Shown: positions 1 through 64,000 of the stretch, piece after piece
Layout: every line of letters starts with the position of its first letter
How positions within the stretch are numbered: position 1 is the stretch's first letter
Origin: Rhodospirillaceae bacterium
GTDB lineage: Bacteria; Pseudomonadota; Alphaproteobacteria; Bin65
NCBI GenBank assembly: GCA_011523655.1
Contig: WTGH01000009.1
Coordinates: forward strand, 35,151-99,150
Direction: 5' to 3'
Length of the DNA stretch: 64,000 bases
Notes under the pieces: generated by a model
Told to the model about the DNA's origin: nothing
Databases searched by the model: none
What the model saw: only the letters and a program-made list of their open reading frames with translations
Translations under genes and position numbers: made by a program

Positions 1-709
1 GCGCACGGGATACCGCCGCCTCCAGGGCCAGGCCCTGCGCCAGCCCGGCTGCGACGGCCGAAGCCAGGGTGCAGCCCGTGCCGTGGGTGTGCGGCGTGTC
101 GATCTTCTTCGCGGTCCAGCGCCGCGGCGCTGCGTCGCCGGCCGCCAGCAGGTCGACGATGTCGTCGCCCTCGAGGTGGCCGCCCTTGAGCAGGACCGCC
201 CCCGGTCCGAGCGCCAGCAGGGCAGCGGCGGCGTCCGCCATCCCGTCCCTGCCGGGCGGGTCGCGGTCCAGCAGAACGCCGGCTTCGGGCAGGTTCGGCG
301 TAATGATCGTCGCCATGGGCAGCAGCGTGTCGCGCAGGATGTCGACGGCCCCGGGCTCCAGCAAGGGCGCGCCGCCCTTTGCGACCATCACCGGATCGAC
401 CACCAGCGGAACTCCGGGTGTGAGGTCCCGGATCGCCCCGGCCACCGTCTCGATGACCGGGCCGCTGTGCAGCATGCCGGTCTTGATCGCGTCGACGCCG
501 AGATCGCCGACCACGACCTCGATCTGCTGCCGGATAAATTCCGGCTCGACTCCCACAACGCCATGCACGCCGAGGGTATTCTGGGCCGTGAGCGCCGTCA
601 CCGCCGTCATGGCGAAGCCGCCCAGCACCGTTACCGTCTTGATGTCGGCCTGTATGCCCGCGCCGCCGCCGGAATCGGATCCGGCGACGATCAGCACGCG
701 GCCGTTCAC
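1..709 (-). CDS. thiD: Hydroxymethylpyrimidine/phosphomethylpyrimidine kinase, cut by left edge
   Basis: ThiD phosphorylates HMP and HMP-phosphate in the pyrimidine branch of thiamine synthesis, in the cytoplasm. The ORF track misses it because it runs off the window. Reading the minus strand from the GTG at 709 gives [20 protein letters not shown], the typical ThiD N-terminus, then a 'KTGML' stretch and, near the edge, '[13 protein letters not shown]', the anion-hole segment of ribokinase-like kinases. About 236 codons are visible, so roughly 30 C-terminal residues should lie outside. The GTG overlaps the glmM stop (GTGA), so the two are translationally coupled in a folP-glmM-thiD order common in alphaproteobacteria. 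Confidence 0.93.
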
Positions 710-2064
710 CGGGCCGCCGCCTCGATGGAGGCGCACACCGACTCGACCACCGCTGCAACGAGGCTTTCGTCGTCGCCCTCCGCCATGACGCGGATCACCG
801 GTTCGGTGCCCGACCGGCGGATGACGAGCCGGCCGCCGTCGCCCAGCCGGCTCTGCCCGTCGGCGATCGCCTGCTTTACCGGGCCGGCGTCCAGCGGGGC
901 CGCTCCGTCGCCGGCCTGGTAGCGTACGTTCCTGAGCAGCTGGGGCGCCGGCTCGAACAGATGCATGACCTCGCTCGCCGGCTTGCCGGTGCGGACCAGT
1001 TCCGCCAGCACCTGAAGCGCGGTCACCAGGCCGTCGCCCGTGGCGATATGGTCGCTGAGCACGATATGGCCCGATTGCTCGCCGCCGACGTTGATGCCGT
1101 GCCTGCGCATGTCCTCGACTACATACCGGTCGCCGACACGGGCGCGGACCAGGGCCAGATCCATGCTCCGGAGATAGCGCTCAAGGCCGAGATTCGACAT
1201 CACGGTGGAGACGACGCCGCCGCCCCGCAGCTTGCCGGCGCGGCGCCAGGCCCGGGCGATCAGGGCCATGATCTGGTCGCCGTCGACGATCCGCCCGGCC
1301 TCGTCGACCATGCGGACCCGGTCGCCGTCGCCGTCCAGCGCGATCCCGACATGGGCATTGTGGGCCACGACCGCCGTGGCCAGGGTTTCCGGCGCCGTGG
1401 CGCCGCAATCCCGGTTGATGTTGAAGCCGTCGGGTGAAACGGCGACCGGCACCACCTCGGCGCCCAGTTCGAACAGCACGGTCGGGGCGGCCCTGTAGGC
1501 GGCGCCGTTGGCGCAATCGACCGCGATCTTGAGGCCGTCGAGGCGCAGCTCCGCCGGGAACGTGGCCTTGGCGAACTCCATATAGCGGCCGGGCGCATCG
1601 TCGAGCCGTTGGGCGCGGCCTAGGTCGCGCGGGCCGGCCAGCTCCTGCTCCGCGATCCCGGCTTCCATCCGCCGTTCGATCTCCAGTTCGATGTCGTCGG
1701 ACAGCTTGTTTCCGTCCGGCCCGAACAGCTTGATGCCGTTGTCCTGAAAGGCGTTGTGCGAGGCCGAGATCATGACCCCGAGATCGGCGCGCAGGGATGG
1801 GGTCAGCATGGCGATCGCGGGCGTCGGCATCGGGCCGACCAGAATGACGTCCATCCCCATGGAGATGAAACCGGCGGTAAGCGCCGGCTCGAGCAGGTAG
1901 CCGGAGAGGCGCGTATCCTTGCCGATCACCACCCGGTGACGGTGCGCGCCGCGGCGGAAATGGCCGCCAGCCGCCGCCGCCAGGGCCAGCGCGGTCGTCG
2001 CGGTCATCGGCTCGCGGTTGGCGATGCCGCGTATGCCGTCGGTGCCGAAGAATTTGCGGCTCAT
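706..2064 (-). CDS. glmM: Phosphoglucosamine mutase
   Basis: GlmM converts glucosamine-6-phosphate to glucosamine-1-phosphate for UDP-GlcNAc, hence peptidoglycan and LPS. The protein has 452 residues, the usual size. It starts [16 protein letters not shown], carries the phosphoserine loop '[14 protein letters not shown]' near residue 100, the Mg-binding 'DGDGDR' near 245, and the C-terminal phosphate-binding '[14 protein letters not shown]'. The start is fixed by this N-terminus. It lies 42 bp downstream of folP and overlaps thiD by 4 bp, so these form one cell-wall/cofactor operon. No defects are visible. Confidence 0.97.
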
Positions 2065-2106
2065 GTTCCGGATACGCTCCCCGGTCCGGACTGTTCGGCG
2101 GGATTC

Positions 2107-2997
2107 CTAAACGATCGCGGGGTTTTCGGCCATACCGGGCTTCGATCCATCCGGGGGCCCATCCGGGGGCCGCGGCATGGCAAATCCGGCGATCCGCAAC
2201 GCCACCCGGGTCTCGGCAACGTCGTGGACCCGCAAGATCGCTGCGCCCTTCTGCGCCGCCAGCACCGCCGCCGCGGTCGATGCCGCCAGGCGCACGCCCG
2301 CCGGCGCCGTCAGCGCAGCCAGCTTGCGCGAGGCGCCGACGCAGACCGGATAGCCGAGGGCGGTCAGCCGGTCCAGATCGTGAAGCAGGGCGAGATTGTG
2401 CCGATGGGTCTTGCCGAAGCCGAAGCCCGGATCGACGGCGATCTGCGATTTCAGGAGGCCGGCGGCCACGAAGCGTTCGGCCTGCTCTCCCAGCGTGTCG
2501 GCGACCTCTGCGACGACGTCGCCGTAGCGGGGGTCGTCGTTCATCGTCGCGGGATCGCCCTTCATATGCATGAGGATGACCGGCGCGCCGCTGCGCCGGA
2601 CGGTCTCGAAGCTGTCCGGATCGTGGGTCAGCGCGCTGACATCGTTGACGATCGCCGCGCCGGCGCCGAGCGCGGCCCGCATCACGGACGCATTGCGCGT
2701 GTCGATCGATACGGTCCGGCCGTCCGCCGCAAGACGGCGCAGTGCCGGCATGACCCGGTCGAGTTCGACCTCCGGCGCAACCGGGGTCGCGCCGGGCCGG
2801 GTCGATTCGCCGCCGATGTCGATGAAATCCGCGCCGGCTGCGAGCAATTGTCCGGCGTGGGCGAGCGCCGCATCGGGCGTCTCGTAGCGGCCGCCGTCCG
2901 AGAAACTGTCCGGCGTCGGATTGAGAATGCCCATCAGGGCCGGCCGGCCGGCGGGCAACAGGTCGGGCCAACGGGGGGTTGGGGCGGAGGAAGGCAA
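2107..2997 (-). CDS. folP: Dihydropteroate synthase
   Basis: FolP condenses 6-hydroxymethyl-dihydropterin pyrophosphate with p-aminobenzoate in folate synthesis; it is the sulfonamide target. The 296-residue protein has the family signatures 'MGILNPTPDSFSDGG' (residues about 22-36) and 'DIGGESTRPGA' (about 61-71), the strand 'NDVSAL', and a 'DPGFGFGK' motif. The usual upstream partner in many alphaproteobacteria is ftsH; here that place is taken by the dadA-like gene, so the locus has been rearranged. The C-terminal tail, rich in Pro and Gly, is slightly longer than usual. Confidence 0.96.
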   Translation of the reverse strand: MPSSAPTPRWPDLLPAGRPALMGILNPTPDSFSDGGRYETPDAALAHAGQLLAAGADFIDIGGESTRPGATPVAPEVELDRVMPALRRLAADGRTVSIDTRNASVMRAALGAGAAIVNDVSALTHDPDSFETVRRSGAPVILMHMKGDPATMNDDPRYGDVVAEVADTLGEQAERFVAAGLLKSQIAVDPGFGFGKTHRHNLALLHDLDRLTALGYPVCVGASRKLAALTAPAGVRLAASTAAAVLAAQKGAAILRVHDVAETRVALRIAGFAMPRPPDGPPDGSKPGMAENPAIV

Positions 2998-3101
2998 GGC
3001 AGCATCTCGGCGGGAAAGCGAACGGGCGGGATGTTGGCCTTCGGCGCCGGGAAGGCAACAGGTCAGGGCGGCGCGTTCCGGCCCGTACCGGAGAACGCGC
3101 C

Positions 3102-4367
3102 TCAGAACCGGTCGGACCGATACGGCGTCAGGTCCACCCTCGGCTCGCGGCCGCAGGCCAGGTCGGCGATCAGCAGGCCGGTGATCGCGCCCAGGGTCAG
3201 GCCGAGCTGGCCGTGGCCGAAGGCGAAATAGGTGTTGGCATGGCGGCGCGACCGCTCGATGACCGGCAGGCTGTCGGGAATCATCGGCCGGTGGCCCATC
3301 CAGGGCCGGGTCTTCGCGCCTTTCAGGGCCGGCAGCATGTCCTGCGCCAGGGGCAGCATCATCTCGGCGCGTTCGTAGTTCGGTGCGGCGTCGAGACTCG
3401 CCAGTTCGACCATGCCGGCCAGGCGCAGGCCGCCCGACATGGGCGTCACGGCGAAATGCCGCTTGCCGTCCAGCACCGGCCCGTTGATCCGCACGGTCTC
3501 GTCGAGCAGCATCAGGTGATAGCCGCGCGCCGATTCGAGCGGCACCGAAACGCCCAGTTCCTGCGCGAATTTCTTCGAGAAAACGCCGGCGGCGAGAACC
3601 AGGCGTTCGACCGGGACGGTCCCGGAGGTCGTGCGCAGGGCTCTTGGCCCCGCTTCGCCCATCTCGATCCCGGTCGCTTCGGCCTTCCGGAAGACGCCGC
3701 CCATTTTTTCAAACGCTTCGGCGAGGCGCTCGGCGAGGTGCTTCGGATCGACGGTATAGAAGCAGTCCGGCAGGTGGAATCCGTGGGTGTAGTCCCGGTT
3801 GAGCGCCGGCTCCATCTGGCGCAGTTCGTCGGCGCCCACCGCGTCCACCCGGACGCCGTGGCGGCGGAACATATCCATCTCCCACTCGGCGTCACGGGCG
3901 TCCGCAGCGCCGCGATAGACGAACAGCAGCCCCTTGTGGCGCAGCATGTCCTCGGCGCCGGCCGCCCTGACCAGCTCGCGATAGGCGTCGCCGACATGAT
4001 CGAGCAGGCGCATCTGCGCGCGGGCATTGGCCTCGGTCCGGCGCGCCGACGACTGCCGGAGGAAGCGCCACAGCCAGGGCAGCAGCCGGGGCAGGTAGCG
4101 CCAGCGGATGACCAGCGACCCCTTCGGATCGAGCAGCATGGCGGGCACCTTGCGCAGCATGCCCGGCGTGGCCATCGGCATCGGCGTGCCGGTCTGGATC
4201 AGGCCGGCATTGCCGCTCGACGTGCCGGCGCCCGGCGTGTCCCGGTCGATCAGGGTGACGCTGAAGCCTTCGCGCTGCAGCGCCAGCGCGCAACAGGTGC
4301 CGACGATGCCGGCGCCGAGGACCGTGATCGCGCCCCGGCCGGCCCGGTTCGAAGCGTCAGTCGGCAA
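3102..4367 (-). CDS. FAD-dependent D-amino acid dehydrogenase/oxidase (DadA-like)
   Basis: This 421-residue DAO-fold flavoprotein opens with the Rossmann motif 'VLGAGIVGTCCALALQREG' (about residues 16-34) and ends with 'FAFGHGQLGLTLGAITGLL', typical of DadA and related glycine/D-amino acid oxidases. Such enzymes oxidise an amino acid to an imino acid and pass electrons to the respiratory chain or oxygen. The start overlaps the end of the upstream ridA-family gene by 11 bp, so the two are cotranscribed. That pairing makes chemical sense, because RidA hydrolyses the imines such oxidases release. The exact substrate cannot be read from the sequence. Confidence 0.85.
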   Translation of the reverse strand: MPTDASNRAGRGAITVLGAGIVGTCCALALQREGFSVTLIDRDTPGAGTSSGNAGLIQTGTPMPMATPGMLRKVPAMLLDPKGSLVIRWRYLPRLLPWLWRFLRQSSARRTEANARAQMRLLDHVGDAYRELVRAAGAEDMLRHKGLLFVYRGAADARDAEWEMDMFRRHGVRVDAVGADELRQMEPALNRDYTHGFHLPDCFYTVDPKHLAERLAEAFEKMGGVFRKAEATGIEMGEAGPRALRTTSGTVPVERLVLAAGVFSKKFAQELGVSVPLESARGYHLMLLDETVRINGPVLDGKRHFAVTPMSGGLRLAGMVELASLDAAPNYERAEMMLPLAQDMLPALKGAKTRPWMGHRPMIPDSLPVIERSRRHANTYFAFGHGQLGLTLGAITGLLIADLACGREPRVDLTPYRSDRF

Positions 4368-4752
4368 GGGCGATGCACTCGATCTCGATATCGAAATCCA
4401 GCGGCCAGGACGCGACGGTGACGAAGCTGCGCGCCGGCGGGTCCTTCGGGAAATAGGTCTTGTAGACTTCGTTGAAGCGCTTGAAATGGGCGGCGTTGAC
4501 CGAAAAGACCGTCACCTTCACCACCTGCTCCATCGAGGAGCCGGCGCATTCCAGACAGTATTTCACCGCCTCCAGGCAGGCGCGGGTCTGGGTCTCCAGA
4601 TCGCCCTTGACCAGGTCGCCGGTCTCGATGTCGAACGGCGGCTGCCCGGAAACGAAGACGAAGCCGTTCGCCTTCACGACCGGCGACAGGGGCACATTGT
4701 TCTTGCGCAGGCCTTCGGACAGGCCGGGGACCTCGGGAATTTCTTTCGGCAT
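4357..4752 (-). CDS. RidA/YjgF-family imine deaminase
   Basis: The RidA family hydrolyses reactive enamine/imine intermediates such as 2-aminoacrylate, protecting PLP enzymes. The 131-residue protein shows 'NGFVFVSGQPPFDIETGDLV', 'VKVTVFSVNAAHFKRFNEVY' and 'PPARSFVTVA', with the Arg that binds the substrate carboxylate. I chose the ATG at 4752 rather than the longer track ORF (4851) because an AAGGAG Shine-Dalgarno lies 6 nt before it and the family begins here. It is translationally coupled to the DadA-like gene and likely detoxifies its product. Confidence 0.9.
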   Translation of the reverse strand: MPKEIPEVPGLSEGLRKNNVPLSPVVKANGFVFVSGQPPFDIETGDLVKGDLETQTRACLEAVKYCLECAGSSMEQVVKVTVFSVNAAHFKRFNEVYKTYFPKDPPARSFVTVASWPLDFDIEIECIALAD

Positions 4753-4844
4753 GGAGCGCTCCTTGACTGGTTCAGAGGGATCTCGGAAACCGCATGATGT
4801 ATAGCAATGCGAGACCCCGCTACGAGGAAATTCAGCGGGCCTGC

Positions 4845-4873
4845 TTGACACAACAATATTGTTGTTCTAAATA
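4845..4873 (+). promoter_or_regulatory. Promoter with palindromic operator before the NTase/HTH pair
   Basis: TTGACA (4845-4850) is followed after exactly 17 bp by TAAATA (4868-4873). The spacer holds a perfect 14-bp palindrome, CAACAATATTGTTG (4851-4864). A palindrome between -35 and -10 is the expected layout for self-repression by the HTH protein two genes down. The -10 overlaps the annotated ATG, so either the real start point or the real promoter differs slightly. No Shine-Dalgarno is visible. Confidence 0.6.
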
Positions 4874-5316
4874 TGCTTCCTGAGTTTGACGAAAATGGCC
4901 AGTTGCCTCCGGGCGTCCACCGGGCAACATGGAGCGAGTTTGTTGAGCGGTATGCGACAACGAACCACCGGCGCAAACTCCTGGAAGGCATGGAGCGCTT
5001 GATCGAACATCTGAAATCGATCGAATGCACTGCGCTTTATGTGAACGGGAGCTTTGTGACAAGCAAGGAAAGGCCAAATGACTATGACGCCTGCTGGAAT
5101 GTCCGGGGCGTCAAGTTTGAATTAATCGATCCCGTGTTGCTTGGTGCCGACGACGATGGCAAGCAAGCCATGCTTGAGAAATATGGAAGCGACATCCGTC
5201 CGGACCAGTTTTCGCCGGTTGAACTTGACGGAACCTATCTGGATTTTTTCCAGATCGACCGGGACGGGAACCCCAAAGGAATCGTTGAACTCTCGCTCGT
5301 GGAGATCGAACCGTGA
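4873..5316 (+). CDS. Small nucleotidyltransferase-like protein, probable toxin-antitoxin member (DUF6932-like)
   Basis: A 147-residue protein of the kind I remember as DUF6932. Residues about 58-72 read 'NGSFVTSKERPNDYDACW', a match to the GS-x(9-10)-DxD active-site pattern of minimal nucleotidyltransferases. The N-terminus 'LPEFDENGQLPPGVH' and a 'KYGSDIRPDQF' segment are also recognisable. NTases of this size often modify tRNA or a partner protein within toxin-antitoxin or phage-defence modules. It overlaps the downstream HTH gene by 4 bp (GTGA). AT-richer DNA than its neighbours suggests horizontal gain. The biochemical role is inferred only. Confidence 0.7.
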   Translation: MLPEFDENGQLPPGVHRATWSEFVERYATTNHRRKLLEGMERLIEHLKSIECTALYVNGSFVTSKERPNDYDACWNVRGVKFELIDPVLLGADDDGKQAMLEKYGSDIRPDQFSPVELDGTYLDFFQIDRDGNPKGIVELSLVEIEP

Positions 5317-5738
5317 TCAAGAACGACCGACAATTGGCGGCGGCTGAACGTCAGCGTGAAAAGCTGCGCGATGCTTCGGCGAGACCGGCGCCTGCGGACA
5401 CCGATGGTCGACTGGTCGAGGCGCACCGGCGGGCGCTCGAAGCGGACATAGCCAAGCTGGATGCCGAAATCTCCGCATACCAGGTCGCTCGAAGCGGTGC
5501 CGCAGACCTGGCTGCCTTAGGTGCAGTCGACGGTTTCGGAAAAGAACTGGTACTCGCGCGAATCGCCGCCGGGCTGACGCAAAAGGAACTTGCGGCCAGG
5601 CTTTCGAAGAAGACGCAGCAGGTTCAGCGGTATGAACAAAACCTGTATGCGTCTGCAAGTTTGAAGACTCTCACTCAAGTGGCGCATCTGTTCGTCGATG
5701 TGCTTCAAGAGCGGACGAAAACAACCATCGGCCGCTAG
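5313..5738 (+). CDS. XRE-family HTH protein with N-terminal coiled coil, partner of the NTase
   Basis: This 141-residue protein starts at a GTG inside the stop of the NTase gene. Residues 1-65 are charged and Ala-rich with heptad-like spacing ('EAHRRALEADIAKLDAEIS'), a likely coiled coil. Residues about 78-120 are a lambda-repressor-like HTH: 'LVLARIAAGLTQKELAARLS' followed by 'KTQQVQRYEQNLYASASL'. It most likely binds the palindrome upstream of the operon and neutralises or regulates the NTase. The order toxin-first, antitoxin-second resembles HigBA-type modules, but the partner here is an NTase rather than a RelE-type nuclease. Confidence 0.75.
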   Translation: MIKNDRQLAAAERQREKLRDASARPAPADTDGRLVEAHRRALEADIAKLDAEISAYQVARSGAADLAALGAVDGFGKELVLARIAAGLTQKELAARLSKKTQQVQRYEQNLYASASLKTLTQVAHLFVDVLQERTKTTIGR

Positions 5739-5787
5739 AGTCTCGCAGACCGCCGCAGCTTCAGCTTTGTCTCGCCGATAGCAGCCG

Positions 5788-6999
5788 CTACGCCGAGCCG
5801 TGCACCTCGAACAGGCCGGCGGCGCCCATGCCGCCGCCGACGCACATGGTGCAGACGACGTATTTCGCGCCGCGCCGCCGGCCTTCGATCAGAGCGTGGC
5901 CGACCATGCGGGCGCCCGACATGCCATAGGGATGGCCGATCGAGATGGCGCCGCCGTTCACGTTGTAGATGTCCGGGTCTATGCCCAGCCGGTCGCGGCA
6001 GTACAGCGCCTGCACGGCGAAGGCTTCGTTCAGCTCCCACAGGTCGATGTCGTCGATCTTGAGGCCGTTGCGCTCCAGCAGCTTCGGCACGGCGAAGACT
6101 GGGCCGATGCCCATTTCGTCGGGGTCGCAGCCGGCGACCGCCACGCCGCGATAGACGCCGAGGGGCTCCAGGCCGCGCTTCGAGGCTTCGGTCGCTTCCA
6201 TGAGGACCGCGGCCGAGGCGCCGTCGGAGAGTTGGGAGGCGTTGCCGGCGGTGATGTGCTTGCCTTCCGCAATCGCCTGTCCGTTCTTGAACACCGGCTG
6301 CAGCCCGGCGAGGGTTTCATAGGTCGTGCCCGGCCGGTTGCCTTCGTCCTTTTCCAGCACGACGTCACGTTCCGAAATCGCGCCGGTTTCCCTGTCCTTG
6401 AACTTCATGGTCGAGGGCAGGGCCACGATCTCGTCGTCCAGCCGGCCCGCCTGCTGCGCCGCAGCCGTGCGCGCCTGGCTTTCCGCCGCAAATTCGTCCT
6501 GGCTCTCGCGCGGGACGCCATAGCGCTCGGCGACGACTTCCGCCGTTTCCAGCATCGTCATGTAGAGCGCCGGCAGCCGGTCGACGATCCAGGGATCGTG
6601 CGCCCGGTGCATGTTCATGCTCTCGTTCTGGACCAGCGAAATGCTCTCCAGGCCGCCGCCGACCGCAACCGTCATGCCGTCGTGGACGATCTGCCTGGCG
6701 GCGGTCGCGATCGCCATCATCCCGGACGAACACTGCCGGTCCAGCGACATGGCGGCCACCGTGTTCGGCAGGCCGGCGCGGATCGCGCACTGGCGCGCAA
6801 TGTTGCCGCCGGTCGAGCCCTGTTGCAGGGCGGCGCCCATGACGACATCGTCGATCTCCGCCGGATCGACCCCGGCGCGCCCGACCGCGTGGCGGATGGC
6901 GTGGCCGCCGAGCTCCTGGCCCTGGGTGTCGTTGAACGCGCCGCGATAGGCCTTGCCGATCGGCGTGCGGGCGGTGGAAACGATAACGGCTTCGCGCAT
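5788..6999 (-). CDS. Acetyl-CoA acyltransferase (thiolase)
   Basis: A 403-residue thiolase. The nucleophile lies in '[13 protein letters not shown]' (Cys90), the general-base His in '[14 protein letters not shown]', and the second catalytic Cys in '[13 protein letters not shown]'. The start is set at the ATG at 6999, which gives the canonical '[15 protein letters not shown]' and has a GGAG about 7 nt upstream; the 44-residue extension in the track is not supported. It could act in beta-oxidation (3-ketoacyl-CoA cleavage) or in acetoacetyl-CoA formation. It is divergent from a Liv-type transporter cassette and shares with it a 220-bp regulatory gap. Confidence 0.93.
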
Positions 7000-7154
7000 G
7001 GCGGGGCTCCGTGGAAGAGGCGTTTGCGCCGGCCTGAGGCCGGCAGGCTTCAGCCTATCCCTACAGGATGCAGGCCCGCCGCGGCCATGTGATCGGATGG
7101 CGCGGCCGACGTTTCGCTGTCCTGCCGGCAAGCCGGGCGAAGGGGATTGCGAGC

Positions 7155-7179
7155 GTGTAAATCGTTCGCCGATTTACAC
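7155..7179. promoter_or_regulatory. Perfect 10-bp inverted repeat in divergent promoter region
   Basis: GTGTAAATCG (7155-7164) and CGATTTACAC (7170-7179) are exact reverse complements separated by 5 bp (TTCGC). The repeat sits between the divergent thiolase and livG genes, 43 bp before the livG start. No T-run follows on either strand, so an operator for a dimeric repressor is more likely than a terminator. The TGTAAA/TTTACA half-sites are of a kind seen with TetR- or GntR-type regulators, but no regulator gene is adjacent. Confidence 0.55.
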
Positions 7180-7221
7180 CGCGGCATTCCCGGCTATGCT
7201 GCGCCGGTTTGGGGAGGGCGC

Positions 7222-8019
7222 ATGGCGCAGGTGGAATCTTCCGGCACGATGATCTCGGTTCAAGGGGTGACGAAGCGGTTCGGCGGCCTGACGGCCGTCG
7301 ATAACTGTTCGCTCGAGGTCGCCGCCGGGACGATCACCGGCCTGATCGGGCCGAACGGGGCCGGCAAATCGACCCTGTTCAACATCATCGCCGGGGTCTT
7401 TCCGCTGACGGGGGGCGACGTGTTCCTGGACGGCGAGAACGTGACCGGCCAGAAACCGCACGAACTGTTCCGGCGCGGCCTGGTGCGCACCTTCCAGATC
7501 GCCCATGAGTACGCCCGGTTGCCGGTCATCGAAAATCTCATGGTCGTGCCGCCCGACCAGGCCGGGGAAAAGTTGGCGACCGCCCTGTTCCGGCCCGGCC
7601 GGATCCGCGCCCAGGACGCCGAGGTGCGCGGGCGCGCCGAGGACGTGCTCGATTTTCTGCGCCTGGCGCCGCTCAAATACGAACTGGCGGGCAACCTGTC
7701 CGGCGGGCAGAAGAAACTGCTGGAGCTCGGCCGCACGATGATGACGGATGCCCGCGTCGTGCTGCTCGACGAGGTCGCGGCCGGCATCAACCGGGCGCTG
7801 CTCGCCTCGCTCGCCGGCGACATCGAGCGGCTGAACCGCGAGCGCGGCTATACCTTCTTCGTCATCGAGCACGACATGGACCTGATCGGCCGGCTGTGCG
7901 ACCCGGTCATCGTCATGGCCCAGGGCAGCGTGCTGACCCGGGGCAGCATGGCGGAAATCCGGGCCGACCGGCGGGTCATCGAGGCCTATCTCGGGATGAG
8001 CGACGAGGAAGCCGCCTGA
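7222..8019 (+). CDS. livG: Branched-chain amino acid-type ABC transporter ATPase (LivG-like)
   Basis: A 265-residue cytoplasmic ATPase of the HAAT (Liv) family. It has Walker A 'GPNGAGKST' (about 43-51), the signature 'LSGGQKKLLELGR', Walker B 'VVLLDEVAAGI' and a switch His in 'FFVIEHDMD'. The ATG at 7222 is preferred over the track start because GGGGAGGG lies just upstream. The order G-F-H-M follows, with livF 1 bp downstream. The ligand is unknown, because Liv-type systems also carry amides, urea and aromatic acids. No binding-protein gene accompanies this cassette. Confidence 0.9.
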   Translation: MAQVESSGTMISVQGVTKRFGGLTAVDNCSLEVAAGTITGLIGPNGAGKSTLFNIIAGVFPLTGGDVFLDGENVTGQKPHELFRRGLVRTFQIAHEYARLPVIENLMVVPPDQAGEKLATALFRPGRIRAQDAEVRGRAEDVLDFLRLAPLKYELAGNLSGGQKKLLELGRTMMTDARVVLLDEVAAGINRALLASLAGDIERLNRERGYTFFVIEHDMDLIGRLCDPVIVMAQGSVLTRGSMAEIRADRRVIEAYLGMSDEEAA

Positions 8020-8020
8020 C

Positions 8021-8791
8021 ATGCCCGGCGACATGCTACTGGCGGAAGGCATGACCGGCGGCTACGGCGGCGCCGATATCCTCAAAGGCGTCGACCTGGC
8101 GGTGGAGGCCGGCGAGATCGTGGCGATCATCGGCCCGAACGGCGCCGGCAAATCGACCGCGATGAAGGCGGTCTTCGGCCTGGTCCGGCTGCGCGAGGGA
8201 GAGGTCCGGTTCCGTGGCGAGGATATCGGCAGCTGCCAGCCCGACGAACTGGTCCGCAGGGGCATGGCCTATGTGCCCCAGGAGCGCAGCATCTTCCCGT
8301 CGCTCACCGTGCACGAAAATCTGGAAATGGGCGCCTTCATCCGGCGCGACGATTTCAGCCACGTTATCGACCAGGTCTACACCCTGTTCCCGCCGCTGAA
8401 GGACAAGCGCCGCCAGCAGGCCGGCGAGCTTTCCGGCGGCCAGCGCCAGATGGTCGCCTTCGGCCGGGCGCTGATGACCGAGCCGGCGCTTCTGCTGCTC
8501 GACGAGCCGACCGCCGGCCTGTCGCCGGTCTATATGCGCGAGATATTCGAGCGGGTGATCGCCGTGAACGAAACCGGCGTCGGCATCCTGATGGTCGAGC
8601 AGAATGCCCGCCAGGCGCTGAAGATCGCCCATCGCGGCTGTGTGCTGGCGACCGGCGAGAACATCTTCACCGATACAGGCGAGGCGCTGCTGGCAAACCC
8701 GGAAGTGGCTGAGAGCTTTCTCGGCGGCCGCAACGGCACTCGGGACGGGGGCAGTCGCGGCGGTGGCGGCCGGAGCGGGGCCGGCGCTTGA
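8021..8791 (+). CDS. livF: Liv-type ABC transporter ATPase (LivF-like)
   Basis: The second ATPase of the first Liv cassette, 256 residues. It shows Walker A 'GPNGAGKSTAMKAVFGL', the signature 'LSGGQRQMVAFGRAL', Walker B 'LLLLDEPTAGLSP' and the LivF-typical 'MVEQNARQALKIAHRG'. The C-terminus ends in a Gly/Arg-rich tail ('GGSRGGGGRSGAGA') that is not part of the fold and is probably a by-product of the overlap with the next gene. The stop overlaps the livH TTG start (TTGA), indicating coupling. Confidence 0.9.
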   Translation: MPGDMLLAEGMTGGYGGADILKGVDLAVEAGEIVAIIGPNGAGKSTAMKAVFGLVRLREGEVRFRGEDIGSCQPDELVRRGMAYVPQERSIFPSLTVHENLEMGAFIRRDDFSHVIDQVYTLFPPLKDKRRQQAGELSGGQRQMVAFGRALMTEPALLLLDEPTAGLSPVYMREIFERVIAVNETGVGILMVEQNARQALKIAHRGCVLATGENIFTDTGEALLANPEVAESFLGGRNGTRDGGSRGGGGRSGAGA

Positions 8792-9711
8792 TCGACTTCG
8801 TCAACCAGTATCTGATCCCGGCGCTCGTCCTGGGCGGGATCTATTCGCTCGGCGCAATCGGCATCTCGCTGATCTACTCGATCCTGCGTTTCGCCCATTT
8901 CGCCCATGGCGACCTGATGGCGGCGGGCGCCTATATCGGGCTGCTCGTCGTCTGGCTGCTCGATGCCACGCCGCTCAGGGAACTGTCCGTCAACGTGCGA
9001 TTGCTGATCGGCCTGCCGCTGGCCTTCGCCGGCACCGCAGCGGTCGCGATCCTGATCGACCGCCTGTTCTACAAGCCGTTCCGGCGCGCCCGGTCGATGA
9101 TCGTCGTGGTCATCGCATCGTTCGGCGTGGCGCTCATGCTGCGCTCGCTGGTCCAGCTCTTCTTCGGCGTCGACGTCAACAACTACGCCGACGGCATCCA
9201 GTTCCCGCTCAAGGAGTTCCAGCCTTTGCGCATCCTGGAGCGCCACATCTACATCGTGGTGCTGACGGTCGTCCTCATGCTGGCCCTGCACCGTTTCCTG
9301 ACCCGCACCCGGACCGGCAAGGCGATGCGCGCGATGAGCGACGACGCCGACCTTGCCCGGGTCTCCGGTATCAACACCGAACGGGTGGTGATCTGGACCT
9401 GGATTCTCGGCGCCGGGCTGGTCGCCGTCGCCGGCGTATTCGTCGGCATGGACACGCGCCTCATCCCGACTATGGGGTGGGATATGCTGCTGCCGATGTT
9501 CGCCGCGGCGATCCTCGGCGGGCTGGGCCAGCCCTATGGCGCGATCGCCGGCGGGCTGATCATCGGCGCGATGGAGGAGCTTTCGACCTATCCGTGGATC
9601 GGCGAGGGCCCGCTGGTCCCGCCCGACTACAAGACCGCGGTCGCCTTCGCCGTCATGGTGCTGATGCTGATCTTCCGGCCCCGCGGCATCTTCCGGGGCA
9701 AGGTGCTGTAG
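8788..9711 (+). CDS. livH: Liv-type ABC transporter permease (LivH-like)
   Basis: A 307-residue inner-membrane permease with about eight hydrophobic segments. 'GISLIYSILRFAHFAHGDLMAAGAY' near residue 30 is the family's conserved first loop, and 'GKAMRAMSDDADLARVSGI' is the ATPase-coupling (EAA-like) region. The start is TTG at 8788, overlapping the livF stop; no later start preserves the N-terminal helix. It would form the pore with the LivM-like protein, which follows directly. Confidence 0.88.
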   Translation: MIDFVNQYLIPALVLGGIYSLGAIGISLIYSILRFAHFAHGDLMAAGAYIGLLVVWLLDATPLRELSVNVRLLIGLPLAFAGTAAVAILIDRLFYKPFRRARSMIVVVIASFGVALMLRSLVQLFFGVDVNNYADGIQFPLKEFQPLRILERHIYIVVLTVVLMLALHRFLTRTRTGKAMRAMSDDADLARVSGINTERVVIWTWILGAGLVAVAGVFVGMDTRLIPTMGWDMLLPMFAAAILGGLGQPYGAIAGGLIIGAMEELSTYPWIGEGPLVPPDYKTAVAFAVMVLMLIFRPRGIFRGKVL

Positions 9712-10653
9712 ATGGAGATTTACGGCCTCTTCCTGTTTGCCGTCGGCTTCCTGACCATGGCGATGATCTATGCGGTCGGCAGCCTGGGCGTGAACGTCAA
9801 CTGGGGCTTCACCGGCCTGTTCAACGTCGGCGTCGCCGGCTTTTTCGCGGTCGGGGCCTATTCTTCCGCGGTGCTGACCGCGCCGGAAAGCGTCAACCAT
9901 ATCGGCGGGTTCGGCCTGCCGGTGCCGGTCGGCATCCTCGCCGCCATGGCGCTGGCGGCCCTGGTCGCCTGGCCGGTCGGCAAGATCTGCCTGCGCCTGC
10001 GCTCTGACTACCTGGCGATCGCCACCATCGGCATCGCCGAAATCCTGCGCCTGACCGTGCGCAACTACCAGCCGATCGGCGGCGGGCCGTTCGGCGTCAA
10101 CAATGTCCCGCGGCCGTTCGAATCCCTGCCCGCACCGTGGGACCAGGTCGCCTTTCTGCTGCTGGTCGTCGTCATCGTCGGCGTCATCCTGTTCCTCGTC
10201 CAGCGCGCCTGGGCGGCGCCCTGGGGCCGGGTGCTGCGCGCGATCCGCGAGAACGAGGACGCAGCGGAAGCGGCCGGCAAGGATGTCGAGAAATTCCGGC
10301 TCCAGGCCTTCATTCTCGGCTCGGCGCTGATGGGCCTGTTCGGCGCCCTGATGGCCCATTACGTCAAGATCATCAGCCCGGAAGGCACCGAGCCATTGCT
10401 CGTCACGTTCCTGCCCTGGGTGATGCTGATCGTCGGCGGCGCGGGCAACAACAAGGGTGCGGTTCTCGGCGCGATCCTGGTCTGGGGCCTGTGGACGATG
10501 ACCGAGCTGCTGACCGGCCGGCTGCCCGACGAATGGGCCCTGCGCGTCGGCTATCTGCGCATCTTCCTGATCGGCCTGCTGCTCCAGATCGTGCTGCAGA
10601 AATTCCCCGGCGGCCTGCTCCCCGAACGCCCGCCGACGGTGCCGCGGAATTGA
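9712..10653 (+). CDS. livM: Liv-type ABC transporter permease (LivM-like)
   Basis: A 313-residue permease with the LivM landmark 'GFTGLFNVGVAGFFAVGAYSSA' near residue 40 and the coupling segment 'WGRVLRAIRENEDAAEAAGKD' near 180. The ATG at 9712 directly follows the livH stop with no gap. It ends the first Liv cassette. With no SBP gene here, the complex either uses a binding protein encoded elsewhere or shares one with another Liv system. Downstream comes a kilobase of repeats, so transcription probably ends there. Confidence 0.88.
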   Translation: MEIYGLFLFAVGFLTMAMIYAVGSLGVNVNWGFTGLFNVGVAGFFAVGAYSSAVLTAPESVNHIGGFGLPVPVGILAAMALAALVAWPVGKICLRLRSDYLAIATIGIAEILRLTVRNYQPIGGGPFGVNNVPRPFESLPAPWDQVAFLLLVVVIVGVILFLVQRAWAAPWGRVLRAIRENEDAAEAAGKDVEKFRLQAFILGSALMGLFGALMAHYVKIISPEGTEPLLVTFLPWVMLIVGGAGNNKGAVLGAILVWGLWTMTELLTGRLPDEWALRVGYLRIFLIGLLLQIVLQKFPGGLLPERPPTVPRN

Positions 10654-10716
10654 GGCACTGTGCGAAGCCTCCGCAAAGGGTTTCCTTTACGAAAATCAGC
10701 AGGAATGCCCGGTCCC

Positions 10717-10828
10717 TCGATACGCCCCGGATTTGATCCGGGGCTACTCGGGATGAGGGCGTGTAACAAGTCCACTCCTCATTCACCCTCACCCTGAGTA
10801 GCCCCGGATTTAATCCGGGGCGTATCGA
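10717..10828. repeat. Paired REP-like palindromes forming a 33-nt inverted repeat
   Basis: Arm one (10717-10749) and arm two (10796-10828) are reverse complements at 31 of 33 positions, separated by 46 bp. Each arm is itself palindromic around a core such as CCCCGGATTTGATCCGGGG. This nested design (hairpins within a hairpin) is typical of bacterial REP/BIME elements that sit after operons. Here it lies 63 bp past livM and could stabilise the transcript end or stop transcription. No transposase is nearby. Confidence 0.8.
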
Positions 10829-11007
10829 AGGGGCGAACCAGAACAGGGCACTCCATCCAGGAGTCCACTGCGAAAGGAGCATCGGCCGAATCCCCCTCCC
10901 CAAGGGTTTCCTCTGCGAAAAGGCGCACGGCGGGCAACGCAATCCTGCGTGCCCTTCCATCCTTGCCGCCCTGCACCCCCATACGGCGGGCTCCGCCGGT
11001 CCGGTTT

Positions 11008-11600
11008 CAAAATAATTCCTTTTTTTCGATAATATTCCTTGACACGGCAGCTTCCGCGCCCTATATCGGCCCCGTCAACGCCCGAAGTGCGCCTGCCGCG
11101 GCCGGCCGACGCTCCTCCCGAAAGAAGCGAATGAAAAAACAGGTGGGAACCTGCCCGCTCTCCGGCCCGCCGCCGCCGGTCGGCCATCCGATCGCCCATC
11201 CAATGCGCCACCCTGCGCCATCCACTGCACCACGGGGCTTGACGGCCGGACCCCGTCCGGTTCGACCCTCCGATTCCGCCGGGCCATCCTGCCCCCGATT
11301 TTGGCCCCGATCCTGCCCGGCGGTGCCGTCCCCGGTGTCGACCGGCGCTTCCATTCGGCCGGGATGCTGGAAAAATTCCTATCGGGATTGATTTTGCACA
11401 TTTCCGAAAGGCGTCTTTCCAACGATTCCAAGGAGTTAGGGCTGCCAGGTGCAAAAAAACATGCTATTTAGAAAGGTCTGTCTAATGCCAAAAACAAAGC
11501 AATTTCAAAGACTTAGGGAAACTCAATTTGAACATTCGTTCAAAATCCGGCCGTTTTCCGGCGTCCGGCCCGTCCGGCACACCCTTTCGCAGAGGAATCC
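11008..11600 (+). repeat. Dispersed ~600-bp repeat, copy A
   Basis: This stretch matches, in inverted orientation, the stretch at 54911-55515. Shared blocks run in the same order from an AATTCCTTTTTTTCGATA start, through CTATATCGGCCCCGTCAACG, GGAAAAATTCCTA and GCAAAAAAACAT, to CGCAGAGGAAT at the end, with short indels between copies. The two copies flank 43 kb of genes. One end carries a strong promoter reading inwards; the other carries a TTAGA/TCTAA dyad. No terminal transposase or clear target duplication was seen. It could be a MITE-like element or a structured RNA gene. Confidence 0.8.
11039..11067 (+). promoter_or_regulatory. Strong sigma70-type promoter inside repeat copy A
   Basis: TTGACA (11039-11044), a 17-bp spacer, then TATATC (11062-11067). 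The -35 is a perfect consensus. The same hexamers with the same spacing occur in copy B on the minus strand (about 55484-55456), although the spacer has changed in part. That pattern suggests the promoter is conserved for function. It would transcribe the repeat from end to end, with no downstream gene on the same strand nearby. Confidence 0.65.
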
Positions 11601-11668
11601 CGTTGGGGGAGGGGGGGCGTCCGGGAGCGTTGACGCCTCGGAAACCGGACCGGGGCTGCCGTAATCCG

Positions 11669-13927
11669 CTATTCCGCAGCCGCCTTGGATACGTCGGCGA
11701 CGGGGTTGATCGCCGGCGCAACATAGGGGCTGGCGGTGGTTTGGTCGCCCTTTCCGCCGCCCGGCGGGGTCGCGGTGTAGTGGGCCGGGGCCGGCCCGCC
11801 GCGCTGCTTGCGCTCCCACGCTTCCGCCGGCGTCTCCAGCAGGGCCGCTGCCGCCAGCGCCGCCTTGCGGTCGACCGTATGGGGCGTCCCGGCGGCGTCG
11901 GGCGCCGGCATCATGTTGGCGTGGTAGTAGGCCATCTTCTGCTTGGCCGGATCGACGACGCGGGACGGGTCGATGTCGCGCCGGTTGGTGCCGACCCGCG
12001 GCTCGACGGCGATATCGTCGATGATCTCGTGGTCGAACCACCATTTCTTGACCGGATTGCGCGTGCCGTTGCCCAGCCAGTCGTCGGCCCAGGTGGCGAT
12101 CGGCACCATCAGCGGCTTGAGGAACATGGCGTTGACGCCCATCCAGCTCGCCGCGCGCGTCAGAAGCGGCCCGTCGGCGTCGATCACCTTGTTGATCGGG
12201 CAGGTCTTCATGCAGCGCCCGCAGGCCGCGCCCTTCATGTTGGTCAGGCGGTAGCGGGTGCAGCGCTCGGCGTCCGGCTTCCACATCTCGTAGCCGTTGA
12301 ACATCACCTTGTCGCCGAAGGGGATGGCGTCGCACGGGCATTCCCGGGCGCATTTCAGGCAGTTGTTGCAGAAATACTGGAGGCCGAAATCGATCGGCCT
12401 GTCGGGCTTGAGCGGCATGTCGGTGGTCAGCACGACCGACTTGAAGCGCGGGCCGACGAAGGGGTTGAGCACCAGTTCGCCGATCCGGCTCAATTCGCCC
12501 AGCCCGGCCCACAGGACCACCGGGATGTGCAGTACGTCGCTGTCCGCGTTGGTCTGGGAACGGGCCGGGAAGCCGAGGTCGCGGAGGAATTCGGCCATCA
12601 CCCCGGCGATCGCGGCGCCGCGCAGATAGGCGCGCATGGATTGCGTACCCGAGATCCAGTCGTCGCCGCTCGCACCCTCCATGGTGTCGAAGCCCTGGTC
12701 GATCAGCATGACGACGGCGTATTTGTGGTACGGCTCGATCGGCCGGCCGTCCTCCTTGTGGGAGAACCAGGCGTAGTGCGGGATCTCGCAGATGCCGGTG
12801 AGGTCGGAGCCGAGATGGTAGGACAGCGCCTTGATCGCCCTCGAGTTCGCTTCCGGGGCATTGGCTTCCGGATCGGCCAGGGCGTCCGGGCTGTCGGTAT
12901 CGACCGGCGCCGCCTCGCCGCCCTGGTGCGGCACCAGCGAGCGGATGACGCCGAGCAGGCCCTTGGACGTCGGGTGCTTGAAGGAGAAGCGCGAGCGCTC
13001 CTTCTGGGATTTCTCGCCCAGGTCGCCCTGCAGCGCGCGTTCGAAAAAGGCCGCCCGCTTCGGCACGCGCGGGACTTCGTCGTCCAGGATCAGGGTGGTC
13101 GGCCGGTCGACCCGCTTCACCTGCTCCATCGGATAGTAGCTCTCGTGGGACGGCCGGCGCGCGCGCCGGTTGCGCTCCCGGCCCGAGGTCGCGCCGTTCC
13201 GGCCCCACCAGTAGCCCAGGCCGCGCCCGTCCCGGGACGAGGCGGCGAGCGGCCGGTCGGTCGCCAGGGCGTAGTCCGTCGTGACGACGGCGAGCGAGAA
13301 GGCGGTATCGAGATAGGGGTTGACGAGATCCCCGTTCGAGCGGACGGCGAGGCCGGCCATCACGGCGAGCCGCTCGGCGTCGGTCCGCCGGTGCCCGGCC
13401 ACGTCGGCGCGGGCGGCGAAGCCCATCGCCCGGATGTGGCGCGCCACGCAGACCGCGATCTCGGCGGCCCGCATGTCCGACATCTCGCGCACTGCGGGCG
13501 CAACCCAGTCGTGGGCCGCATTGTGCGGCTCCGGCGCCCTGCCGTCTTCGATCAGCAGCACGACGGCGTGGCTGTGGGGCAGCGCTTCCGCACCCTCCAG
13601 CCAGGCGTTCGGCGCCATTTCGCAGATGCCGACCATGGCGGCGTCCATGAAATAGGCCATGCCCTTCGCATCGCGGGCGCGGGCTTCGAGATCGTCGGGG
13701 ACCGGCGCGCGGGCGGGCGCCGAATCCTGGTCGGCAGAGGCCGCGAAGATGTCCCGGTATTTCAGCGCCGCCGCCGCCATCGGGCCGTCGCCGGCCGTGT
13801 CATGCAGGCCCGCGCGGCGCGGCCGGTCCCGTTCCGCGGCCAGGATCGCGTCGTCCCGGGGCAGTGTCTCCAGCGGATAGGTGCCGAGCGAGAAGTCGCG
13901 GTCCCTGGAGCGGGGGTGAAGAAGCAT
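11669..13927 (-). CDS. Reductive-dehalogenase-like Fe-S protein with duplicated cobalamin-fold domain
   Basis: A 752-residue protein with no Tat or Sec signal, so cytoplasmic. Residues about 519-530 give a CxxCxxCxxxC cluster motif ('FCNNCLKCAREC') and about 569-576 a second one ('CGRCMKTC'), as in RdhA/QueG-type enzymes. The region before them ('GICEIPHYAWF', 'AVVMLIDQ', 'VVLTTDMPLKPDRP') matches the RdhA corrinoid-binding core. The N-terminal third repeats the same pattern ('GICEMAPNAWL', 'AVVLLIED', 'AVVTTDYALATDRP') without cysteines, so the core is duplicated. No flavin/ferredoxin-reductase tail follows; the last ~150 residues are low-complexity. The start has GGGAG 8 nt upstream. Dehalogenation itself is inferred. 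Confidence 0.72.
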   Translation of the reverse strand: MLLHPRSRDRDFSLGTYPLETLPRDDAILAAERDRPRRAGLHDTAGDGPMAAAALKYRDIFAASADQDSAPARAPVPDDLEARARDAKGMAYFMDAAMVGICEMAPNAWLEGAEALPHSHAVVLLIEDGRAPEPHNAAHDWVAPAVREMSDMRAAEIAVCVARHIRAMGFAARADVAGHRRTDAERLAVMAGLAVRSNGDLVNPYLDTAFSLAVVTTDYALATDRPLAASSRDGRGLGYWWGRNGATSGRERNRRARRPSHESYYPMEQVKRVDRPTTLILDDEVPRVPKRAAFFERALQGDLGEKSQKERSRFSFKHPTSKGLLGVIRSLVPHQGGEAAPVDTDSPDALADPEANAPEANSRAIKALSYHLGSDLTGICEIPHYAWFSHKEDGRPIEPYHKYAVVMLIDQGFDTMEGASGDDWISGTQSMRAYLRGAAIAGVMAEFLRDLGFPARSQTNADSDVLHIPVVLWAGLGELSRIGELVLNPFVGPRFKSVVLTTDMPLKPDRPIDFGLQYFCNNCLKCARECPCDAIPFGDKVMFNGYEMWKPDAERCTRYRLTNMKGAACGRCMKTCPINKVIDADGPLLTRAASWMGVNAMFLKPLMVPIATWADDWLGNGTRNPVKKWWFDHEIIDDIAVEPRVGTNRRDIDPSRVVDPAKQKMAYYHANMMPAPDAAGTPHTVDRKAALAAAALLETPAEAWERKQRGGPAPAHYTATPPGGGKGDQTTASPYVAPAINPVADVSKAAAE

Positions 13928-13995
13928 GGCGAAACTCCCTTGTCGCCGGACGTTCTAGCCGCCCGGCGCGGCCCTGTCATGCGATGCAGGATGCA

Positions 13996-14553
13996 CTAGG
14001 CCGCCGCGGCGCGCTTTTCCTCGGTCCAGGCGTCGAGCTTGTTGCGCGCGCTGGCCCGGGCATGGGCGATATAGTCCGCTTCCTCTTCCGCCAGCTCGTG
14101 GGTCAGCTCCAGGCGGTAGCCGTTCGGGTCGAAGAAATAGATCGACTGGACGAACTTGTGGTCCGTCGGGCCGATGACGTGGACTCCGTGGGCCTCGAGC
14201 CGGCTCTTGGCCTGGAGCACCTCGTCGACCGAATTCATGTGCAGCGCCATGTGGTTGCACCAGGAGGGCGTGTTCGGCGACAGGTCGGCGGCCTGGTTGT
14301 CGCCCAGGTCGAAGAAGGCGACCGCGGAGCCGTCCGGCATGCCGAAGAAGAGATGGACGTAGGGATCGCACTGTCCGGTCGAGGGCACGCTGTCCGCCCG
14401 GATGACGTGGATCAGCGGCAGGCCCAGGATATCCTCGTAGAACCGGCGGGTTTCCTCGCCGTCGCGGCATTTGTAGGCCCAGTGATGCAGCCGCTCGATC
14501 GGCGGCATGTCCGGCATGTTGCTGGTTGCCGGGCTCGTCTTCGGCATGGTCAT
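13996..14553 (-). CDS. VOC-family (glyoxalase/extradiol dioxygenase-like) protein
   Basis: A 185-residue protein. 'IERLHHWAYKCRDGEETRRFYEDILGLPL' is the first beta-alpha-beta-beta-beta module with a metal-ligand His, 'NHMALHMNSVDEVLQAKSRL' begins the second, and 'IYFFDPNGYRLELTH' supplies the conserved Glu. VOC proteins bind a divalent metal and act on vicinal-oxygen substrates, for instance in ring cleavage or glutathione chemistry. I moved the start from 14610 to the ATG at 14553, preceded by AGGAG. It lies 68 bp upstream of the dehalogenase-like gene on the same strand, so the two may be cotranscribed. Confidence 0.85.
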   Translation of the reverse strand: MTMPKTSPATSNMPDMPPIERLHHWAYKCRDGEETRRFYEDILGLPLIHVIRADSVPSTGQCDPYVHLFFGMPDGSAVAFFDLGDNQAADLSPNTPSWCNHMALHMNSVDEVLQAKSRLEAHGVHVIGPTDHKFVQSIYFFDPNGYRLELTHELAEEEADYIAHARASARNKLDAWTEEKRAAAA

Positions 14554-14810
14554 GGCAGGCACTCCTGCATTGCAGCGTCCAGTATGCCCCAAATTCCTTT
14601 CTTTGACCAAGGGTGCGCCGCCGCGCAGGCCTGCATGGCCGGGGTGCGAAAATGTCCTTACGGACGGCCGCCGGGCGGCGGGGCGGAATTGCCTCCGCGG
14701 CGATGTCGATGCTATTCGAAAGCGATCGCATCCGGGCGCCCTGTCGCGACGCGTCTGCAGGCGCCCGCCCTGTCCCGGAAACCCATGACGATCAAGCGCG
14801 GCAGTCGGTA

Positions 14811-15209
14811 ATGGACCGGGAATCGGGCCGATCCGGAATAAGCCCCCGGCGGGCCGTATGGTTTGCCGTCGGCATCGCGGCGCTCGCGCTTGCCGCGCTG
14901 GGCGCAGCGCTGCCGCTGCTGCCGACGACGCCGTTTCTTCTGGTCGCTGCCTACGCCTTCGCCCGGTCCTCGAAGCGCTGGCATGCCTGGCTGCATTCCC
15001 ATCGGGTGTTCGGGCCGCTCATCAGGGACTGGCGCGAGCACCGCGCCATCCACAGGCGCGCCAAGATCGTCGGCGTCGCCTCGATGGTCGCGGTCCTCGC
15101 GATATCGGTGGCGGCGGAGGTCGATCCGGTCATCCTGGCGGTGCAGGCGGTCGTCCTGAGCGCATCGGCGGCCTTCGTGCTGTCGCGGCCGTCGCCGCCG
15201 GACCGCTGA
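14811..15209 (+). CDS. DUF454 (YbaN-like) small inner-membrane protein
   Basis: A 132-residue membrane protein. After a short polar start it reads 'ALGAALPLLPTTPFLLVAAYAFARSSKRWHAWL', the hallmark of DUF454, followed by 'HRVFGPLIRDWREHRAI' and two more hydrophobic stretches. The start at 14811 is chosen because the 66 upstream codons in the track have no family character. The function of DUF454 is not established. It stands alone, divergent from the VOC gene. Confidence 0.85.
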   Translation: MDRESGRSGISPRRAVWFAVGIAALALAALGAALPLLPTTPFLLVAAYAFARSSKRWHAWLHSHRVFGPLIRDWREHRAIHRRAKIVGVASMVAVLAISVAAEVDPVILAVQAVVLSASAAFVLSRPSPPDR

Positions 15210-15387
15210 AGCGGCGCCCGGCCGGAGCGGCACGGGTGCGCTTTCCGGCCGGTCCCAGCATTCCGGGTAATTATCCCGAAAATTCAGGCGATTGATTCAA
15301 CGGGCTCCGGCTTGGCGACGGCCGGCCGATCGCGTATGTGTCGGCGCCGTGGCGGTGCGAGGGTGCGTTGGGCAAAGGTGTGGGCCG

Positions 15388-15807
15388 ATGCGGGAATACC
15401 GGACTGAAATCACCGTGGAATGGGCGCATTGCGATGCGGCCGGGATTGTCTTCTACCCCTGGTTCTACACCTGGTTCGACCAGGCGACCGAGCGGCTGTT
15501 CTCCGCCAACGCGCTGTCCTATTCCGAGATGGAGCGCGACTTCGGCGTCAGCGGCATGCCGTTGCTGGAGACCGGCGCGACCTTCCGCAACGCCTGCCGG
15601 CTCGGCAACCGCCTGACGATGGCGAGCCATGTCAGCGAATGGGGCGGCAAGACCTTCACCGTCAGCCACGCGCTGACCCACGCCGATGGCCGCCCGGCGC
15701 TGGAAGGCTTCGAGAAGCGCGTCTGGGTGACTCCGGCGCCCGACCGCCCGGCCGGCATCAGGGCCGTCCCCGTCCCCGAAGAGGCCAGGGCGCGGTTCGT
15801 CGACTAG
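15388..15807 (+). CDS. Hotdog-fold acyl-CoA thioesterase (4HBT/YbgC-like)
   Basis: A 139-residue single hotdog domain. 'VEWAHCDAAGIVFYPWFYTWFDQATE' carries the Asp of the 4-hydroxybenzoyl-CoA thioesterase active site. Such enzymes hydrolyse acyl- or aryl-CoA thioesters in the cytoplasm. The ATG at 15388 matches the family N-terminus ('MREYRTEITVEW'); the track start at 15292 is too far upstream. Its tail ends 64 bp from the convergent MFS gene. The substrate chain length cannot be told from sequence. Confidence 0.9.
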   Translation: MREYRTEITVEWAHCDAAGIVFYPWFYTWFDQATERLFSANALSYSEMERDFGVSGMPLLETGATFRNACRLGNRLTMASHVSEWGGKTFTVSHALTHADGRPALEGFEKRVWVTPAPDRPAGIRAVPVPEEARARFVD

Positions 15808-15871
15808 GGCCTGTCCGTTTCTTTCGATTTCGCAATCAGCCGGTTGCAAAACCGTGGGGGACGTCGGCCGG

Positions 15872-17086
15872 CTACTCCGCCGGTGCAGTGGCGCCGAGTT
15901 CCGTACCCGAGCGGGACGGCAGCATCAGGGCGGCGGCGATCACCAGAAGCGCGGCGCCGGCAACGATCAGCATGACGGTCTCGAAGGAGCCGTCGTTGGC
16001 GAGCACCCAGCGGGCGGACATGATCGCCAACGCGCCGACCCCGAGATTGAGCAGGAATTTGACCGACAGAACCTTGGTGCGCCACTGGTCCGGCACATAG
16101 CGCGCGAGCACGGCGTCGGTGATCGGGATCTGGCCGAACACGAACGCCATCGCGAGCAGGGCGGCGGCGAACAGCGCGTAGTCGGTCTCCAGCGCCATCG
16201 CGGCGAGAAATACCGGCTGCGCAAGGGCGACGGGCACCAGCACCCGCCTGACGGGGTGGCGATCGATGAGCCGGCCAACGGCGAGCTGCGAAAAGGCGGC
16301 CGCGGCGTAAACGATCGCCGCGAGGGCGCCGGTGAGCGCGATGTCGTCCGTGATTCCGGTCATGCGCACGTCGAACAGGCGCGGCACCAGGAACGTCATG
16401 GCGCCGAACACGAATCCGCCGGCGCCGGTGACCAGGGCGAGTGCCACCAGCGCCCGCTGCCAGCCCGCGGCAAAGGACACATGCGCGCGCTCCCGGGCCG
16501 TGCCGGGCGCCGGATCGGCCCGGCCGCTGCGGATCATGCCGACATAGGCGAGGCCGAGGGCGACCGACATTGCGCCCGGAACGTAGAAGGCAGCGCGCCA
16601 GTCGATGAAGGACAGGATGAACCCGGTGAGCAGCGGCGCGCCGGCCACGCCCATATTGCCCCAGACGCCGTTGACGCCGAGGCGCCAGCCGACATTGCCG
16701 CCGCCCTGGATCACCATGGAGATGCCGACCGGATGGTAGATCGCAGCGAAGACGCCGATGACCGCCAGCCCGATCCCGACCTGGAGCGGCGATTGCGCAA
16801 GGCTCGTGGCGATAGAAGCCAGGCCAATGCCGACAAAGAACACCGCCATCATGGCGTTGCGCCGCCACTTGTCGGCCAGATACGCCGCCAGCGGGGCGCA
16901 GGCGGCGAACAGCACCATCGCCGGGATGCCGTAGGGCAGCATTTCCGCATACGCGCCGTTTTCCGCCAGACCGAACGCCAGCCCCGCGCTGAATGCCGCC
17001 TTGGCGAAGATCAGCATGAACAGGTGGTCGGCGAAATGGCCGACATTGAGGAACAGGAAATGGCTGCGGCTGGCGGACATGCGCAC
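15872..17086 (-). CDS. Major facilitator superfamily transporter
   Basis: A 404-residue polytopic protein with about twelve hydrophobic segments. The cytoplasmic loop 2-3 motif appears as 'LAAYLADKWRRNAMMA', and a second copy after the central loop as 'LAVGRLIDRHPVRRVLVP', as expected for two six-helix halves. 'AVIGVFAAIYHPVGISMVIQGG' resembles the fosmidomycin-resistance/cyanate branch of the superfamily, so efflux of a small compound is plausible. No regulator or partner gene adjoins it. The direction and substrate of transport are unknown. Confidence 0.87.
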   Translation of the reverse strand: MRMSASRSHFLFLNVGHFADHLFMLIFAKAAFSAGLAFGLAENGAYAEMLPYGIPAMVLFAACAPLAAYLADKWRRNAMMAVFFVGIGLASIATSLAQSPLQVGIGLAVIGVFAAIYHPVGISMVIQGGGNVGWRLGVNGVWGNMGVAGAPLLTGFILSFIDWRAAFYVPGAMSVALGLAYVGMIRSGRADPAPGTARERAHVSFAAGWQRALVALALVTGAGGFVFGAMTFLVPRLFDVRMTGITDDIALTGALAAIVYAAAAFSQLAVGRLIDRHPVRRVLVPVALAQPVFLAAMALETDYALFAAALLAMAFVFGQIPITDAVLARYVPDQWRTKVLSVKFLLNLGVGALAIMSARWVLANDGSFETVMLIVAGAALLVIAAALMLPSRSGTELGATAPAE

Positions 17087-17218
17087 CGGTTCGTGCAGGA
17101 GCGGGCCGGCGAAAGATAGGCGCCGCTGCGGCCGATGTCATTGACAACCTGCCGCCCCGGAATTCTCAATGCGCAGACCGTCAATGCGCCGGATGCGCAG
17201 CGGGGAGGGCAGGGAGCG

Positions 17219-17548
17219 ATGTCTGCAACGCTGGTCTACATGACCGCCGGTTCGGTGGAGGAAGCGCGGTCCATCGGCGCCAGCCTGGTCGAGCGCCGGC
17301 TGGCTGCCTGCGTCAACATCCTGCCGGGCATGCTGTCCCAGTATCGCTGGGAGGGCAGCATCCAGACCGACGAGGAGGTCGTTCTGATCGCCAAGACGCG
17401 CAGCGATCTGGTCGACTCATTGACCGGCCATGTGCAGGAAATCCACAGCTACGATTGCCCTTGCGTCGTCGCGCTGCCGATCGACGGCGGCAATCCGGCC
17501 TTCCTGCAATGGATCGAAGAGGAAACGGCTGAGGCTGCGGACGGTTGA
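17219..17548 (+). CDS. cutA: Divalent-cation tolerance protein CutA
   Basis: A 109-residue CutA1-fold protein, the normal length. The segments 'AACVNILPGMLSQYRWEGSI', 'EEVVLIAKT' and 'IHSYDCPCVVALPI' are the family's conserved core; the fold is a ferredoxin-like trimer related to PII signalling proteins. The link to copper tolerance comes from E. coli genetics and is not proved as a direct activity. The ATG at 17219 follows AGGGAG; the 28-residue extension in the track is rejected. Divergent from the MFS gene. Confidence 0.94.
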   Translation: MSATLVYMTAGSVEEARSIGASLVERRLAACVNILPGMLSQYRWEGSIQTDEEVVLIAKTRSDLVDSLTGHVQEIHSYDCPCVVALPIDGGNPAFLQWIEEETAEAADG

Positions 17549-17580
17549 CCGCCGTCGGCCGAACCGGCGGCCACCCTGCC

Positions 17581-18315
17581 CTACATGAAGTCCCGTTCGT
17601 GGACGATCGCCGTGAGATAGGCCGCGGCCAGCAGGCGGCGGGTGTCGGTCATTTCGTGCGGCTGTTCCTTGCGCCAGGCGTCCAGCACGTCGGTCGCGCG
17701 GTTTTCGGCGACGGTGCGGATTTTGTCGTCGTATTGCGCCATCCGCGCGTCGTCCTCGGCGGCGTCGGCCTTGCCGGACAAGACCCGGGCGATCTCGGCG
17801 ACCTCGCCGTTATTGGGGCCGAACGCCCGCTCCCGCTCCGCAAGGGCCTTTTCGAGGAGCGTCTCAGCCGCCGCGTCCTCGTCGAGGAAGAGGCGCGCAA
17901 TTCCGAGATTGAAGCGGGTCAGTGCCACGGCGCCGGTCAGGAACGCGCGGTGCCGCGCGCGCCGGACGTCGCCGTAGGTCTCGACATGGCGCTGTTCCAG
18001 GCGCTGGTGGAACATCGAACTGCGCGCCGCCGGCGACACCGCCATGCCGCCGGTCCAGTCGAGCGCTCCATCCCAGGCAGCGAGCGCCGAAGTCAGGGCG
18101 GCGGCGGCACTCTCATGGGCCTGGTCGATCAGCAGGGCCAGCGCATCGTTGTTCGCGCTGGCGGCCCGGCGCGGGTCGCCCGCCGGGAATTCCCGCGCCA
18201 GAGCACCCGCCCGCTGCCACAGATGGACGGCCTCCTCCCGCCGCGCTGCCCGATAGGCTTCCAGCGCCGCGGCCGAGAAGGCCTCCCATTCCCATTCTGC
18301 GGCTTGGGCGCCCAT
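17581..18315 (-). CDS. TPR-like hypothetical protein downstream of tmm
   Basis: A 244-residue soluble, Ala-rich, helical protein with degenerate TPR-like helix pairs, e.g. 'FSAAALEAYRAARREEAVHLWQRAGALARE' (about 12-41) and 'ALTRFNLGIARLFLDEDAAAETLLEKALAERERAFG' in the middle. I do not recognise a named family. The start at 18315 is chosen because the longer track ORF would run into tmm, whose stop lies 32 bp upstream. The close same-strand spacing suggests cotranscription with tmm and a possible supporting role, such as a protein-protein adaptor. That is inference only. Confidence 0.7.
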   Translation of the reverse strand: MGAQAAEWEWEAFSAAALEAYRAARREEAVHLWQRAGALAREFPAGDPRRAASANNDALALLIDQAHESAAAALTSALAAWDGALDWTGGMAVSPAARSSMFHQRLEQRHVETYGDVRRARHRAFLTGAVALTRFNLGIARLFLDEDAAAETLLEKALAERERAFGPNNGEVAEIARVLSGKADAAEDDARMAQYDDKIRTVAENRATDVLDAWRKEQPHEMTDTRRLLAAAYLTAIVHERDFM

Positions 18316-18347
18316 CGCCGGGCGATGACAGGCCGGCCAGGGCGCCG

Positions 18348-19691
18348 CTATCCGCTGCCCAGATAGCTCGCCATCGAATCGTCCATCGCCTCGACCCAGG
18401 GCGTGTGGTGGACCGGGGCGTCGGTGCCCGTGATGGCGGACCTGTGGCCGTGGTCGCGGTAGCTCATGATCCCCTGCTTCTTGTATTTCTTCCACTCGAA
18501 GAACGCTTCGTCGGTGTTGTCGACGTTAAAGCTGGGATAGTCCGTGTCGGCGGTCAGCTCGCGGACGTAGTCGCCCTGGTAGCTGATCGCGCCGTAGTCG
18601 TCCTCGAGCGCGTCCTCCCGGGCCTCCCGGTCGGCCACGTCCGCCGCCCGGGCGTCGCGGTCCGGCACCGCGATCCGGCCGAGGATGATGTCGCGGACAT
18701 ACCAGGCCTGGGCGTCGAACATGCTGAAGGTGTACCACTGGTCCTGCATGCCGAGATAGAACAGCTTCGGATTGTCGACCCAGACGACGCCCTTGTAGAG
18801 GTCGGCGGCCGCCAGCCGGTTGGCGGTCTTCAGGCACAGCTCCGGCGCCATGAACGGGAAATGGTGCAGATAGCCGGTGCACAGGATGATGGCGTCGATG
18901 TCGGCGGTCGAGCCGTCCTTGAAGGTGCAGGTGTTGCCCTCGACCTTTTGGAGCAGCGGCACCTCCTTCCAGTTGTCCGGCCAGTCGTAGCCCATGGCTG
19001 CGGTGCGGTGGCTGACGGTGACCGACTTGCAGCCATATTTCCAGCACTGCGAGCCGATGTCCTCCGCCGAGTAGCTGGTCCCGATGATCAGGATGTCCCT
19101 GTCGACGAACTCGACGGCGTCGCGGAAATCGTGGGCGTGCATGACCCGGCCGTTGAACCGGTCGAGACCGTCGAAATGCGGCACGTTCGGCGTCGAGAAG
19201 TGGCCCGTCGCGACGATGACGTTGTCGAACTCCTCGCTGTATTCTTCGTCCGCTGCGAGATCATGGGCCGTTACCGTGAACCGGCCGCTCGCCGCGTCGT
19301 AGTCGACGCGCCGAACCGGGGTGCGGAAGCGGATCCAGTCGCGCACGTCCGACTGTTTCGCCCGGCCGGTGATGTAGTCGAACAGGACTTCCCGCGGCGG
19401 GTAGGACGCGATCTGCCTGCCGAAGTGGGTCTCGAAGGAATAGTCGGCGAATTCCAGGCCTTCCTTCGGCCCGTTGGACCACAGATAGCGGTACATCGAG
19501 CAATGCACCGGCTCGCCGAATTCGTCCGTGCCGGTGCGCCAGGTATAGTTCCACAGGCCGCCCCAGTCGTCCTGCTTCTCGTAGCAGACGATCTCCGGAA
19601 TTTCCGCTCCACGGGCTTTCGCCATCTGAAACGCCCTCAACTGTGCAAGGCCGCATGGACCTGCACCGATTACCGCAATGCGTTTGCTCAT
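18348..19691 (-). CDS. tmm: Trimethylamine monooxygenase (FMO family)
   Basis: Tmm oxidises trimethylamine to trimethylamine N-oxide with NADPH and O2 in marine bacteria. The 447-residue protein has the FAD motif '[14 protein letters not shown]' (about 9-22), the FMO signature '[11 protein letters not shown]', the NADPH motif '[19 protein letters not shown]', and stretches I remember as near-diagnostic of bacterial Tmm: '[13 protein letters not shown]', '[12 protein letters not shown]', '[20 protein letters not shown]' and 'APVHHTPW'. The start at 19691 gives 'MSKRIAVIG'. It is divergent from a Tat-exported binding protein. No tdm gene lies in the window. Other small amines or hypotaurine remain possible substrates. 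Confidence 0.93.
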
Positions 19692-20110
19692 GGTCTTACT
19701 CACACTCCCTGCCGGTCGCTGCACTCCGCCCGAAACACCGGCATCGTTTCAGATTCTGCAACCTCTGCACATACCAATCTGCACCAATATACACCAATTG
19801 AATCTCGGATTCTACCGGCGCCGGAATCCGGCCCGGTATCGCCTGCTCGATAGGATAGTCATAATAATGCATATTTCTCTTGCATCCATCCCCTAAATTG
19901 TCATGCTGTGTAGCATCGACTGCAACAGCATTAAGCTTGGACAGCAAGCCGGACTAATTGGTCTGAATTGGTTCAATCGCCCAAGGATTGTTCTGCAGTT
20001 GCGGTCTTGCGGGCCGTTCGGTGTCCTTCCGGCTTCCGACCGGCCGATGGGCGGCGCCTCCCGGTTTAGGATGCCGAGGCGGCCGCCGCGAATCATGGGA
20101 GGCAGGTCCA
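19692..20110. other. Divergent intergenic region between tmm and the Liv binding protein
   Basis: A 419-bp AT-richer gap separating two divergent genes, so it must hold at least two promoters. I see a short dyad ATGCT-GTGT-AGCAT near 19903 and repeated 'AATTGGT' words near 19957-19972, but no clear -35/-10 pair with good spacing. The track ORFs across it have no domain. The gap's size and composition are consistent with regulation by a factor encoded elsewhere. Confidence 0.5.
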
Positions 20111-21415
20111 ATGCGAAAGACACTCGACCGCAAATTGAGCAGGCGGAAATTCCTCGGGACGACGGCGGCGTCGGGGGCTGCGCTGGCCGCGACGGGCACG
20201 GGCCTGTCGCGGGTTTCCTTTGCCGCCGGCCACACCATCAAGATCGGCTTCCTCGCGCCGTTCACCGGCCCGGTCGCGGCCTGGGGCAAACCCGGCTACG
20301 ACGGCTGCCTGATCTGGGCTGACTGGGTCAACGCCAAGGGTGGCGTGAAAATCGGCGACAAGTCGTACAGGATCGAGTTCGTTGGCTACGACAACGAATA
20401 CGATGCCGGCAAGGCGAAAACCGGCGCGACCAAGCTGATCAAGGAAGACGGCGTCAAGTTCATCATGATGCTGGGCGGCGACACCTGGCCGGGCGTGGAG
20501 AAGATCGCGGAGCGGGAAGGCATGCTGTTCTCGACGCTGCTGCCGAGCGATCTGTCGCCGGACACGAAGACGCTCGTGGCGCCGTGCGAGGTGCATCCGA
20601 TCTACAACGTCACCGGCGTCGAATGGCTGGCGGAGAACAAGAAGAACCTGAAGACGGCCGCGATCTGCGCCCAGGACGATGCGCTGGGCAAGCCTTCGGT
20701 GGCGACCTACCTGGCGGCCTTCGAGGCGGCCGGCATCAAGATGGTCGACGCGCCGCTGTTCTTCGATCCGGCGACGACGGACTTCGCGCCGGTCATGACC
20801 AAGCTGCTGGCCAAGAAGCCGGACATCCTGTGCCTGGACACTTGCTACGCCGACTATGTCCACCCGCTGTGCGAGCAGGCGTTCCAGCAGGGCTACAAGG
20901 GGCAGATCATTTCCTGCACCGCCGACTTCTACCAGGTGATCGTCGAGAAGACGTCGAAGGACTTCATGGAAGGCTTCGTCTTCCAGTTCCCGGATTTCGA
21001 CGACCCGGCGCTCAACGCCAAGGAAGTGAACTTCGTCAATCCCAACGAGTTCTATGCCGAATATTCCAAGCGCTACGGCGCCAAGGAATGGAGCGCGGTG
21101 TCCTGGGAATACGCTTCGATCATGGACCTGTGGGCCGACGCCGCCGGCAAGGCGGGCAGTGCCGACCCGGGGCCCGTCCTGAAGGCGATGAAGGCCGGCG
21201 GCACCGGCAAACACGCCTTCGGCGACGCCAAATGGTGGGGCAAGGAGCTGTTCGGCATCGACAACGCGCTGGTCGGTAACTGGCCCGTCGTGGTGATCGA
21301 GGGCGGCAAGGCCAAGATCAAGGCCTTCAAGTCGATTCCCGCCTGGTGGGCGAAGCACAGCAAGCTGATGATCAAGCACATGACGGCCCTGGGCCAGATG
21401 TGGAATCAGCGCTGA
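20111..21415 (+). CDS. Liv-type periplasmic substrate-binding protein, Tat-exported
   Basis: A 434-residue type-1 binding protein. The N-terminus contains the twin-arginine motif 'SRRKFLG' followed by a hydrophobic stretch and a likely cleavage after 'SFAAG', so export is by Tat rather than Sec. The mature part starts 'HTIKIGFLAPFTGPVAAWGK', typical of the LivJ/urea-amide receptor group, and is rich in Trp and Tyr. The ATG at 20111 is preceded by GGGAGGCAGG; the 41-residue track extension is rejected. It leads the second, complete Liv operon and is separated from the permeases by a terminator. The ligand is unknown; proximity to tmm hints at a methylated amine but does not prove it. Confidence 0.88.
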   Translation: MRKTLDRKLSRRKFLGTTAASGAALAATGTGLSRVSFAAGHTIKIGFLAPFTGPVAAWGKPGYDGCLIWADWVNAKGGVKIGDKSYRIEFVGYDNEYDAGKAKTGATKLIKEDGVKFIMMLGGDTWPGVEKIAEREGMLFSTLLPSDLSPDTKTLVAPCEVHPIYNVTGVEWLAENKKNLKTAAICAQDDALGKPSVATYLAAFEAAGIKMVDAPLFFDPATTDFAPVMTKLLAKKPDILCLDTCYADYVHPLCEQAFQQGYKGQIISCTADFYQVIVEKTSKDFMEGFVFQFPDFDDPALNAKEVNFVNPNEFYAEYSKRYGAKEWSAVSWEYASIMDLWADAAGKAGSADPGPVLKAMKAGGTGKHAFGDAKWWGKELFGIDNALVGNWPVVVIEGGKAKIKAFKSIPAWWAKHSKLMIKHMTALGQMWNQR

Positions 21416-21462
21416 TAAATCGCCGCAATCCGCATGGCGCCTCTGCCGTGCGTGTATAATCC

Positions 21463-21501
21463 GCCGGGGCCGGGCCTTTCCCGGCCCCGGCATCGTTTTT
21501 T
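21463..21501 (+). terminator. Intrinsic terminator between binding protein and permease genes
   Basis: GCCGGGGCCGGG (21463-21474) pairs perfectly with CCCGGCCCCGGC (21480-21491) across a 5-nt loop, followed by ATCG and six T. This is a 12-bp GC stem with a U-run, so it should stop much of the transcription after the binding-protein gene. The usual outcome is more binding protein than membrane complex. Confidence 0.85.
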
Positions 21502-21522
21502 CGCCCCAGCCGTCGAGGCCCG

Positions 21523-22389
21523 GTGATGGACCTGCTGTGGCAGACCGCCATCAACGCCATGTATGCCGCCAGCTATATGGCGCTGATCGCGGTCGGGCTG
21601 GTGATGATTTTCGGCGTCATGGGCGTGATCAACTTCGCCCATGGCGAACTTTATATGGCCGGCGCCTATTGCGTCGTGTTCCTCTACGCTCAGGAGAAGT
21701 TTCCCTTCCTGGTGGGGGTTGCCGCGGGCCTAATCTTCGTCGGGGCCATCGGCCTCCTGATGGAGCGCGGGTTGTTTCGCCCGCTGCGGAAGAATCCGCT
21801 GGGCGGCCTCATCGCGTCGATCGGATTTCTTCTCATCCTGCAAACCCTGGCCGTGTTCGGCTTCGGCCGGCGTATGGGCCATGTCCCGCCGCCGACCCAG
21901 GGCAAGATCGAGATATTCGGCGCGATCCTGACCTATCAGCGCCTGTTCGTGATCGTCGCCGCCATCCTGCTGCTGGCTGCGCTGTGGGCCTTCCTCAAGC
22001 GCTCGAAGTTCGGCTGGGCATTGCGCGCCTGCGCCCAGGATGCCGAAGCCGCGTCCCTCCAGGGCATTTCGATGAACCAGACCGCGCGTATCGCCATGTT
22101 CATCGGCGCCGCGCTTGCCGGCGTTGCCGGGGCCCTGACCGCGCCCCTTGTCAGCCCGACGCCCTATATCGGCCACTCGATCATCGTTACCGCCTTTATC
22201 ATCATCATCGTCGGCGGCATCGGCAGCCTTGAGGGCGCGGTGATCGCGGCCGTGCTCTACGCCTTCGTCCACACCTTCGTCACCACCTTCTTCGACGGCG
22301 TGATCGCCAACATTGTCGGACTCGCGCTGATGTTCGCCGTGCTGGTGGTGCGGCCGACCGGCCTGTTCGGAGCCAGGGAACGTGCCTGA
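21523..22389 (+). CDS. livH: Liv-type ABC transporter permease (LivH-like)
   Basis: A 288-residue permease. 'ALIAVGLVMIFGVMGVINFAHGELYMAGAY' is the conserved first region, and 'WALRACAQDAEAASLQGISM' the ATPase-coupling loop. The ATG at 21523 lies 108 bp past the binding-protein gene, beyond the terminator. It overlaps the GTG of the next permease by 8 bp. The permease pairs with the LivM-like subunit. Confidence 0.92.
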   Translation: MMDLLWQTAINAMYAASYMALIAVGLVMIFGVMGVINFAHGELYMAGAYCVVFLYAQEKFPFLVGVAAGLIFVGAIGLLMERGLFRPLRKNPLGGLIASIGFLLILQTLAVFGFGRRMGHVPPPTQGKIEIFGAILTYQRLFVIVAAILLLAALWAFLKRSKFGWALRACAQDAEAASLQGISMNQTARIAMFIGAALAGVAGALTAPLVSPTPYIGHSIIVTAFIIIIVGGIGSLEGAVIAAVLYAFVHTFVTTFFDGVIANIVGLALMFAVLVVRPTGLFGARERA

Positions 22390-23428
22390 ACCGGCGGTCG
22401 CCCCGTCGGGATCCCGGGCGGGCAGCCCGGCCGGGCGGATCGTCTGGCGCCTGCGGTTTGCGCTGCTGTTCGCGGTGTTGGCGGTCCTGCCCTATCTGCT
22501 GAGCTATTCGCAGCAGGAAATCGCCGTCCTCCTCGTCATCAACGTGCTGCTGGTCTCCAGCTACCGGCTGCTGACGTTGACCGGCGAATGGTCGCTCGGC
22601 CATGTCGTGATCATGGGCGTCGGGGCCTATGCCAGCGCGCTGCTCGCCAAGCGGCTCGGCGTGCCGGTGCCGTTCTCCATGCTGATCGGCGGCTGCATGG
22701 CGGCGGCGACCGCCGCGATCCTGAGCTTCCCGCTGTTCCGGATGAAGGGCTTCTATTTCCTGATCGGCTCCTTCGCCGCCGGCGAGATCATCCGCCTGAT
22801 CTGGAAACGCTTTACCGACCCCTTCGGCGGCCCCAAGGGCCTGAAGCGCATCGACGCCTTTCCCAATATCGACACCGGTTTCCTGTCGATCGATTTCTAC
22901 GAGCCGGTCAACTATTATTTTCTCGCATTGATAATAGTTTCCATATCGTTATTCATCCTTTACAGGATCGAACGGTCGCGCATCGGGCTGACCTTCCATG
23001 CGATCCACTGGCAGGACAGGCTGGCCGAGTCGATCGGCGTCGACACGTTCCGCTACCGGACCCTGGCCTTCGTCATCGCCTCCTTCTTCGCCGGGATCGC
23101 CGGCGGCCTCTATGCCCATTATGTCGGCACGGTGAACCCGACCCGCTTCGGCGTCGACCAGATGGTCTACGTCCTGGTCTGGGCCATCGTCGGCGGCACT
23201 GCGACCTTCCACGGCCCGATCCTCGGCGTCATTGTATTGACCGTCATCAACGAGATCGTCCTGCGCGGCCTGGGCCTGGATACGGCGCGGCCGCTGATCT
23301 ACGGCGCCATCCTGATCCTTTCGGTCCTCTATCTGCCGGATGGCCTTGAGAGCCTCGGGCCGAAACTGCGGGCCTGGCTGCAACGCCGGCGGCGCGGGCC
23401 GGCAACGGCCGGGGGAGAGGCGGCATGA
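22382..23428 (+). CDS. livM: Liv-type ABC transporter permease (LivM-like)
   Basis: A 348-residue permease with a cytoplasmic N-terminal tail, then about eight to ten membrane spans. The LivM landmark appears as 'GEWSLGHVVIMGVGAYASALLAK'; the coupling region is 'RIGLTFHAIHWQDRLAESIGVD', a variant of the usual 'RALRAIREDE'. The start is GTG at 22382. A short AT-rich patch around 22910-22960 encodes 'YYFLALIIVSISLFILY' with rare-looking codons; it still reads through cleanly. The gene overlaps livG by 4 bp (ATGA). Confidence 0.9.
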   Translation: MPEPAVAPSGSRAGSPAGRIVWRLRFALLFAVLAVLPYLLSYSQQEIAVLLVINVLLVSSYRLLTLTGEWSLGHVVIMGVGAYASALLAKRLGVPVPFSMLIGGCMAAATAAILSFPLFRMKGFYFLIGSFAAGEIIRLIWKRFTDPFGGPKGLKRIDAFPNIDTGFLSIDFYEPVNYYFLALIIVSISLFILYRIERSRIGLTFHAIHWQDRLAESIGVDTFRYRTLAFVIASFFAGIAGGLYAHYVGTVNPTRFGVDQMVYVLVWAIVGGTATFHGPILGVIVLTVINEIVLRGLGLDTARPLIYGAILILSVLYLPDGLESLGPKLRAWLQRRRRGPATAGGEAA

Positions 23429-24249
23429 ATGCGCCGGGCGGCCAGCCGATCCCGGACGCGCCCATCCTGGAGGCGCGGGGGCTGACGCGCCGGTTCGGCG
23501 GCCTGGTGGCGGTCGACGATTTCAGCTTCGCGGTGCGCGAGGGCGCGATCCACGGCCTGATCGGGCCGAACGGCGCCGGCAAGACCACGACCTTCAACGT
23601 GATCAGCGGTTTCTACGCGCCGACGTCCGGGCAGGTGCTCTATCGCGGCCGGGACATTTCCGGGCGCAAGACCAGCGCGCTGGCCGAGATGGGGCTGGTG
23701 CGGACCTTCCAGGGCTCGACGCTGTTCCAGGAATTCTCCGTTCTGGACAATGTCCGGGTCGGCCGCCATCTCGGCGCCCGCGCGGGATTCCTGAGCCGGC
23801 TGCTCGGCACGGACCGCGGGTCGGAAGCGCAGGCCGATGCCAGCGCGCGGGAGGCCCTGGCCTTTTTCGGCCTGGAAGAGCTGGCGGACGAGCCGGTCTC
23901 GAACCTGCCGCACGGCCATCAGCGCATGCTCGGCATGGCGGTCGCGCTGGCGGCGGAACCCGAGGTGCTGCTGCTCGACGAACCCTTCACCGGCATGAAC
24001 CCGGAGGAGACCCGGCGCATGATGGCACTCGTCCGGCGCATCCGCGACGGCGGCGTCACCGTCATGCTCGTCGAGCACGACATGCAGGCGGTGATGAATC
24101 TGTGCGACATCATCACGGTGATGAATTTCGGCGCCCTGCTGGTCGAGGGCGCGCCGGACGAGGTGCGCAACGATCCTGCGGTGATCGAAGCCTATCTCGG
24201 CTCTGCCACGGGCAATGGGGCGGGCAACGGGGCGGGCGATGCTGCTTGA
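23425..24249 (+). CDS. livG: Liv-type ABC transporter ATPase (LivG-like)
   Basis: A 274-residue ATPase with Walker A 'GPNGAGKTTTFNVISGFY', the signature region 'VSNLPHGHQRMLGMAVAL', Walker B 'VLLLDEPFTGMNP' and switch His in 'MLVEHDMQAVM'. Its signature reads 'LPHGHQRML' where LSGGQ is standard; LivG proteins often vary here ('LPYGQQRRL'), so it should still work. The C-terminus has a Gly/Asn/Ala repeat ('GNGAGNGAGDAA'), which overlaps the livF start by 11 bp. Confidence 0.92.
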   Translation: MNAPGGQPIPDAPILEARGLTRRFGGLVAVDDFSFAVREGAIHGLIGPNGAGKTTTFNVISGFYAPTSGQVLYRGRDISGRKTSALAEMGLVRTFQGSTLFQEFSVLDNVRVGRHLGARAGFLSRLLGTDRGSEAQADASAREALAFFGLEELADEPVSNLPHGHQRMLGMAVALAAEPEVLLLDEPFTGMNPEETRRMMALVRRIRDGGVTVMLVEHDMQAVMNLCDIITVMNFGALLVEGAPDEVRNDPAVIEAYLGSATGNGAGNGAGDAA

Positions 24250-24946
24250 AATCCGCGATATCGAGGTGCGCTACCAGAAGACCGCGGCGCTCAAGGGCGT
24301 CTCGATGGTTGTGCCGGCCGGCGGCATCGTCACCATCATCGGCGCGAACGGCGCCGGCAAAACGACGACCCTGCGCGCCATCTCCGGGCTCGAACCGCTG
24401 ACACGGGGCGAGATCCATTTCGACGGCGCGCGCATCGACGGCCGGCCGCCGGAGGAGATCGTGCGCCGCGGCATCGCCCACGTTCCCGAGGGGCGGCGGG
24501 TGTTCCCGGACCTGACGGTCGAGGAGAACCTGCGCACCGGCGCCTTCCTGCGCACCGACAGGGCGGCGGTCGAGGCCTCGCTCGCCGACGTTTTCGGGCG
24601 CTTTCCGCGCCTCGCCGAGCGGCGTAGGCAGTGGGCGCGCTCGATGTCCGGCGGCGAGCAGCAGATGCTGGCGATCGGCCGGGCGCTGATGAGCGCGCCG
24701 CGGGTGCTGCTGCTCGACGAGCCGTCGATGGGCCTTTCGCCGGTCATGGTGCAGGAGATCGCGCGCATCGTCACCGACATCTCCGCCCAGGGCACGCCGG
24801 TCGTCCTGGTCGAGCAGAATGCCGAGATGGCGCTGCTGCTGGCCCGGTACGCCTATGTGCTCGAGACCGGCGCCGTTGCGCTGGAAGGCCCGGCCGGCGA
24901 CCTGCACGAAAACGACCACGTCCGCCGCGCTTATCTCGGCGGGTAG
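24239..24946 (+). CDS. livF: Liv-type ABC transporter ATPase (LivF-like)
   Basis: A 235-residue ATPase that completes the second Liv operon (SBP-H-M-G-F). Walker A is 'GANGAGKTTTLRAISGL', the signature 'MSGGEQQMLAIGRAL', Walker B 'VLLLDEPSMGLSP', and 'VLVEQNAEMALLLA' is LivF-like. The ATG at 24239 gives 'MLLEIRDIEVRY', the family start; the track's earlier start adds eight stray residues. The gene ends 53 bp before the dehydratase gene, which could be cotranscribed. Confidence 0.93.
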   Translation: MLLEIRDIEVRYQKTAALKGVSMVVPAGGIVTIIGANGAGKTTTLRAISGLEPLTRGEIHFDGARIDGRPPEEIVRRGIAHVPEGRRVFPDLTVEENLRTGAFLRTDRAAVEASLADVFGRFPRLAERRRQWARSMSGGEQQMLAIGRALMSAPRVLLLDEPSMGLSPVMVQEIARIVTDISAQGTPVVLVEQNAEMALLLARYAYVLETGAVALEGPAGDLHENDHVRRAYLGG

Positions 24947-24999
24947 CGCCGGCGGATTGGCATCGTTAGGGTAGGGCTCCGCACACCGGGAGCCCCGCC

Positions 25000-26745
25000 A
25001 TGCCCGACGGTCCGAACGCCTCTGCGCCGCTCGAATCCGGCCGCCGCGCGAACCGCAGGTTGCGTTCGCGCATCACGACCGACGGCCTCGACCGGGTCGC
25101 CCACCGCGCCTTCATGCGGGCGATGGGGCTGGACAGCGAAGCGATCGCACGGCCGATGGTCGGCGTCGTGACCACCGAGGGCGAGATGACCCCCTGCAAC
25201 ATGGGCCTCGCCAACCAGGCCGATTACGCCCGGCGCGGCATCGTCGAGGCCGGTGGCACGCCGCGGGAATTCCGGACGATTTCGGTGTCCGACGGCATTT
25301 CGATGCAGCACCAGGGCATGAAATTCTCGCTGCTGTCGCGCGAGATCATCGCCGACAGCGTCGAGGCCGTGGTGCGCGGCCACGCCTACGACGCGCTGGT
25401 CTGCTTCGCCGGCTGCGACAAGACCCTGCCCGGCATGATGATGGCGATGGCGCGGCTCAACGTGCCGTCGGTCTTCATCTACGGCGGCTCGATGCTGCCC
25501 GGCACGCGCGGGGGCGAGGACGTGACGGTGCTGACCGCCTACGAAGGCGTCGGCGGCGTGCTGGTCGGCACGGTGCCCGAAGAAGAAGTCAACGAACTGG
25601 AGCTGGTCTGCGCGCCGACCATCGGCGCCTGTCCCGGCCAGTTCACGGCAAACACCATGGGCATGGTCTCCGAGGCGCTCGGCCTCGCACCGCTCGGCTC
25701 GTCGATGATCCCGGCGGTCTTCGCCGAGCGCCACGGCATCGCCCGGCGCGCCGGCCACGCCGTCATGGCGGCGCTGGAGAAGGGCGGTCCGCTGCCGCGG
25801 GACCTGGTGACCCGCACGAGCCTGGAGAATGCCGCGGCGGTGGTCGCGGCGACCGGCGGCTCGACCAACGCGGCGCTGCACCTGCCCGCCATCGCCAACG
25901 AGGCCGGCATCGCTTTCGATATGGACGATGTCGCCGGTGTGTTCGACCGCACGCCGCTGGTTGCCGATCTGCAGCCGGGCGGCCGCTTCCTCGCCAGGGA
26001 CGTTCACGGCATCGGCGGCGCGCCGGTCGTCTTCCGCCTGCTGATGGAAAGCGGCCTGTTCGACGGCGCGGCGCTGACCTACACCGGCGAAACGATGGCC
26101 GAGGCGCTGAAAGGTGTCCCCGATCCGGACGGCGAAATCATCCGCAGGAAAGGCGACGAGCGTTCGCCGGACGGCGGCGTGATCGTGCTCAAGGGCAACC
26201 TGTGCCCGGACGGCGCGCTATTGAAGGTCGCCGGGCTGAACTCGACCTATTTCAAGGGCCCGGCCCGGGTGTTCCACGAAGAGGAGAGCTGCAACGCTGC
26301 GGTGCAGGCCCAGGCCTACGAGGACGGCGAGGTCATCGTCATCCGCAACGAAGGCCCGGTCGGCGGCCCCGGCATGCGCGAGATGCTCGGTACGACGGCG
26401 CTGATCTACGGCCAGGGCCGGGGCGAGAAGGTGGCGCTGCTGACCGACGGCCGCTTCTCCGGCGCGACCCGCGGCATGTGCATCGGCTACGCGGCGCCGG
26501 AAGCCGCAGTCGGTGGCCCGCTGGCGTTGATCCGCGACGGCGACATCATCGAGATCGACGCCGCCGCGCGCTCGATCAACGTCCTGCTCCCGGACGACGA
26601 ACTGGCCGCCCGCCGCGCCGCCTGGCAGGCCCCGGACCCGCGTCGGCTCGGCGGCGCGCTGGAGAAATACGCAAGGCTGGTCGGCCAGGCCAACACGGGC
26701 GCCGTCACCCATTCCGGCGCCGTCGAGTGGGCGTGGGAGGAGTAG
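25000..26745 (+). CDS. ilvD: Dihydroxy-acid dehydratase (IlvD/Edd family)
   Basis: IlvD removes water from 2,3-dihydroxy-isovalerate and -methylvalerate in branched-chain amino acid synthesis. The 581-residue protein has the three cluster cysteines expected for a [2Fe-2S] enzyme: 'MTPCNMGLA', '[15 protein letters not shown]' and '[13 protein letters not shown]'. '[13 protein letters not shown]' is the C-terminal family signature. Sugar-acid dehydratases share the fold, so the substrate is not certain; the preceding Liv transporter fits either view. The next gene, tctA, converges with only 6 bp between stops. Confidence 0.9.
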
Positions 26746-26751
26746 GGCGAC

Positions 26752-28230
26752 CTATTTGCGGTGCCGCCGCCAGGTCCAGAATATGGTGAAGACCGCGGCG
26801 GCGAGCAGCAGGGCGGCAATCGGGCGCGTCACGAAGACGGTGGCGTCCATGTCGTTGGCGGTGAGCGCGTTCCTGAGGTTGGTTTCGACCATCGGGCCGA
26901 GCACGAGGCCGAGGACGACCGGCGCCATCGGGAAGCCGAAGCGGATCAGGACATAGCCGGCGAGGCCGAGCACCGCCATCAGGCCGACCTCGAAGGTCGT
27001 GTTGTTGATCGCGAAAGCGCCGGTCGCACACAGCACGCCGATGACCGGAATGAGGATGCGCGGCGGCAGCTTCAGGATCGCCGGCAGCCAGCGCCGCGTG
27101 CCGAGGCCGATGACCAGGATGCAGATGTTCGCAAACAGCAGGATGAGCAGGATCTGCACGAACAGGTCGCTCTTCTCGGCGATGAAGAACGGGCCGGGAT
27201 CGATGCCCTGGATGAGCAGGGCGCCGATCAGCACCGCGGTCACCGTATCGCCCGGAATGCCCAGCGTGAGCAGCGGGATGAGCGCGCCGCCCGTGACCGC
27301 GTTGTTCGCCGTCTCCGCCGCGATGACGCCGCGCGGATCGCCCTCTTCCTGCGCTTGCGGCGCCTTCTTGCGGGCCGATTCGCCGTAGGCGATCCAGGCC
27401 GCGATGGTCGGCCCGGTGCCGGGCAGGATGCCGATGCCGGTGCCGATGAACGCGCTGCGCAGCGTCAGCCACTTGTTGCGCAGATAGTGCGAAAGCACTT
27501 CGCCCGCGCCGACCCGGCGTTGCGCCGGCAGGGTGGCCAGCGTGTCCTGGCGCGCGGCCTGCACCAGCATTTCCGAAACCGCGAAAAAGGCGATCAGCGC
27601 CGGCATGAGCGGCACGCCGCCGAGCAGGTTCGGGTCGCCGAAGGTCAGCCGCGTCATGCCGCCGACCGGGTCGATGCCGCTGCAGCCGAGCAGCATGCCG
27701 AGCGCGGCGGCGATCATGCCCTTGAGCAGCGAGCCGCCGGAGACCGCGGCGACGCAGACCAGCCCGAAGGTGCCGAGCGCGAAATACTCGACCGAGGTGA
27801 ATTCGAGCGCGAAGTTGGCCAGGTTCGGCGCCGCCAGCATCAACACGAGGATCGAAACGAACCCGCCGATGAAGGACGAAACGACCGACAGGCTGACCGC
27901 GAGATCGGCGTTGCCGCGCCGCGCCATGCGGTAGCCGTCGAGCGCCGTCGCCGCGTTGCCCGGCGCGCCCGGCGTGTTGATTAGGATGGCCGGAATCGAG
28001 CCGGCGAAATAGCCGCCGCAATAGATGCCGAGCAGCAGGGCCATGGCGACCTCGAAGGAGGCGCCGAAGGTCAGCGGGGTCGCGATGGCGACGCCGGCGG
28101 TCGCGGTCAGGCCGGGCGCCGCGCCGAAGATCAGGCCGACGACGACCCCGATCAGGATCCAGAGCAGGATCATCGGATCGGCGATTGCGCCGAGGGCCGT
28201 GCCGATCGCGGAGAAGGAGATCAGATCCAT
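26752..28230 (-). CDS. tctA: Tripartite tricarboxylate transporter large permease (TctA)
   Basis: A 492-residue polytopic membrane protein with the TctA motifs 'GIYCGGYFAGSIPAILINTPGAPGNAATALDGY' and, in the second half, 'GILPGTGPTIAAWIAYGESARKK', which form the inverted-repeat transport core. It takes up carboxylates with a sodium or proton gradient using the TctC receptor. The start overlaps the end of tctB by 10 bp. The order on the minus strand is tctC-tctB-tctA, the standard one. Confidence 0.95.
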   Translation of the reverse strand: MDLISFSAIGTALGAIADPMILLWILIGVVVGLIFGAAPGLTATAGVAIATPLTFGASFEVAMALLLGIYCGGYFAGSIPAILINTPGAPGNAATALDGYRMARRGNADLAVSLSVVSSFIGGFVSILVLMLAAPNLANFALEFTSVEYFALGTFGLVCVAAVSGGSLLKGMIAAALGMLLGCSGIDPVGGMTRLTFGDPNLLGGVPLMPALIAFFAVSEMLVQAARQDTLATLPAQRRVGAGEVLSHYLRNKWLTLRSAFIGTGIGILPGTGPTIAAWIAYGESARKKAPQAQEEGDPRGVIAAETANNAVTGGALIPLLTLGIPGDTVTAVLIGALLIQGIDPGPFFIAEKSDLFVQILLILLFANICILVIGLGTRRWLPAILKLPPRILIPVIGVLCATGAFAINNTTFEVGLMAVLGLAGYVLIRFGFPMAPVVLGLVLGPMVETNLRNALTANDMDATVFVTRPIAALLLAAAVFTIFWTWRRHRK

Positions 28231-28661
28231 GTCGGCAGCAGCACGGTGAAGCCGTAGCGGAATACGGCATACACCGCGGCCGAAACCGCAACCGGGATCA
28301 GGGCCAGTTCAAGCGGCCGGCGCGAGTCCAGAATCCACAGGGCGAGGATCGTGAACGCCCAGGTGCCGAGGCGGAAATCGACATAGCGGAAGGTCAGGCA
28401 GTAGAGCAGGAACAGGGCGGCGATCAGCAGGCCGCGCCGCCGCATCAGCCCGGACAGCGCGTCGGCCGTGCCGAGTTCCCCCGGCCGCAGCGCGAGCAGG
28501 CCGCCGAGCAGGACCAGCGCGCCGGCCAGCAGGCCGGGGAAGAAGCGCGCCGAAAGGGTCGATTGCCGTTCGTTGATCTCGATGCCGGCGACCAGCAGCG
28601 CCAGCACAAGGCCGAGCGCGACGACCGCCAGCCCGACGATCCGGTCCGCCCGTTTCGGCAC
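28221..28661 (-). CDS. tctB: Tripartite tricarboxylate transporter small permease (TctB)
   Basis: A 146-residue protein with four hydrophobic segments (about 8-28, 38-58, 75-95, 115-135), the TctB layout. 'STLSARFFPGLLAGALVLLGGLLAL' is a recognisable family segment. It partners TctA in the membrane. It lies 42 bp from tctC and is coupled to tctA by overlap. TctB proteins are poorly conserved, so the call leans on position as well as topology. Confidence 0.88.
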   Translation of the reverse strand: MPKRADRIVGLAVVALGLVLALLVAGIEINERQSTLSARFFPGLLAGALVLLGGLLALRPGELGTADALSGLMRRRGLLIAALFLLYCLTFRYVDFRLGTWAFTILALWILDSRRPLELALIPVAVSAAVYAVFRYGFTVLLPTWI

Positions 28662-28703
28662 GCGCCCTCCCCGGGCTCGGGGACGGACCGGATCGGCGGC
28701 CCG

Positions 28704-29675
28704 CTACTTGATCAGGCCGATATCCTTGAGCACGACCCGGTGCTTCGCGACGTTGGCGTCGATGCGCTTCTGGAATCCCTCGCCGTCGAGGAACGCCTCG
28801 TTGAAGTTGAACTTCTTGTAGAGCGCCGACGTCGAAGCCTGGTTGGCGACCTTCTTCACGACCGCGCGCAGCCTGCTCACCACGGCCGCCGGCGTGCCCT
28901 TGCGGGTCAGCAGGCCGAACCACACGGCGACCGTGAAGTCGTAGCCCTGCTCCTTGAAGGTCGGCACGTCCGGGAAGTAGGGCACGCGCTTGTCCGCCGC
29001 GATGCCGATCACCCGCAGCTTGCCGCCTCTGGCGAGCCCGGTGTAGTTCGGCGCGCCGACGAACACGAAATCGACCTCGCCCGACAGGGTCTTGGTGACC
29101 GCGCCCTTGCCGCCCCGGCCGCCGATATGCTTCATCTTGATGCCCTGGGCCTTGGCGAAAATCTCCATGTTGATGTGCTGGGTCGCACCCGGCCCCGGCG
29201 TGGCGTACTTGACGCCGCCGGGCTTGGCTTTGGCCGCCGCGACGATGTCCTTCACCGACTTGAACGGGCTGTCCGCCTTGACGGCGAGGCCGATCGGCAC
29301 CTCGACGAGCTGGGCCAGCGGCACGAAATCGCTCGTGACATAGCCCGGCTTGGAGATCAGCGGCCGGGCCGTCAGCGCGCCGGTCGAGCCCATCAGGAGC
29401 GTGTAGCCGTCGCCCTTCGCCTTGTTGGCCTCGGCGGTTCCCTTGCCGCCGCCGGCGCCCGGAATGTTCTGCACCACAAAGGGCACCTTCAGCTCCTTCT
29501 TGAGCTGCTCGGCGATCACCCGGGCGGTGCCGTCGAGCGAATCGCCGGCGCCGAACGGCACGACGATCTTGACCGGCTTTTCCGGATATTCCGCGGCCGC
29601 GGGGCCGGCCACCGCGGCAACGGCGAGGCCGGCCGCAACAGCGAGCGGACGCGTAAGCGATAACGATAAATTCAT
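28704..29675 (-). CDS. tctC: Tripartite tricarboxylate transporter receptor (TctC/Bug family)
   Basis: A 323-residue periplasmic receptor. A Sec signal peptide (about residues 1-28, ending 'AGPAAA|EYPEKP') precedes the Bug-family start 'KPVKIVVPFGAGDSLDGTAR', and 'VVQNIPGAGGGKGTAEANKA' is the second hallmark loop. The start at 29675 has GGGAGG upstream; the 671-residue track ORF merely extends through unrelated DNA. Bug receptors bind diverse carboxylates, so the ligand remains open. It leads the tctCBA operon. Confidence 0.93.
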   Translation of the reverse strand: MNLSLSLTRPLAVAAGLAVAAVAGPAAAEYPEKPVKIVVPFGAGDSLDGTARVIAEQLKKELKVPFVVQNIPGAGGGKGTAEANKAKGDGYTLLMGSTGALTARPLISKPGYVTSDFVPLAQLVEVPIGLAVKADSPFKSVKDIVAAAKAKPGGVKYATPGPGATQHINMEIFAKAQGIKMKHIGGRGGKGAVTKTLSGEVDFVFVGAPNYTGLARGGKLRVIGIAADKRVPYFPDVPTFKEQGYDFTVAVWFGLLTRKGTPAAVVSRLRAVVKKVANQASTSALYKKFNFNEAFLDGEGFQKRIDANVAKHRVVLKDIGLIK

Positions 29676-29807
29676 AACCTTTTCCTCCCGATTTCCGGTC
29701 CGTGCCCGGCCCCGGAGTCCGGCGAACCGGATACGGCGCGGCCTGCATGGACTTGACGGAAGCGTATTTCTATCATCGGAACCGGTCAACGGCAGCAGGG
29801 ACGGCTC

Positions 29808-30812
29808 ATGCCCGACATCTCGATTTCCTATCTCAACGGCAGGGACGTCGACGCGCTCGCCATGACCGAGGACGAGATCGTCGCCGCGGTCGAATCCGGC
29901 CTGCGCGCCCAAGGCAATGGCGAGACGGTTCTCGAACCGCGCGTCCACCTGGTGCCCGAATCGTCGGACAAGGGCCATTTCAACCTGCTGCGCGGCTACA
30001 TCAAGCCGCTGGGCTTCGCCGGTTTCAAGATGGTCGGCGACTTCGTCGACAACTACAAACTGGGCCTGCCGTCGGAGATGGCGATCCTGTGCCTGTTCGA
30101 TCCCGAAACCGGCATGCCGCGGGCCATCGTCGACGCAACGGCGATCACCGAGATGCGCACCGGCGCGATGACGGCGATCGGCGCGAAGTATCTGGCGCGC
30201 CGCGATTGCCGGACCCTCGGCCATATCGGGGCGCGCGGTACGGCCTACTGGAACGTCCGGCTGCTCGACCACCTGTTCGATTTCGACGAGATCCGCGTCC
30301 ATTCCCGTCGGCCGGAAAGCCGCGAGGCCTTCGGCGCCCGGCTGAGCGAAGACCTGGGCAAGACGGTGATCGTCACCGACAACTGGAAGGACTGCCTCGA
30401 CGGCGCCGATATCCTGGTCGAGGCGTCGCGCCTGCCGGCGCCCGAGCCGCTGTTCCTGACGGAATGGGTGAGGAAGGGCGCCTTCGTCGTCCCCTACGGC
30501 ACGATGAGCAGCGTCGAGCTCTCGCTCACCGACATCATGGACAAGATCGTGGTCGACGACTGGGGCCAGTGCAAGCCGGGCAAGCCCTTCGGCTCGCTGC
30601 GCCGTCACGTCGACGAGGGCAGGCTGACCGAAGAGACCCTGCACGCCGAGATGGGCGAGATCGTCGCCGGCCTGAAACCCGGGCGCGAAAGCGACGGCGA
30701 GACAAACCTGTTCTGGCACCGCGGCCTGAGCCTGAGCGACATCGCCCTCGGCGCGGCCATGCTGGAAAAGGCGGAACGCAACGGCATCGGCGCGACGCTG
30801 CCGTTCGCTTGA
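29808..30812 (+). CDS. Ornithine cyclodeaminase/mu-crystallin-family protein
   Basis: A 334-residue NAD(P)-binding protein. 'FAGFKMVGDFVDNYKLGLPSEMAILCLFDPETG' followed by 'TAITEMRTGAMTAIGAKYLARRD' are the family's substrate- and cofactor-binding regions. The usual Rossmann 'GxGxQ/A' is altered to 'LGHIGARGTAYWNVRLLDHLF'. Family members include ornithine cyclodeaminase, alanine dehydrogenase and ketimine reductases. The gene is divergent from tctC, so the imported acid might be its substrate. It could also be a tyramine/imine-type reductase. No firmer assignment is possible. Confidence 0.82.
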   Translation: MPDISISYLNGRDVDALAMTEDEIVAAVESGLRAQGNGETVLEPRVHLVPESSDKGHFNLLRGYIKPLGFAGFKMVGDFVDNYKLGLPSEMAILCLFDPETGMPRAIVDATAITEMRTGAMTAIGAKYLARRDCRTLGHIGARGTAYWNVRLLDHLFDFDEIRVHSRRPESREAFGARLSEDLGKTVIVTDNWKDCLDGADILVEASRLPAPEPLFLTEWVRKGAFVVPYGTMSSVELSLTDIMDKIVVDDWGQCKPGKPFGSLRRHVDEGRLTEETLHAEMGEIVAGLKPGRESDGETNLFWHRGLSLSDIALGAAMLEKAERNGIGATLPFA

Positions 30813-30887
30813 GTCATCGCCGCTGTCGGCACGGCTCCGCTATCGGGCCGGTAATGCAATACCGGTCGGGCCGGCAGCCTGGCGGCC

Positions 30888-31511
30888 TCACGCCGCCAGC
30901 GCGTCCAGAAACCCGCAGATCCGCTCCACCGCCAGCGCCAGGTTGCTGTCCTCGGTACGGCCGGAGGCCTTGCGCGGCTTGAAACTGTGGTCGCCGTCGG
31001 GCAGCCAGGCGAGCGAAATGGTTTCGGAGAGACTATAGCAGGGCACCTCCTCGGCGCGGCCGAACGGGTCGCGTTCGCCCTGCAGGATCAGCGCCGGTGT
31101 TGCCAGCGTTTCCAGATGCGCCGTGCGCAGCCTGTCCGGCCGGCCGGGCGGATGGAAGGGATAGCCGAGGCAGACCAGCCCGCGCACCCCGGCTTCATCG
31201 GCTATCATGCTCGCCATCCGGCCGCCCAGGCTCTTGCCGCCGATGACGAGCGTATCCGCCCCGAGATCGGCGATGACGCTGCGCCAGGTCCCGGTCAGCA
31301 CGGGTTCCCGGTCCGGCGGCTTCTTCGCACCGGTCGTGCGCCGCGCCGCCATGTAGGGAAATTCGAACCGGACGACGCGCCAACCGGCGGCGGCCACACC
31401 TTCGGCGATCAGGTCCATGAAGGGGCTGTCCATCGCCGCGCCGGCGCCGTGGGCGAGGATCAGGGTGAGCGGCGCGTCGGCCGGTCCATCCGTCAGGGTC
31501 GGAACGCTCAC
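30888..31511 (-). CDS. Small alpha/beta-hydrolase (KANL3/Tex30-like)
   Basis: A 207-residue minimal alpha/beta-hydrolase. The oxyanion segment is 'LILAHGAGAAMDSPFMD' near residue 17, the nucleophile elbow 'IGGKSLGGRMASMIADE' (Ser in GKSLGG) near residue 94, an Asp in 'QGERDPFG', and a His in 'GDHSFKP'. These form a full catalytic triad. The substrate is unknown. The start overlaps the sspB stop by 4 bp (ATGA), giving an ssrA-sspB-hydrolase order. An 8-bp hairpin overlaps its stop region, facing the convergent cyclodeaminase-family gene. Confidence 0.85.
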   Translation of the reverse strand: MSVPTLTDGPADAPLTLILAHGAGAAMDSPFMDLIAEGVAAAGWRVVRFEFPYMAARRTTGAKKPPDREPVLTGTWRSVIADLGADTLVIGGKSLGGRMASMIADEAGVRGLVCLGYPFHPPGRPDRLRTAHLETLATPALILQGERDPFGRAEEVPCYSLSETISLAWLPDGDHSFKPRKASGRTEDSNLALAVERICGFLDALAA

Positions 31512-32044
31512 CGCTTCTTGCGGAAGGAATCCAGGTTCACGACTTCGCCGGTCTGCGCCGCCCGGTCCGCTGCTTCGTCCGCCGGCCCGTCCGCTTCGGG
31601 GCCGCCCCCGGCGTCTTCGTTGCTCGCCGCCGGCGGGGCGTCGTCCGGCCCGGCGCCGGCTTCGTCCTCCTCCGCCGCTTCGGCATCGGCGGTCAGTTCG
31701 AATTTCAGGCCGAAGGGCACGGAGGGATCGGCGAAGGACGTGACGCAGTCGAACGGCACTTCCAGCCGTTCCTGCCGCCGGTTGAAGCTGAGTTCGACGG
31801 AGAACAACGCCTCGCCGACTTCCAGGTTCCAGAACTGGTGCTCCAGAACGATGGTCATCTCTTCCGGATAGGTCCGCGCCAGACGCTCGGGGATGTCGAC
31901 GCCCGGTCCCGCCGTGAGGAAAGTGATGTAGAGCCCATGGCCTTCGGGCAGGCCGAAGGTCGCGACCTGCTCCAGCGCGGTGCGCACGACGCCGCGCAGC
32001 GCGTCCTCAACGATCTTCTCGTAATGCAGGAGTTCCGGCTCCAT
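31508..32044 (-). CDS. sspB: ClpXP adaptor SspB (alphaproteobacterial type)
   Basis: SspB tethers ssrA-tagged proteins to the ClpXP protease. The 178-residue protein has the alphaproteobacterial SspB core 'LHYEKIVEDALRGVVRTALEQV', 'GLYITFLTAGPGVDIPERL' and 'MTIVLEHQFWNLEVGEALFSVELSFN'. A long acidic, disordered linker (about 125-165) joins it to a basic C-terminal tail 'VVNLDSFRKKR', the expected ClpX-docking peptide. It lies about 90 bp downstream of the ssrA gene on the same strand, so tag and adaptor are encoded side by side. Confidence 0.93.
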   Translation of the reverse strand: MEPELLHYEKIVEDALRGVVRTALEQVATFGLPEGHGLYITFLTAGPGVDIPERLARTYPEEMTIVLEHQFWNLEVGEALFSVELSFNRRQERLEVPFDCVTSFADPSVPFGLKFELTADAEAAEEDEAGAGPDDAPPAASNEDAGGGPEADGPADEAADRAAQTGEVVNLDSFRKKR

Positions 32045-32129
32045 CGCCCCGGCCGTCTTGCCCTGCCGCGCCCGGCGGCTCTCGTCCCATTATGGAGCGC
32101 CGGGTGAATGCCGCAAGCGGGGAATGGCG

Positions 32130-32464
32130 CCGGCCGCGTTCGGTGGGGGGCTTCTGTTGCCCGGCGCCCCCCGGGCCGCGCTTTCCTAGAAGCTAGGCAG
32201 CGAGTGCCAAACGATCGTTGTCGTTAGCATTTGTGAATGTAGCCCGATAACGGTGGTACAATGCCGGGCGAAAAGCGAACCTTTTACTGCACGTCGATCC
32301 TGTTTCGCCCCCATGAAGGGCCGGGCCGTCGGCGGCGCGCGGGATGCAAACCCGCCCCTAAACCGCCGGGCCCGGCGAAACTGGTGGAGGCGCCGGGTAC
32401 TGCCCCCGGGTCCGCAACAGCTATTGCGCACGCCGTTTATCGCCATAGTCGCCCGAAGGCGACA
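32130..32464 (-). ncRNA. ssrA: Two-piece (permuted) tmRNA
   Basis: tmRNA rescues stalled ribosomes. In minus-strand order: the acceptor piece (about 32464-32382) has a hairpin GTCGCC-TTCG-GGCGAC, a T-arm CCGGG-GGCAGTA-CCCGG, and ends CGCCTCCACCA; a spacer of about 69 nt follows; then the coding piece starts GGGGGCG at 32312. The two ends pair as a 7-bp acceptor stem with a G3-U70 wobble, the alanine identity element. The tag frame GCT...TAG (32228-32193) encodes ANDNDRLALAA, ending in the ClpX/SspB-type ALAA. Permuted genes of this design are characteristic of alphaproteobacteria. The 3' end of the coding piece near 32130 is approximate. Confidence 0.95.
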
Positions 32465-32469
32465 TTGCG

Positions 32470-32498
32470 AAGATAGGGCCTCGCGGCGAATTTTGAAA
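32470..32498 (-). promoter_or_regulatory. Promoter of ssrA
   Basis: On the minus strand TTTCAA (32498-32493) and TATCTT (32475-32470) are separated by exactly 17 bp and would start transcription at about 32464, which is where the acceptor hairpin begins. The hexamers are moderate matches; position is the stronger argument. Confidence 0.55.
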
Positions 32499-32583
32499 GA
32501 GGGACGGGGCAGCGATACCCGGTGACGCGGCGGGAGCGAAACGCTAGTTTCGCCATCGAATGCGAACGTAACGATTGCCGAGA

Positions 32584-33567
32584 ATGCCGAACGAGTCCGA
32601 CAGCCTGCCGCCGGGCCCCCTTTCGAATCCCGGCGCCAACGCCACGGCCGACCAGATCGCCGAGATCGAGGAGGCGCGCGCCCGCATGGCGGAGACGCGG
32701 CGCGTCGTTGCTCCAGGGCTGGAGGAGGTGCTCTACACCGCCTTCCCGGTGCTCGATCACGGCTTCGTCCGGGTGGTCGACTATATGGGCGACGACGCCG
32801 CTGTCGTTCAGGCCGCCCGCGTATCCTACGGCCGGGGCACGAAATCGGTGCGCAACGATGCCGGGCTGATCCGCTACCTGCTGCGCCACCGGCACACCAC
32901 GCCGTTCGAGATGTGCGAGATCAAGCTCCATGTGAAGCTGCCGGTCTTCGTCGCGCGCCAGTGGATCCGCCACCGTACCGCCAACGTGAACGAATATTCG
33001 GCGCGCTATTCCGTACTCGACCGCGAGTTCTACATCCCGGCGCCAGAGCACCTTGCGGCCCAGTCCGCCGCCAACCGGCAGGGCCGGGGCGACGTGCTGG
33101 AGGGCGACGAGGCCGCGCGCGTCCTGCAACTGCTGCGCGACGACGCGGCGGCCTGCTACGACCATTACGAGGAAATGCTGAACGAGGGGCCGGACGGCGC
33201 GCCGGCCGATCCCGGCCGCCAGGGCCTCGCCCGCGAACTGGCGCGCATGAACCTGCCGCTCAACGTCTATACCCAGTGGTACTGGAAGACCGACCTGCAC
33301 AACCTGCTGCATTTCCTCAGCCTGCGCGCCGACGCGCATGCGCAATACGAAATTCGCGCCTATGCGGATGTCATGCTGGCGCTGACCGAGCGGTGGGTGC
33401 CGATCACGGCGCAGGCCTTCCGCGACTACAGCATGGGCGCGGTCAGCCTGTCTGCCCCGGCGCTCGCCGCGGTCCGGCGCATGATTGCCGGCGAAACGGT
33501 GACGCAGGAGGACAGCGGACTCAGCGCCCGCGAATGGCGCGAAATGATGGCGGCGCTGGAGCGGTAG
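32584..33567 (+). CDS. thyX: Flavin-dependent thymidylate synthase
   Basis: ThyX makes dTMP from dUMP using methylene-tetrahydrofolate and FADH2. The 327-residue protein carries the defining motif RHRxxxxxExSxR as '[15 protein letters not shown]', preceded by '[20 protein letters not shown]' and followed by the substrate-binding '[26 protein letters not shown]'. It is longer than the ~250-residue enzymes of some bacteria because of an N-terminal extension of about 50 residues, as in other alphaproteobacteria. I prefer the ATG at 32584 over the TTG at 32575. It is divergent from ssrA. Confidence 0.96.
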
Positions 33568-33664
33568 GGGCTTTGCGTTGTTCCCTTCGGCCTGCGCACA
33601 GGCCGATCCCGGTGCATATCGCGGCCGATCGGGCGATGGACGAATTTCCGGAGAATGATGAACG

Positions 33665-34372
33665 ATGGCGACCGATCCGGCACTGATCGCCGCGCTGCGC
33701 GGCATCTCGACCGCGACGCTCACGATGCAGCTTCTCAAGCGCGGCGTCCGGCGCGGCTGGATGGCCGGGACGAAGCCGCTGCAACCGGGCGGGCCGCGGC
33801 TCGCCGGGCCGGCCTTCACCCTGCGCTTCGTTCCCGGCCGCGAGGACGTCTCGACCCGGGAGAGCTACGCCGCGCCGAATTCGCTGCGCGACGCCATCGA
33901 GGCCATGCCGGAGGGCGTCGTCGCCGTGATCGACAGCCGGGGCGAGCAGGGCGCCGGAACCCTGGGCGACATCCTGGCCGGCCGGATGAAGCGGCGCGGC
34001 GTGGCCGGCATCGTCAGCGACGGCCCGATGCGGGACGTTGCGGGAATCCGCGCCGTGGATATCCCGGTCTGGTGCAATGGCGCCGCTGCGCCGCCGTCCA
34101 TCGCGGCTCTGTGGTTCGCCGGCTGGCAGGAGCCGATCGGCTGTGGCGGCGTGGCGGTGTTTCCGGACGACATCGTCGTTGCCGACGACGACGGCGCCGT
34201 GGTCCTGCCCCGGGCCCTTGCCGCCGAAATCGCCGAAGACGGCGCCGAGCAGGAAGACCTGGAAGCCTGGATTCTCGGCGAAATCGAGCGCGGCGAGCCG
34301 GTCAAGGGCCTCTATCCGCCGGACGAGGCGGCGCTGACGCGGTATCGTGCCGCGAAACGGGATTCCGGCTGA
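33665..34372 (+). CDS. RraA-family protein (aldolase/decarboxylase-like)
   Basis: A 235-residue RraA-fold protein. 'GTLGDILAGRMKRRGVAGIVSDGPMRD' contains the G-x-x-x-A-x-x-x-G and R-D elements that in HMG/CHA aldolases bind metal and pyruvate enolate; 'DDIVVADDDGAVVLPRALA' is the C-terminal signature. It is therefore more likely a class II pyruvate aldolase or oxaloacetate decarboxylase than the RNase E inhibitor after which the fold was named. It stands alone, 97 bp past thyX, just before an AT-rich stretch. Confidence 0.85.
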   Translation: MATDPALIAALRGISTATLTMQLLKRGVRRGWMAGTKPLQPGGPRLAGPAFTLRFVPGREDVSTRESYAAPNSLRDAIEAMPEGVVAVIDSRGEQGAGTLGDILAGRMKRRGVAGIVSDGPMRDVAGIRAVDIPVWCNGAAAPPSIAALWFAGWQEPIGCGGVAVFPDDIVVADDDGAVVLPRALAAEIAEDGAEQEDLEAWILGEIERGEPVKGLYPPDEAALTRYRAAKRDSG

Positions 34373-34461
34373 TTTGGAGCAAAAAGCATCAATTTCTAAC
34401 CGTGCTCGGCAACATATTGTAGCGACTATAAGATGATTGGAAGCATAATTTATCATTAAAA

Positions 34462-34511
34462 TGTCAAATAAAATATTCTATTGACAATATATTATTCATT
34501 TGCCATATAGC
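34462..34511 (+). promoter_or_regulatory. AT-rich promoter/operator before the VapBC-like array
   Basis: TGTCAA (34462-34467) and TTGACA (34481-34486) form an inverted repeat; the second arm doubles as a perfect -35. A weak -10 (CATATA, ATATAG or TATAGC) lies 17 to 19 bp further on. The surrounding 150 bp are far more AT-rich than the window. Overlap of a dyad with the -35 suggests self-repression by the antitoxin complex. Confidence 0.5.
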
Positions 34512-34566
34512 CTGCATCGTACCGGCCACGGGACGGAATTCATGATCCGGAAAGGTATCCAATACA

Positions 34567-35043
34567 ATGACTCCACACGAAAATATGTCGGCGATAGCCG
34601 AGGGACTGCCGACGAAATCGGCAAAAATCCGGGCTTTGGACGCCGCAGGCTACAAGCGCGCCGATATCGCGCGCTTCCTCGACATCCGCTATCAGCATGT
34701 CCGTAATGTGCTGATCCAGGGGCCGCCGAAAAACGAACGTCCCGCCCTTGCCGCAGAAGCGGACGATAGGGAGACGATCCCGGGCGCCAACGACCGGGTC
34801 AAGGTAAAGATCGGCCCCGGCGGCCGGATCGTCATCCCGGCGGCATTCCGCCAGGCGATGGAGGCGGAAGAAGGAGATACGCTTGTCGCGACGATCGATG
34901 AAGACGGCATCGTCCGGCTGGCCAGCGCTTCGGCGGCGATCCGGATGGCCCAGCGCATCGTGTGCGCCGCGGTCCCCGCCGGTGTCAGCCTGTCGGCCTC
35001 GCTGATCGAGGACCGGCGGCGCGAAGCGGCGGGCGAAGCGTAA
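34567..35043 (+). CDS. AbrB-type antitoxin with extra N-terminal HTH
   Basis: A 158-residue protein. Residues about 14-50 ('TKSAKIRALDAAGYKRADIARFLDIRYQHVRNVL') form a helix-turn-helix of the kind used to read single sites, and residues about 75-117 ('VKVKIGPGGRIVIPAAFRQAMEAEEGDTLVATIDEDG') form a SpoVT/AbrB swapped-hairpin domain, as in VapB/MazE antitoxins. The C-terminal tail likely wraps the toxin. Two DNA-binding modules in one antitoxin is unusual. It sits 19 bp before the PIN toxin. Confidence 0.82.
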   Translation: MTPHENMSAIAEGLPTKSAKIRALDAAGYKRADIARFLDIRYQHVRNVLIQGPPKNERPALAAEADDRETIPGANDRVKVKIGPGGRIVIPAAFRQAMEAEEGDTLVATIDEDGIVRLASASAAIRMAQRIVCAAVPAGVSLSASLIEDRRREAAGEA

Positions 35044-35062
35044 CCGCGTTCAGGGTCGCGAC

Positions 35063-35446
35063 ATGCCCGATGCCGTTCTCGATGCGTCGGCCGTTCTGGC
35101 ACTGCTGCACCGCGAGCCGGGCGGCGAAATGATCGAATCCATCCTTGAGGACAGCGCCATTTCCACGGTCAACATTTCGGAGGTGATCGCCAAGCTCGTC
35201 GAGAATGGCACCGACCCTGGCAGAGCGGTCCTGCTGACGGAAGCGCAGCCTTTCCAGCCCGCGGATTATACGCTTGCGCAGGCGCAGGTTGCGGGCAAAT
35301 TGCGGGCGGCGACACGCCACGCCGGCCTTTCGCTCGGCGACCGGGCCTGCCTCGCCCTGGCGCTTACCCTGAGGTTGCCCGTCTACACGGCCGACCGGGC
35401 GTGGCGGGACCTGCTGCTCGACGTCGATGTCCGCTTGATCCGGTAG
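35063..35446 (+). CDS. PIN-domain ribonuclease toxin (VapC-like)
   Basis: A 127-residue PIN domain, the full VapC length. The acidic residues are in place: Asp in 'VLDASAVLALLH', Glu in 'NISEVIAKL', Asp in 'LSLGDRACLALAL', and Asp in 'VYTADRAW'. VapC toxins cut tRNA or rRNA when freed from VapB. It is probably active and held in check by the upstream AbrB-type protein. It is 67 bp upstream of a second antitoxin gene. Confidence 0.9.
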   Translation: MPDAVLDASAVLALLHREPGGEMIESILEDSAISTVNISEVIAKLVENGTDPGRAVLLTEAQPFQPADYTLAQAQVAGKLRAATRHAGLSLGDRACLALALTLRLPVYTADRAWRDLLLDVDVRLIR

Positions 35447-35513
35447 CCCCGGCGTACAGGAACGGTCTCGTTGACTCCCGCCGCGGCAAGCGATCTGGGA
35501 CAAATTCAGAAGC

Positions 35514-35849
35514 ATGGCGAAGAGGAAGAACAGCGACGACGAAAGCGATTTCTGGCGCGTTTCGATGGGCGTGGGCGGGCGTGCCGTGATCCCCGCTGCG
35601 GTTCGCGACGCGCTGGGTTTCGCGAAGGGCGAGCCGCTTGTGCTGACTATCGACGACGGAACGGTGCGGATCGAAACCTACGCGCGCAGCGCCGAGCGGC
35701 TCCGGGCGCAGGTCCGGGCGATGATGCCGCCGACCGGCGACCTCGTCGACCGGTTCCTCGCCGACAATCGAGCGGAAGCGGCGCGCGAGGACGCCCGCGA
35801 CGCCGAACGGGTACAGGCCGATACGCCTGTCGAGCGGGCTGTGGAGTAA
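35514..35849 (+). CDS. AbrB-type antitoxin (VapB-like), second module
   Basis: A 111-residue antitoxin. The AbrB domain spans about 13-53 ('FWRVSMGVGGRAVIPAAVRDALGFAKGEPLVLTI'), followed by an acidic/basic helical tail ('RFLADNRAEAAREDARDAER') that would bind a toxin. It lacks the N-terminal HTH of the first antitoxin. Its cognate toxin directly downstream is a remnant, so it may now be an orphan regulator or may protect against related PIN toxins. Confidence 0.85.
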   Translation: MAKRKNSDDESDFWRVSMGVGGRAVIPAAVRDALGFAKGEPLVLTIDDGTVRIETYARSAERLRAQVRAMMPPTGDLVDRFLADNRAEAAREDARDAERVQADTPVERAVE

Positions 35850-35853
35850 CCCG

Positions 35854-36018
35854 TTGAACGGCAAGCGGGTCGTTCTCGATTCGTCGGCGGTCCCGGCCAT
35901 GATGTCCGGCGACCGGATTTGCCTGAGCCTCGCGGGAAAGCTGGAACTGCCGGTCTTCACCTGCGATACCATGTGGCGCGAACTCGATATCGGCGTCGAT
36001 ATCCGTGTGCTCCGATAG
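35854..36018 (+). pseudogene. PIN toxin remnant with the middle deleted
   Basis: Not in the ORF track. From the TTG at 35854, 54 codons read 'VVLDSSAV' and soon after 'SGDRICLSLAGKLELPVF' and 'WRELDIGVDIRVLR'. These match the first and last parts of the neighbouring VapC ('AVLDASAV', 'LGDRACLALALTLRLPVY', 'WRDLLLDVDVRLIR'). About 70 central codons, including the second catalytic acid, are missing without a frameshift. A typical VapC has about 125-135 residues. It begins 4 bp after the antitoxin stop, as a normal vapBC pair would. Confidence 0.8.
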
Positions 36019-36171
36019 CTATCGAAAGCGTTGGGCAGAGGCGCCCGGAATTTGCCGAGGTTGATCTGGAGCAATGCGGATTGCGCCGGGCTGCGCTAGA
36101 AGCGCGTCCGATATTCGCCGGGTCGGACGAAGTTTCGACCTGCAGGAGAATCGGGCGACAAGGAGGCCACC

Positions 36172-37371
36172 ATGACCGCAACTGCCAACGCCGACCCCGT
36201 CGTCATCGTCAACGGCGCACGCACGCCGATGGGGAGTTTTCAGGGCACGCTCACGGACATTACCGCCACGGCGCTGGGCGCCGTCGCCATCGAAGGCGCA
36301 CTCAAGCGCGCCGGGGTGGCCGGTGAGGATGTCGACGAAGTCATCATGGGCTGCGTGCTGCCGGCCGGGCTGGGCCAGGCGCCGGCGCGTCAGGCGGCGC
36401 ACGGCGCGGGCATCCCGTGGGACGCCGGCTGCACCACCGTCAACAAGATGTGCGGCAGCGGCATGAAGGCGGCCATGCTGGCCCACGACATGCTGGCGGC
36501 CGGCGTCAACGAAGTCATGGTCGCCGGCGGCCTCGAGAGCATGACCAACGCGCCCTACCTGATGGACAAGGCGCGCGGGGGCCTGCGCATGGGCCACGGC
36601 AAAGTCTGGGACCACATGTTCCTCGACGGTCTGGAAGACGCCTACGAGCCCGGCCGCCTGATGGGCGCCTACGCCGAGGATACGGCCCAGCATTACCAGT
36701 TCACCCGCGAGGCCCAGGACGATTTCGCGATAACGTCGCTCAAGCGGGCCAGGGCGGCGAACGAAAACGGCTCCTTCGACCGCGAAACCGAGCCGGTCAT
36801 CGTACGGACGCGCAAAGGCGAGGTCACGGTTGCGCAGGACGAGCAGCCCTTCAATGCCGATCTGGGGAAAATTCCGAAGCTGAGGCCCGCCTTCCGCACG
36901 GACGGCACAGTGACGCCGGCCAACTCCTCGTCGATCTCGGACGGCGCTTCCGCCCTCGTCCTGACCACGCAGTCGGAGGCCGAGAAGCGCGGCCTGACGC
37001 CCCGCGCGCGCATCGCCGCCCACGCGACCCACGCCCAGGAGCCGGCCTGGTTCACCACCGCCCCGGTCGGCGCCATCGACAAGGTGCTGGAAAAGGCCGG
37101 CTGGACGAAGGCCGACGTCGGTCTCTACGAGGTCAACGAGGCCTTCGCCGTGGTTACCATGGCAGCGATGAAGGAGCACGGCCTGCCCCACGACATCGTC
37201 AACGTCCACGGCGGCGCCTGCGCCCTCGGCCACCCGATCGGCGCCTCGGGCGCGCGGATCATCGTGACCTTGCTGAACGCGATGGAGCAAAAGGGCGTCG
37301 AGCGCGGCGTCGCCTCCCTGTGCATCGGCGGCGGCGAGGCGACGGCGATCGCGATAGAGCGGTTGCACTGA
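36172..37371 (+). CDS. Acetyl-CoA C-acetyltransferase (thiolase)
   Basis: A 399-residue biosynthetic-type thiolase. The nucleophile is in 'VNKMCGSGMKAAMLAHD' (about Cys91), with His in 'GGACALGHPIGASGARI' and Cys in 'GVASLCIGGGEATAIAIE'. It most resembles enzymes that condense two acetyl-CoA (PhaA/AtoB type), though degradation is possible. A strong AAGGAGG precedes the ATG. No phaB or phaC is nearby. It is the second thiolase in the window, and the two are clearly different subfamilies. Confidence 0.94.
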   Translation: MTATANADPVVIVNGARTPMGSFQGTLTDITATALGAVAIEGALKRAGVAGEDVDEVIMGCVLPAGLGQAPARQAAHGAGIPWDAGCTTVNKMCGSGMKAAMLAHDMLAAGVNEVMVAGGLESMTNAPYLMDKARGGLRMGHGKVWDHMFLDGLEDAYEPGRLMGAYAEDTAQHYQFTREAQDDFAITSLKRARAANENGSFDRETEPVIVRTRKGEVTVAQDEQPFNADLGKIPKLRPAFRTDGTVTPANSSSISDGASALVLTTQSEAEKRGLTPRARIAAHATHAQEPAWFTTAPVGAIDKVLEKAGWTKADVGLYEVNEAFAVVTMAAMKEHGLPHDIVNVHGGACALGHPIGASGARIIVTLLNAMEQKGVERGVASLCIGGGEATAIAIERLH

Positions 37372-37547
37372 GTACGGCGCGGGCGGGTTGGCTGCGCGTG
37401 ATACCGGCTCGGCAAGCCGGTGATTGCGATTGACGCGGCGACCTGCCGGTGGCCGCTGCGCCGGCAGGGCATCGACGACAAGACCTACGCCCGGGGCAGC
37501 CTGGTGCAGGATCATGAGGGCAGGCCGGAGAGTGGCCAGCTGCCCGA

Positions 37548-38438
37548 TTAATCTCCGGTATCGAGGCGGAAGGCCTCCCGGTGGCGCACGATGCGGCCGG
37601 CGACCGGGGTCGGAAAATGCCCGGCGAGCAGGATCGATTCGGTATCGGCCAGCCGTTCGATCATGGCCGTGCGGCTGCGCGCCGACATCGCCGGGTCTTC
37701 GCAGAAGGCGCTCGACAGGCCGGGGTCGCACAGTTGCAGGGGCGTGTGCATGGTGTCGCCGCACAGCAGGGCGTGACGGCCGCCGCCGCGCACGTTGACG
37801 TTCACGTTGCCCGGCGTGTGGCCGAAGGCGGGCTCCAGCCAGACGCCATGGTCCAGCTCGTGGTCAGCCTCGACCAGCACCGCCCGTCCGGCCTCCATGA
37901 CCGGCAGGACGCTGTCGTCAAAGCTGCCGTGATTGGGCGGCTCCTGCATACCTTCGGCCTTCGCGCGTCGGGCTTCGGCTTCCCAGAACTCGTACTCCCG
38001 GCGCGCAAAAACGTAGCGCGCGTTCGGGAAGGTCGGCACCCAGCGGCCGTCGACCAGCTGCGTGTTCCAGCCGACATGATCGGCGTGCAGATGGGTGCAC
38101 ATCACGATGTCGATCTCTTCCGGCGCCACGCCGGCGGCGCGCATCGTGTCGAGGAACGGCGTCTGCTGCCGGTGCCACGTCGGGCGCAGCGGCCGGTCCT
38201 TGTCGTTGCCGACGCAGCAATCGACCAGGATGGTCCGGCGCGGCGTGCGCAGGACGAGCGCGTGGAAGGCCATGATCAGCTTGCCGTCCGGTGCGATGAA
38301 ACGGGGCGCCAGCCAGTCGGCGTTGGCGTCGACCAGGTCCTGCGTCGCACCCGGCAGGATGAAACCGAAATCGGCGAAGGCGCCCTCGGCCTCGACGATC
38401 CGGTCGATGACGATGTCGCCGATCAGCTGGGTCTTCAT
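37548..38438 (-). CDS. MBL-fold metallo-hydrolase
   Basis: A 296-residue metallo-beta-lactamase-fold enzyme with the metal motif 'CTHLHADHVGWNT', a second His in 'EPAFGHTPGNVNV', Asp in 'LLCGDTMHTPL' and His in 'LLAGHFPTP'. All usual zinc ligands are present. It resembles AttM/lactonase- or aryldialkylphosphatase-like hydrolases, but the substrate cannot be told. The start is set at the ATG at 38438 ('MKTQLIGDIVIDRI'). It is 13 bp downstream of an isochorismatase-family gene and likely cotranscribed. Confidence 0.88.
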   Translation of the reverse strand: MKTQLIGDIVIDRIVEAEGAFADFGFILPGATQDLVDANADWLAPRFIAPDGKLIMAFHALVLRTPRRTILVDCCVGNDKDRPLRPTWHRQQTPFLDTMRAAGVAPEEIDIVMCTHLHADHVGWNTQLVDGRWVPTFPNARYVFARREYEFWEAEARRAKAEGMQEPPNHGSFDDSVLPVMEAGRAVLVEADHELDHGVWLEPAFGHTPGNVNVNVRGGGRHALLCGDTMHTPLQLCDPGLSSAFCEDPAMSARSRTAMIERLADTESILLAGHFPTPVAGRIVRHREAFRLDTGD

Positions 38439-38451
38439 GTCCGGGCGCCGG

Positions 38452-39156
38452 CTACTCCGCCGCCACGGCGCCCGCACCCCTCAGGGCCCCGATCACCTCG
38501 CCGGTCGTCATGATGTCGGCGAAGCTGATCGACATGCTGGTCAGGCTGGCGTTGTGGATGGCGTCGGTATAGGTCGCGTTGCCGTCCGCCACCATGATGA
38601 CGTGGAAGTTGCGCATCATGGCGTCGCGCGCCGTCGCCTCGCAGCAGACGTTGGTGAGCGTGCCGGTAATCGCCAGCGTGTCGATGCCCCTGGCGCGCAA
38701 TTGCGCCTCGATGTCCGACGATCCCTGGATGAAGGCGCTGAACCGGTTCTTGACCGCCCGCATGTCGCCGTCCTCGGCATCCATGTCCGGCCACAGGGGA
38801 TGGCCCTCGGCGCCGGCCATGAGCTGCTCCGCGATCCGTCTTGCGGTCTCCGGGCTGGCGGTGCCGCCCAGGAAGGACGACCATTCGGTGAAGATCCTGT
38901 CGTCGAAGGTGGTAGTGACCCAGACGACCGTCCCTCCGGCTGCCCGGAAGGACGCCGCGAGGCGGTTGATGTTGGGCACGATCTCGCGCGCCATCGGCAC
39001 CTCCGACGGCAGGCCCTCTTTCAGGAACGCCGTCTGCATGTCGACCACGACCAGGGCCGTGCGCGCCGGATCCAGCGTATCGCGCACATGCAGCCTGCCG
39101 CCGCGCCGCATCCTGATGAGCCGGACTGCGTCCGGGTGGATTTCGGTCTTGTGCAT
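38452..39156 (-). CDS. Isochorismatase-family cysteine hydrolase
   Basis: A 234-residue hydrolase with the triad Asp ('LVVVDMQTAFL'), Lys ('RAVKNRFSAF') and Cys ('TGTLTNVCCEATARDA'), as in nicotinamidases, N-carbamoyl hydrolases and biuret/ureidoacrylate hydrolases. The ATG at 39156 is preceded by GGAAGG. It is the first gene of a two-gene unit with the MBL hydrolase; both suggest degradation of an amide or lactam-type compound. That joint role is inference. Confidence 0.87.
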   Translation of the reverse strand: MHKTEIHPDAVRLIRMRRGGRLHVRDTLDPARTALVVVDMQTAFLKEGLPSEVPMAREIVPNINRLAASFRAAGGTVVWVTTTFDDRIFTEWSSFLGGTASPETARRIAEQLMAGAEGHPLWPDMDAEDGDMRAVKNRFSAFIQGSSDIEAQLRARGIDTLAITGTLTNVCCEATARDAMMRNFHVIMVADGNATYTDAIHNASLTSMSISFADIMTTGEVIGALRGAGAVAAE

Positions 39157-39365
39157 ACCTTCCTTCCGGTCAGGCTCCGCCGGCTCGCTCCCGGCATCGA
39201 AGCAAGGGTGCACAGGAAGCCGGCCTTGTCCAGCGTGGCGCTTCGCGAATCCATGTCCCCTTGGGCTGAGGCCGGTTCGGGGACTCCCCGCTATCGACCC
39301 GGTCCGTTTCCGCCTATAAGGACGTGCAAGTTCGGGGTACCTGCGGCAGCGGCGGAGTAAGGTCG

Positions 39366-40385
39366 ATGAGTCAGGACAGGCATATTCCGTTCGAAGCGCC
39401 GGTGGTCGATCACCTGTCGGTGCGGGTCGTCGTCGACTCCCGCCACGAGCTCATTCTGCCGAAGGCCGACCATTCGCACGTCCACATCGAGCATGTCGGG
39501 ATGATCCCCGGACAGCATATGACGACGCTCGCCGGCGAATGGGGCCTATCGCTGCATCTCGAATCGACGGCAGGCGGGCACAAGGCCGCGTACCTGCTCG
39601 ATTTCGGCTATACGCCGGAGATCCTGAACCGGAATTTCGCGCTGCTGAACATCGATCCGGCGCGGCTGAACGGCCTGATCCTGAGCCACGGGCATCGCGA
39701 TCACTACGGCGGTCTGGAGGGCTTCGTGGCGCGCCACCGGAACGAAATGGGCGACGACCTGAATCTCTACGTCGGTGCGGAGGAAGCGTTTCATGTGCGC
39801 TGGGTTCCGGCCGGTCAACCGCCTCCCGGCGAGGAGCCGGAGATGCTGCCCTGGGGTGCGCCGGACCGCGACTCGCTGGTCGCGCACGAGGTTGCGCCGG
39901 TGTGTTGCGACGGGCCCCGGGCGCTCGCCGGCGCCTTCACCACCGGCTACATCGAGCGCGATTCCTTCGAGGAGGTCACCGGCGGCACCAAACTGGAGGT
40001 TCCCGACCATTTCAGCGAAGCCGAACGCCGCGGGGAGCTGGTGTTCGACAGCCACCCGGAGGAGCACGCGACCTGCTATCTGGTCCGCGGGCGCGGACTG
40101 GTCGTCATTTCGTCCTGCGGCCATGCCGGCATCGTGAACTCGGTCCGGACCGCGATGGCGGTTGCCGGCACCGACAGACTTCACGCCGTGATCGGCGGTT
40201 TCCATCTCGGCCTGGCGAAGCCGGACTACATCGAATTCACCATCGACGAACTGGAGAAGCTCGAGCCGGATGTCGTCGTCCCGATGCACTGCACGGGAGA
40301 GCCTTTCATCGAAGCGATGCGCCGGCGCATGCCGGAGCGGCTTGTGCGCTCCTTCCTCGGCACCAGGATTTCATTCGGCGTTTGA
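39366..40385 (+). CDS. MBL-fold hydrolase of the methanopterin-synthase-like/TFLP group
   Basis: A 339-residue protein. 'LDFGYTPEILNRNFALLNID' followed by 'LILSHGHRDHYGGLEGFV' is typical of the MBL group related to 7,8-dihydropterin-6-methyl phosphate synthase, and 'ISSCGHAGIVNSVRTA' and 'VIGGFHLG' supply further metal ligands, with 'VVPMHCTG' near the end. Many members are annotated only as metallo-hydrolases. The ATG at 39366 gives 'MSQDRHIPFEAP'. It is divergent from the isochorismatase gene. Exact function unknown. Confidence 0.82.
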   Translation: MSQDRHIPFEAPVVDHLSVRVVVDSRHELILPKADHSHVHIEHVGMIPGQHMTTLAGEWGLSLHLESTAGGHKAAYLLDFGYTPEILNRNFALLNIDPARLNGLILSHGHRDHYGGLEGFVARHRNEMGDDLNLYVGAEEAFHVRWVPAGQPPPGEEPEMLPWGAPDRDSLVAHEVAPVCCDGPRALAGAFTTGYIERDSFEEVTGGTKLEVPDHFSEAERRGELVFDSHPEEHATCYLVRGRGLVVISSCGHAGIVNSVRTAMAVAGTDRLHAVIGGFHLGLAKPDYIEFTIDELEKLEPDVVVPMHCTGEPFIEAMRRRMPERLVRSFLGTRISFGV

Positions 40386-40809
40386 TCCCGGATATCGGCC
40401 CCGGCGCCGTCCGGCACGCGCCGGGCCCGATCGCTGCGCCCGCGGGCAAGCCGCACTGCGGCTCGCAGCGTCCCGACACACCCGGCATTGCTTCCGTTCT
40501 CCGCTGCTGCAATCGAACTTTCCGGCAGGTCGCGCCGCAGCCTAACGGCCGTATCGGTTCAAACAACTCCTTTCGCGCCCTTACATGACATTTTCTTGCC
40601 AGATGGTCGCGTGGCCGGTAACATCTGCGCACGGGAGAACGAATAATCGATTAATTCGCCCACTTTCGCCGCTTCGTGTCGGGCCGTAGCAACAGGCGAC
40701 AGCAGCCTTCATTTTTTTGAAGCTGACCGTTTCCGGCTGCGAGAAGGAATTCGACACGCTTACAAGCGATGCGGAAGCGCCACGGGGCTCCTTTTGACCG
40801 GGAGCAGAC
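40386..40809. other. Intergenic region upstream of the LacI regulator
   Basis: A 424-bp gap without a gene. It contains a LacI-style palindrome at 40642-40660 (core TAATCGATTA), described separately. The minus-strand track ORFs across it have no domain and no start signal. Base composition is somewhat lower in GC than the flanks. Confidence 0.5.
40642..40660. promoter_or_regulatory. Candidate LacI-family operator
   Basis: TAATCGATTA (40644-40653) is a perfect 10-bp palindrome with the central CG that LacI-family proteins prefer, embedded in AATAATCGATTAATTCGCC. It lies about 155 bp before the lacI-type gene. A closely similar sequence recurs at 42365-42384, suggesting one regulator acts on both. 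Confidence 0.5.
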
Positions 40810-41862
40810 ATGATGTCCAGGCCGACACTAAGCCAGATTGCCGAACAGCTGGGAGTTTCAACTGCAACTGTGTCGCTTGCCATGCGCGGCAGCCCGAAAA
40901 TCTCACAAAAAACCCGGGAGAGAGTGGCGGTCGCTCTGAAGGAATCGGGATATATCTACCAGCGCAGCGCTGCCGGCCTGCGAACCGCGAAGACCCATAC
41001 AGTCGGCGTCGTCCTGAACAATATTTCCGATCCGTTTTGCAGCACTCTTCTGGTATATATCGAGGAAGAACTGTCGAAAGCAGGACGAACGATATTCTTG
41101 TGCAATAGCAATGAATCCGTTCAAAGACAGACCGAATTTCTAAGATCTATGGCGGAATATAATGCCGATGGCGTGATTATTTCGCCGGCAATCGGCTCGA
41201 CTGCCGAGGATATACTTTCACAAAAGGCCTTGTTGCCGCCCCTGGTCTTCGTATCGAGGGCGGTGTTCGACGTGAACGCGGATTATGTCGTCAACGACGA
41301 CCGTCAGGCCGCGAACCTGGCGGCAAAGCGGCTTCTCGATTGCGGGCACCGCCGGATTGCCCTGGTCGGCGGCGATCCGAGCGTCAGCTGTTTCGCCGCA
41401 AGGCTGGAGGGCTACAAGGAAGCGCTTGGCGAAGCCGCCATCGCTTTCGACGACGCGCTGGTTCGGGCGTGTGCGCCCACGCGGCCGGCCGGTTTTGCTG
41501 CCGCGCGCTGGGTCGCCGAACTGGCCCCGCGGCCGACCGCTGCGATCTGCTACAACGACCCTCTGGCGCTCGGCTTCATATCCGGCCTCGGTCACGAAGG
41601 TCTGCATCCGGGTATCGATTTCGCGCTTATCGGCCATGAAGACATTGAAGAGGCCGGCTTCGTCTCGCCTTCGCTCAGCTCGACTGCGGTATTGCACGAG
41701 GAGATGGGCCGGACGGCAGCCGCGGTTCTTTTGGAGCGGGTGGCCAATCCCGATGCGCCGCTGCAACGGCATGTCCTCCCGTCAGAACTTGTCGTCCGGG
41801 AAACCTGCTCGGTTTCCAATGACACCGCTCTTCAGGCCGGTTCGGTCCGCGAGCGTAACTGA
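40810..41862 (+). CDS. LacI-family transcriptional regulator
   Basis: A 350-residue repressor. The N-terminal HTH 'PTLSQIAEQLGVSTATVSLAMRGSPKISQKTRERV' and hinge ('ESGYIYQRSAAGLRT') are standard, followed by a periplasmic-binding-protein-like sensor ('TVGVVLNNISDPFCSTLLVYIEEEL', 'GVIISPAIG', 'LIGHEDIEEAGFVSPSLSSTA'). The effector is likely a small sugar or sugar acid. A GGGAG precedes the ATG. The nearest metabolic genes are the glutathionyl-hydroquinone reductase and the TonB-dependent receptor. LacI regulators often control such receptors. Confidence 0.93.
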   Translation: MMSRPTLSQIAEQLGVSTATVSLAMRGSPKISQKTRERVAVALKESGYIYQRSAAGLRTAKTHTVGVVLNNISDPFCSTLLVYIEEELSKAGRTIFLCNSNESVQRQTEFLRSMAEYNADGVIISPAIGSTAEDILSQKALLPPLVFVSRAVFDVNADYVVNDDRQAANLAAKRLLDCGHRRIALVGGDPSVSCFAARLEGYKEALGEAAIAFDDALVRACAPTRPAGFAAARWVAELAPRPTAAICYNDPLALGFISGLGHEGLHPGIDFALIGHEDIEEAGFVSPSLSSTAVLHEEMGRTAAAVLLERVANPDAPLQRHVLPSELVVRETCSVSNDTALQAGSVRERN

Positions 41863-42718
41863 CGGCCGGCGCCGGGCCGGCCGGCATCGAAAATTTCTCA
41901 AATCCTGCGCAGCGTACGGATAATTTGTTCGATCGGGATGTATCCGGTCTTGCCGCATCCTGGCGGCTTTCCAGTGCCATCGTTCTATCCCGAAAAATCC
42001 GAAGAAAACTGCTCGGCGTATGACTCTGAATTTTCCCGGTCGTAACTGCAGGATTTTTTCGTTTTGCAAACACGAAGAAACAAAATAATTTGCGAAGTCT
42101 GTTTGAACTTGTCGCTCATTCAAATCGTATTACGATCTTCCTCGTCGAATTTCCGTCCACAATAATTTGCGCTTCCGTTGTTCGGTGTTGAATTTGTCCG
42201 ACGCGTCCCGTCCGGTGCGCCGGCGATTGCCGGACAACTCCGGAAAACAGCGCTCTCCGGACCGACGAATCGTCGAAAAGCGCAGTCGAACAAAGGATTT
42301 GCCGTGAGTTTGAACCCTTTGGCCGGTTAGCGTCGCCTGCGGCGGATGCCCGATGCGCAGGTCATATAACCGATTTAATTCGCCGGATTTGAGGAAATGA
42401 CCGCCACAGCTGCCGCGACCGTTCCCGATCGCAACTTGGTTTTGGCAGCGTTGGACTCCTGAATTGCCGGCGCCATACCGGGGCGCTCAACAGTGCCGCC
42501 GTCTCCGACGGCCGAATTGCATTCGTCAATCGGTGGCAGGCCCACGGCAAGCGGGCGCGTCCGATCTTGCAGCGCGGCAGGTGCGGCACGCCCGCCGGCG
42601 AAAACGGGCAGCGAGGCTCACCGGACCGAGGGGTTGCCGCGCCGTTGCCGTTTGCGCCATTTATCCCTTATCGCTGGCCATGGGCCGGGACGGCCGGCCG
42701 GAATCCGGAGGACAGGCT
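41863..42718. other. Large AT-richer intergenic region
   Basis: 856 bp with no convincing gene on either strand. The central part (about 41990-42160) is AT-rich with words such as 'AATTTGCG' repeated. A second copy of the putative LacI operator lies at 42365-42384. A 21-codon ORF (42397-42462) follows GAGGAA but the spacing to its ATG is too short. The region might hold a decayed gene or a small RNA; I could not identify either. Confidence 0.5.
42365..42384. promoter_or_regulatory. Second copy of the putative LacI operator
   Basis: TATAACCGATTTAATTCGCC matches AATAATCGATTAATTCGCC (40642-40660) at 17 of 20 aligned positions, allowing one inserted T. It lies 335 bp upstream of the hydroquinone reductase gene. 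The symmetry is less perfect than in the first site. Confidence 0.4.
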
Positions 42719-43681
42719 ATGGGTTTGATGATTGACGGCGAATGGCACAGGGAGGACCGGTTGGCCGGCTCGGACGACGGGCACTACCGGCGCGCGGTCA
42801 CCGCATTCCGCGATTTCGTCACCGCCGAAGGATCGTCGCCGTTCAGGGCCGAGCCGGGCCGCTATCACCTCTATGTGGCGCATGCTTGCCCCTGGGCGCA
42901 CCGGACGATGATCCTGCGCAAGCTGCGCAAGCTGGAATCGGCGATCTCGGTATCGGTCGTCGATCCGCATTTGAGCGACGAGGGCTGGCATTTCAGCGAC
43001 GGGCCGGGCTGCATCCCCGACAGCGTCAACGGCGCGCGCTATCTGCGCGACATCTACAAGAGGGCGAAGGACGACTATACCGGCCGGGTTTCCGTCCCCG
43101 TTCTGTGGGACAGGAAGGAAGCGACCATCGTCAACAACGAATCGCCCGAGATTCTCCGGATGCTCAACACGGCATTCAACGAATGGGGCGACGGCGAGCC
43201 GGACTTCTATCCGCCGCACCTGCGGCGCGAGATCGACGCCGTGAACGAACCGATCTACGAGAATGTCAACAACGGCGTCTACAGGACCGGCTTCGCCACG
43301 ACGCAACAGGCCTACGAGGAGGCCTTCGAGGCCCTGTTCGCGACCCTGGACGAACTCGAAGCGCGCCTCGACCGGCAGCGCTACCTGGTCGGCAACCGCA
43401 TCACCGAGGCGGACTGGCGGCTGTTCCCGACCCTGGTGCGCTTCGACGCCGTCTATGTCGGCCATTTCAAGTGCAACAAGCGCCGGATCGCGGACTATCC
43501 CAACCTGGGCAACTACCTGCGCGATCTCTATCAGCAGCCCGGCATCGCTGAAACGGTGAACATGGACCACATCAAGCGGCACTATTACGGCAGCCACCTG
43601 CGCATCAACCCGACCGGCATCGTGCCCACGGGGCCGGCGCTCGACCTGACGCACCCCCACGACCGCGGCCGTTTCGGCTGA
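42719..43681 (+). CDS. Glutathionyl-hydroquinone reductase (GS-HQR, Ecm4/YqjG family)
   Basis: GS-HQRs are Xi-class glutathione transferases that reduce glutathionyl-hydroquinones formed during chlorophenol or quinone metabolism. The 320-residue protein has the catalytic CPWA motif ('VAHACPWAHRTMI', Cys57), the 'NNESPEILRMLN' glutathione-binding loop, and the C-terminal 'YVGHFKCNKRRIADYPNLGNYLRDLYQ' and 'KRHYYGSH' signatures. The ATG at 42719 follows GGAGG. It may act in the same process as the dehalogenase-like protein elsewhere in the window, but no direct link is seen. Confidence 0.93.
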   Translation: MGLMIDGEWHREDRLAGSDDGHYRRAVTAFRDFVTAEGSSPFRAEPGRYHLYVAHACPWAHRTMILRKLRKLESAISVSVVDPHLSDEGWHFSDGPGCIPDSVNGARYLRDIYKRAKDDYTGRVSVPVLWDRKEATIVNNESPEILRMLNTAFNEWGDGEPDFYPPHLRREIDAVNEPIYENVNNGVYRTGFATTQQAYEEAFEALFATLDELEARLDRQRYLVGNRITEADWRLFPTLVRFDAVYVGHFKCNKRRIADYPNLGNYLRDLYQQPGIAETVNMDHIKRHYYGSHLRINPTGIVPTGPALDLTHPHDRGRFG

Positions 43682-43799
43682 CCGGCGAGCGCTTGCCGAC
43701 GGGTTATCCGCTTAGCCCGCAATTCTCACCACGGTCACGGCCTGCGCGGCGGCACTCGCCGGCGCCCGGCTTGCGGCACGGGGCGGCCTCGCCTCCTTT

Positions 43800-46343
43800 T
43801 CAGAACTGCGCGTTGAGCGTGAAGAAGAAAGTGCGGCCCCAGCCGGCCTCCGTCGGCCCGTCGACGCTGCTGGGGTTCGCGCTGTCCACCGAAAGCTTGG
43901 CGTCGGTGACGTTGAACACGCCCGCCGTGATCCGCGCGCCGTTCAGGCCCATCGGAGCCTTCCAGTCGAGTACCGCGTCGTGGCCGAACCAGGACTTGAA
44001 ATCTCCGGTGCCTGCCGAGTTCCTGAATCCGGAACGGTAATTGGAGGTCCAGATGAAACTCAGATTGCCGCGGCGCGCCAGGACCCCGGCGCGAACCATG
44101 TTCCTGGGAATGGCGTATCGTTCCGTATTGCCCGCGACACGCCGTTTGGCGCGGGTGACGTGCCGCCACGCGCCGCGTGCGCCGAGAATGCCCCAGCTCG
44201 TTCTGAAGCCGCCGCCGAACCGGGCGGTTACGCCCTGGAGTTCGGTTTCGACGATATTGGCATAGCTATCGTAAATCGTGATGCCCTGGGCATGATCGAT
44301 GCAGTTCGATTTGTTGCCGCCCTCCTCGCATACTTCCAGATTGCGTATCGCCCAGTCGGCCCTGTTCAGCCCCGCCACGCCGGCGCGCGAGAGCCGATAC
44401 CACTCCACCCCCAGAAAATACTGCCGCTTGCGGGCCTCGACGCCGATGGCGAACCTCTCGTTATCCGATGGGTCGAGCCCGGGATTGCCCGTGATCTCGC
44501 GCGCCACTTGGCGCGCGTTGAGACTTGTGCAGGGACGGGGAGGGGGTTGCGTAAGGTCGGGGACGCATCCGACATAGGGGTGAGACTGCGCGGCGGTGCT
44601 GTGGAGGCTCGACATCGAGGGCGGAGTCTGCCCTGCGCTCCAGGAACTGCGCAGCGTGAGGATTTCGCTCAGACGATAGCTGGCTCCCAAGCTCCAGGAC
44701 GTCAGTCCGCCCACGTCGTCCGCCCGGCCACCGGTGCCCGCAATCCTGAAGTCCAGCTTGTCGGTCAGCGGCAGGGACAATTCCGCAAAAGCCGTAACGG
44801 TCTCGCGCTTGCCCGCATAGCTGACCCCGCCGGAGCCCAACACCTTGGTCACGGGATGGGTCTTGCCGTCCCTGCTGCGAAAGCGCATGAGTTCATGCGC
44901 TTCCAGGCGGCTCAGCCTGACGCCTGCGGTCCAGGCCGCGCTCCGGCCGCCGATCGAAAATCCGCCGCCTTCCAGCGCCAGCCGGGCGCCGAGATATTCC
45001 CCGCCGAATTCGATCTCCTCCCGGAGGCTGCTGAACGCAATGGCCTGCCGATGCGCCGCAGCGTCCGAAAGGGGGTTTTCGAGGTCGTAATCGCCGTCTT
45101 CGACAGCTTGCCTTATCCTGTCGGTATGGACGAAGGTGTTGCCGGACAGCGAACCGGCGAGCCGGTAGGCTTCGAGGCGGGTGTCGTAGCCGAGCCAGTC
45201 GGCGATCCGGCCCTCGACGCCCACGGAGATGTCGTATTCCTCCCACTTCGTATGCCAGTCCCGGTTGCCGTGGCCGATGAAACGGTGCGAGACAAAGAAC
45301 CAATCGTTGTTGTCTCCGATGTCGCTCTTGGCTGCTGCATTGATCGTATCTATCAGGGCCTGACTCGGTGTGAAGCCGAACGTGCCGACCGGCGGGGCGT
45401 AGCGAAATGCCGAATCGCCCTGCCCGACATTGGCGTCCACATGGAATTTGGCCTTGTTGCCGAGCGGGTAATCCAGATTGAGGATCAAGGTTTTCTGGTT
45501 AATGCGGCTGGTGTTCCACGCGATATCGCCGTAGGCGAAACCGCAGCCCTTGTCGCCCGGAGTACGGGCGCCGGGCGGATTGTCGAGCTGGCCGGTATAG
45601 CCATTCGCCGGGTCGCATTCCCCCAGCGCCGCCGATCTTTGGCCGGTTATATTTTCGTCGGCGTCCCGCTGGAGGACCCAGACGGTGTTGCCGCCGGGGC
45701 TGACATTCCTCGCCTGGGCGAAGGTGCCGCCTTCCTGCCAGACGGAGCGGCTGTAGTCCCGGCTGCGCGAGGCGATTTCCTGGCGCCTGAGAATGTCCAC
45801 GCCGAGGGTCATGCGGCCCTTGCCGACCGCCCCGCCCCAGAAGACGCTGCCCTGCAAGCCGGTGCCGCCTTCCCTGGCCGGCACCCGCGCGAGCGCCCGC
45901 GTCTCGAAGCCGTTCAGATCAGTGCGCAGCACGATATTGAGCGCGCCGCGCAGGGCGCTGCCGCCTTGCGTGCCCAGGCTGTCGCCGCTCAGAATCTCGA
46001 TGCGCTCGATGGCCGAAATCGGCAAGGTGTCCAGATCGCCGGAGGTCGAGGCATAAGGCCTGCCGTTGACCAGGACGGGCAGCGACTGCCCGCCGGTGAG
46101 GAAATAGCGGATAATGCCGGTATTCAGCAGTTCCTCCAGCGTCTGGGAGCCGGATCGCTCAAGAAAGCCGCGCTCGTACTTGGCGATGACGCGCGGCTGA
46201 GGCGCGAGCGAACCGGCACCGGCGTTCGCCGCCGGTCCGACGACAAGCGCCCCTGCCAGGCACCACAGGGTGAGCGACCGGCGGAACATCCGCCGATGCG
46301 GCGGCTTCCGGCCGCGGCGCCCGAGTTTCGACATACGACGCAT
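43800..46343 (-). CDS. TonB-dependent outer-membrane receptor
   Basis: An 847-residue receptor. A signal peptide (about residues 18-45, 'RSLTLWCLAGALVVGPAANA') is followed by a plug domain ('SGSQTLEELLNTGIIRYFLTGGQSLPVLVNGRPYAS', 'IERIEILSGDSLGTQGGSALRGALNIVLR') and a 22-strand barrel ending in 'GRTFFFTLNAQF' with the terminal Phe. The start at 46343 has GAGGAG 8 nt upstream. It likely imports a large or scarce nutrient (sugar, siderophore or cobalamin); the closest regulator is the LacI protein. No TonB box is obvious. Codon use is less GC-biased than the neighbours. Confidence 0.92.
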   Translation of the reverse strand: MRRMSKLGRRGRKPPHRRMFRRSLTLWCLAGALVVGPAANAGAGSLAPQPRVIAKYERGFLERSGSQTLEELLNTGIIRYFLTGGQSLPVLVNGRPYASTSGDLDTLPISAIERIEILSGDSLGTQGGSALRGALNIVLRTDLNGFETRALARVPAREGGTGLQGSVFWGGAVGKGRMTLGVDILRRQEIASRSRDYSRSVWQEGGTFAQARNVSPGGNTVWVLQRDADENITGQRSAALGECDPANGYTGQLDNPPGARTPGDKGCGFAYGDIAWNTSRINQKTLILNLDYPLGNKAKFHVDANVGQGDSAFRYAPPVGTFGFTPSQALIDTINAAAKSDIGDNNDWFFVSHRFIGHGNRDWHTKWEEYDISVGVEGRIADWLGYDTRLEAYRLAGSLSGNTFVHTDRIRQAVEDGDYDLENPLSDAAAHRQAIAFSSLREEIEFGGEYLGARLALEGGGFSIGGRSAAWTAGVRLSRLEAHELMRFRSRDGKTHPVTKVLGSGGVSYAGKRETVTAFAELSLPLTDKLDFRIAGTGGRADDVGGLTSWSLGASYRLSEILTLRSSWSAGQTPPSMSSLHSTAAQSHPYVGCVPDLTQPPPRPCTSLNARQVAREITGNPGLDPSDNERFAIGVEARKRQYFLGVEWYRLSRAGVAGLNRADWAIRNLEVCEEGGNKSNCIDHAQGITIYDSYANIVETELQGVTARFGGGFRTSWGILGARGAWRHVTRAKRRVAGNTERYAIPRNMVRAGVLARRGNLSFIWTSNYRSGFRNSAGTGDFKSWFGHDAVLDWKAPMGLNGARITAGVFNVTDAKLSVDSANPSSVDGPTEAGWGRTFFFTLNAQF

Positions 46344-46488
46344 ATCGAATCTCCTCAAAACAGATGGGAATGGCCACATCGTGGACATGCGGCAGGATCG
46401 AAACAACCCTGTAAATCGTTATATGCACGCAAGGAATTTGTTATAGGCGGCGTAACGCATCCGGCTCGCAACGACGGGGGAGAGCCCC

Positions 46489-47709
46489 TTGCCCCAGGCC
46501 TTCGACAGCATTCGCATTCTCGATTTCACCCAGGTCGTCGCCGGGCCCTATGCCGCGCAATTGCTGGGCAACCAGGGAGCGGAAGTCATCAAGGTTGAAC
46601 CGGCGCAGGGCGACCAGCTGCGCAAGATCTTCAAGACGGGCTCCCAGCCGCCGGACGCCGATTCGGCGGCCTACCAGCTGGTCAACCGGGGCAAGCGTTC
46701 GATAGCGGTCGATCTGAAAAACACGGCCGGCCGCGACGCGATCCTGAAGATCGCCGCCGGCTGCGACGTGCTGCTGGAGAATTTCCGGCCCGGTGTCATG
46801 GCCCGGCTGGGGCTGGACTACGATGCGATCGGGCGCGTGCGGCCGGATATCGTCTACTGTTCGATTTCCGGCTACGGCCAGACCGGGCCGCTGGCCGGCG
46901 AACCGGCCTATGACGGCACGATCCAGGCGATATCGGGCATGATGTCGAACAACGGCCATCCGGAGACCGGCCCGACCCGCGCCGGCTTCCTGCCGGTCGA
47001 CGTGCCGAGCGCCTTCCTCGCCGCCTACGCCGTCGCCGCCGCCCTGTTCCGCCGGGCGCAGTGCGGCCGCGGCCAGTATATCGATCTGGCCATGATCGAC
47101 GCCGCCATCCTCATGCAGCTCTCGGTCTTCTCGCGGGTCTTCACCGACGGCAGCGGCGGCGGCCTGATCGGCAACCGCTCGACCGCAGCCGTCCTAACGG
47201 CGGACGCCTTCCCGTGCAGCGACGGCTATATCGCGGTGAGTGCGGTCACCCGGCCCCAGGGCCGGATCGTGCTCGAACTGGCCGGGCTCGATCCCGATCT
47301 GTGGGACGATTTCGATCCCGAGAACCCGACCGCCCCGCGCTCGCAAGAGGTCGTGGACATCGTCTACGCGGCGTTCCGCAGGCGCCCGATGAAGGAATGG
47401 GAGGCCCGGCTGCGCGAGGCCGGGCAGTCGGCCTCCTGCGTGCTCGACGCCAAGGCCGTTGCGGCACTGGACCAGATGGCCCACCGCGCCGTGTTCCGGG
47501 ACGATCCGGCCGACGATCCCGCGGCCCCGCGCACCATCGGCGGCGCCTTCGTGGCAAACGAGGACGGGCCGGACATTCGCGGCGCGGCATCGGCCATCGG
47601 CGCGGATACCGAAGCCGTGCTGGCCGATTTCGGCTTTTCCGGCCCGGAGGTCGCAGCGCTCCGCGAATCGGGCGCCATCCCGGTCGCCGGCGCACCGGCT
47701 TCTTCGTGA
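46489..47709 (+). CDS. CoA-transferase family III (CaiB/BaiF)
   Basis: A 406-residue class III CoA-transferase, which moves CoA between carboxylic acids through an Asp-linked intermediate. 'LDFTQVVAGPYAAQLLGNQGAEVIKVE' is the N-terminal signature, and 'GEPAYDGTIQAISGM' holds the catalytic Asp. The start is TTG at 46489 following GGGGGAGAG; no ATG fits. It is divergent from the TonB-dependent receptor and convergent with the LysR gene. The acyl partner is unknown, as for most of this large family. Confidence 0.92.
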   Translation: MPQAFDSIRILDFTQVVAGPYAAQLLGNQGAEVIKVEPAQGDQLRKIFKTGSQPPDADSAAYQLVNRGKRSIAVDLKNTAGRDAILKIAAGCDVLLENFRPGVMARLGLDYDAIGRVRPDIVYCSISGYGQTGPLAGEPAYDGTIQAISGMMSNNGHPETGPTRAGFLPVDVPSAFLAAYAVAAALFRRAQCGRGQYIDLAMIDAAILMQLSVFSRVFTDGSGGGLIGNRSTAAVLTADAFPCSDGYIAVSAVTRPQGRIVLELAGLDPDLWDDFDPENPTAPRSQEVVDIVYAAFRRRPMKEWEARLREAGQSASCVLDAKAVAALDQMAHRAVFRDDPADDPAAPRTIGGAFVANEDGPDIRGAASAIGADTEAVLADFGFSGPEVAALRESGAIPVAGAPASS

Positions 47710-47724
47710 CCGGAAACGGGACGG

Positions 47725-48597
47725 TCAACCGGCACGCGCGAACTCTTCCCCGATCCAGTCGACGAAAGTGCGCGCCGCCGGCGTTTCCTCATGTTTCGGC
47801 GCGGCGAGCAGGAAATAGCCCTCGGGCAATTCCACGCTGTGCGCGTACGGCCGCTCGAGCCGCCCGTCGGCCAGCAGGTCCCGCGCCAGCGAATCGTGGG
47901 TGATGGCGAGGCCGCCTCCGGTCAGGGCCGCGGTCATCGCGACGACATAAGTCGAGGCGAGGGTGACGCTCCGGTCCCGCGGCAGGCTGAGCCCCTGGCT
48001 GGAGAGCCAGGCCTCCCAGTTCGTCGTCACGCCGACGGTATCGAACAGCGGCGCGGTTTCCCAGCGGCGCATGTCCGGTCCGGCCTCCGGCGCGCAGACC
48101 GGATAGACCCGTTCGACCGCCAGCCGTTTCGCCGTTCCGGGCATCAGCGCGGCGCGGCCGAAGCGGATTTCCACTTCCGGAACGCCTTCTCCGTGCAATG
48201 GGTCCCAGATCGGCGTCGACAGGTTGAGCGACAGCCAGGGATGGGCCGCCAGCAGGCCGCCGAGCCGCGGCGCGAGCCAGAAGGTCGAGAAGGCGAGATT
48301 GCAGGTCACCATCAGGCGCCGGCCCCGGTCGCCGCCGGTCAGCGCGCGGGTGCCGCTGCCCAGGATTTCGAACGCGTCCTGTACGATCGGCAGGTAGTTC
48401 GATCCGGCCTCGGTCAACTGGAGCGCCCGGGTCTTGCGGACGAACAGGCCGAGCCCGAGCGCGGCCTCCAGGCTCCGGACATGCTGGGACACCGCCGACT
48501 GGGTGAGATTCAACTCCGCCGCCGCCTGGGTGAAGGAGAGATGCCGCGCCGCCGCCTCGAAGGCGCGCAGCCAGGTGAGGGGAGGGAGGCTCGCCAC
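47725..48597 (-). CDS. LysR-type regulator, GcvA-like
   Basis: A 290-residue LTTR. The HTH 'PPLTWLRAFEAAARHLSFTQAAAELNLTQSAVSQHVRSLE' is of the GcvA/AmpR branch (Pro-start, 'SFTQAA.EL..TQSAVS'). 'TCNLAFSTFWLAPRLGGLLAAHPWL' begins the effector-binding domain. The start is GTG at 48597. It is divergent from the desaturase-M24-Rieske cluster, with a perfect 6-6 dyad between them, so it very likely regulates that cluster and itself. The effector may be a substrate of that pathway. Confidence 0.93.
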   Translation of the reverse strand: MASLPPLTWLRAFEAAARHLSFTQAAAELNLTQSAVSQHVRSLEAALGLGLFVRKTRALQLTEAGSNYLPIVQDAFEILGSGTRALTGGDRGRRLMVTCNLAFSTFWLAPRLGGLLAAHPWLSLNLSTPIWDPLHGEGVPEVEIRFGRAALMPGTAKRLAVERVYPVCAPEAGPDMRRWETAPLFDTVGVTTNWEAWLSSQGLSLPRDRSVTLASTYVVAMTAALTGGGLAITHDSLARDLLADGRLERPYAHSVELPEGYFLLAAPKHEETPAARTFVDWIGEEFARAG

Positions 48598-48625
48598 GGC
48601 CGCTGGTCTCCATGCGCAACCGATA

Positions 48626-48642
48626 CATTAGTATTCCTAATG
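48626..48642. promoter_or_regulatory. LysR-type binding site (perfect dyad)
   Basis: CATTAG-TATTC-CTAATG is a perfect 6-bp inverted repeat with a 5-bp centre and fits the LTTR T-N11-A rule. The half-site CTAAT is what I remember as the recognition word for E. coli GcvA, the same branch as the adjacent regulator. It lies 29 bp from the lysR start and 78 bp before the desaturase start at 48720, and would fall inside the coding region if the track start (48612) were used. Confidence 0.75.
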
Positions 48643-48719
48643 TTACCGTTCCGAATCCATCGTTTGTCAATCCTGAGCCGGCTGCGCAGGGTTGGACCGG
48701 AAGGCCCGACAACAGGCCG

Positions 48720-49769
48720 ATGGCGATGCCGGACTGTGCCCCGACTAATGCGGCCCCGACCAATGCGGCGTCGAGCGGCATAACCCTCGACCGGAAGACG
48801 CTGAAAGCGCTCGCGCAGCGATCCGACCGGCCGGGCCTGGCCTATCTCGCGCAATGGGGCTGCGGGCTGCTGGCGTCCGGCGCCCTGGTCTGGCTGTCCC
48901 TCGGCACGCCCTGGCAATGGCCGGCCATGTTCGTCCACGGCGTGCTGCTCACGGTTCCGGCCTACGCGCTCAGCCACGAAACGGCCCACGGCACCGCGTT
49001 TCGCAGCCGCCGCCTGAACGAAACGGTCCTCTGGCTCACGTCGCTGCTCTACATGGAGGAGCCGCTGCACCGGCGCTACACCCACACCAATCACCACACC
49101 CACACCTGGCATGTCGGCAAGGATTGCCAGATGCCGTTCGACACGCCGCTGGCGCTGGGCGGCTGGCTGGCGGAGGCCTCGGGGCTGGCATTGCTGCGCT
49201 ACCAGGCGACGGTCCTGCTGCGCCTGGCGGCCGGCCGCTACACCGGAGTCATGCGCATGGTGACGCCGGAGGGCGAACTGCCGAAGATGACGCGCAACGC
49301 GCGCATCTTTCTCGCCGTTTATGCCGGCGCCGCCCTGCTCGTGGCGCTCGGAGGCTCTTGGCTGCTCTGGTTCCTGGTCCTGCCGCGCCTCCTCGGCATG
49401 CCGGTCATGATGCTGTTCACGCTGATCCAGCATGTCGAGATGCAGGAGAACTCACCGTCGATCCTCGAGAGCACGCGCTCGTTCCGGACAAACCGTCTCG
49501 GCCGGTTCCTGTACGCGAACATGAATTGGCATGTGGAGCACCATCTTTATCCCCAGGTGCCTTTCTTCGCCCTGCCGGCGCTGGCCCGCGCTGTCGCCGC
49601 GCAGGTGCCGGCGCCCGATCCGGGCTTTTTCCGCACGAATTGGGCGGTGTTCGTCGTCGTCGTCCGGCGCAGCCTGGGCCTGTCGACCGGCGCGCCGTCG
49701 ATCCGCCAGGCGCCGCACATGATTACCGACGGCGGCGCCTTCGCGCGCGTCGCCCAGCGGACCATGTGA
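48720..49769 (+). CDS. Fatty-acid-desaturase-family membrane di-iron enzyme (MocD-like)
   Basis: A 349-residue integral membrane oxygenase. All three histidine boxes are present: HxxxH in 'SHETAHGTAF' (86-90), HxxHH in 'HRRYTHTNHHTHTW' (about 117-128), and HxxHH in 'NWHVEHHLYP' near residue 265. Hydrophobic pairs lie between them. Members add or remove hydrogens using O2 and a small iron-sulfur donor. A Rieske ferredoxin of the MocE type lies two genes down, as in rhizopine mocDE. I prefer the start at 48720 because the LysR dyad lies upstream of it. The substrate is unknown and need not be a lipid. Confidence 0.85.
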   Translation: MAMPDCAPTNAAPTNAASSGITLDRKTLKALAQRSDRPGLAYLAQWGCGLLASGALVWLSLGTPWQWPAMFVHGVLLTVPAYALSHETAHGTAFRSRRLNETVLWLTSLLYMEEPLHRRYTHTNHHTHTWHVGKDCQMPFDTPLALGGWLAEASGLALLRYQATVLLRLAAGRYTGVMRMVTPEGELPKMTRNARIFLAVYAGAALLVALGGSWLLWFLVLPRLLGMPVMMLFTLIQHVEMQENSPSILESTRSFRTNRLGRFLYANMNWHVEHHLYPQVPFFALPALARAVAAQVPAPDPGFFRTNWAVFVVVVRRSLGLSTGAPSIRQAPHMITDGGAFARVAQRTM

Positions 49770-49845
49770 TGGACAGGCTGATCACTGGTCCGGCCGAAAA
49801 GCCGGCAGCACTTACCGAAGTTTCCAGCCGGCTGCCGATGCACCG

Positions 49846-51144
49846 ATGAACGAGGCGGCGGACTATCGGAAGACCTTCGCCGCCCGGCCCCAGCCGCTGA
49901 CGCTGGAACAGGCCGCGCGGATCACGCCGCCGGCCCGGGTCACGGACACCGAGGGGCTGCTCGACGTTCCGCGGATGCGCGCCTGGCGGCAGAACCGGCT
50001 GCGCGAACAGATCGCCGCCCACGGGCTGGACGCCGTCGTCCTCGTCGAGCCGCTGTCGATCCGCTACGCTGCCGGCGTGCGCAACTGCGCGCTGTTCCAG
50101 ATGCACATCCAGGCCGGATACCTGTTCGTGCCCGCCGACGGCCCGGTGATCTATTTCGACAGCGAGCCGGGGCGGCACACCGGCCGCCAGCTCGAAACGA
50201 TCGACGAGGTCCGGGACGATCTCCTGCCGCTCTCCTACATGTTCGCCGGCTCCCGGCAGCGCGAAACGGCGCGCAAGTGGGCGGCCCAGATGGGCGATCT
50301 CCTGAAAGAGCATTGCGGCGGCGGGGCGCGGGTCGCCGTCGACCGCATCGGCCGCCGCGCCGCGCAGGCGTTGATCGAAAATGGCTTCGCTCCCGCCGAT
50401 GCCGCGCCGATCCTCGCCCATGCCCGCAGGGTCAAGTGTCCGGAGGAAATCCTCGCCATGAATCTGGCGCTGGCGGCGGCCGAGGACGGCATGAACCGCA
50501 TGCGCGAAGCCCTGCGCCCCGGCATCGCGGAGCAGGATCTTTGGGCCCTGATGTGGCAGGCGACGATCGAGCATGGCGGCGAATGGCTCGACTATCGCCT
50601 GCTCGCCTCCGGGGAGCGGACCAATCCGTGGCAGCAGGAAGCGTCGGGCCGGGCGATCCGGGCCGGCGACCTGGTGGTTTTCGACTGCGGTATGGTCGGG
50701 CCGCTCAGCTACGGCGCCGATGTCAGCCGCGCCTTCCATTGCGGTCCCGGGCGACCGAGCGACGAGCAAAGGAAACTCTATACGCTTGCCTGGAACGAGG
50801 TGACGCACAACACGGAACTGCTGCGCGCCGGCACGTCGTTCCGCGATTTCATCGCCGCCCGCTATATCCAGGAGCCGGGCTACGGCGACCAGCCCTATCC
50901 CTGCCTCGCACACGGCGTCGGCATGGGCGACGAGTGGCCGGTCATCCACCATTCGCCCGAGCATGACGATCATTATGACGGCGCGTTTGAAGCCGGCATG
51001 GTGATTTGCGTCGAGAGCTATGTCGGCGAGGTCGGCGGCGTCGAAGGGGTCAAGCTGGAGGACCAGGTTCTCGTCACCGAATCCGGGCCGATCGTGCTGT
51101 CGCGCTATCCCTATGAGGACTCGCTCCTCGGCCGCGAGGTCTGA
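49846..51144 (+). CDS. M24-family metalloenzyme resembling DMSP lyase DddP
   Basis: A 432-residue creatinase/aminopeptidase-fold protein. Metal ligands: D280 and D292 ('VVFDCGMVG', 'GADVSRAF'), H356 ('LAHGVGMGDEWP'), E390 ('ICVESYVGE') and E405 ('KLEDQVL'). Compared with my memory of Roseovarius DddP (D295, D297, D307, H371, D377, E406, E421), offsets are constant at 15-16. The DddP catalytic Asp377 is kept as D362, but D297 is Gly here. Shared blocks include 'RLLASGERTNPW'. It may be a DddP relative with changed substrate, or a peptidase. It sits between the desaturase and the Rieske gene. Confidence 0.72.
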   Translation: MNEAADYRKTFAARPQPLTLEQAARITPPARVTDTEGLLDVPRMRAWRQNRLREQIAAHGLDAVVLVEPLSIRYAAGVRNCALFQMHIQAGYLFVPADGPVIYFDSEPGRHTGRQLETIDEVRDDLLPLSYMFAGSRQRETARKWAAQMGDLLKEHCGGGARVAVDRIGRRAAQALIENGFAPADAAPILAHARRVKCPEEILAMNLALAAAEDGMNRMREALRPGIAEQDLWALMWQATIEHGGEWLDYRLLASGERTNPWQQEASGRAIRAGDLVVFDCGMVGPLSYGADVSRAFHCGPGRPSDEQRKLYTLAWNEVTHNTELLRAGTSFRDFIAARYIQEPGYGDQPYPCLAHGVGMGDEWPVIHHSPEHDDHYDGAFEAGMVICVESYVGEVGGVEGVKLEDQVLVTESGPIVLSRYPYEDSLLGREV

Positions 51145-51160
51145 GGAAGGAGGCCGGCCC

Positions 51161-51469
51161 GTGGGCGCATGGATCGAGGTCTGCGCGGCGGGCGATATCG
51201 AGCAAGAGGACCTGATCCGCTGGGACTACGGAAGCCGGAGCTTCGCGATCTACAATACCGGGAAGGGCTATTTCGCGACCGACGGCTATTGCACCCACGA
51301 GCGGCAGCATCTCGGCGACGGCCTCGTCATCGGCCCGGTCATCGAGTGTCCCCTGCATCAGGGACGCTTCGACATCGCCACCGGCAAGGCGCTCACCCCG
51401 CCGGTCTGCGAGGATTTGGCGACCTATCCCGTCAAGGTCGAAGGCGGCGTCGTCTTCGTGCGGCTATAG
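51161..51469 (+). CDS. Rieske [2Fe-2S] ferredoxin, MocE-like
   Basis: A 102-residue small Rieske protein with the ligands C44-x-H46 ('GYCTHERQHLGDGLV') and C63-x2-H66 ('IECPLHQGRFD'). 'FAIYNTGKGYFATDG' and 'PVCEDLATYPVKVEGGVVFVRL' are as I remember in MocE and related oxygenase ferredoxins. The start is GTG at 51161 with GGAAGGAGG upstream. It lies 16 bp past the M24 gene. It most likely feeds electrons to the di-iron desaturase two genes upstream. No ferredoxin reductase (mocF) is in the window. Confidence 0.93.
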   Translation: MGAWIEVCAAGDIEQEDLIRWDYGSRSFAIYNTGKGYFATDGYCTHERQHLGDGLVIGPVIECPLHQGRFDIATGKALTPPVCEDLATYPVKVEGGVVFVRL

Positions 51470-51525
51470 CGCAGCGGGGAAAGCGCCGCCCGCAACGGCC
51501 AGCCGCTGTTCGGGAAAATCCCGGA

Positions 51526-52260
51526 TCAACGGCCCAGGACGCTGTAGTCGCCGTCCGCGATCAAACGAATGGAAACGTAAAGTCCAAGCAGCGCGCAGAG
51601 CACCCAGGGGCAATTCATTCCATAGATATAGATATACTTCTCACGCCGGCTGATCTGCGATTGCCGATCAGCTACGAAGAAACTGACCCAGTAGACCGAC
51701 GTCATGTAGATCAATTGCCAGAACAGCATCGCTCCGATAATTCCCGCGACGAGGGCGGGCATCAGATCGACCGAACAGGCGGCATACAGGATCAGCGTCG
51801 GCACCGGCGTCGCAAAGCCGTTTGCGATATCCACGTTGAAGCCGTAAGTGCGCCGGTCGGCGTAGGAGCCGTCATATTGGGCATAGGTCGCCCAGACATC
51901 CGCCCATTGCGTCGGCGAAAACAGCTTTGCCAACGGCACCCTTGCGCGAAGGAATTCGGCGACCGGCGACCGGCCGGTCTCGCGCCGCCGGTCGCGCCAA
52001 TACCCGGTGCGGCGCTCGATATGGTCCCGGCGGAGAAACAGGCAGATTTCCCAATAGCAGACCACCAGATTGACGGAAAAGAACAGGCTCAGGAGCGCAT
52101 GGACGATGTCAAAATCCCCTCTGATCCAGTAACGCCCGCCGATCCCGGCGAATACCAGAATCGCGACGGCCAGCGCCGCAACCTGTCCGGCGGGAAGCGC
52201 GGCTCCGGTCCGTTGTGGGTCGAGATCGGGATGCGCTCGATCGGATCGGTGTTCCGGCAT
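51526..52260 (-). CDS. Hypothetical inner-membrane protein
   Basis: A 244-residue protein with about five hydrophobic segments ('VAALAVAILVFAGIGG', 'ALLSLFFSVNLVVCYWEICLFL', 'VPTLILYAACSVDLMPALVAGIIGAMLFWQLIYMTSVYWVSFFV', 'CPWVLCALLGLYVSIRLI'). The loop 'YAQYDGSYADRRTYGFNVDIANG' is polar and probably periplasmic. I recognise no family. The start at 52260 is the first ATG that leaves an intact first helix; the track's 414-residue ORF adds out-of-character Arg-rich sequence. The gene faces the MocE gene and follows the hydratase gene on the same strand. Confidence 0.7.
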   Translation of the reverse strand: MPEHRSDRAHPDLDPQRTGAALPAGQVAALAVAILVFAGIGGRYWIRGDFDIVHALLSLFFSVNLVVCYWEICLFLRRDHIERRTGYWRDRRRETGRSPVAEFLRARVPLAKLFSPTQWADVWATYAQYDGSYADRRTYGFNVDIANGFATPVPTLILYAACSVDLMPALVAGIIGAMLFWQLIYMTSVYWVSFFVADRQSQISRREKYIYIYGMNCPWVLCALLGLYVSIRLIADGDYSVLGR

Positions 52261-52325
52261 GTATCCTGATCCCTGCGGGCAATCCGGCGTTCGGTCCTGC
52301 CGCGTTATACCCTGCCGGGCAGCCG

Positions 52326-53114
52326 TCACCCGCTTCGCGGTTTGAGTGCCCGGGCCAGCATCCGCGCCGGTTCGTCGGTTTCGAACGAGGCGGCGAAAGC
52401 GTCGATGCTGACGGCGACCGCTTTGGTCAGGGACATTTCCTGCCATTCGTTGAGCAGTTTCTTCTGGGTGCGCACGGCGGCCGGGCCGCAGGCGAGGATC
52501 GCGTCGAGCCAGGCGTCGACGGCGGCGTCCAGGTCCGGCGGTGCGGTCACTCTCTGCAAAAAGCCAATATCGGCGGCCTCTTCCGCGCCGTATTCCCGGC
52601 CGGTCAGCAGCATCTCCCGCGCCGCGCCCCAGCCGACCAGGCCGGGCAGCAGCGCCGCCTCGATCACGCTCGGAATGCCGACCCGCACTTCCGGCATGGC
52701 GACGATCGCCGTGGTGTCGCCGGCGCGAAAATCGCAGGCTGCCGCGAGTTCGACGGCGGCGCCCAGGCAATGGCCGCGGATTGCGGCGATCACCGGCACG
52801 GGCAGGGTACGCACGGCATCGATGGCTTCGTGCAGGGCGGTGATGAAGGTGCGGGCGCTGTCCGGCGTCAGACCGGCCATCGTGTTGACATCGGCGCCGG
52901 CCGCGAAGGTCCGGCCGCCGGCGCCGGCAAGGATGACAGCGCGCAGATCATCGTCAGCCGCCAGTTCCGCGCAGGAGTCCCTGAGGCCGGCGATCACCCC
53001 CGGTCCGATGGCGTTGCGCTTTGCCGCGCGGTCGATCAACAGGCGCGCCACCCGGCCGCCCCCGGCGCCGCCGGGCCGTTCCTCGTAGTCGATCCTGGCG
53101 CCGCCGTCCGTCAT
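52326..53114 (-). CDS. Enoyl-CoA hydratase/isomerase family protein
   Basis: A 262-residue crotonase-fold protein. The oxyanion-hole and first catalytic Glu region is 'IRGHCLGAAVELAAACDFRAG', and the second Glu region 'AMPEVRVGIPSVIEAALL'. Both glutamates expected for hydration are present. 'FAAGADVNTMAGL' is the CoA-binding loop. It is divergent from an aldehyde dehydrogenase gene. The start at 53114 gives 'MTDGGARIDYEERP'; the longer track ORF runs back into that divergent promoter. Substrate unknown. Confidence 0.9.
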   Translation of the reverse strand: MTDGGARIDYEERPGGAGGGRVARLLIDRAAKRNAIGPGVIAGLRDSCAELAADDDLRAVILAGAGGRTFAAGADVNTMAGLTPDSARTFITALHEAIDAVRTLPVPVIAAIRGHCLGAAVELAAACDFRAGDTTAIVAMPEVRVGIPSVIEAALLPGLVGWGAAREMLLTGREYGAEEAADIGFLQRVTAPPDLDAAVDAWLDAILACGPAAVRTQKKLLNEWQEMSLTKAVAVSIDAFAASFETDEPARMLARALKPRSG

Positions 53115-53296
53115 TCCGCATCTGTCCCCGCCGTTCCGGCGACGGCGGTAACACGAAGCGGAACGGCGAAACAGGCTTTTCGCCCTGCGCCGATCCGGCC
53201 GCCCGGCGGCGGTTGGCAAGCCGCGAGGGCGGGCGCTATATCTCCCCGCGAACGGCGCAACGCCGGTATCACGATCAATCGCGAGGAAGCAGCAGC

Positions 53297-54730
53297 ATGT
53301 CGGCCAACAATCTGAAATTCTACATCGGCGGCGCATGGGTCGATCCGGCGGAGCCCCGGACGCTGGATGTCATCGACCCGGCGACGGAGGAACCGTGCGG
53401 GCAGATCAGCCTCGGTTCGGCCGCCGATGTCGACAAGGCCGTCGCCGCCGCCCGCGCCGCGTTCGACAGCTACGCCGAGACCAGCCGTGAAGAGCGGCTC
53501 GACCTGCTGAACCGGATCATCGAGATCTACAAGCGCCGGATCGGCGATCTGGGCGAAGCCATCTCCAGCGAGATGGGCGCACCGCTCGTTTTCGCGAAGA
53601 AGGTCCAGGCGCCGTCGGGCCTGGCCCACATCAAGACCGCCGCCCGCGTGCTCCAGAATTACGAATTCGAGGACATGCAGGGCAGCACGCTGATGCGGCG
53701 CGAGCCGGTCGGCGTCGTCGGCATGATCACGCCGTGGAACTGGCCGCAGAACCAGATCACCTGCAAGGTCGCGCCGGCGCTCGCCGCGGGCTGCACCATG
53801 GTGCTGAAGCCGAGCGAGATCGCGCCGCTCGACGCGATCATCTTCGCCGAAATCCTCGACGAGGCCGGCGTGCCGGCGGGCGTCTTCAACCTGGTCAACG
53901 GCGACGGGCCGACGGTCGGCGAGGCCATGTCCGCCCATCCGGACATCGACATGATGTCCTTCACCGGCTCGACCCGCGGCGGCGTCGCCGTGGCGAAGGG
54001 CGCGGCCGACACGGTCAAGCGCGTGACCCAGGAGCTCGGCGGCAAGTCGGCCAACATCCTGCTCGACGACGCCGACATCGCCAGGGCGGTCAAGAGCGGC
54101 GTCTTCGTCTGCGCCGGCAACACCGGCCAGTCCTGCAACGCGCCGACCCGGATGCTCGTGCCGATGGACCGGATGGCCGAGGCCATCGAGGCGGCGCAGT
54201 CGGCGGCGGGCAAGATCGCGGTCGGCGATCCGCGCGACGAGGCCACGACCATGGGGCCGCTCGCCAGCGCGATGCAGTTCGACAAGGTCCAGGGCCTGAT
54301 CGAGAAAGGCGTCGAAGAGGGCGCCGAGCTGGTCGCCGGCGGCCCCGGCCGGCCCGAGGGGCTGGACAGGGGCTACTATGTCCGCCCGACCGTGTTCGCC
54401 AACGTCTCCAACGACATGACGATCGCGCGCGAGGAGATTTTCGGCCCGGTCCTGTCGATCATCGGCTATTCGAGCGAGGACGAGGCCGTCGCCATCGCCA
54501 ACGACACGCCCTACGGCCTGTCCGGCTACGTCTCCTCGGCCGATCCGCAGCGGGCGGCCCGGGTGGCGCGCCGGCTGCGCACCGGCAACGTCCATATCAA
54601 CGGCGCGATGCCGGACCTGTCGGCGGCGTTCGGCGGCTACAAGCAGTCCGGCAACGGCCGCGAATGGGGCGAGCACGGCTTCGAGGAATTCCTCGAGGTC
54701 AAGGCCATCTTCGGCGCCGACGCCGCCTGA
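53297..54730 (+). CDS. NAD(P)-dependent aldehyde dehydrogenase
   Basis: A 477-residue ALDH-fold enzyme, full length. It has 'PWNWPQNQITCKVAPALAAGCTMVLKPSE', the glutamate motif 'QELGGKSANILL', the nucleophile region 'CAGNTGQSCNAPTRML' (Cys in GQSC), and 'EEIFGPVLSII'. Substrate class cannot be told; many carboxylate aldehydes fit. GAGGAAG lies before the ATG. It is divergent from the enoyl-CoA hydratase and followed by the repeat region containing copy B. Confidence 0.95.
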   Translation: MSANNLKFYIGGAWVDPAEPRTLDVIDPATEEPCGQISLGSAADVDKAVAAARAAFDSYAETSREERLDLLNRIIEIYKRRIGDLGEAISSEMGAPLVFAKKVQAPSGLAHIKTAARVLQNYEFEDMQGSTLMRREPVGVVGMITPWNWPQNQITCKVAPALAAGCTMVLKPSEIAPLDAIIFAEILDEAGVPAGVFNLVNGDGPTVGEAMSAHPDIDMMSFTGSTRGGVAVAKGAADTVKRVTQELGGKSANILLDDADIARAVKSGVFVCAGNTGQSCNAPTRMLVPMDRMAEAIEAAQSAAGKIAVGDPRDEATTMGPLASAMQFDKVQGLIEKGVEEGAELVAGGPGRPEGLDRGYYVRPTVFANVSNDMTIAREEIFGPVLSIIGYSSEDEAVAIANDTPYGLSGYVSSADPQRAARVARRLRTGNVHINGAMPDLSAAFGGYKQSGNGREWGEHGFEEFLEVKAIFGADAA

Positions 54731-55590
54731 CCGGCGGCTCCTCGATACGGCCCGCAAACGCGCAAACTTCCCCTTCCCCAAGGGATTCCTCTGCGAAAGG
54801 GGCACTGACCGAATCCCCCTCCTCTTGGGGGAGGGGTTAGGGGAGGGGTCGCCTGCCGCCGCGCCGATGTCGGAACCCGGCACCGCTCCGGCCGCCCCAT
54901 ACCCTTTAGGAATTCCTCTGCGAAAGGGTGTGCCGAACGGGCCGGACGCCGGAAAACGGCCGGATTTTGAATAAATGTTCAAAATCGGTTTGCCTAAGTC
55001 TTTGAAATCGCTCTGTTTTTGGAATTGGACAGACCGTTCTAAATAATATGTTTTTTTGCACCCGGCAGCCCTAACCCTTTGGAATCGTTGGAAACACGCC
55101 GTCCGGAAGTGCGCAAAAACACTCTCGGTAGGAATTTTTCCAGCTTCCCGGCCAGGCGGGAGCGCCGGTCGACACCGGGGGCGGCACCGCCGGGCAGGAT
55201 CGGGGCAGGATGGCCCGGCGGAATCGGAGGGTCGAGCCGGAGGGTCCAATCGGACGGGGTCCAGGCCGTCAAGCCCATTGGCGCATGGGGCGGCGCACAG
55301 GATGGCCGCCTGGCGGCGGCGGACCGGAGAGCGGGCCGGAAAGCGGGAAAGACGGAACGGTCCCGCACGGTCCTCCGCCGGTTTCTTCGTTTGCTCTTTT
55401 TTCGGGAGGGGCGTCGGCCGGCCGCGGCAGGCGCACTTCGGGCGTTGACGGGGCCGATATAGGGCACGGGATCTGCCGTGTCAAGGAATAATATCGAAAA
55501 AAAGGAAATTTTTTTGATGGCCGGCTCCGGTTCGCGCCGTTCGCAGAGAAGCCGCTTCGGCGGGGGAAGGATATGAGGCTGCCGGCAGGT
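54731..55590. other. Repeat-rich intergenic region, no protein gene
   Basis: 860 bp between the convergent aldehyde dehydrogenase and methyltransferase genes. It starts with short intergenic repeats of the CTTTCGCAGAGGAAT / GGGGGAGGGG type (about 54770-54845 and 54903-54930), the same words found at 10.87-11.61 kb, and then holds copy B of the 600-bp repeat. The track ORFs here (for instance 55079-55462) resemble those in copy A only because the DNA is repeated. Confidence 0.75.
54911..55515 (-). repeat. Dispersed ~600-bp repeat, copy B (inverted relative to copy A)
   Basis: The reverse complement of this stretch matches copy A (11008-11600) along its length, with several 3-30 bp indels in the GC-rich middle. 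Conserved: the TTGACA-17-TATATC promoter (reading leftwards from about 55484), the poly-A 'GCAAAAAAACAT' block, and the end CGCAGAGGAAT. The TTAGA/TCTAA dyad of copy A is partly changed here. The two copies could recombine and invert the 43 kb between them. Confidence 0.8.
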
Positions 55591-56430
55591 TCAGGCGGCG
55601 GTCGCCGAGACGATCCAGCAGGCGCTGTCCAGGATCACCGCGCCGTTGCGCAGGTGTGGCACGAGGTCCTCCGCCAGTGCCGTCTCCGCCCGCTCGGCGA
55701 GATCGCCGCCGGCTTCGGCGAGCAGGGCCGCCCCCGGCCCCATCTGGAGCAGGAAGCGGGCGGCTTCGAGCGGCGTACCCGGCATTTCCAGCGCGATGTC
55801 GAGCGGCTCGAAGCGGCAGTCGCGCCAGCCGGCGCCCTCCAGCCAGCCGGTCGCCAGTTCGGCATCGGCCCACTGGAACTGGCTCGGCTCGCCCGGCGCC
55901 GGGCGCGGCGGCAGCTCGACGAAGGCCTTGGCCGCCGAAACCGGGATCATCACCCACGGGTTCTCCCGCGGCTCGCGCCAGACGATGAAGACCAGCCGCG
56001 CGCCCGGCCTGCACGCCCGGCGCAGGTTGGCGAGGGCGGCCGGCGTGTCGCGGAAGAACATGATGCCGAAGCGCGAGAACAGGATGTCGAACGTCTCGTC
56101 CCGAAACGCGTAGTCCTGGGCGTCGCCTTCCGCGAAGCACACATTCCTGCGCCCTTTCGCCCGTTGCCACGCCCGTTCGAGCAGGGGCGGCGACACGTCG
56201 ATGCCGGCGGCGGACCCGCTTTCGCCCGCAGCGTCGGCCAGCGCCAGCGTGGTCCCGGCCGCGCCGCAGCCGATGTCGAGACAATGCCTGCCGGCGATGT
56301 CGCCGAGCGCGGCCAGGCCGGCCTCGGTGAACGGCGTCATCATCCGCTCGATGCGGTCTTCGAGGCGCAGCCACTTGTGGCCCTGGGTGGTGGACCAGAA
56401 TTCGATCTGGTCCCGGTTCGCCTCCGCCAC
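55591..56430 (-). CDS. Class I SAM-dependent methyltransferase
   Basis: A 279-residue methyltransferase with motif I 'HCLDIGCGAAGTTLALAD' (about 50-67), the acidic 'GIDVSPPLLERAWQRA', and 'VCFAEGDAQDYAFRDETFDILFSRFGIMFF', close to the UbiE/small-molecule group. It likely methylates a small compound in the cytoplasm. It is 2 bp downstream of the DapA-family gene in a three-gene unit headed by a molybdenum hydroxylase subunit. The substrate is unknown. Confidence 0.9.
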   Translation of the reverse strand: MAEANRDQIEFWSTTQGHKWLRLEDRIERMMTPFTEAGLAALGDIAGRHCLDIGCGAAGTTLALADAAGESGSAAGIDVSPPLLERAWQRAKGRRNVCFAEGDAQDYAFRDETFDILFSRFGIMFFRDTPAALANLRRACRPGARLVFIVWREPRENPWVMIPVSAAKAFVELPPRPAPGEPSQFQWADAELATGWLEGAGWRDCRFEPLDIALEMPGTPLEAARFLLQMGPGAALLAEAGGDLAERAETALAEDLVPHLRNGAVILDSACWIVSATAA

Positions 56431-56432
56431 GG

Positions 56433-57416
56433 TCAGGCGGCCTCCGCCGCGCTTTCCAGGACGAGGCCGCAGGAGTCAAAGGCCGCCCGCGTCGCCGCCT
56501 TCTCCGCCTCGGTCAGCGGCAGGCCGGGACGGCGGACATGGCCGCCGGTCTGGCCGAGCAGGTCCTGCCAGTATTTCTGGTGGCTGTGCGGCTTGCCCGG
56601 CGGGCGCGTGCCCTTGAGCGCCCTGCGCACCGGATCGAGGCTGTCGCGCACCGCGCGCGCCTGCGCGGTCTCGCCGGCGAAGGCGAGGTCGGTATATTCG
56701 CGCATCCGCTTGTCGGCGGCGGTCTGGATCAGGTAGGGCGGCGAGGAGCAGAGATAGAGCCGCCAGCCCAGCTCGACGATATTGTCGAACCATTCGTCCT
56801 CCGACGCGGTGCTGACCAGGATGCGGTCGCCGGCGAGGTCGGTGAGGCGCGCATACATCTCGCGCGGAACGCTGTATTTGATCGCCACGACATTCGGCAG
56901 GTCGGCGACCCGGCTGCACAGTTCCGGGCTCATCAGATAGCCGCTGTCCGGGTGGCTCCACATGGCGACGGCGATATCCACCCGCTCGCAGATATAGCGG
57001 TAATACTCGTAGACCGTGTCGTCGGGATCGTTGTTGAAATGGAGCACCGGCGCGTGGACGACGATATAGGGGCTGCCGACGGCCTCGGCATGCCGCGCCA
57101 GGTCGATCACGACGTCCAGATTCTGGTCCGAGCAGGACATGATGGTGGAGGCCGGGCCGCCGGCGCACTCTTCGACGGCGATCTCCAGGCAGCGCTTGCG
57201 CTCGTCCAGCGACATGGCGAAGAACTCGCCCTGCTTGCCGGAAATGAAGAAGCCGTCGACCTCCAGATCGTCGATCCAGTGGCGCAGATTGCGCCGCACC
57301 GCGGCCTCGTCGATTGCGCCGTCCCCGGCGAACGGGGTGAGCGCCGCCGCCCAGATGCCCTTCATGTGCTCGCGGGCATAGTCCTTGGCTTCGGATTTCC
57401 GGTAGGGGAGGGCCAT
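56433..57416 (-). CDS. DapA-family (dihydrodipicolinate synthase/NAL) lyase
   Basis: A 327-residue TIM-barrel protein. 'MKGIWAAALTPFAGDGAID' is the family start, 'GFFISGKQGEFFAMSLDERK' the pyruvate-binding loop, and the Schiff-base Lys is K180 in 'NVVAIKYSVP'. The usual Tyr segment 'YN.P.RT' reads 'MWSHPDSGYLM', so the proton relay differs and the substrate is probably not that of DapA. Such outliers include decarboxylating or hydratase-aldolase enzymes of aromatic or sugar-acid routes. It lies 4 bp from the upstream molybdenum hydroxylase gene. Confidence 0.88.
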   Translation of the reverse strand: MALPYRKSEAKDYAREHMKGIWAAALTPFAGDGAIDEAAVRRNLRHWIDDLEVDGFFISGKQGEFFAMSLDERKRCLEIAVEECAGGPASTIMSCSDQNLDVVIDLARHAEAVGSPYIVVHAPVLHFNNDPDDTVYEYYRYICERVDIAVAMWSHPDSGYLMSPELCSRVADLPNVVAIKYSVPREMYARLTDLAGDRILVSTASEDEWFDNIVELGWRLYLCSSPPYLIQTAADKRMREYTDLAFAGETAQARAVRDSLDPVRRALKGTRPPGKPHSHQKYWQDLLGQTGGHVRRPGLPLTEAEKAATRAAFDSCGLVLESAAEAA

Positions 57417-57420
57417 TCCT

Positions 57421-59628
57421 CTACTCCTCCTGCTCGTGCTCGATCCCGGCGCCGGACCCGGAGTCGGTTTGGGTGTCGGTTCGGGCGTCGCGGATCGCCT
57501 GCCAAATATGTGCAGGGGTGTAGGGCATGTCGAGATGCTTCACGCCGAGCGGGCGCAGGGCGGCCATGACGGCGCAGGCGATCGCCGCCGGCGCGCCGAT
57601 GGCGCCGGCCTCGCCGATGCCCTTGGCGCCCAGCAGGTTGGCCGGGCTCGGCGTCTCCATCCGCTCCAGCGTCACCGGCGGCATGTCTCCTGCGCGCGGA
57701 ATGCCGTAGTCCATGAACGACCCGGTAAGCAACTGCCCGTCCGCGTCGTAGACGATGCGTTCCAGCACCGCTTCGCCGACGCCCTGAGCAATGCCGCCGA
57801 GCAGCTGGCCCTCGGCCAGCATCGGGTTGACGACCGTGCCGGCGTCGTCGAGCCAGACCAGCCGCTCGACGGTCAGCACGCCGGTTTCCGGATCGATGGC
57901 GACGGTGCAGCCGACCGCGCCGTAGCCCCAGGCTTCGCCTTCGGCGCTGTAGGTGACGTCGGCGACCAGGTCTCCGGCCTGTGACGCGATGGCGGTCCAG
58001 TCCGGACGGTCGCCGATGGGCCTGCCCAGCCGTTCTTCCGCCTGCCGGCGGAGGTCGCGGCAGGCTGCGACCAGCGCGCTGCCGCCGATCGGCGTGCTGC
58101 GGCTCGCCAGCGCGCCGATGGCGGTCGCCGGGGCGCGGCTGTCGCCATGGACGACGGCAACCGTATCAGGATCGACGCCCAGTCCCCCGCCGACGATCTG
58201 CCGGACGGCGGTGGTGCGGCCCTGGCCCTGGGCGGTCGAGCCGGTTGCGGCGGTCATCGTGCCGTCGGCGCTGAGCGTCAGGCGCGCGGTCTCCCAGCCC
58301 AGGCCGGAAGGCTCGATATAGGCGACAGTCGCGCAGCCGCGCAGCCGGCCATCGTCCGCCGGCGGCTGGGTGGCCATGAGGGCCTTGGCCCGGTCGTAGG
58401 CGGCGGCGTAGTCGCCGCTGTCCAGGGTCTGGCCGGTCGGCGTCGTCCACGGCATGTCGGTGGCGGGTACGAAATTCCGGCGGCGCACGTCTTCAGGCGG
58501 CAGATCGAGCGCGCCGGCGAGCCGTTCGATCAGCAGTTCCATGGCGAGCGCGGCTTCCGGCCGGCCGGCCCCGCGATAGATGCCGACGGCGGCGCCGTTC
58601 GTCTCGATGCCGGCGGCGTCGATTTCGACGGACGCGACCTTGTAGGGGCCGGGCAGGATCCGCCCGGCGTTGCGCGCCGGCACGACCGCGCTGTAGGGCA
58701 TCCACGAACCGAGCGGCGCCCGGACCGCGGCGTCGAGATGGAGCAGCGTCCCGTCGGCGGCGGCGCTCAGGCCGGCCTCGACGGTCTGGCCGCGGCCCTG
58801 GGTGGCGGCGAGAAACTCCTCGCTGCGGGTAGCGATCCATTTCACGCAGCGGCCGAGCGCCCGGGCGGCGAAGGCGACGGCGATATCTTCGGGATAGAGC
58901 GACGCCTTCATGCCGAAAGCGCCGCCGACATCCGGCGCCACGATGCGAACCAGGTCCGGGTCCAGCCCGAGCACGGCGGCCAGTTCCTCGCGCGCCCGGT
59001 GCGGCGACTGGCTGCCGAGCCAGACGGTCAGGCGTCCCGGTTCGGTAGCGGCATCGGCGACCAGCCCGCGCGGCTCCAGCGCCGCCGGAGCGAGCAGGGG
59101 CTGGCGGAGCGAGACGGTGGCGCGCGCCGCCGCATTGCGGGTATCCGCCGCCGGCAAATTCCACGCTTCGCGCGCCCGGTGCGGCCCCGCTTCGCCGTTC
59201 GGCGGGATCGGGGGAAGCGGATCGATTTCGGCAAAGACGGCTTCAGCGGCGTCGAGCGCGGCGGCGGCGGTCTCGGCCACGACCAGGGCGACGGGCTGGC
59301 CGACGGCCGAGACCGTTCCGGTTGCCAGCGGCTCGGGGGGAAGCGGCCGGAGTTCGGGCATGAGCGGGTTGACCGAGGTCCTGCCGAGACCGGCAAGGTC
59401 CACGCCGGTGAAGATGCGCACGACGCCGGGTAGGGCGGCTGCTTCCGCCGTATCGATCCCGACGATCCGGCCGTGCGCCTCCGGGCTGCGCACGAAGGCG
59501 GCGTGGAGGCAGCCGGCGATCCGGATATCGTCGGTGAAGCGGCCCCGGCCGGTCAGGAGCGCCCGGTCCTCGACACGCAGGCGCGCCTGTCCGACGCCGC
59601 CGGACGATGCGGTTGAAACTGGTGTCAC
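57421..59628 (-). CDS. Molybdenum hydroxylase large subunit (xanthine dehydrogenase/CoxL family)
   Basis: A 735-residue molybdopterin-binding subunit. It begins 'RVEDRALLTGRGRFTDDI', continues with 'GQPVALVVAET' and 'VAPDVGGAFGMKASLYPEDIAVAFAARAL', and ends with 'LLGAKGIGEAGAIGAPAAIACAV', which holds the active-site Glu. It lacks the 'AYRGAGRPE'-to-Cys loop typical of true CO dehydrogenase ('GIYRGAGRPEA' here), so it is a form II or xanthine/aldehyde-type enzyme. The medium (FAD) and small (2Fe-2S) subunits, nearly always adjacent, are absent. It heads an operon with the DapA-family and methyltransferase genes. Confidence 0.9.
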   Translation of the reverse strand: MTPVSTASSGGVGQARLRVEDRALLTGRGRFTDDIRIAGCLHAAFVRSPEAHGRIVGIDTAEAAALPGVVRIFTGVDLAGLGRTSVNPLMPELRPLPPEPLATGTVSAVGQPVALVVAETAAAALDAAEAVFAEIDPLPPIPPNGEAGPHRAREAWNLPAADTRNAAARATVSLRQPLLAPAALEPRGLVADAATEPGRLTVWLGSQSPHRAREELAAVLGLDPDLVRIVAPDVGGAFGMKASLYPEDIAVAFAARALGRCVKWIATRSEEFLAATQGRGQTVEAGLSAAADGTLLHLDAAVRAPLGSWMPYSAVVPARNAGRILPGPYKVASVEIDAAGIETNGAAVGIYRGAGRPEAALAMELLIERLAGALDLPPEDVRRRNFVPATDMPWTTPTGQTLDSGDYAAAYDRAKALMATQPPADDGRLRGCATVAYIEPSGLGWETARLTLSADGTMTAATGSTAQGQGRTTAVRQIVGGGLGVDPDTVAVVHGDSRAPATAIGALASRSTPIGGSALVAACRDLRRQAEERLGRPIGDRPDWTAIASQAGDLVADVTYSAEGEAWGYGAVGCTVAIDPETGVLTVERLVWLDDAGTVVNPMLAEGQLLGGIAQGVGEAVLERIVYDADGQLLTGSFMDYGIPRAGDMPPVTLERMETPSPANLLGAKGIGEAGAIGAPAAIACAVMAALRPLGVKHLDMPYTPAHIWQAIRDARTDTQTDSGSGAGIEHEQEE

Positions 59629-59808
59629 ACGGGGCCTTGCGCTGGAGGGTTTGTGCCGACCGATTCAGGCTAGCATGCGGCCGGCGCCTGTTGTAAGGGG
59701 TGCGCCCCCTTCCGTGAGGGTCACGGTAGGAACGCGGAAGGCAGGGCATCGCCGGCCGTCCTGCGCCGGCCGGCGCCTCGCCCCGCCGCCGATCGAAGGA
59801 GGGTTGCC

Positions 59809-61329
59809 ATGGCCCGACGCGCCCGGGCCGCGCGCCAACGGTCTGCTGCCGCCAAGGGGGCGCCGGCTTCGCCCTATATCCGGCGGCGCCTGCCGGCATT
59901 CGAAGTCCTCGACGAGGAAGAGCTCCGGCGCATCGAAACCCAGGTCGACTGGATCGTGCAGGATGTCGGAATCGCCTTCCGCGGCGATCCCGAGGCGCTG
60001 CAATTGTGGCGGGAGGCGGGCGCCACCGTTGACGACGATCTGGTCCGCGCGCCGGCGGACTGGGTCCGCGCGATGTGCGCGAAGGCGCCGCGCCAGTTCA
60101 CGCAGCGTGCGCGCAATCCCGACCGCTCCGTGGTCATCGGCGGCGACAACCAGGTCTATGCCGCGGTCTACGGCCCGCCTTTCGTGCGCGACCTCGAGGG
60201 CGGCCGGCGCTATGGCGATCTCGAGAGCTTCCGGAACCTGGTGAAGCTCATCTACATGCACCCGCACCTGCATCACGGCAGTTTCGTGGTCTGCGAGCCC
60301 TGCGACATTCCGGTGAGCACACGCCACCTCGACATGCTTCACGCTCACATGACGCTGAGCGACAAGCCGCATTTCGGCGCCATTACCGAGAAGAGCCGGG
60401 CGCAGGACAGCGTCGACATGGCCGAGATCGTCTTCGGCCGGGAGACGATGGACGAGCACTGCGTCATCCTCGGCAACGTCAACACCAACTCGCCGCTGCT
60501 GATTGACAAGGTCGTGACAGAAGCCATCCGGGCCTATTGCGGACGGGGGCAGGGCATCGCCGTGGCGCCCTTCATTCTGTCCGGCGCCATGGGGCCGGTC
60601 TCGACCGCCGCGTCGGTCGCCCAGGCCCTCGCCGAGGCGCTGATGGTCTGCGCCTTCGCCCAGCTCGTGCGGCCCGGCGCGCCCTTCATCCTCGGCAATT
60701 TCCTGACCTCGATGTCGCTGAAATCCGGCGCGCCGACCTTCGGGACTCCGGAGCCGGCGCTGTCGCACTATGTCATGGGCCAGCTCGCCCGGCGGGCCGG
60801 GCTGCCCTTGCGCTGCGGCGGATCGCTGACCTCCTCGAAGATCGAGGATGCGCAGGCGGCCTACGAATCCGCCGATTCGATGCATTCGACCGTGCTGGCC
60901 GGCGCCAACTTCGTGCTCCAGGCGGCCGGCTGGCTGGAGGGCGGCCTGTGTACCGGGTTCGAGAAGCTGGTCATGGACGCCGACCGGCTCGGCGCGTACC
61001 GGAAACTGGTCGGCGAAGGCCTCGACACCGGCGACGAGGCCCTCGCCCGCGACGCCTATGGCGAGGTCGGCCCCGGCGGCCACTTCCTGGGCTGCGGCCA
61101 CACGATGCGCAACTACCTGACCGCGTTCTACGAGCCCGCTCTGTCCGACAACGACACCATGGAAAACTGGCTCGAACGCGGTTCGACCGACATGCGCCGC
61201 CGCGCCCATGCGCGCTGGAAGGAAATGCTGGAGCAATACGCGCCGCCGCCGATGGACGAAGCCGTGCGCGAGGAACTCGACGCCTTTGTCGCCCGGCGCA
61301 AGGAGGAACTGCCGGAAGCGTGGTATTGA
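59809..61329 (+). CDS. Trimethylamine methyltransferase (MttB) family protein, non-pyrrolysine
   Basis: A 506-residue corrinoid-protein methyltransferase-family TIM barrel. 'RRLPAFEVLDEEELRRIETQVDWIVQDVGIAF' is the standard N-terminus and 'GAPTFGTPEPALSHYVMGQLARRAGLPLRCGG' a conserved core. No in-frame stop interrupts it, so it is not the pyrrolysine enzyme; its relatives include glycine betaine methyltransferases. No corrinoid protein gene is beside it. AAGGAGG precedes the ATG. A TauABC-like transporter converges with it and might import its substrate, a methylated amine or betaine. Confidence 0.92.
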   Translation: MARRARAARQRSAAAKGAPASPYIRRRLPAFEVLDEEELRRIETQVDWIVQDVGIAFRGDPEALQLWREAGATVDDDLVRAPADWVRAMCAKAPRQFTQRARNPDRSVVIGGDNQVYAAVYGPPFVRDLEGGRRYGDLESFRNLVKLIYMHPHLHHGSFVVCEPCDIPVSTRHLDMLHAHMTLSDKPHFGAITEKSRAQDSVDMAEIVFGRETMDEHCVILGNVNTNSPLLIDKVVTEAIRAYCGRGQGIAVAPFILSGAMGPVSTAASVAQALAEALMVCAFAQLVRPGAPFILGNFLTSMSLKSGAPTFGTPEPALSHYVMGQLARRAGLPLRCGGSLTSSKIEDAQAAYESADSMHSTVLAGANFVLQAAGWLEGGLCTGFEKLVMDADRLGAYRKLVGEGLDTGDEALARDAYGEVGPGGHFLGCGHTMRNYLTAFYEPALSDNDTMENWLERGSTDMRRRAHARWKEMLEQYAPPPMDEAVREELDAFVARRKEELPEAWY

Positions 61330-61358
61330 ACGCAGGCGTTACCGGCAGCGGAGCCCGG

Positions 61359-62252
61359 TCAGACCTTGCCCTTCCACGGGACGAGGGCCCGCTCGATACG
61401 CCGCATGATAAGATCGAAAATGAAGGCGACGGCGCCGATAACCACGATGCCGAGGAAGACGATATCGGTGGCGAGGAAACGGGCGGCGTTCAGCACCATC
61501 ACGCCGATTCCCGCCTTGGCCGCGACCATCTCGGCGGCAACGAGGGTGGTCCAGCCGAAGGCGATGGCGACCCGCATTCCGGTCAGGATTTCCGGGAGCG
61601 CCGCCTTGATGACCACCTGGCGGATCACCTGCTGGCTGGTTGCGCCCATCGAATAGGCCGCATGGATCTGCTCGATCGATACCGAACGCACCCCGGCGCG
61701 CGCGTTGATCGCAATCGGCGCGAAGCAGGCCAGATAGATCAGGAAGAGCTTGCCGGATTCCCCGATGCCGAACCAGATGATGGTCAGCGGCAGATAGGCG
61801 AGCGGCGGAATCGGCCGGTAGAATTCGATCGGCGGGTCGAACACGCCGCGGGCGTAGCGGCTCATGCCCATGGCGATGCCGATGGGCACCGCGGTTATGA
61901 CCGCCAGGAAGAAGGAGCCGAAGACCCGGTAGAGGCTCCAGAGAACATGCTCGTGCAGGGCATGTTCGCTGAAGCCTTGGCATTCGGACGTGACCGCCGC
62001 ACTGGCGCCGATCAGGACGAGCAGTTGTTCGAAATAGTAATCCGTGCAGGCGATCCTGTTGAATTTCGAGATCACCATCTCGGGCGCCGGCAGGAACAGG
62101 GGCCGGATCAATTCGAGTTGCGTGGCGAGCCACCAGCCGCCCAGGATGATCACGATGGTCACCGCGCTGATGGCGGTGCTCCTGCCGCGCCCCGGTGCGC
62201 CGTACTGGTCTACGACCTCCGATTTCCGGCGCGAGAATATCCCGAGATTCAT
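61359..62252 (-). CDS. ABC transporter permease (TauC/SsuC type)
   Basis: A 297-residue permease with about six to seven membrane segments; 'ISAVTIVIILGGWWLATQLELI' is the first. The coupling EAA loop reads 'QIHAAYSMGATSQQVIRQVVIKAALPEILTGMRVAIAFGW', as in nitrate/sulfonate/taurine permeases. The start overlaps the ATPase gene stop by 4 bp (ATGA). It converges with mttB at 29 bp. It is part of a binding protein-ATPase-permease unit on the minus strand. Confidence 0.93.
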   Translation of the reverse strand: MNLGIFSRRKSEVVDQYGAPGRGRSTAISAVTIVIILGGWWLATQLELIRPLFLPAPEMVISKFNRIACTDYYFEQLLVLIGASAAVTSECQGFSEHALHEHVLWSLYRVFGSFFLAVITAVPIGIAMGMSRYARGVFDPPIEFYRPIPPLAYLPLTIIWFGIGESGKLFLIYLACFAPIAINARAGVRSVSIEQIHAAYSMGATSQQVIRQVVIKAALPEILTGMRVAIAFGWTTLVAAEMVAAKAGIGVMVLNAARFLATDIVFLGIVVIGAVAFIFDLIMRRIERALVPWKGKV

Positions 62253-63049
62253 GGCTCCAGCCCGCTCCTCTCTTCGCCGTAGATGATCGAGAGGATCTCT
62301 TCGCGCATCGCGATGAATTCGGCCGAGGACTTGACCTGCCTCGCATTGCCGGATTCGAAATACTGGTTGTAGAAATCGAGTTTGTACTCGTGCGTGATGC
62401 GGCCCGGCCGCGGCGACATGACGACAAGGCGGGTCGCCATGAACAGCGCTTCCTCGACGCTATGGGTGATGAAGAAGACGACTTTCCGGGTCTTCTGCCA
62501 AACGTCGAGAATCAGTTCCTGCATATTCTCGCGGGTGAAGGCGTCGAGGGCGCCGAGCGGTTCGTCCATCAGCAGCATGTCCGGGTCGCAGGTCAGCGCC
62601 CGCGCCAGCCCGACCCGTTGCTGCATCCCGCCGGAAAGCTGGTAGATCGGATAGTTTTCGAAGTCCGACAGGCCGACCAGGGCGAGGTTCTCGCGCGCCC
62701 TGATGCGCCGCTCGGCGCTTGCCACGCCCTGAAGCTTGAGCCCGAACTCGGTGTTCTGAATGACGTTGAGCCACGGAAGCAGGGCGTGTTTCTGGAAAAC
62801 GACGCCGCGGTCCCGGCCCGGCCCGCTGATCGGATCGCCCTTGTGCAGGACCTGGCCGGATGTCGGCGGCAGAAACCCGGCGATGACGTTCAGCAACGTG
62901 GTCTTGCCGCAGCCCGAAGCGCCGAGCGCGACGACGAATTCGTTTTCCCGGAACTCGAAGTTCACGTCTTCGAGCGCCTTGACGCTTCCCAGCCCTTGCA
63001 GGGCGGGAAACACCATGGCGACGTGATTGAGGCTGATGACCGCGGTCAT
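62249..63049 (-). CDS. ABC transporter ATPase (TauB/SsuB type)
   Basis: A 266-residue ATPase with Walker A 'GASGCGKTTLLNVIAGF', signature 'LSGGMQQRVGLARAL', Walker B 'MLLMDEPLGALD' and switch 'FFITHSVEEALFMATRLVVMS', the taurine/nitrate/sulfonate subfamily pattern. It is coupled to the permease. An interval of about 160 bp with a strong hairpin separates it from the binding-protein gene upstream. Confidence 0.95.
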   Translation of the reverse strand: MTAVISLNHVAMVFPALQGLGSVKALEDVNFEFRENEFVVALGASGCGKTTLLNVIAGFLPPTSGQVLHKGDPISGPGRDRGVVFQKHALLPWLNVIQNTEFGLKLQGVASAERRIRARENLALVGLSDFENYPIYQLSGGMQQRVGLARALTCDPDMLLMDEPLGALDAFTRENMQELILDVWQKTRKVVFFITHSVEEALFMATRLVVMSPRPGRITHEYKLDFYNQYFESGNARQVKSSAEFIAMREEILSIIYGEERSGLEP

Positions 63050-63146
63050 GGGTGCCTGCCGATGTACGGCCGGTCCGGGCGCTCATGCGAAGGACGGTTC
63101 GGGAAACGCGCCCTTCCGAGCGGTTGAAGCCGGACGCTGCCATCCC

Positions 63147-63179
63147 GGCCGGAACCGGCGCCCATCGCCGGTTCCGGCC
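63147..63179 (-). terminator. 14-bp hairpin between binding-protein and ATPase genes
   Basis: GGCCGGAACCGGCG (63147-63160) pairs perfectly with CGCCGGTTCCGGCC (63166-63179) across a 5-nt loop. There is no T-run, so it is a weak terminator or an RNA-stabilising hairpin. Its position, just after the binding-protein stop, mirrors the terminator at 21463 in the Liv operon. Confidence 0.6.
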
Positions 63180-63212
63180 GAAACGACATTTGTGTGCGGC
63201 AGTCCCCGGCGC

Positions 63213-63956
63213 CTAGCAGCCGCCTTCCAGCGCCATCTTGGCGAATTTCGGGTTCGCCGAATCCGCGTAGCTGTCCAGCACCTTGTCGAGCTTGCCCTGG
63301 GCCTTCAGGAACTCCGAGGCCGCCTTCAGCGCGTTCTGCACGCCGCCGCCCAACCAGGTTCCGGAAATCTGCTGCTGGAGCGTCGGGTAGTCGTACAGGG
63401 CCAGCACGCCGCCGACCTGGCTCTCGTCGCCGGACACCGCGGCCGCGATCCCCTTGGCGTTGGCGGTGCCGGGGCCGTACTTGCCGGGGTTGGCGCGATA
63501 GTCGGCGTCAGCCGCCGCCACCATCTTCACCCACTGGCAGGCAAATTTCGGGTTCTTGTCGGTGAAACCCTTGCGCGCGACCATGGCGTCGAACGTGGCT
63601 TTGCCCCAGTTGCTGAGGTCGCCGGAGGTCAGCAGAACCCGCCCCTTCTTCTTCATGCGGCCGAGCGCCGGATCCCAGACGAAACCGCCGTTGATGTCGC
63701 CGCGTTCCCACGCCGCAACCATATCCGGCGGAGACATGTCGATGACCTTCAGTTCCTTCGGCGAGATGCCGAACTGCTCCAGGGCGAACATCATGTGGAA
63801 ATGGGTCGTCGAGCCGAATGGCACGGCAATCGTCTTGCCCTTGAGGTCCTGCGGCGCAGTCACCGACTTGTCGACGACCAGGGCTTCGGCATCGTTGATG
63901 TTATCGTAGATGTAGATGACCTGCAGGTCGACGCCCCGGCTGTAGCCGGTGACGTA
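63213..63956 (-). pseudogene. TauA-type periplasmic binding protein, N-terminus missing or interrupted
   Basis: The frame reads from 'YVTGYSRGVDLQVIYIYDNI' through 'GKTIAVPFGSTTHFHMMFALEQFG' and 'NGGFVWDPALGRMKKKGRVL' to 'FAKMALEGGC', about 248 residues of a TauA/SsuA-like receptor; the family has about 320-340. Directly upstream is an in-frame TGA (63957-63959). The next 41 bases to the window edge resemble no TauA N-terminus in any frame. So the gene is broken at about 63957, perhaps by an inserted element, or the assembly ends in a junction. The track ORF starting at 63863 is an artefact of this. Confidence 0.7.
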
Positions 63957-64000
63957 TCAGGGTTTGTGTCATGGGAAGCGAGGGGGGTACTCCGTGGGTT
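63957..64000. other. Unmatched sequence at the right edge, possible insertion junction
   Basis: The 44 bases beyond the TauA homology start at a TA (63955-63956) and read TCAGGGTTTGTGTCATGGGA on the plus strand. They contain two stops in the TauA frame. A TA at the junction is the target duplicated by IS630/Tc1-like elements, but no transposase is visible in so short a stretch. Confidence 0.35.

Follow-up and report, generated by a model that had tools for sequence, protein, structure and literature searches.

A conserved LysR-linked gene cluster pairs a MocD-type oxygenase and a MocE-type ferredoxin with a DddP-like M24 protein that lacks the sixth DddP metal ligand

What does an M24 protein of the DddP-like branch do when its gene lies between those of a MocD-type oxygenase and a MocE-type Rieske ferredoxin, behind a LysR-type regulator? 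Large pools of carbon, nitrogen and sulfur exist as methylated solutes in the sea and within animal hosts, and many of the enzymes that use these solutes are uncharacterised. Here, we studied such a cluster in a 64,000-nucleotide stretch of contig WTGH01000009.1 from a Rhodospirillaceae bacterium, hereafter called the window, and compared it with its relatives in other genomes. As judged from sequence, it is a conserved, apparently self-regulated module made of known parts, in a combination for which the searchable papers gave no description and with a predicted function. Its features, in window coordinates, are as follows.

47725..48597, minus strand: divergent LysR-type (GcvA-like) regulator (PF00126/PF03466; HTH_1, LysR_substrate)
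48626..48642, strandless: predicted LysR operator, inverted repeat CATTAG-TATTC-CTAATG, conserved, single match in the window
48662..48670, plus strand: second conserved promoter element, GTTTGTCAA, at a fixed spacing from the operator in relatives
48726..49769, plus strand: MocD-type di-iron oxygenase of the fatty-acid-desaturase fold (PF00487, E 2.9e-31), with corrected start
49846..51144, plus strand: M24 metalloenzyme of the DddP-like branch, with Gly at the DddP Asp297 position (PF00557, E 1.3e-30; PF01321)
51161..51469, plus strand: MocE-family Rieske [2Fe-2S] ferredoxin (PF00355; TIGR02377), with a GTG start at 51161

This layout bears out the sequence-only reading that preceded our analysis, which had described three same-strand genes with gaps of 76 and 16 bp behind a divergent LysR gene: all four genes are present, MocD carries the three histidine boxes (HETAH, HRRYTHTNHH and HVEHH), whose metal-site histidines are invariant in its orthologues, and the ferredoxin has the Rieske pair C-T-H and C-P-L-H. 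The MocD start, previously placed at 48612, had to be revised, since the conserved operator lies inside this longest open reading frame; homologues begin at about 48726, where the alignment of orthologues places the start (MPDC). No transporter or flavin reductase gene adjoins the window cluster, and no inositol genes lie next to it; a gene for a MocF-type flavin reductase, absent beside the window cluster, is present in relative L078 and apparently in L193. Genes for CaiB, enoyl-CoA hydratase, aldehyde dehydrogenase and MttB that lie close to the window cluster were weighed as members of the pathway and rejected, because the sister genomes G357 and G185 carry different genes at this location.

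The control region points to regulation by the adjoining gene. GcvA-type LysR sites have CTAAT cores, and the inverted repeat fits a LysR site of this type, in keeping with the GcvA-like character of the neighbouring LysR protein (best NCBIfam subfamily GcvA, at 209.7 bits below the cut-off of 288). The pattern ATTAGN5CTAAT at 48627-48641 has no other match in the window and none in 100 shuffles. Beyond the window, the repeat at 48626-48642 is kept in L009, L010 and L054, and in four genomes of the same genus (4.0-4.5 Mb each) CATTAG-N5-YTAATG occurs in exactly one place per genome, always upstream of the cluster, so that this palindromic intergenic site next to a divergent LysR gene is both conserved and confined to the cluster in these four genomes. 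A LysR orthologue occupies the same divergent position in L009, L010, L014, L054-L056, L190 and L074, and GTTTGTCAA recurs at an unchanged distance from the operator in L009, L010, L054 and L014 and, with one change, in L190. The promoter block is thus retained although the first gene behind it differs between relatives.

The gene set itself is conserved. In a survey of 385 alphaproteobacterial genomes with 127 DddP-like genes, a MocD homologue was found within 5 kb (at 10-107 bp) of five of the six M24 genes belonging to the window clade, compared to none of the 121 other DddP-like genes, where about 0.4 M24-MocD pairs would be expected by chance over the whole data set; the genome-context search across alphaproteobacteria that the sequence-only reading had proposed thus finds the three genes conserved as neighbours in many genomes. 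Among 14 clade members from several collections, many of them metagenome-assembled genomes (MAGs) and several on contigs that end inside the cluster, MocD lies within 5 kb of the M24 gene in 10, MocE in 7, a class II aldolase in 5 and a PanB-like gene in 3. A contig scan yielded 11 M24 relatives with 69-86% identity in MAGs labelled Alphaproteobacteria, Rhodobacteraceae, Gammaproteobacteria and Thiotrichales; most of these carry MocD and M24, and as a rule MocE too, in one uninterrupted run, which in some (L011 and L014) includes a PanB-like gene ahead of M24 and behind MocD. L018 retains a remnant of MocD only. Since MocD and M24 occur with no MocE nearby in L016 and L058, and aldolase-MocD occurs without M24 in L190, the parts of the module are separable.

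Outside the clade, Alisedimentitalea scapharcae and strain M382 carry, on a plasmid, the order LysR / hydroxyacid dehydrogenase - ThDP decarboxylase - MocD - MocE - M24, and the gene set recurs in a cultured marine isolate (Alisedimentitalea) as well as in a MAG labelled Gammaproteobacteria. The set was probably together in the common ancestor of the clade and its Alisedimentitalea/M382 sister and then moved between lineages; our sampling beyond Alphaproteobacteria comprised one contig scan, a phylum sample and plasmid records. To judge by the bin names RHO1, COS2 and CAR2, which correspond to sponge species in Robbins et al. 2021 (PMC8163846), part of the M24 clade is probably sponge-associated.

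In relatives, the module is larger and includes aldolase, PanB-like and transporter genes. Sister genome G279, whose M24 protein is 97% identical to that of the window, has a class II aldolase (PF00596) between operator and MocD, and its orthologue in L058 scores 405 bits against NF005689 (cut-off 260). This gene is absent from the same position in the window, G357 and G185, and elsewhere in the window genome the best aldolase match, at 41%, is not a close one, which suggests that an older operon of the order aldolase-MocD-M24-MocE lost its first gene. The operons of L057 and L058 begin with a sodium/solute symporter gene, and L057 has a ProXWV set, with ProX above its cut-off, 3-6 kb from the aldolase-M24 pair. 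Besides the aldolase, an IlvD-type dehydratase and a sugar-type ABC transporter accompany other MocDs of the clade (L014 and L189). Three clade members that lack a nearby MocD have other demethylation-type enzymes beside the M24 gene, namely DMGDH/GcvT in L015, MttB with DMGDH/GcvT in L017 and a GbcA-like Rieske protein with OYE in L012. The wider DddP-like M24 family often lies beside genes for MttB, DMGDH/GcvT, PhyH and glycine-betaine ABC transport, at frequencies that have no matched control. In the Alisedimentitalea/M382-type outgroup, the ThDP decarboxylase belongs to the 5-guanidino-2-oxopentanoate decarboxylase subfamily (581 bits, cut-off 500), and an agmatinase gene follows about 9 kb downstream.

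The M24 protein departs from both of its best-known relatives. Its best NCBIfam match is DddP (NF043017), at 294 bits about half of the cut-off of 600, and the closest solved structures are those of DddP (E 1.3e-66), with the best prolidase at 5e-19; the firm grouping with general Xaa-Pro peptidases, which the sequence-only reading had named as counting against its proposal, is not seen. A match to the ectoine hydrolase model is weak (35 bits, cut-off 575). DddP binds its metals through six ligands, D295, D297, D307, H371, E406 and E421 (PMC4108388), all of which are needed for DMSP lyase activity, whereas M24 peptidases use five (PMC5395565). In the window protein, D280, D292, H356, E390 and E405, invariant in the clade, would form a five-ligand, two-metal site, while the position of Asp297 is taken by Gly282; all 13 clade members readable at this site have Gly, whereas 95 of 98 other relatives have Asp. 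The full M24 metal site described earlier therefore holds for the five usual ligands and not for the sixth of DddP, and the label DddP-like is apt for ancestry and not for the metal site. The catalytic Tyr366 and Asp377 of DddP are kept as Y351 and D362, invariant in the clade, and DddP Phe278, which together with Asp377 occupies in DddP the sites of the two peptidase histidines, corresponds to Gln263. Alignment to the peptidase 1pv9 (72 bits only, over the C-domain) places Gln263 and Asp362 at the two substrate-binding histidines of M24 peptidases. The protein thus has a peptidase-like site of five ligands but neither peptidase histidine. As judged from sequence, it is unlikely to be a DMSP lyase and unlikely to be an ordinary Xaa-Pro peptidase; with the DddP-specific sixth ligand lost, DMSP is an unlikely substrate.

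The M24 phylogeny agrees with this separation. The window clade (13 rows, SH-aLRT 100) adjoins the Alisedimentitalea protein (99), and the proven DddP enzymes RlDddP and RnDddP fall far from it in a separate 11-row clade (SH-aLRT 100). We used only supported inner clades, as the outgroup is poor (L003 is a wrongly chosen ORF and other rows have very long branches) and the root is unsure. AlphaFold2 models, built on shallow alignments, were too poor for use, with mean pLDDT values of 53.7 for M24 and 48.1 for MocD.

The oxygenase and its ferredoxin link the module to rhizobial systems. MocD belongs to a clade of 17 rows (SH-aLRT 99) adjoining a group (97) that holds a MocD-MocE-FAD oxidoreductase-PanB-like operon of Sinorhizobium pSymB; MocD is 34% and MocE 58% identical to the members of this MocDE-type pair, the second of which is annotated as MocE, and the pair may itself be a paralogue of the rhizopine MocDE. 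MocE scores 128.4 bits against TIGR02377, just below the cut-off of 136.15, and the best NCBIfam score of MocD, a weak one, is to the arginine gamma-hydroxylase GntB (45 bits, cut-off 380); no solved structure related to MocD was detectable by sequence. PanB-like genes lie with MocDE in two distinct MocD clades, their products being 33-44% identical to each other, and no such gene was found in the window's own genome. PanB uses methylene-tetrahydrofolate, so such a partner would make sense with a one-carbon unit as released by demethylation.

Taken together, we favour a reading whose chances we consider evenly balanced: LysR, its operator, MocD, M24 and MocE would form a self-contained, substrate-induced catabolic module in which a small, probably betaine-like compound is first demethylated or hydroxylated with O2 and a new M24 subtype then carries out a hydrolytic or lytic step. 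Going by what is known of these families, MocE would be reduced by a flavin reductase encoded elsewhere and would hand electrons to the di-iron site of MocD. With O2, MocD would then hydroxylate a small zwitterionic or anionic compound at a methyl group or at an adjacent carbon, and hydroxylation at a heteroatom-bound methyl would collapse to formaldehyde and the demethylated product. Creatinase, ectoine hydrolase and DddP all cleave bonds in the same M24 fold, and the M24 enzyme, with its five-ligand two-metal site and without the peptidase histidines, could cleave a C-N (or C-X) bond; as the sequence-only reading also had it, it may act on either the substrate or the product of the O2-dependent step. 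In relatives, the class II aldolase or PanB-like protein might handle the hydroxylated or one-carbon fragment.

As to the substrate, we rank an N-methylated, betaine-like compound first, as the most likely though not with high confidence. The demethylation genes beside MocD-less clade M24s, the betaine genes beside the wider family, the ProXWV set of L057 and the symporter of L057 and L058 speak for it. Against it, the aldolase, the IlvD-type dehydratase and the sugar-type ABC transporter (L014 and L189) suit a sugar-acid or O-methylated substrate equally well. The favoured reading also has to reckon with a window genome that lacks both the aldolase and the PanB-like gene, with a cluster that no transporter or flavin reductase gene adjoins, and with the separability of the parts. 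A bolder form of the proposal, which we hold only tentatively, is that some abundant methylated solute is broken down by an undescribed pathway: an M24 subtype would have reverted to five ligands, taken on a new reaction with a small molecule (such as breaking a C-N bond of a betaine, the nitrogen counterpart of DMSP cleavage) and been coupled to a MocDE-type oxygenase, which stands where MttB, DMGDH or Rieske demethylases stand in relatives.

Several other explanations have to be weighed against this betaine-directed pathway. A rhizopine-like one, in which a methylated sugar, inositol or sugar acid loses an O-methyl group through MocDE, the aldolase, dehydratase or PanB-like protein processes the freed carbon chain and M24 removes an amine or amide, is in our view unlikely. 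It draws on the rhizobial MocDE-FAD reductase operons as nearest MocD relatives outside the clade, on the sugar-type neighbours of clade MocDs just mentioned and on the known system, where mocDEF serves the breakdown of rhizopine (PMC10107442) and MocD has been described as an oxygenase turning 3-O-MSI into SI (PMC2593844). Yet it leaves unexplained the N-demethylation genes beside MocD-less clade M24s and the betaine genes beside the wider family, and no inositol genes adjoin the window cluster. The weak GntB score of MocD, together with the outgroup's decarboxylase and distant agmatinase gene and the fold shared with creatinase, would instead suit a catabolism of guanidino compounds, with MocD hydroxylating an arginine- or creatine-like guanidine and M24 attacking the guanidino group in the manner of creatinase; this subfamily of decarboxylases, however, is broad and present only in the outgroup, and no guanidine or urea genes adjoin clade clusters, which makes this explanation quite improbable.

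Two further accounts fare worse. That M24 is a genuine DddP, cleaving DMSP (or DMSOP) with an accessory oxygenase, would agree with the DddP structures as closest matches and the kept equivalents of Tyr366 and Asp377, but is very improbable given the Gly at position 297 throughout the readable clade when six ligands are reported necessary (PMC5395565), the exchange of Phe278 for Gln, the distant clade of the true DddP and a score at half the DddP cut-off. Database records name relatives "Xaa-Pro peptidase" and "fatty acid desaturase", as would be expected if a general peptidase lay by chance beside an unrelated lipid desaturase and a ferredoxin. Against such a coincidence, which we regard as scarcely credible, stand the clade-specific adjacency in several lineages, the replacement of both peptidase histidines and the single LysR operator per genome, at the cluster.

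The sequence-only reading knew of no described pathway joining a DddP-like enzyme with MocDE, and our search likewise found none in the searchable papers, a body that leaves most subscription journals outside; the literature on homarine, guanitoxin and MttB/betaine links likewise gave no match to this gene combination. The module offers a defined target of one regulator, one operator and three enzymes, and Alisedimentitalea scapharcae KCTC 42119, which is in culture, carries the related operon. Moreover, a sequence rule, Gly at DddP position 297, sets apart an M24 branch that would pass for DddP-like without it, a distinction that matters when DMS-producing genes are counted in metagenomes.

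Compared to known systems, the cluster resembles the mocDEF genes of Sinorhizobium and Rhizobium in joining a desaturase-fold oxygenase and a MocE-type Rieske ferredoxin in one operon, and the pSymB pair in its PanB-like company, as such a gene follows the pSymB MocDE and also accompanies MocDE in the window's MocD clade. It differs from mocDEF in its control by LysR rather than LacI or MocR, in having no adjoining reductase gene, in the M24 gene between MocD and MocE and in a MocD from a separate 17-member clade. With DddP (Ruegeria 4rzy; 4b28), the M24 protein shares the branch, the two-domain architecture as read from sequence, Tyr366, Asp377 and five of the six ligands; Asp297 replaced by Gly, Phe278 replaced by Gln, a distant place on the tree and different neighbours set it apart. 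M24 Xaa-Pro peptidases such as 1pv9 have the same five-ligand site with its D-x-G motif but not Gln263 and Asp362 in place of the two substrate-binding histidines. Creatinase was not among the solved structures matched by the window M24 protein, although creatinase and ectoine hydrolase show that enzymes of this fold can cleave C-N bonds of small zwitterions. Finally, the DddP-like M24 genes beside MttB, DMGDH/GcvT, PhyH and betaine transporters belong to the same wider family and lie in neighbourhoods of methylated-amine catabolism; unlike the window protein, nearly all members of that family keep Asp297, and none has MocDE nearby except the Alisedimentitalea/M382 type.

The window's genome carries a second DddP-like protein besides the M24 protein of the LysR/MocD/M24/MocE cluster; it matches the latter at 44%, keeps Asp297 (DddP numbering), the sixth metal ligand, and is encoded by a gene with no MocDE adjacent to it. 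This gene and three further loci carrying DddP-like M24 relatives lie as follows.

L073 712-2049: second DddP-like protein, window's own genome, contig C35
L018 9744-9977: MocD gene remnant, 77 residues, Thiotrichales MAG
L076 5913-8868: DddP-like M24 locus, Pseudomonas sp. MPC6 plasmid
L077 2506-14477: DddP-like M24 gene row, Sinorhizobium meliloti pSymA

The window itself holds several other genes:

43800-46598: TonB-receptor-like ORF, 868 aa, minus strand, with an opposing open frame
56433-57416, minus strand: dihydrodipicolinate-synthase-family protein
57421-59628, minus strand: molybdopterin-binding xanthine-dehydrogenase-type subunit
59809-61329, plus strand: MTTB, a full-length member of the trimethylamine-methyltransferase family (728 bits)
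61359-63863, minus strand: genes for a permease, an ATPase and a binding protein, putatively of an ABC transporter of the taurine or nitrate type, from sequence reading only

The MTTB gene, which the putative transporter genes adjoin, lies 8 kb away from the cluster, and MttB-like genes likewise adjoin other DddP-like M24 genes. Nearly the same bases as the TonB-receptor-like ORF are covered by an 872-aa open frame on the plus strand, which is probably a high-GC mirror ORF.

In L018, an intact M24 gene comes directly after the MocD remnant. On the Pseudomonas plasmid, two similar genes, putatively for PhyH-type dioxygenases, adjoin the DddP-like M24 gene, and a proline/glycine-betaine transporter lies downstream. 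The pSymA row combines its DddP-like M24 gene with MttB, GlxA, an isochorismatase and a glycine-betaine ABC transporter; its M24 protein has Gly at the position of the catalytic Asp377, a change common to about 19 members of the DddP-like family.

What the first reader, a model, noticed from the sequence alone, without database searches (positions are those of the whole stretch)
49846..51144. DddP-like protein keeps catalytic Asp377 equivalent but lacks Asp297
Sequence: D280, D292, H356, D362, E390, E405 line up with DddP D295, D307, H371, D377, E406, E421 at near-constant offset, while the position of D297 is Gly282. Known (from memory): D297 helps bind the metal pair in DddP and D377 is the proposed base. 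General M24 peptidases lack both special Asp residues. So this protein is intermediate between the two groups.
Basis: partly seen in the sequence, partly recalled or inferred. Interest (0 to 1): 0.7.

Follow-up and report, generated by a model that had tools for sequence, protein, structure and literature searches.

The report
DddP-like metalloenzyme in uncharacterised catabolic operon
The gene encodes a relative of the marine DMS-producing enzyme DddP that has lost one of its six metal-holding residues, but it belongs to a separate branch tied to its own conserved gene cluster, so it is most likely a breakdown enzyme for some other small methylated molecule rather than a half-evolved DMSP lyase.

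Summary
In the 432-aa M24 protein, D280, D292, Y351, H356, D362, E390 and E405 align with DddP D295, D307, Y366, H371, D377, E406 and E421, and G282 stands at D297.

The D377 equivalent is not DddP-specific: it is present in 40 of 47 sampled DddP-like M24 proteins outside this clade, and D297 in all 47. Loss of D297 (DTD to DCG) marks the query's own clade, about 15 genomes found. That clade is separate from verified DddP (AU p = 0.0019). The NCBIfam DddP score is 294 bits against a 600 cutoff; a true DddP scores 903. Its nearest relatives keep D297, so secondary loss is favoured, but outgroup rooting cannot exclude an early branch.

The new element is a conserved LysR-linked catabolic operon holding this enzyme: class II aldolase, desaturase plus Rieske ferredoxin (or other iron oxygenases), a PanB-like protein and the M24 enzyme. 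None of 74 other DddP-like loci scanned has the aldolase or PanB-like gene nearby. Best reading: a lyase or hydrolase in catabolism of a small methylated (betaine-like) compound. The substrate is unknown.

The parts
49846..51144 (+). DddP-like M24B metalloenzyme, 432 aa (the finding)
50683..50691 (+). codons for D280-C281-G282 (DddP D295-T296-D297; the sixth metal ligand is replaced by Gly)
50929..50931 (+). codon for D362 (DddP D377, proposed catalytic base)
48612..49769 (+). FA_desaturase-family membrane di-iron oxygenase with His boxes HETAH, HTNHH and HVEHH; the likely start, by homologues, is near 48726
   Evidence: Pfam PF00487 109.6 bits; conserved next to the M24 gene in 9 of 15 clade genomes
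51161..51469 (+). MocE-like Rieske ferredoxin (CxH...CxxH), probable electron donor of the desaturase
   Evidence: PF00355; TIGR02377 130 bits against a 136 cutoff; motif
47725..48597 (-). divergent LysR-type regulator (GcvA / choline-sulfate-regulator-like)
   Evidence: conserved in 12 of 15 clade genomes

Best explanation
The protein is a member of a distinct, apparently undescribed subfamily of DddP-like M24B enzymes, not a DddP DMSP lyase. It works as a small-molecule C-N or C-S bond cleaving enzyme (lyase or hydrolase) in a LysR-controlled catabolic operon for a small carboxylated, N- or S-methylated (betaine-like) compound. Inferred mechanism: a metal pair, or a single metal, held by the five canonical M24 ligands D280, D292, H356, E390 and E405 binds the substrate carboxylate. 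D362 acts as general base in place of the peptidase histidine, with Y351 lining the pocket. The membrane di-iron desaturase plus its Rieske ferredoxin (or, in Rhodobacteraceae, a Rieske oxygenase, a gamma-butyrobetaine-dioxygenase-like enzyme and a FA_hydroxylase) hydroxylates the substrate, and the aldolase and PanB-like enzymes, where present, process the carbon skeleton. Shown here: the residues, the fold, the separate clade and the operon conservation. Inferred: the substrate class, the order of steps and the chemistry.
For: Five M24 metal ligands are invariant in 57 aligned members. All three peptidase histidines are absent: Q263, P352 and D362 stand opposite them in the alignment to 1pv9, and DddP is known to have exchanged two such His for Asp and Phe and to lack measurable peptidase activity (PMC5395565). 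The fold is DddP-like, TM 0.89. Operon in 15 clade genomes (counted by hand): LysR in 12, aldolase in 10, PanB-like in 8, desaturase in 9 or FA_hydroxylase in 5 (never both). None of 74 other family loci has the aldolase or PanB-like gene nearby. The L152 relative has homologous desaturase (52%) and ferredoxin (50%) beside its M24 gene. Betaine context: GbcA-like Rieske oxygenase and TmpA / gamma-butyrobetaine-dioxygenase-like neighbours inside clade operons. Relatives outside the clade sit beside MttB-family methyltransferases (26 of 60 loci over 12 kb), GbcA-like oxygenases (10 of 60) or glycine-betaine-type ABC parts (5 of 60), and in annotated plasmids beside betaine transporters and 4-hydroxyproline epimerase.
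Against: No member of the clade has been assayed to my knowledge and no substrate is identified. The MttB count is dominated by close Mesorhizobium relatives, and no background rate for such neighbours was measured. The Alisedimentitalea relative sits in a cluster with guanidino-compound genes (5-guanidino-2-oxopentanoate decarboxylase, agmatinase), so the substrate could be a guanidino or amino acid rather than a betaine. The window genome lacks the aldolase at this locus and has no PanB-like homologue at E <= 1e-10, so the full pathway may not operate in this organism.
Confidence: 0.5

Rival explanations
1. It is a genuine DMSP (or DMSOP) lyase that works with five instead of six metal ligands.
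For: D377, Y366 and the other five ligands of DddP are kept. Carriers include marine Rhodobacteraceae and sponge- or coral-associated genomes, where DMSP is plausible (habitats inferred from record titles).
Against: D297A abolishes activity in Roseovarius nubinhibens DddP (PMC10989825; PMC4108388). W95 and F278 are also replaced. It is far from the DddP clade and at 294 of 600 bits. The own genome holds a paralogue on another contig with the whole six-ligand signature, and Tropicibacter G043 holds its own DddP-clade protein (L150) besides its clade member.
Confidence: 0.1
2. It is an evolutionary intermediate: an early branch of the DddP-like family that gained D377 before D297 was acquired.
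For: Outgroup prolidases have Gly at the D297 position (DLG in 1pv9). Outgroup rooting does not exclude a root on the query stem (AU p = 0.30), and a constrained search with the query clade basal found a slightly better likelihood than the free search.
Against: The best outgroup attachments lie elsewhere, 6.5 lnL units better. Free trees nest the clade with D297-bearing L152/L155 and L153 (98-100 bootstrap). Several lineages lacking D377 still have D297.
Confidence: 0.17
3. It is an ordinary Xaa-Pro peptidase, as automatic annotation calls its relatives ('Xaa-Pro peptidase family protein').
For: Pfam Peptidase_M24 and Creatinase_N match, the five metal ligands are canonical, and the motif is DxG as in prolidases.
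Against: All three catalytic histidines of M24B peptidases are missing (Q263, P352, D362 in the alignment). It groups with DddP-like proteins, all 57 of which match the DddP model, with E down to 1e-166, and it sits in a small-molecule catabolic operon.
Confidence: 0.07

Closest known systems
DddP DMSP lyase (RlDddP 4rzy, RdDddP 4b28; NCBIfam NF043017)
   Same: Fold (TM 0.87-0.89), five of six metal ligands, Y366 and D377, the NPWxQE and HGxGxxDE motifs, loss of the M24 peptidase histidines
   Different: D297 is Gly, W95 is Phe, F278 is Gln; 33% identity; 294 of 600 bits; separate clade; different gene neighbourhood
DddP-like M24 proteins beside MttB methyltransferases (Mesorhizobium, Roseibium) or GbcA-like Rieske oxygenases (Pelagibacteraceae, Rhizobium)
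   Same: Family, D377 in most of these lineages, onium/betaine gene context
   Different: All keep D297; no aldolase or PanB-like neighbour was found at these loci
Plasmid-borne M24 of Alisedimentitalea scapharcae and Rhodobacteraceae M382 (L152, L155)
   Same: Nearest relatives (50% identical); the same desaturase plus ferredoxin beside the M24 gene
   Different: DTD kept; neighbours include 5-guanidino-2-oxopentanoate decarboxylase
MocD/MocE rhizopine oxygenase system
   Same: Desaturase-family oxygenase (MocD from memory) paired with a MocE-family Rieske ferredoxin
   Different: No other moc genes seen; the ferredoxin is just below the MocE family cutoff
Other small-molecule M24 enzymes: ectoine hydrolase DoeA and creatinase
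   Same: M24B fold used for non-peptide C-N bond cleavage
   Different: Only about 16-18% identity, TM about 0.7

Membership tests
DddP DMSP lyase | Six metal ligands D295, D297, D307, H371, E406, E421 | tested here: not met
   Five of six present; D297 is Gly282
DddP DMSP lyase | Proposed base D377 and Y366 present | tested here: met
   D362 and Y351; but D377 also occurs in 40 of 47 other family members
DddP DMSP lyase | Score above the NCBIfam DddP equivalog cutoff (600 bits) | tested here: not met
   294 bits; positive control L014 903 bits
DddP DMSP lyase | Placement in the verified DddP clade | tested here: not met
   Separate 100/100 clades; joint clade rejected, AU p = 0.0019
DddP DMSP lyase | Produces DMS and acrylate from DMSP | not testable with these tools
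   Needs an enzyme assay
M24B Xaa-Pro peptidase | Catalytic histidines (E. coli AMPP H243, H350, H361 equivalents; AMPP numbers from memory) | tested here: not met
   Q263, P352, D362 opposite the prolidase His in the 1pv9 alignment
M24 metalloenzyme superfamily (pita-bread fold) | Five metal ligands and pita-bread fold | tested here: met
   Invariant ligands; model TM 0.89 to DddP and about 0.6-0.7 to prolidases
DddP-like M24 family | NPWxQE and HGxGxxDE motifs, closest relatives DddP-like | tested here: met
MocE-type oxygenase ferredoxin (51161-51469) | Above the TIGR02377 cutoff | tested here: not met
   130.0 bits against a 136.15 cutoff; Rieske motif present

The most novel reading that the evidence does not exclude
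The clade defines a new M24 enzyme activity: a five-ligand, Asp-base lyase or hydrolase acting with a desaturase/Rieske hydroxylation in a previously undescribed marine catabolic pathway (LysR, class II aldolase, iron oxygenase, PanB-like, M24) for an abundant methylated osmolyte or related compound.
Probability: 0.3. Interest if true: 0.7.

Novelty: new variant of a known kind. Interest (0 to 1): 0.45.

Why it matters
DddP accounts for about 65% of bacterial ddd genes counted from sequence in Tara Oceans data (PMC10686828). This work shows that D377 alone is not diagnostic and that a widespread family of relatives, including this clade, is DddP-like without meeting the DddP tests, so loose homology cutoffs would overcount DMS producers. 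The conserved operon gives a concrete handle for discovering the real substrate, and for asking how a peptidase fold was recruited for methylated-osmolyte chemistry.

Tried and rejected
Homarine pathway as the identity of the operon: no supporting paper in the library. Proline-betaine pathway literature: the key paper was not held, and the passages found in the eLife paper mention no M24 enzyme for it. First structure prediction with 8 sequences gave a poor model (pLDDT 59); repeated with 57. First outgroups (other M24 proteins of the own genome and G043) had very long branches; replaced with prolidase C-domains, and the root was still unresolved. Cupin DMSP lyase (PF16867) in the own genome: none at E <= 0.001. 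I considered the possibility that a fragment or frameshift explains the missing Asp and rejected it: the ORF is intact and Gly is conserved in all clade members.

Full report
What was checked. The ORF at 49846-51144 (+) translates to a 432-residue protein (P0001) with Creatinase_N and Peptidase_M24 domains. Its closest solved relatives are DddP structures (E about 1e-66), far ahead of prolidases (E about 1e-19). Position by position against RlDddP numbering: D280=295, C281=296, G282=297, D292=307, Y351=366, H356=371, D362=377, E390=406, E405=421. Two further DddP residues differ: W95 is F84 and F278 is Q263. The three catalytic histidines of M24B peptidases are also absent; opposite them in the 1pv9 alignment stand Q263, P352 and D362 (the E. 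coli AMPP numbering H243, H350, H361 is from memory).

What the residues mean. Published work says six ligands bind the metal pair, that D297 is the one not conserved with methionine aminopeptidases, that alanine at any of the metal ligands inactivates RnDddP, and that D377 is the favoured base with Y366 as an alternative (PMC4108388). It also says that two M24 histidines are exchanged for Asp and Phe in DddP and that RlDddP has no measurable Val-Pro peptidase activity (PMC5395565). In an alignment of 57 relatives, the five canonical ligands are invariant. D297 is Asp in 47 of 47 proteins outside the query's clade and Gly in 10 of 10 inside it; D377 is Asp in 10 of 10 inside and 40 of 47 outside, the other seven having Gly. 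So D377 is not a DddP mark, and the clade differs from the whole family at D297.

Phylogeny. The query clade and the DddP clade each have full support; forcing them together costs 271 lnL units, AU p = 0.0019. The nearest relatives are plasmid genes of Alisedimentitalea and strain M382 (L152, L155), then one of Pseudomonas sp. MPC6 (L153), about 50% identical; L152 and L153 were read as DTD. I tested the 'intermediate' idea directly by attaching prolidase outgroups to all 137 branches of a C-domain tree. The best attachments lie elsewhere, but 63 placements, including the query stem (6.5 lnL worse, AU p = 0.30), cannot be rejected, and one constrained search with the query clade basal found a slightly better likelihood than the free search. 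Secondary loss of D297 is favoured; an early-branching origin is open.

Membership. NCBIfam's DddP model gives 294 bits against a 600 cutoff; a DddP-clade protein gives 903. The same genome holds a paralogue on another contig (L002:712-2046) with the complete DddP signature, 405 bits, nearer to DddP in the tree but also outside the verified clade. The query should not be filed as DddP.

The operon. In 15 genomes with the clade, counted by hand, the gene lies in a recurring set: divergent LysR (12), class II aldolase (10), PanB-like protein (8), desaturase (9) or FA_hydroxylase (5, never together), Rieske ferredoxin (7), GbcA-like Rieske oxygenase (3), gamma-butyrobetaine-dioxygenase-like enzyme (2). 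None of 74 other DddP-like loci has an aldolase or PanB-like homologue nearby (some of these loci are short contigs). The window retains LysR, desaturase, M24 and ferredoxin; the aldolase is absent here but present in sister genome G002, whose M24 is 97% identical, and no PanB-like homologue was found in the window's genome at E <= 1e-10. The clade is rare: 6 of 397 Rhodobacteraceae genomes and 6 of 385 in the class sample, four of the latter from the window's own genus.

Likely function. Relatives outside the clade sit beside MttB-family methyltransferases (26 of 60 loci longer than 12 kb, mostly Mesorhizobium and Roseibium), GbcA-like oxygenases (10 of 60) and glycine-betaine-type ABC parts (5 of 60), or in annotated plasmids with betaine transporters and 4-hydroxyproline epimerase. 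No background rate was measured, so this is a lead. With the operon's oxygenases it points to a small methylated, betaine-like substrate; the guanidino genes in L152 are an alternative lead. The AlphaFold model (pLDDT 87, pTM 0.89) matches RlDddP at TM 0.89, which supports a DddP-like pocket with a five-ligand metal site. The chemistry (D362 as base, carboxylate on the metal) is inferred by analogy.

Verdict. Observation confirmed; interpretation partly supported. This is a new variant of the DddP-like M24 family in an apparently undescribed operon; I found no paper on it in the library, which lacks most subscription journals.

Noticed in passing
L002:712-2046 (G000 contig C35): A second DddP-like M24 protein in the same genome with all six DddP metal ligands, D377, Y366, W95 and F278 (405 bits against the 600 cutoff): a better DMSP-lyase candidate than the query.
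   Followed up: partly
window 48598-48726, compared with L112:6162-7052: The class II aldolase gene found between LysR and desaturase in sister genome G002 is missing in the window genome, G001 and G003.
   Followed up: partly
window 59809-61329 and 61359-63863: MttB-like (trimethylamine methyltransferase family) gene next to an oppositely oriented ABC transporter that looks like a taurine/nitrate-type (TauABC) system.
   Followed up: no
L126:12640-15934, L027:161-1963, L029:1369-4688: Rhodobacteraceae versions of the operon seem to lie next to adenine deaminase and AMP nucleosidase genes (judged by eye, not by a family search).
   Followed up: no
L098:640-2984, L099:6893-9233, L102:2470-4807: Pelagibacteraceae DddP-like M24 genes sit directly downstream of a GbcA-like Rieske oxygenase; L090, L093 and L094 have a GbcA-like gene and ProU-type transporter parts further upstream.
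   Followed up: partly
L152:7006-11248: 5-guanidino-2-oxopentanoate decarboxylase, desaturase, ferredoxin and M24 cluster on an Alisedimentitalea plasmid, with agmatinase/arginase-family genes nearby.
   Followed up: partly
L125:7808-9499: Two adjacent PanB-like copies in one operon version.
   Followed up: no
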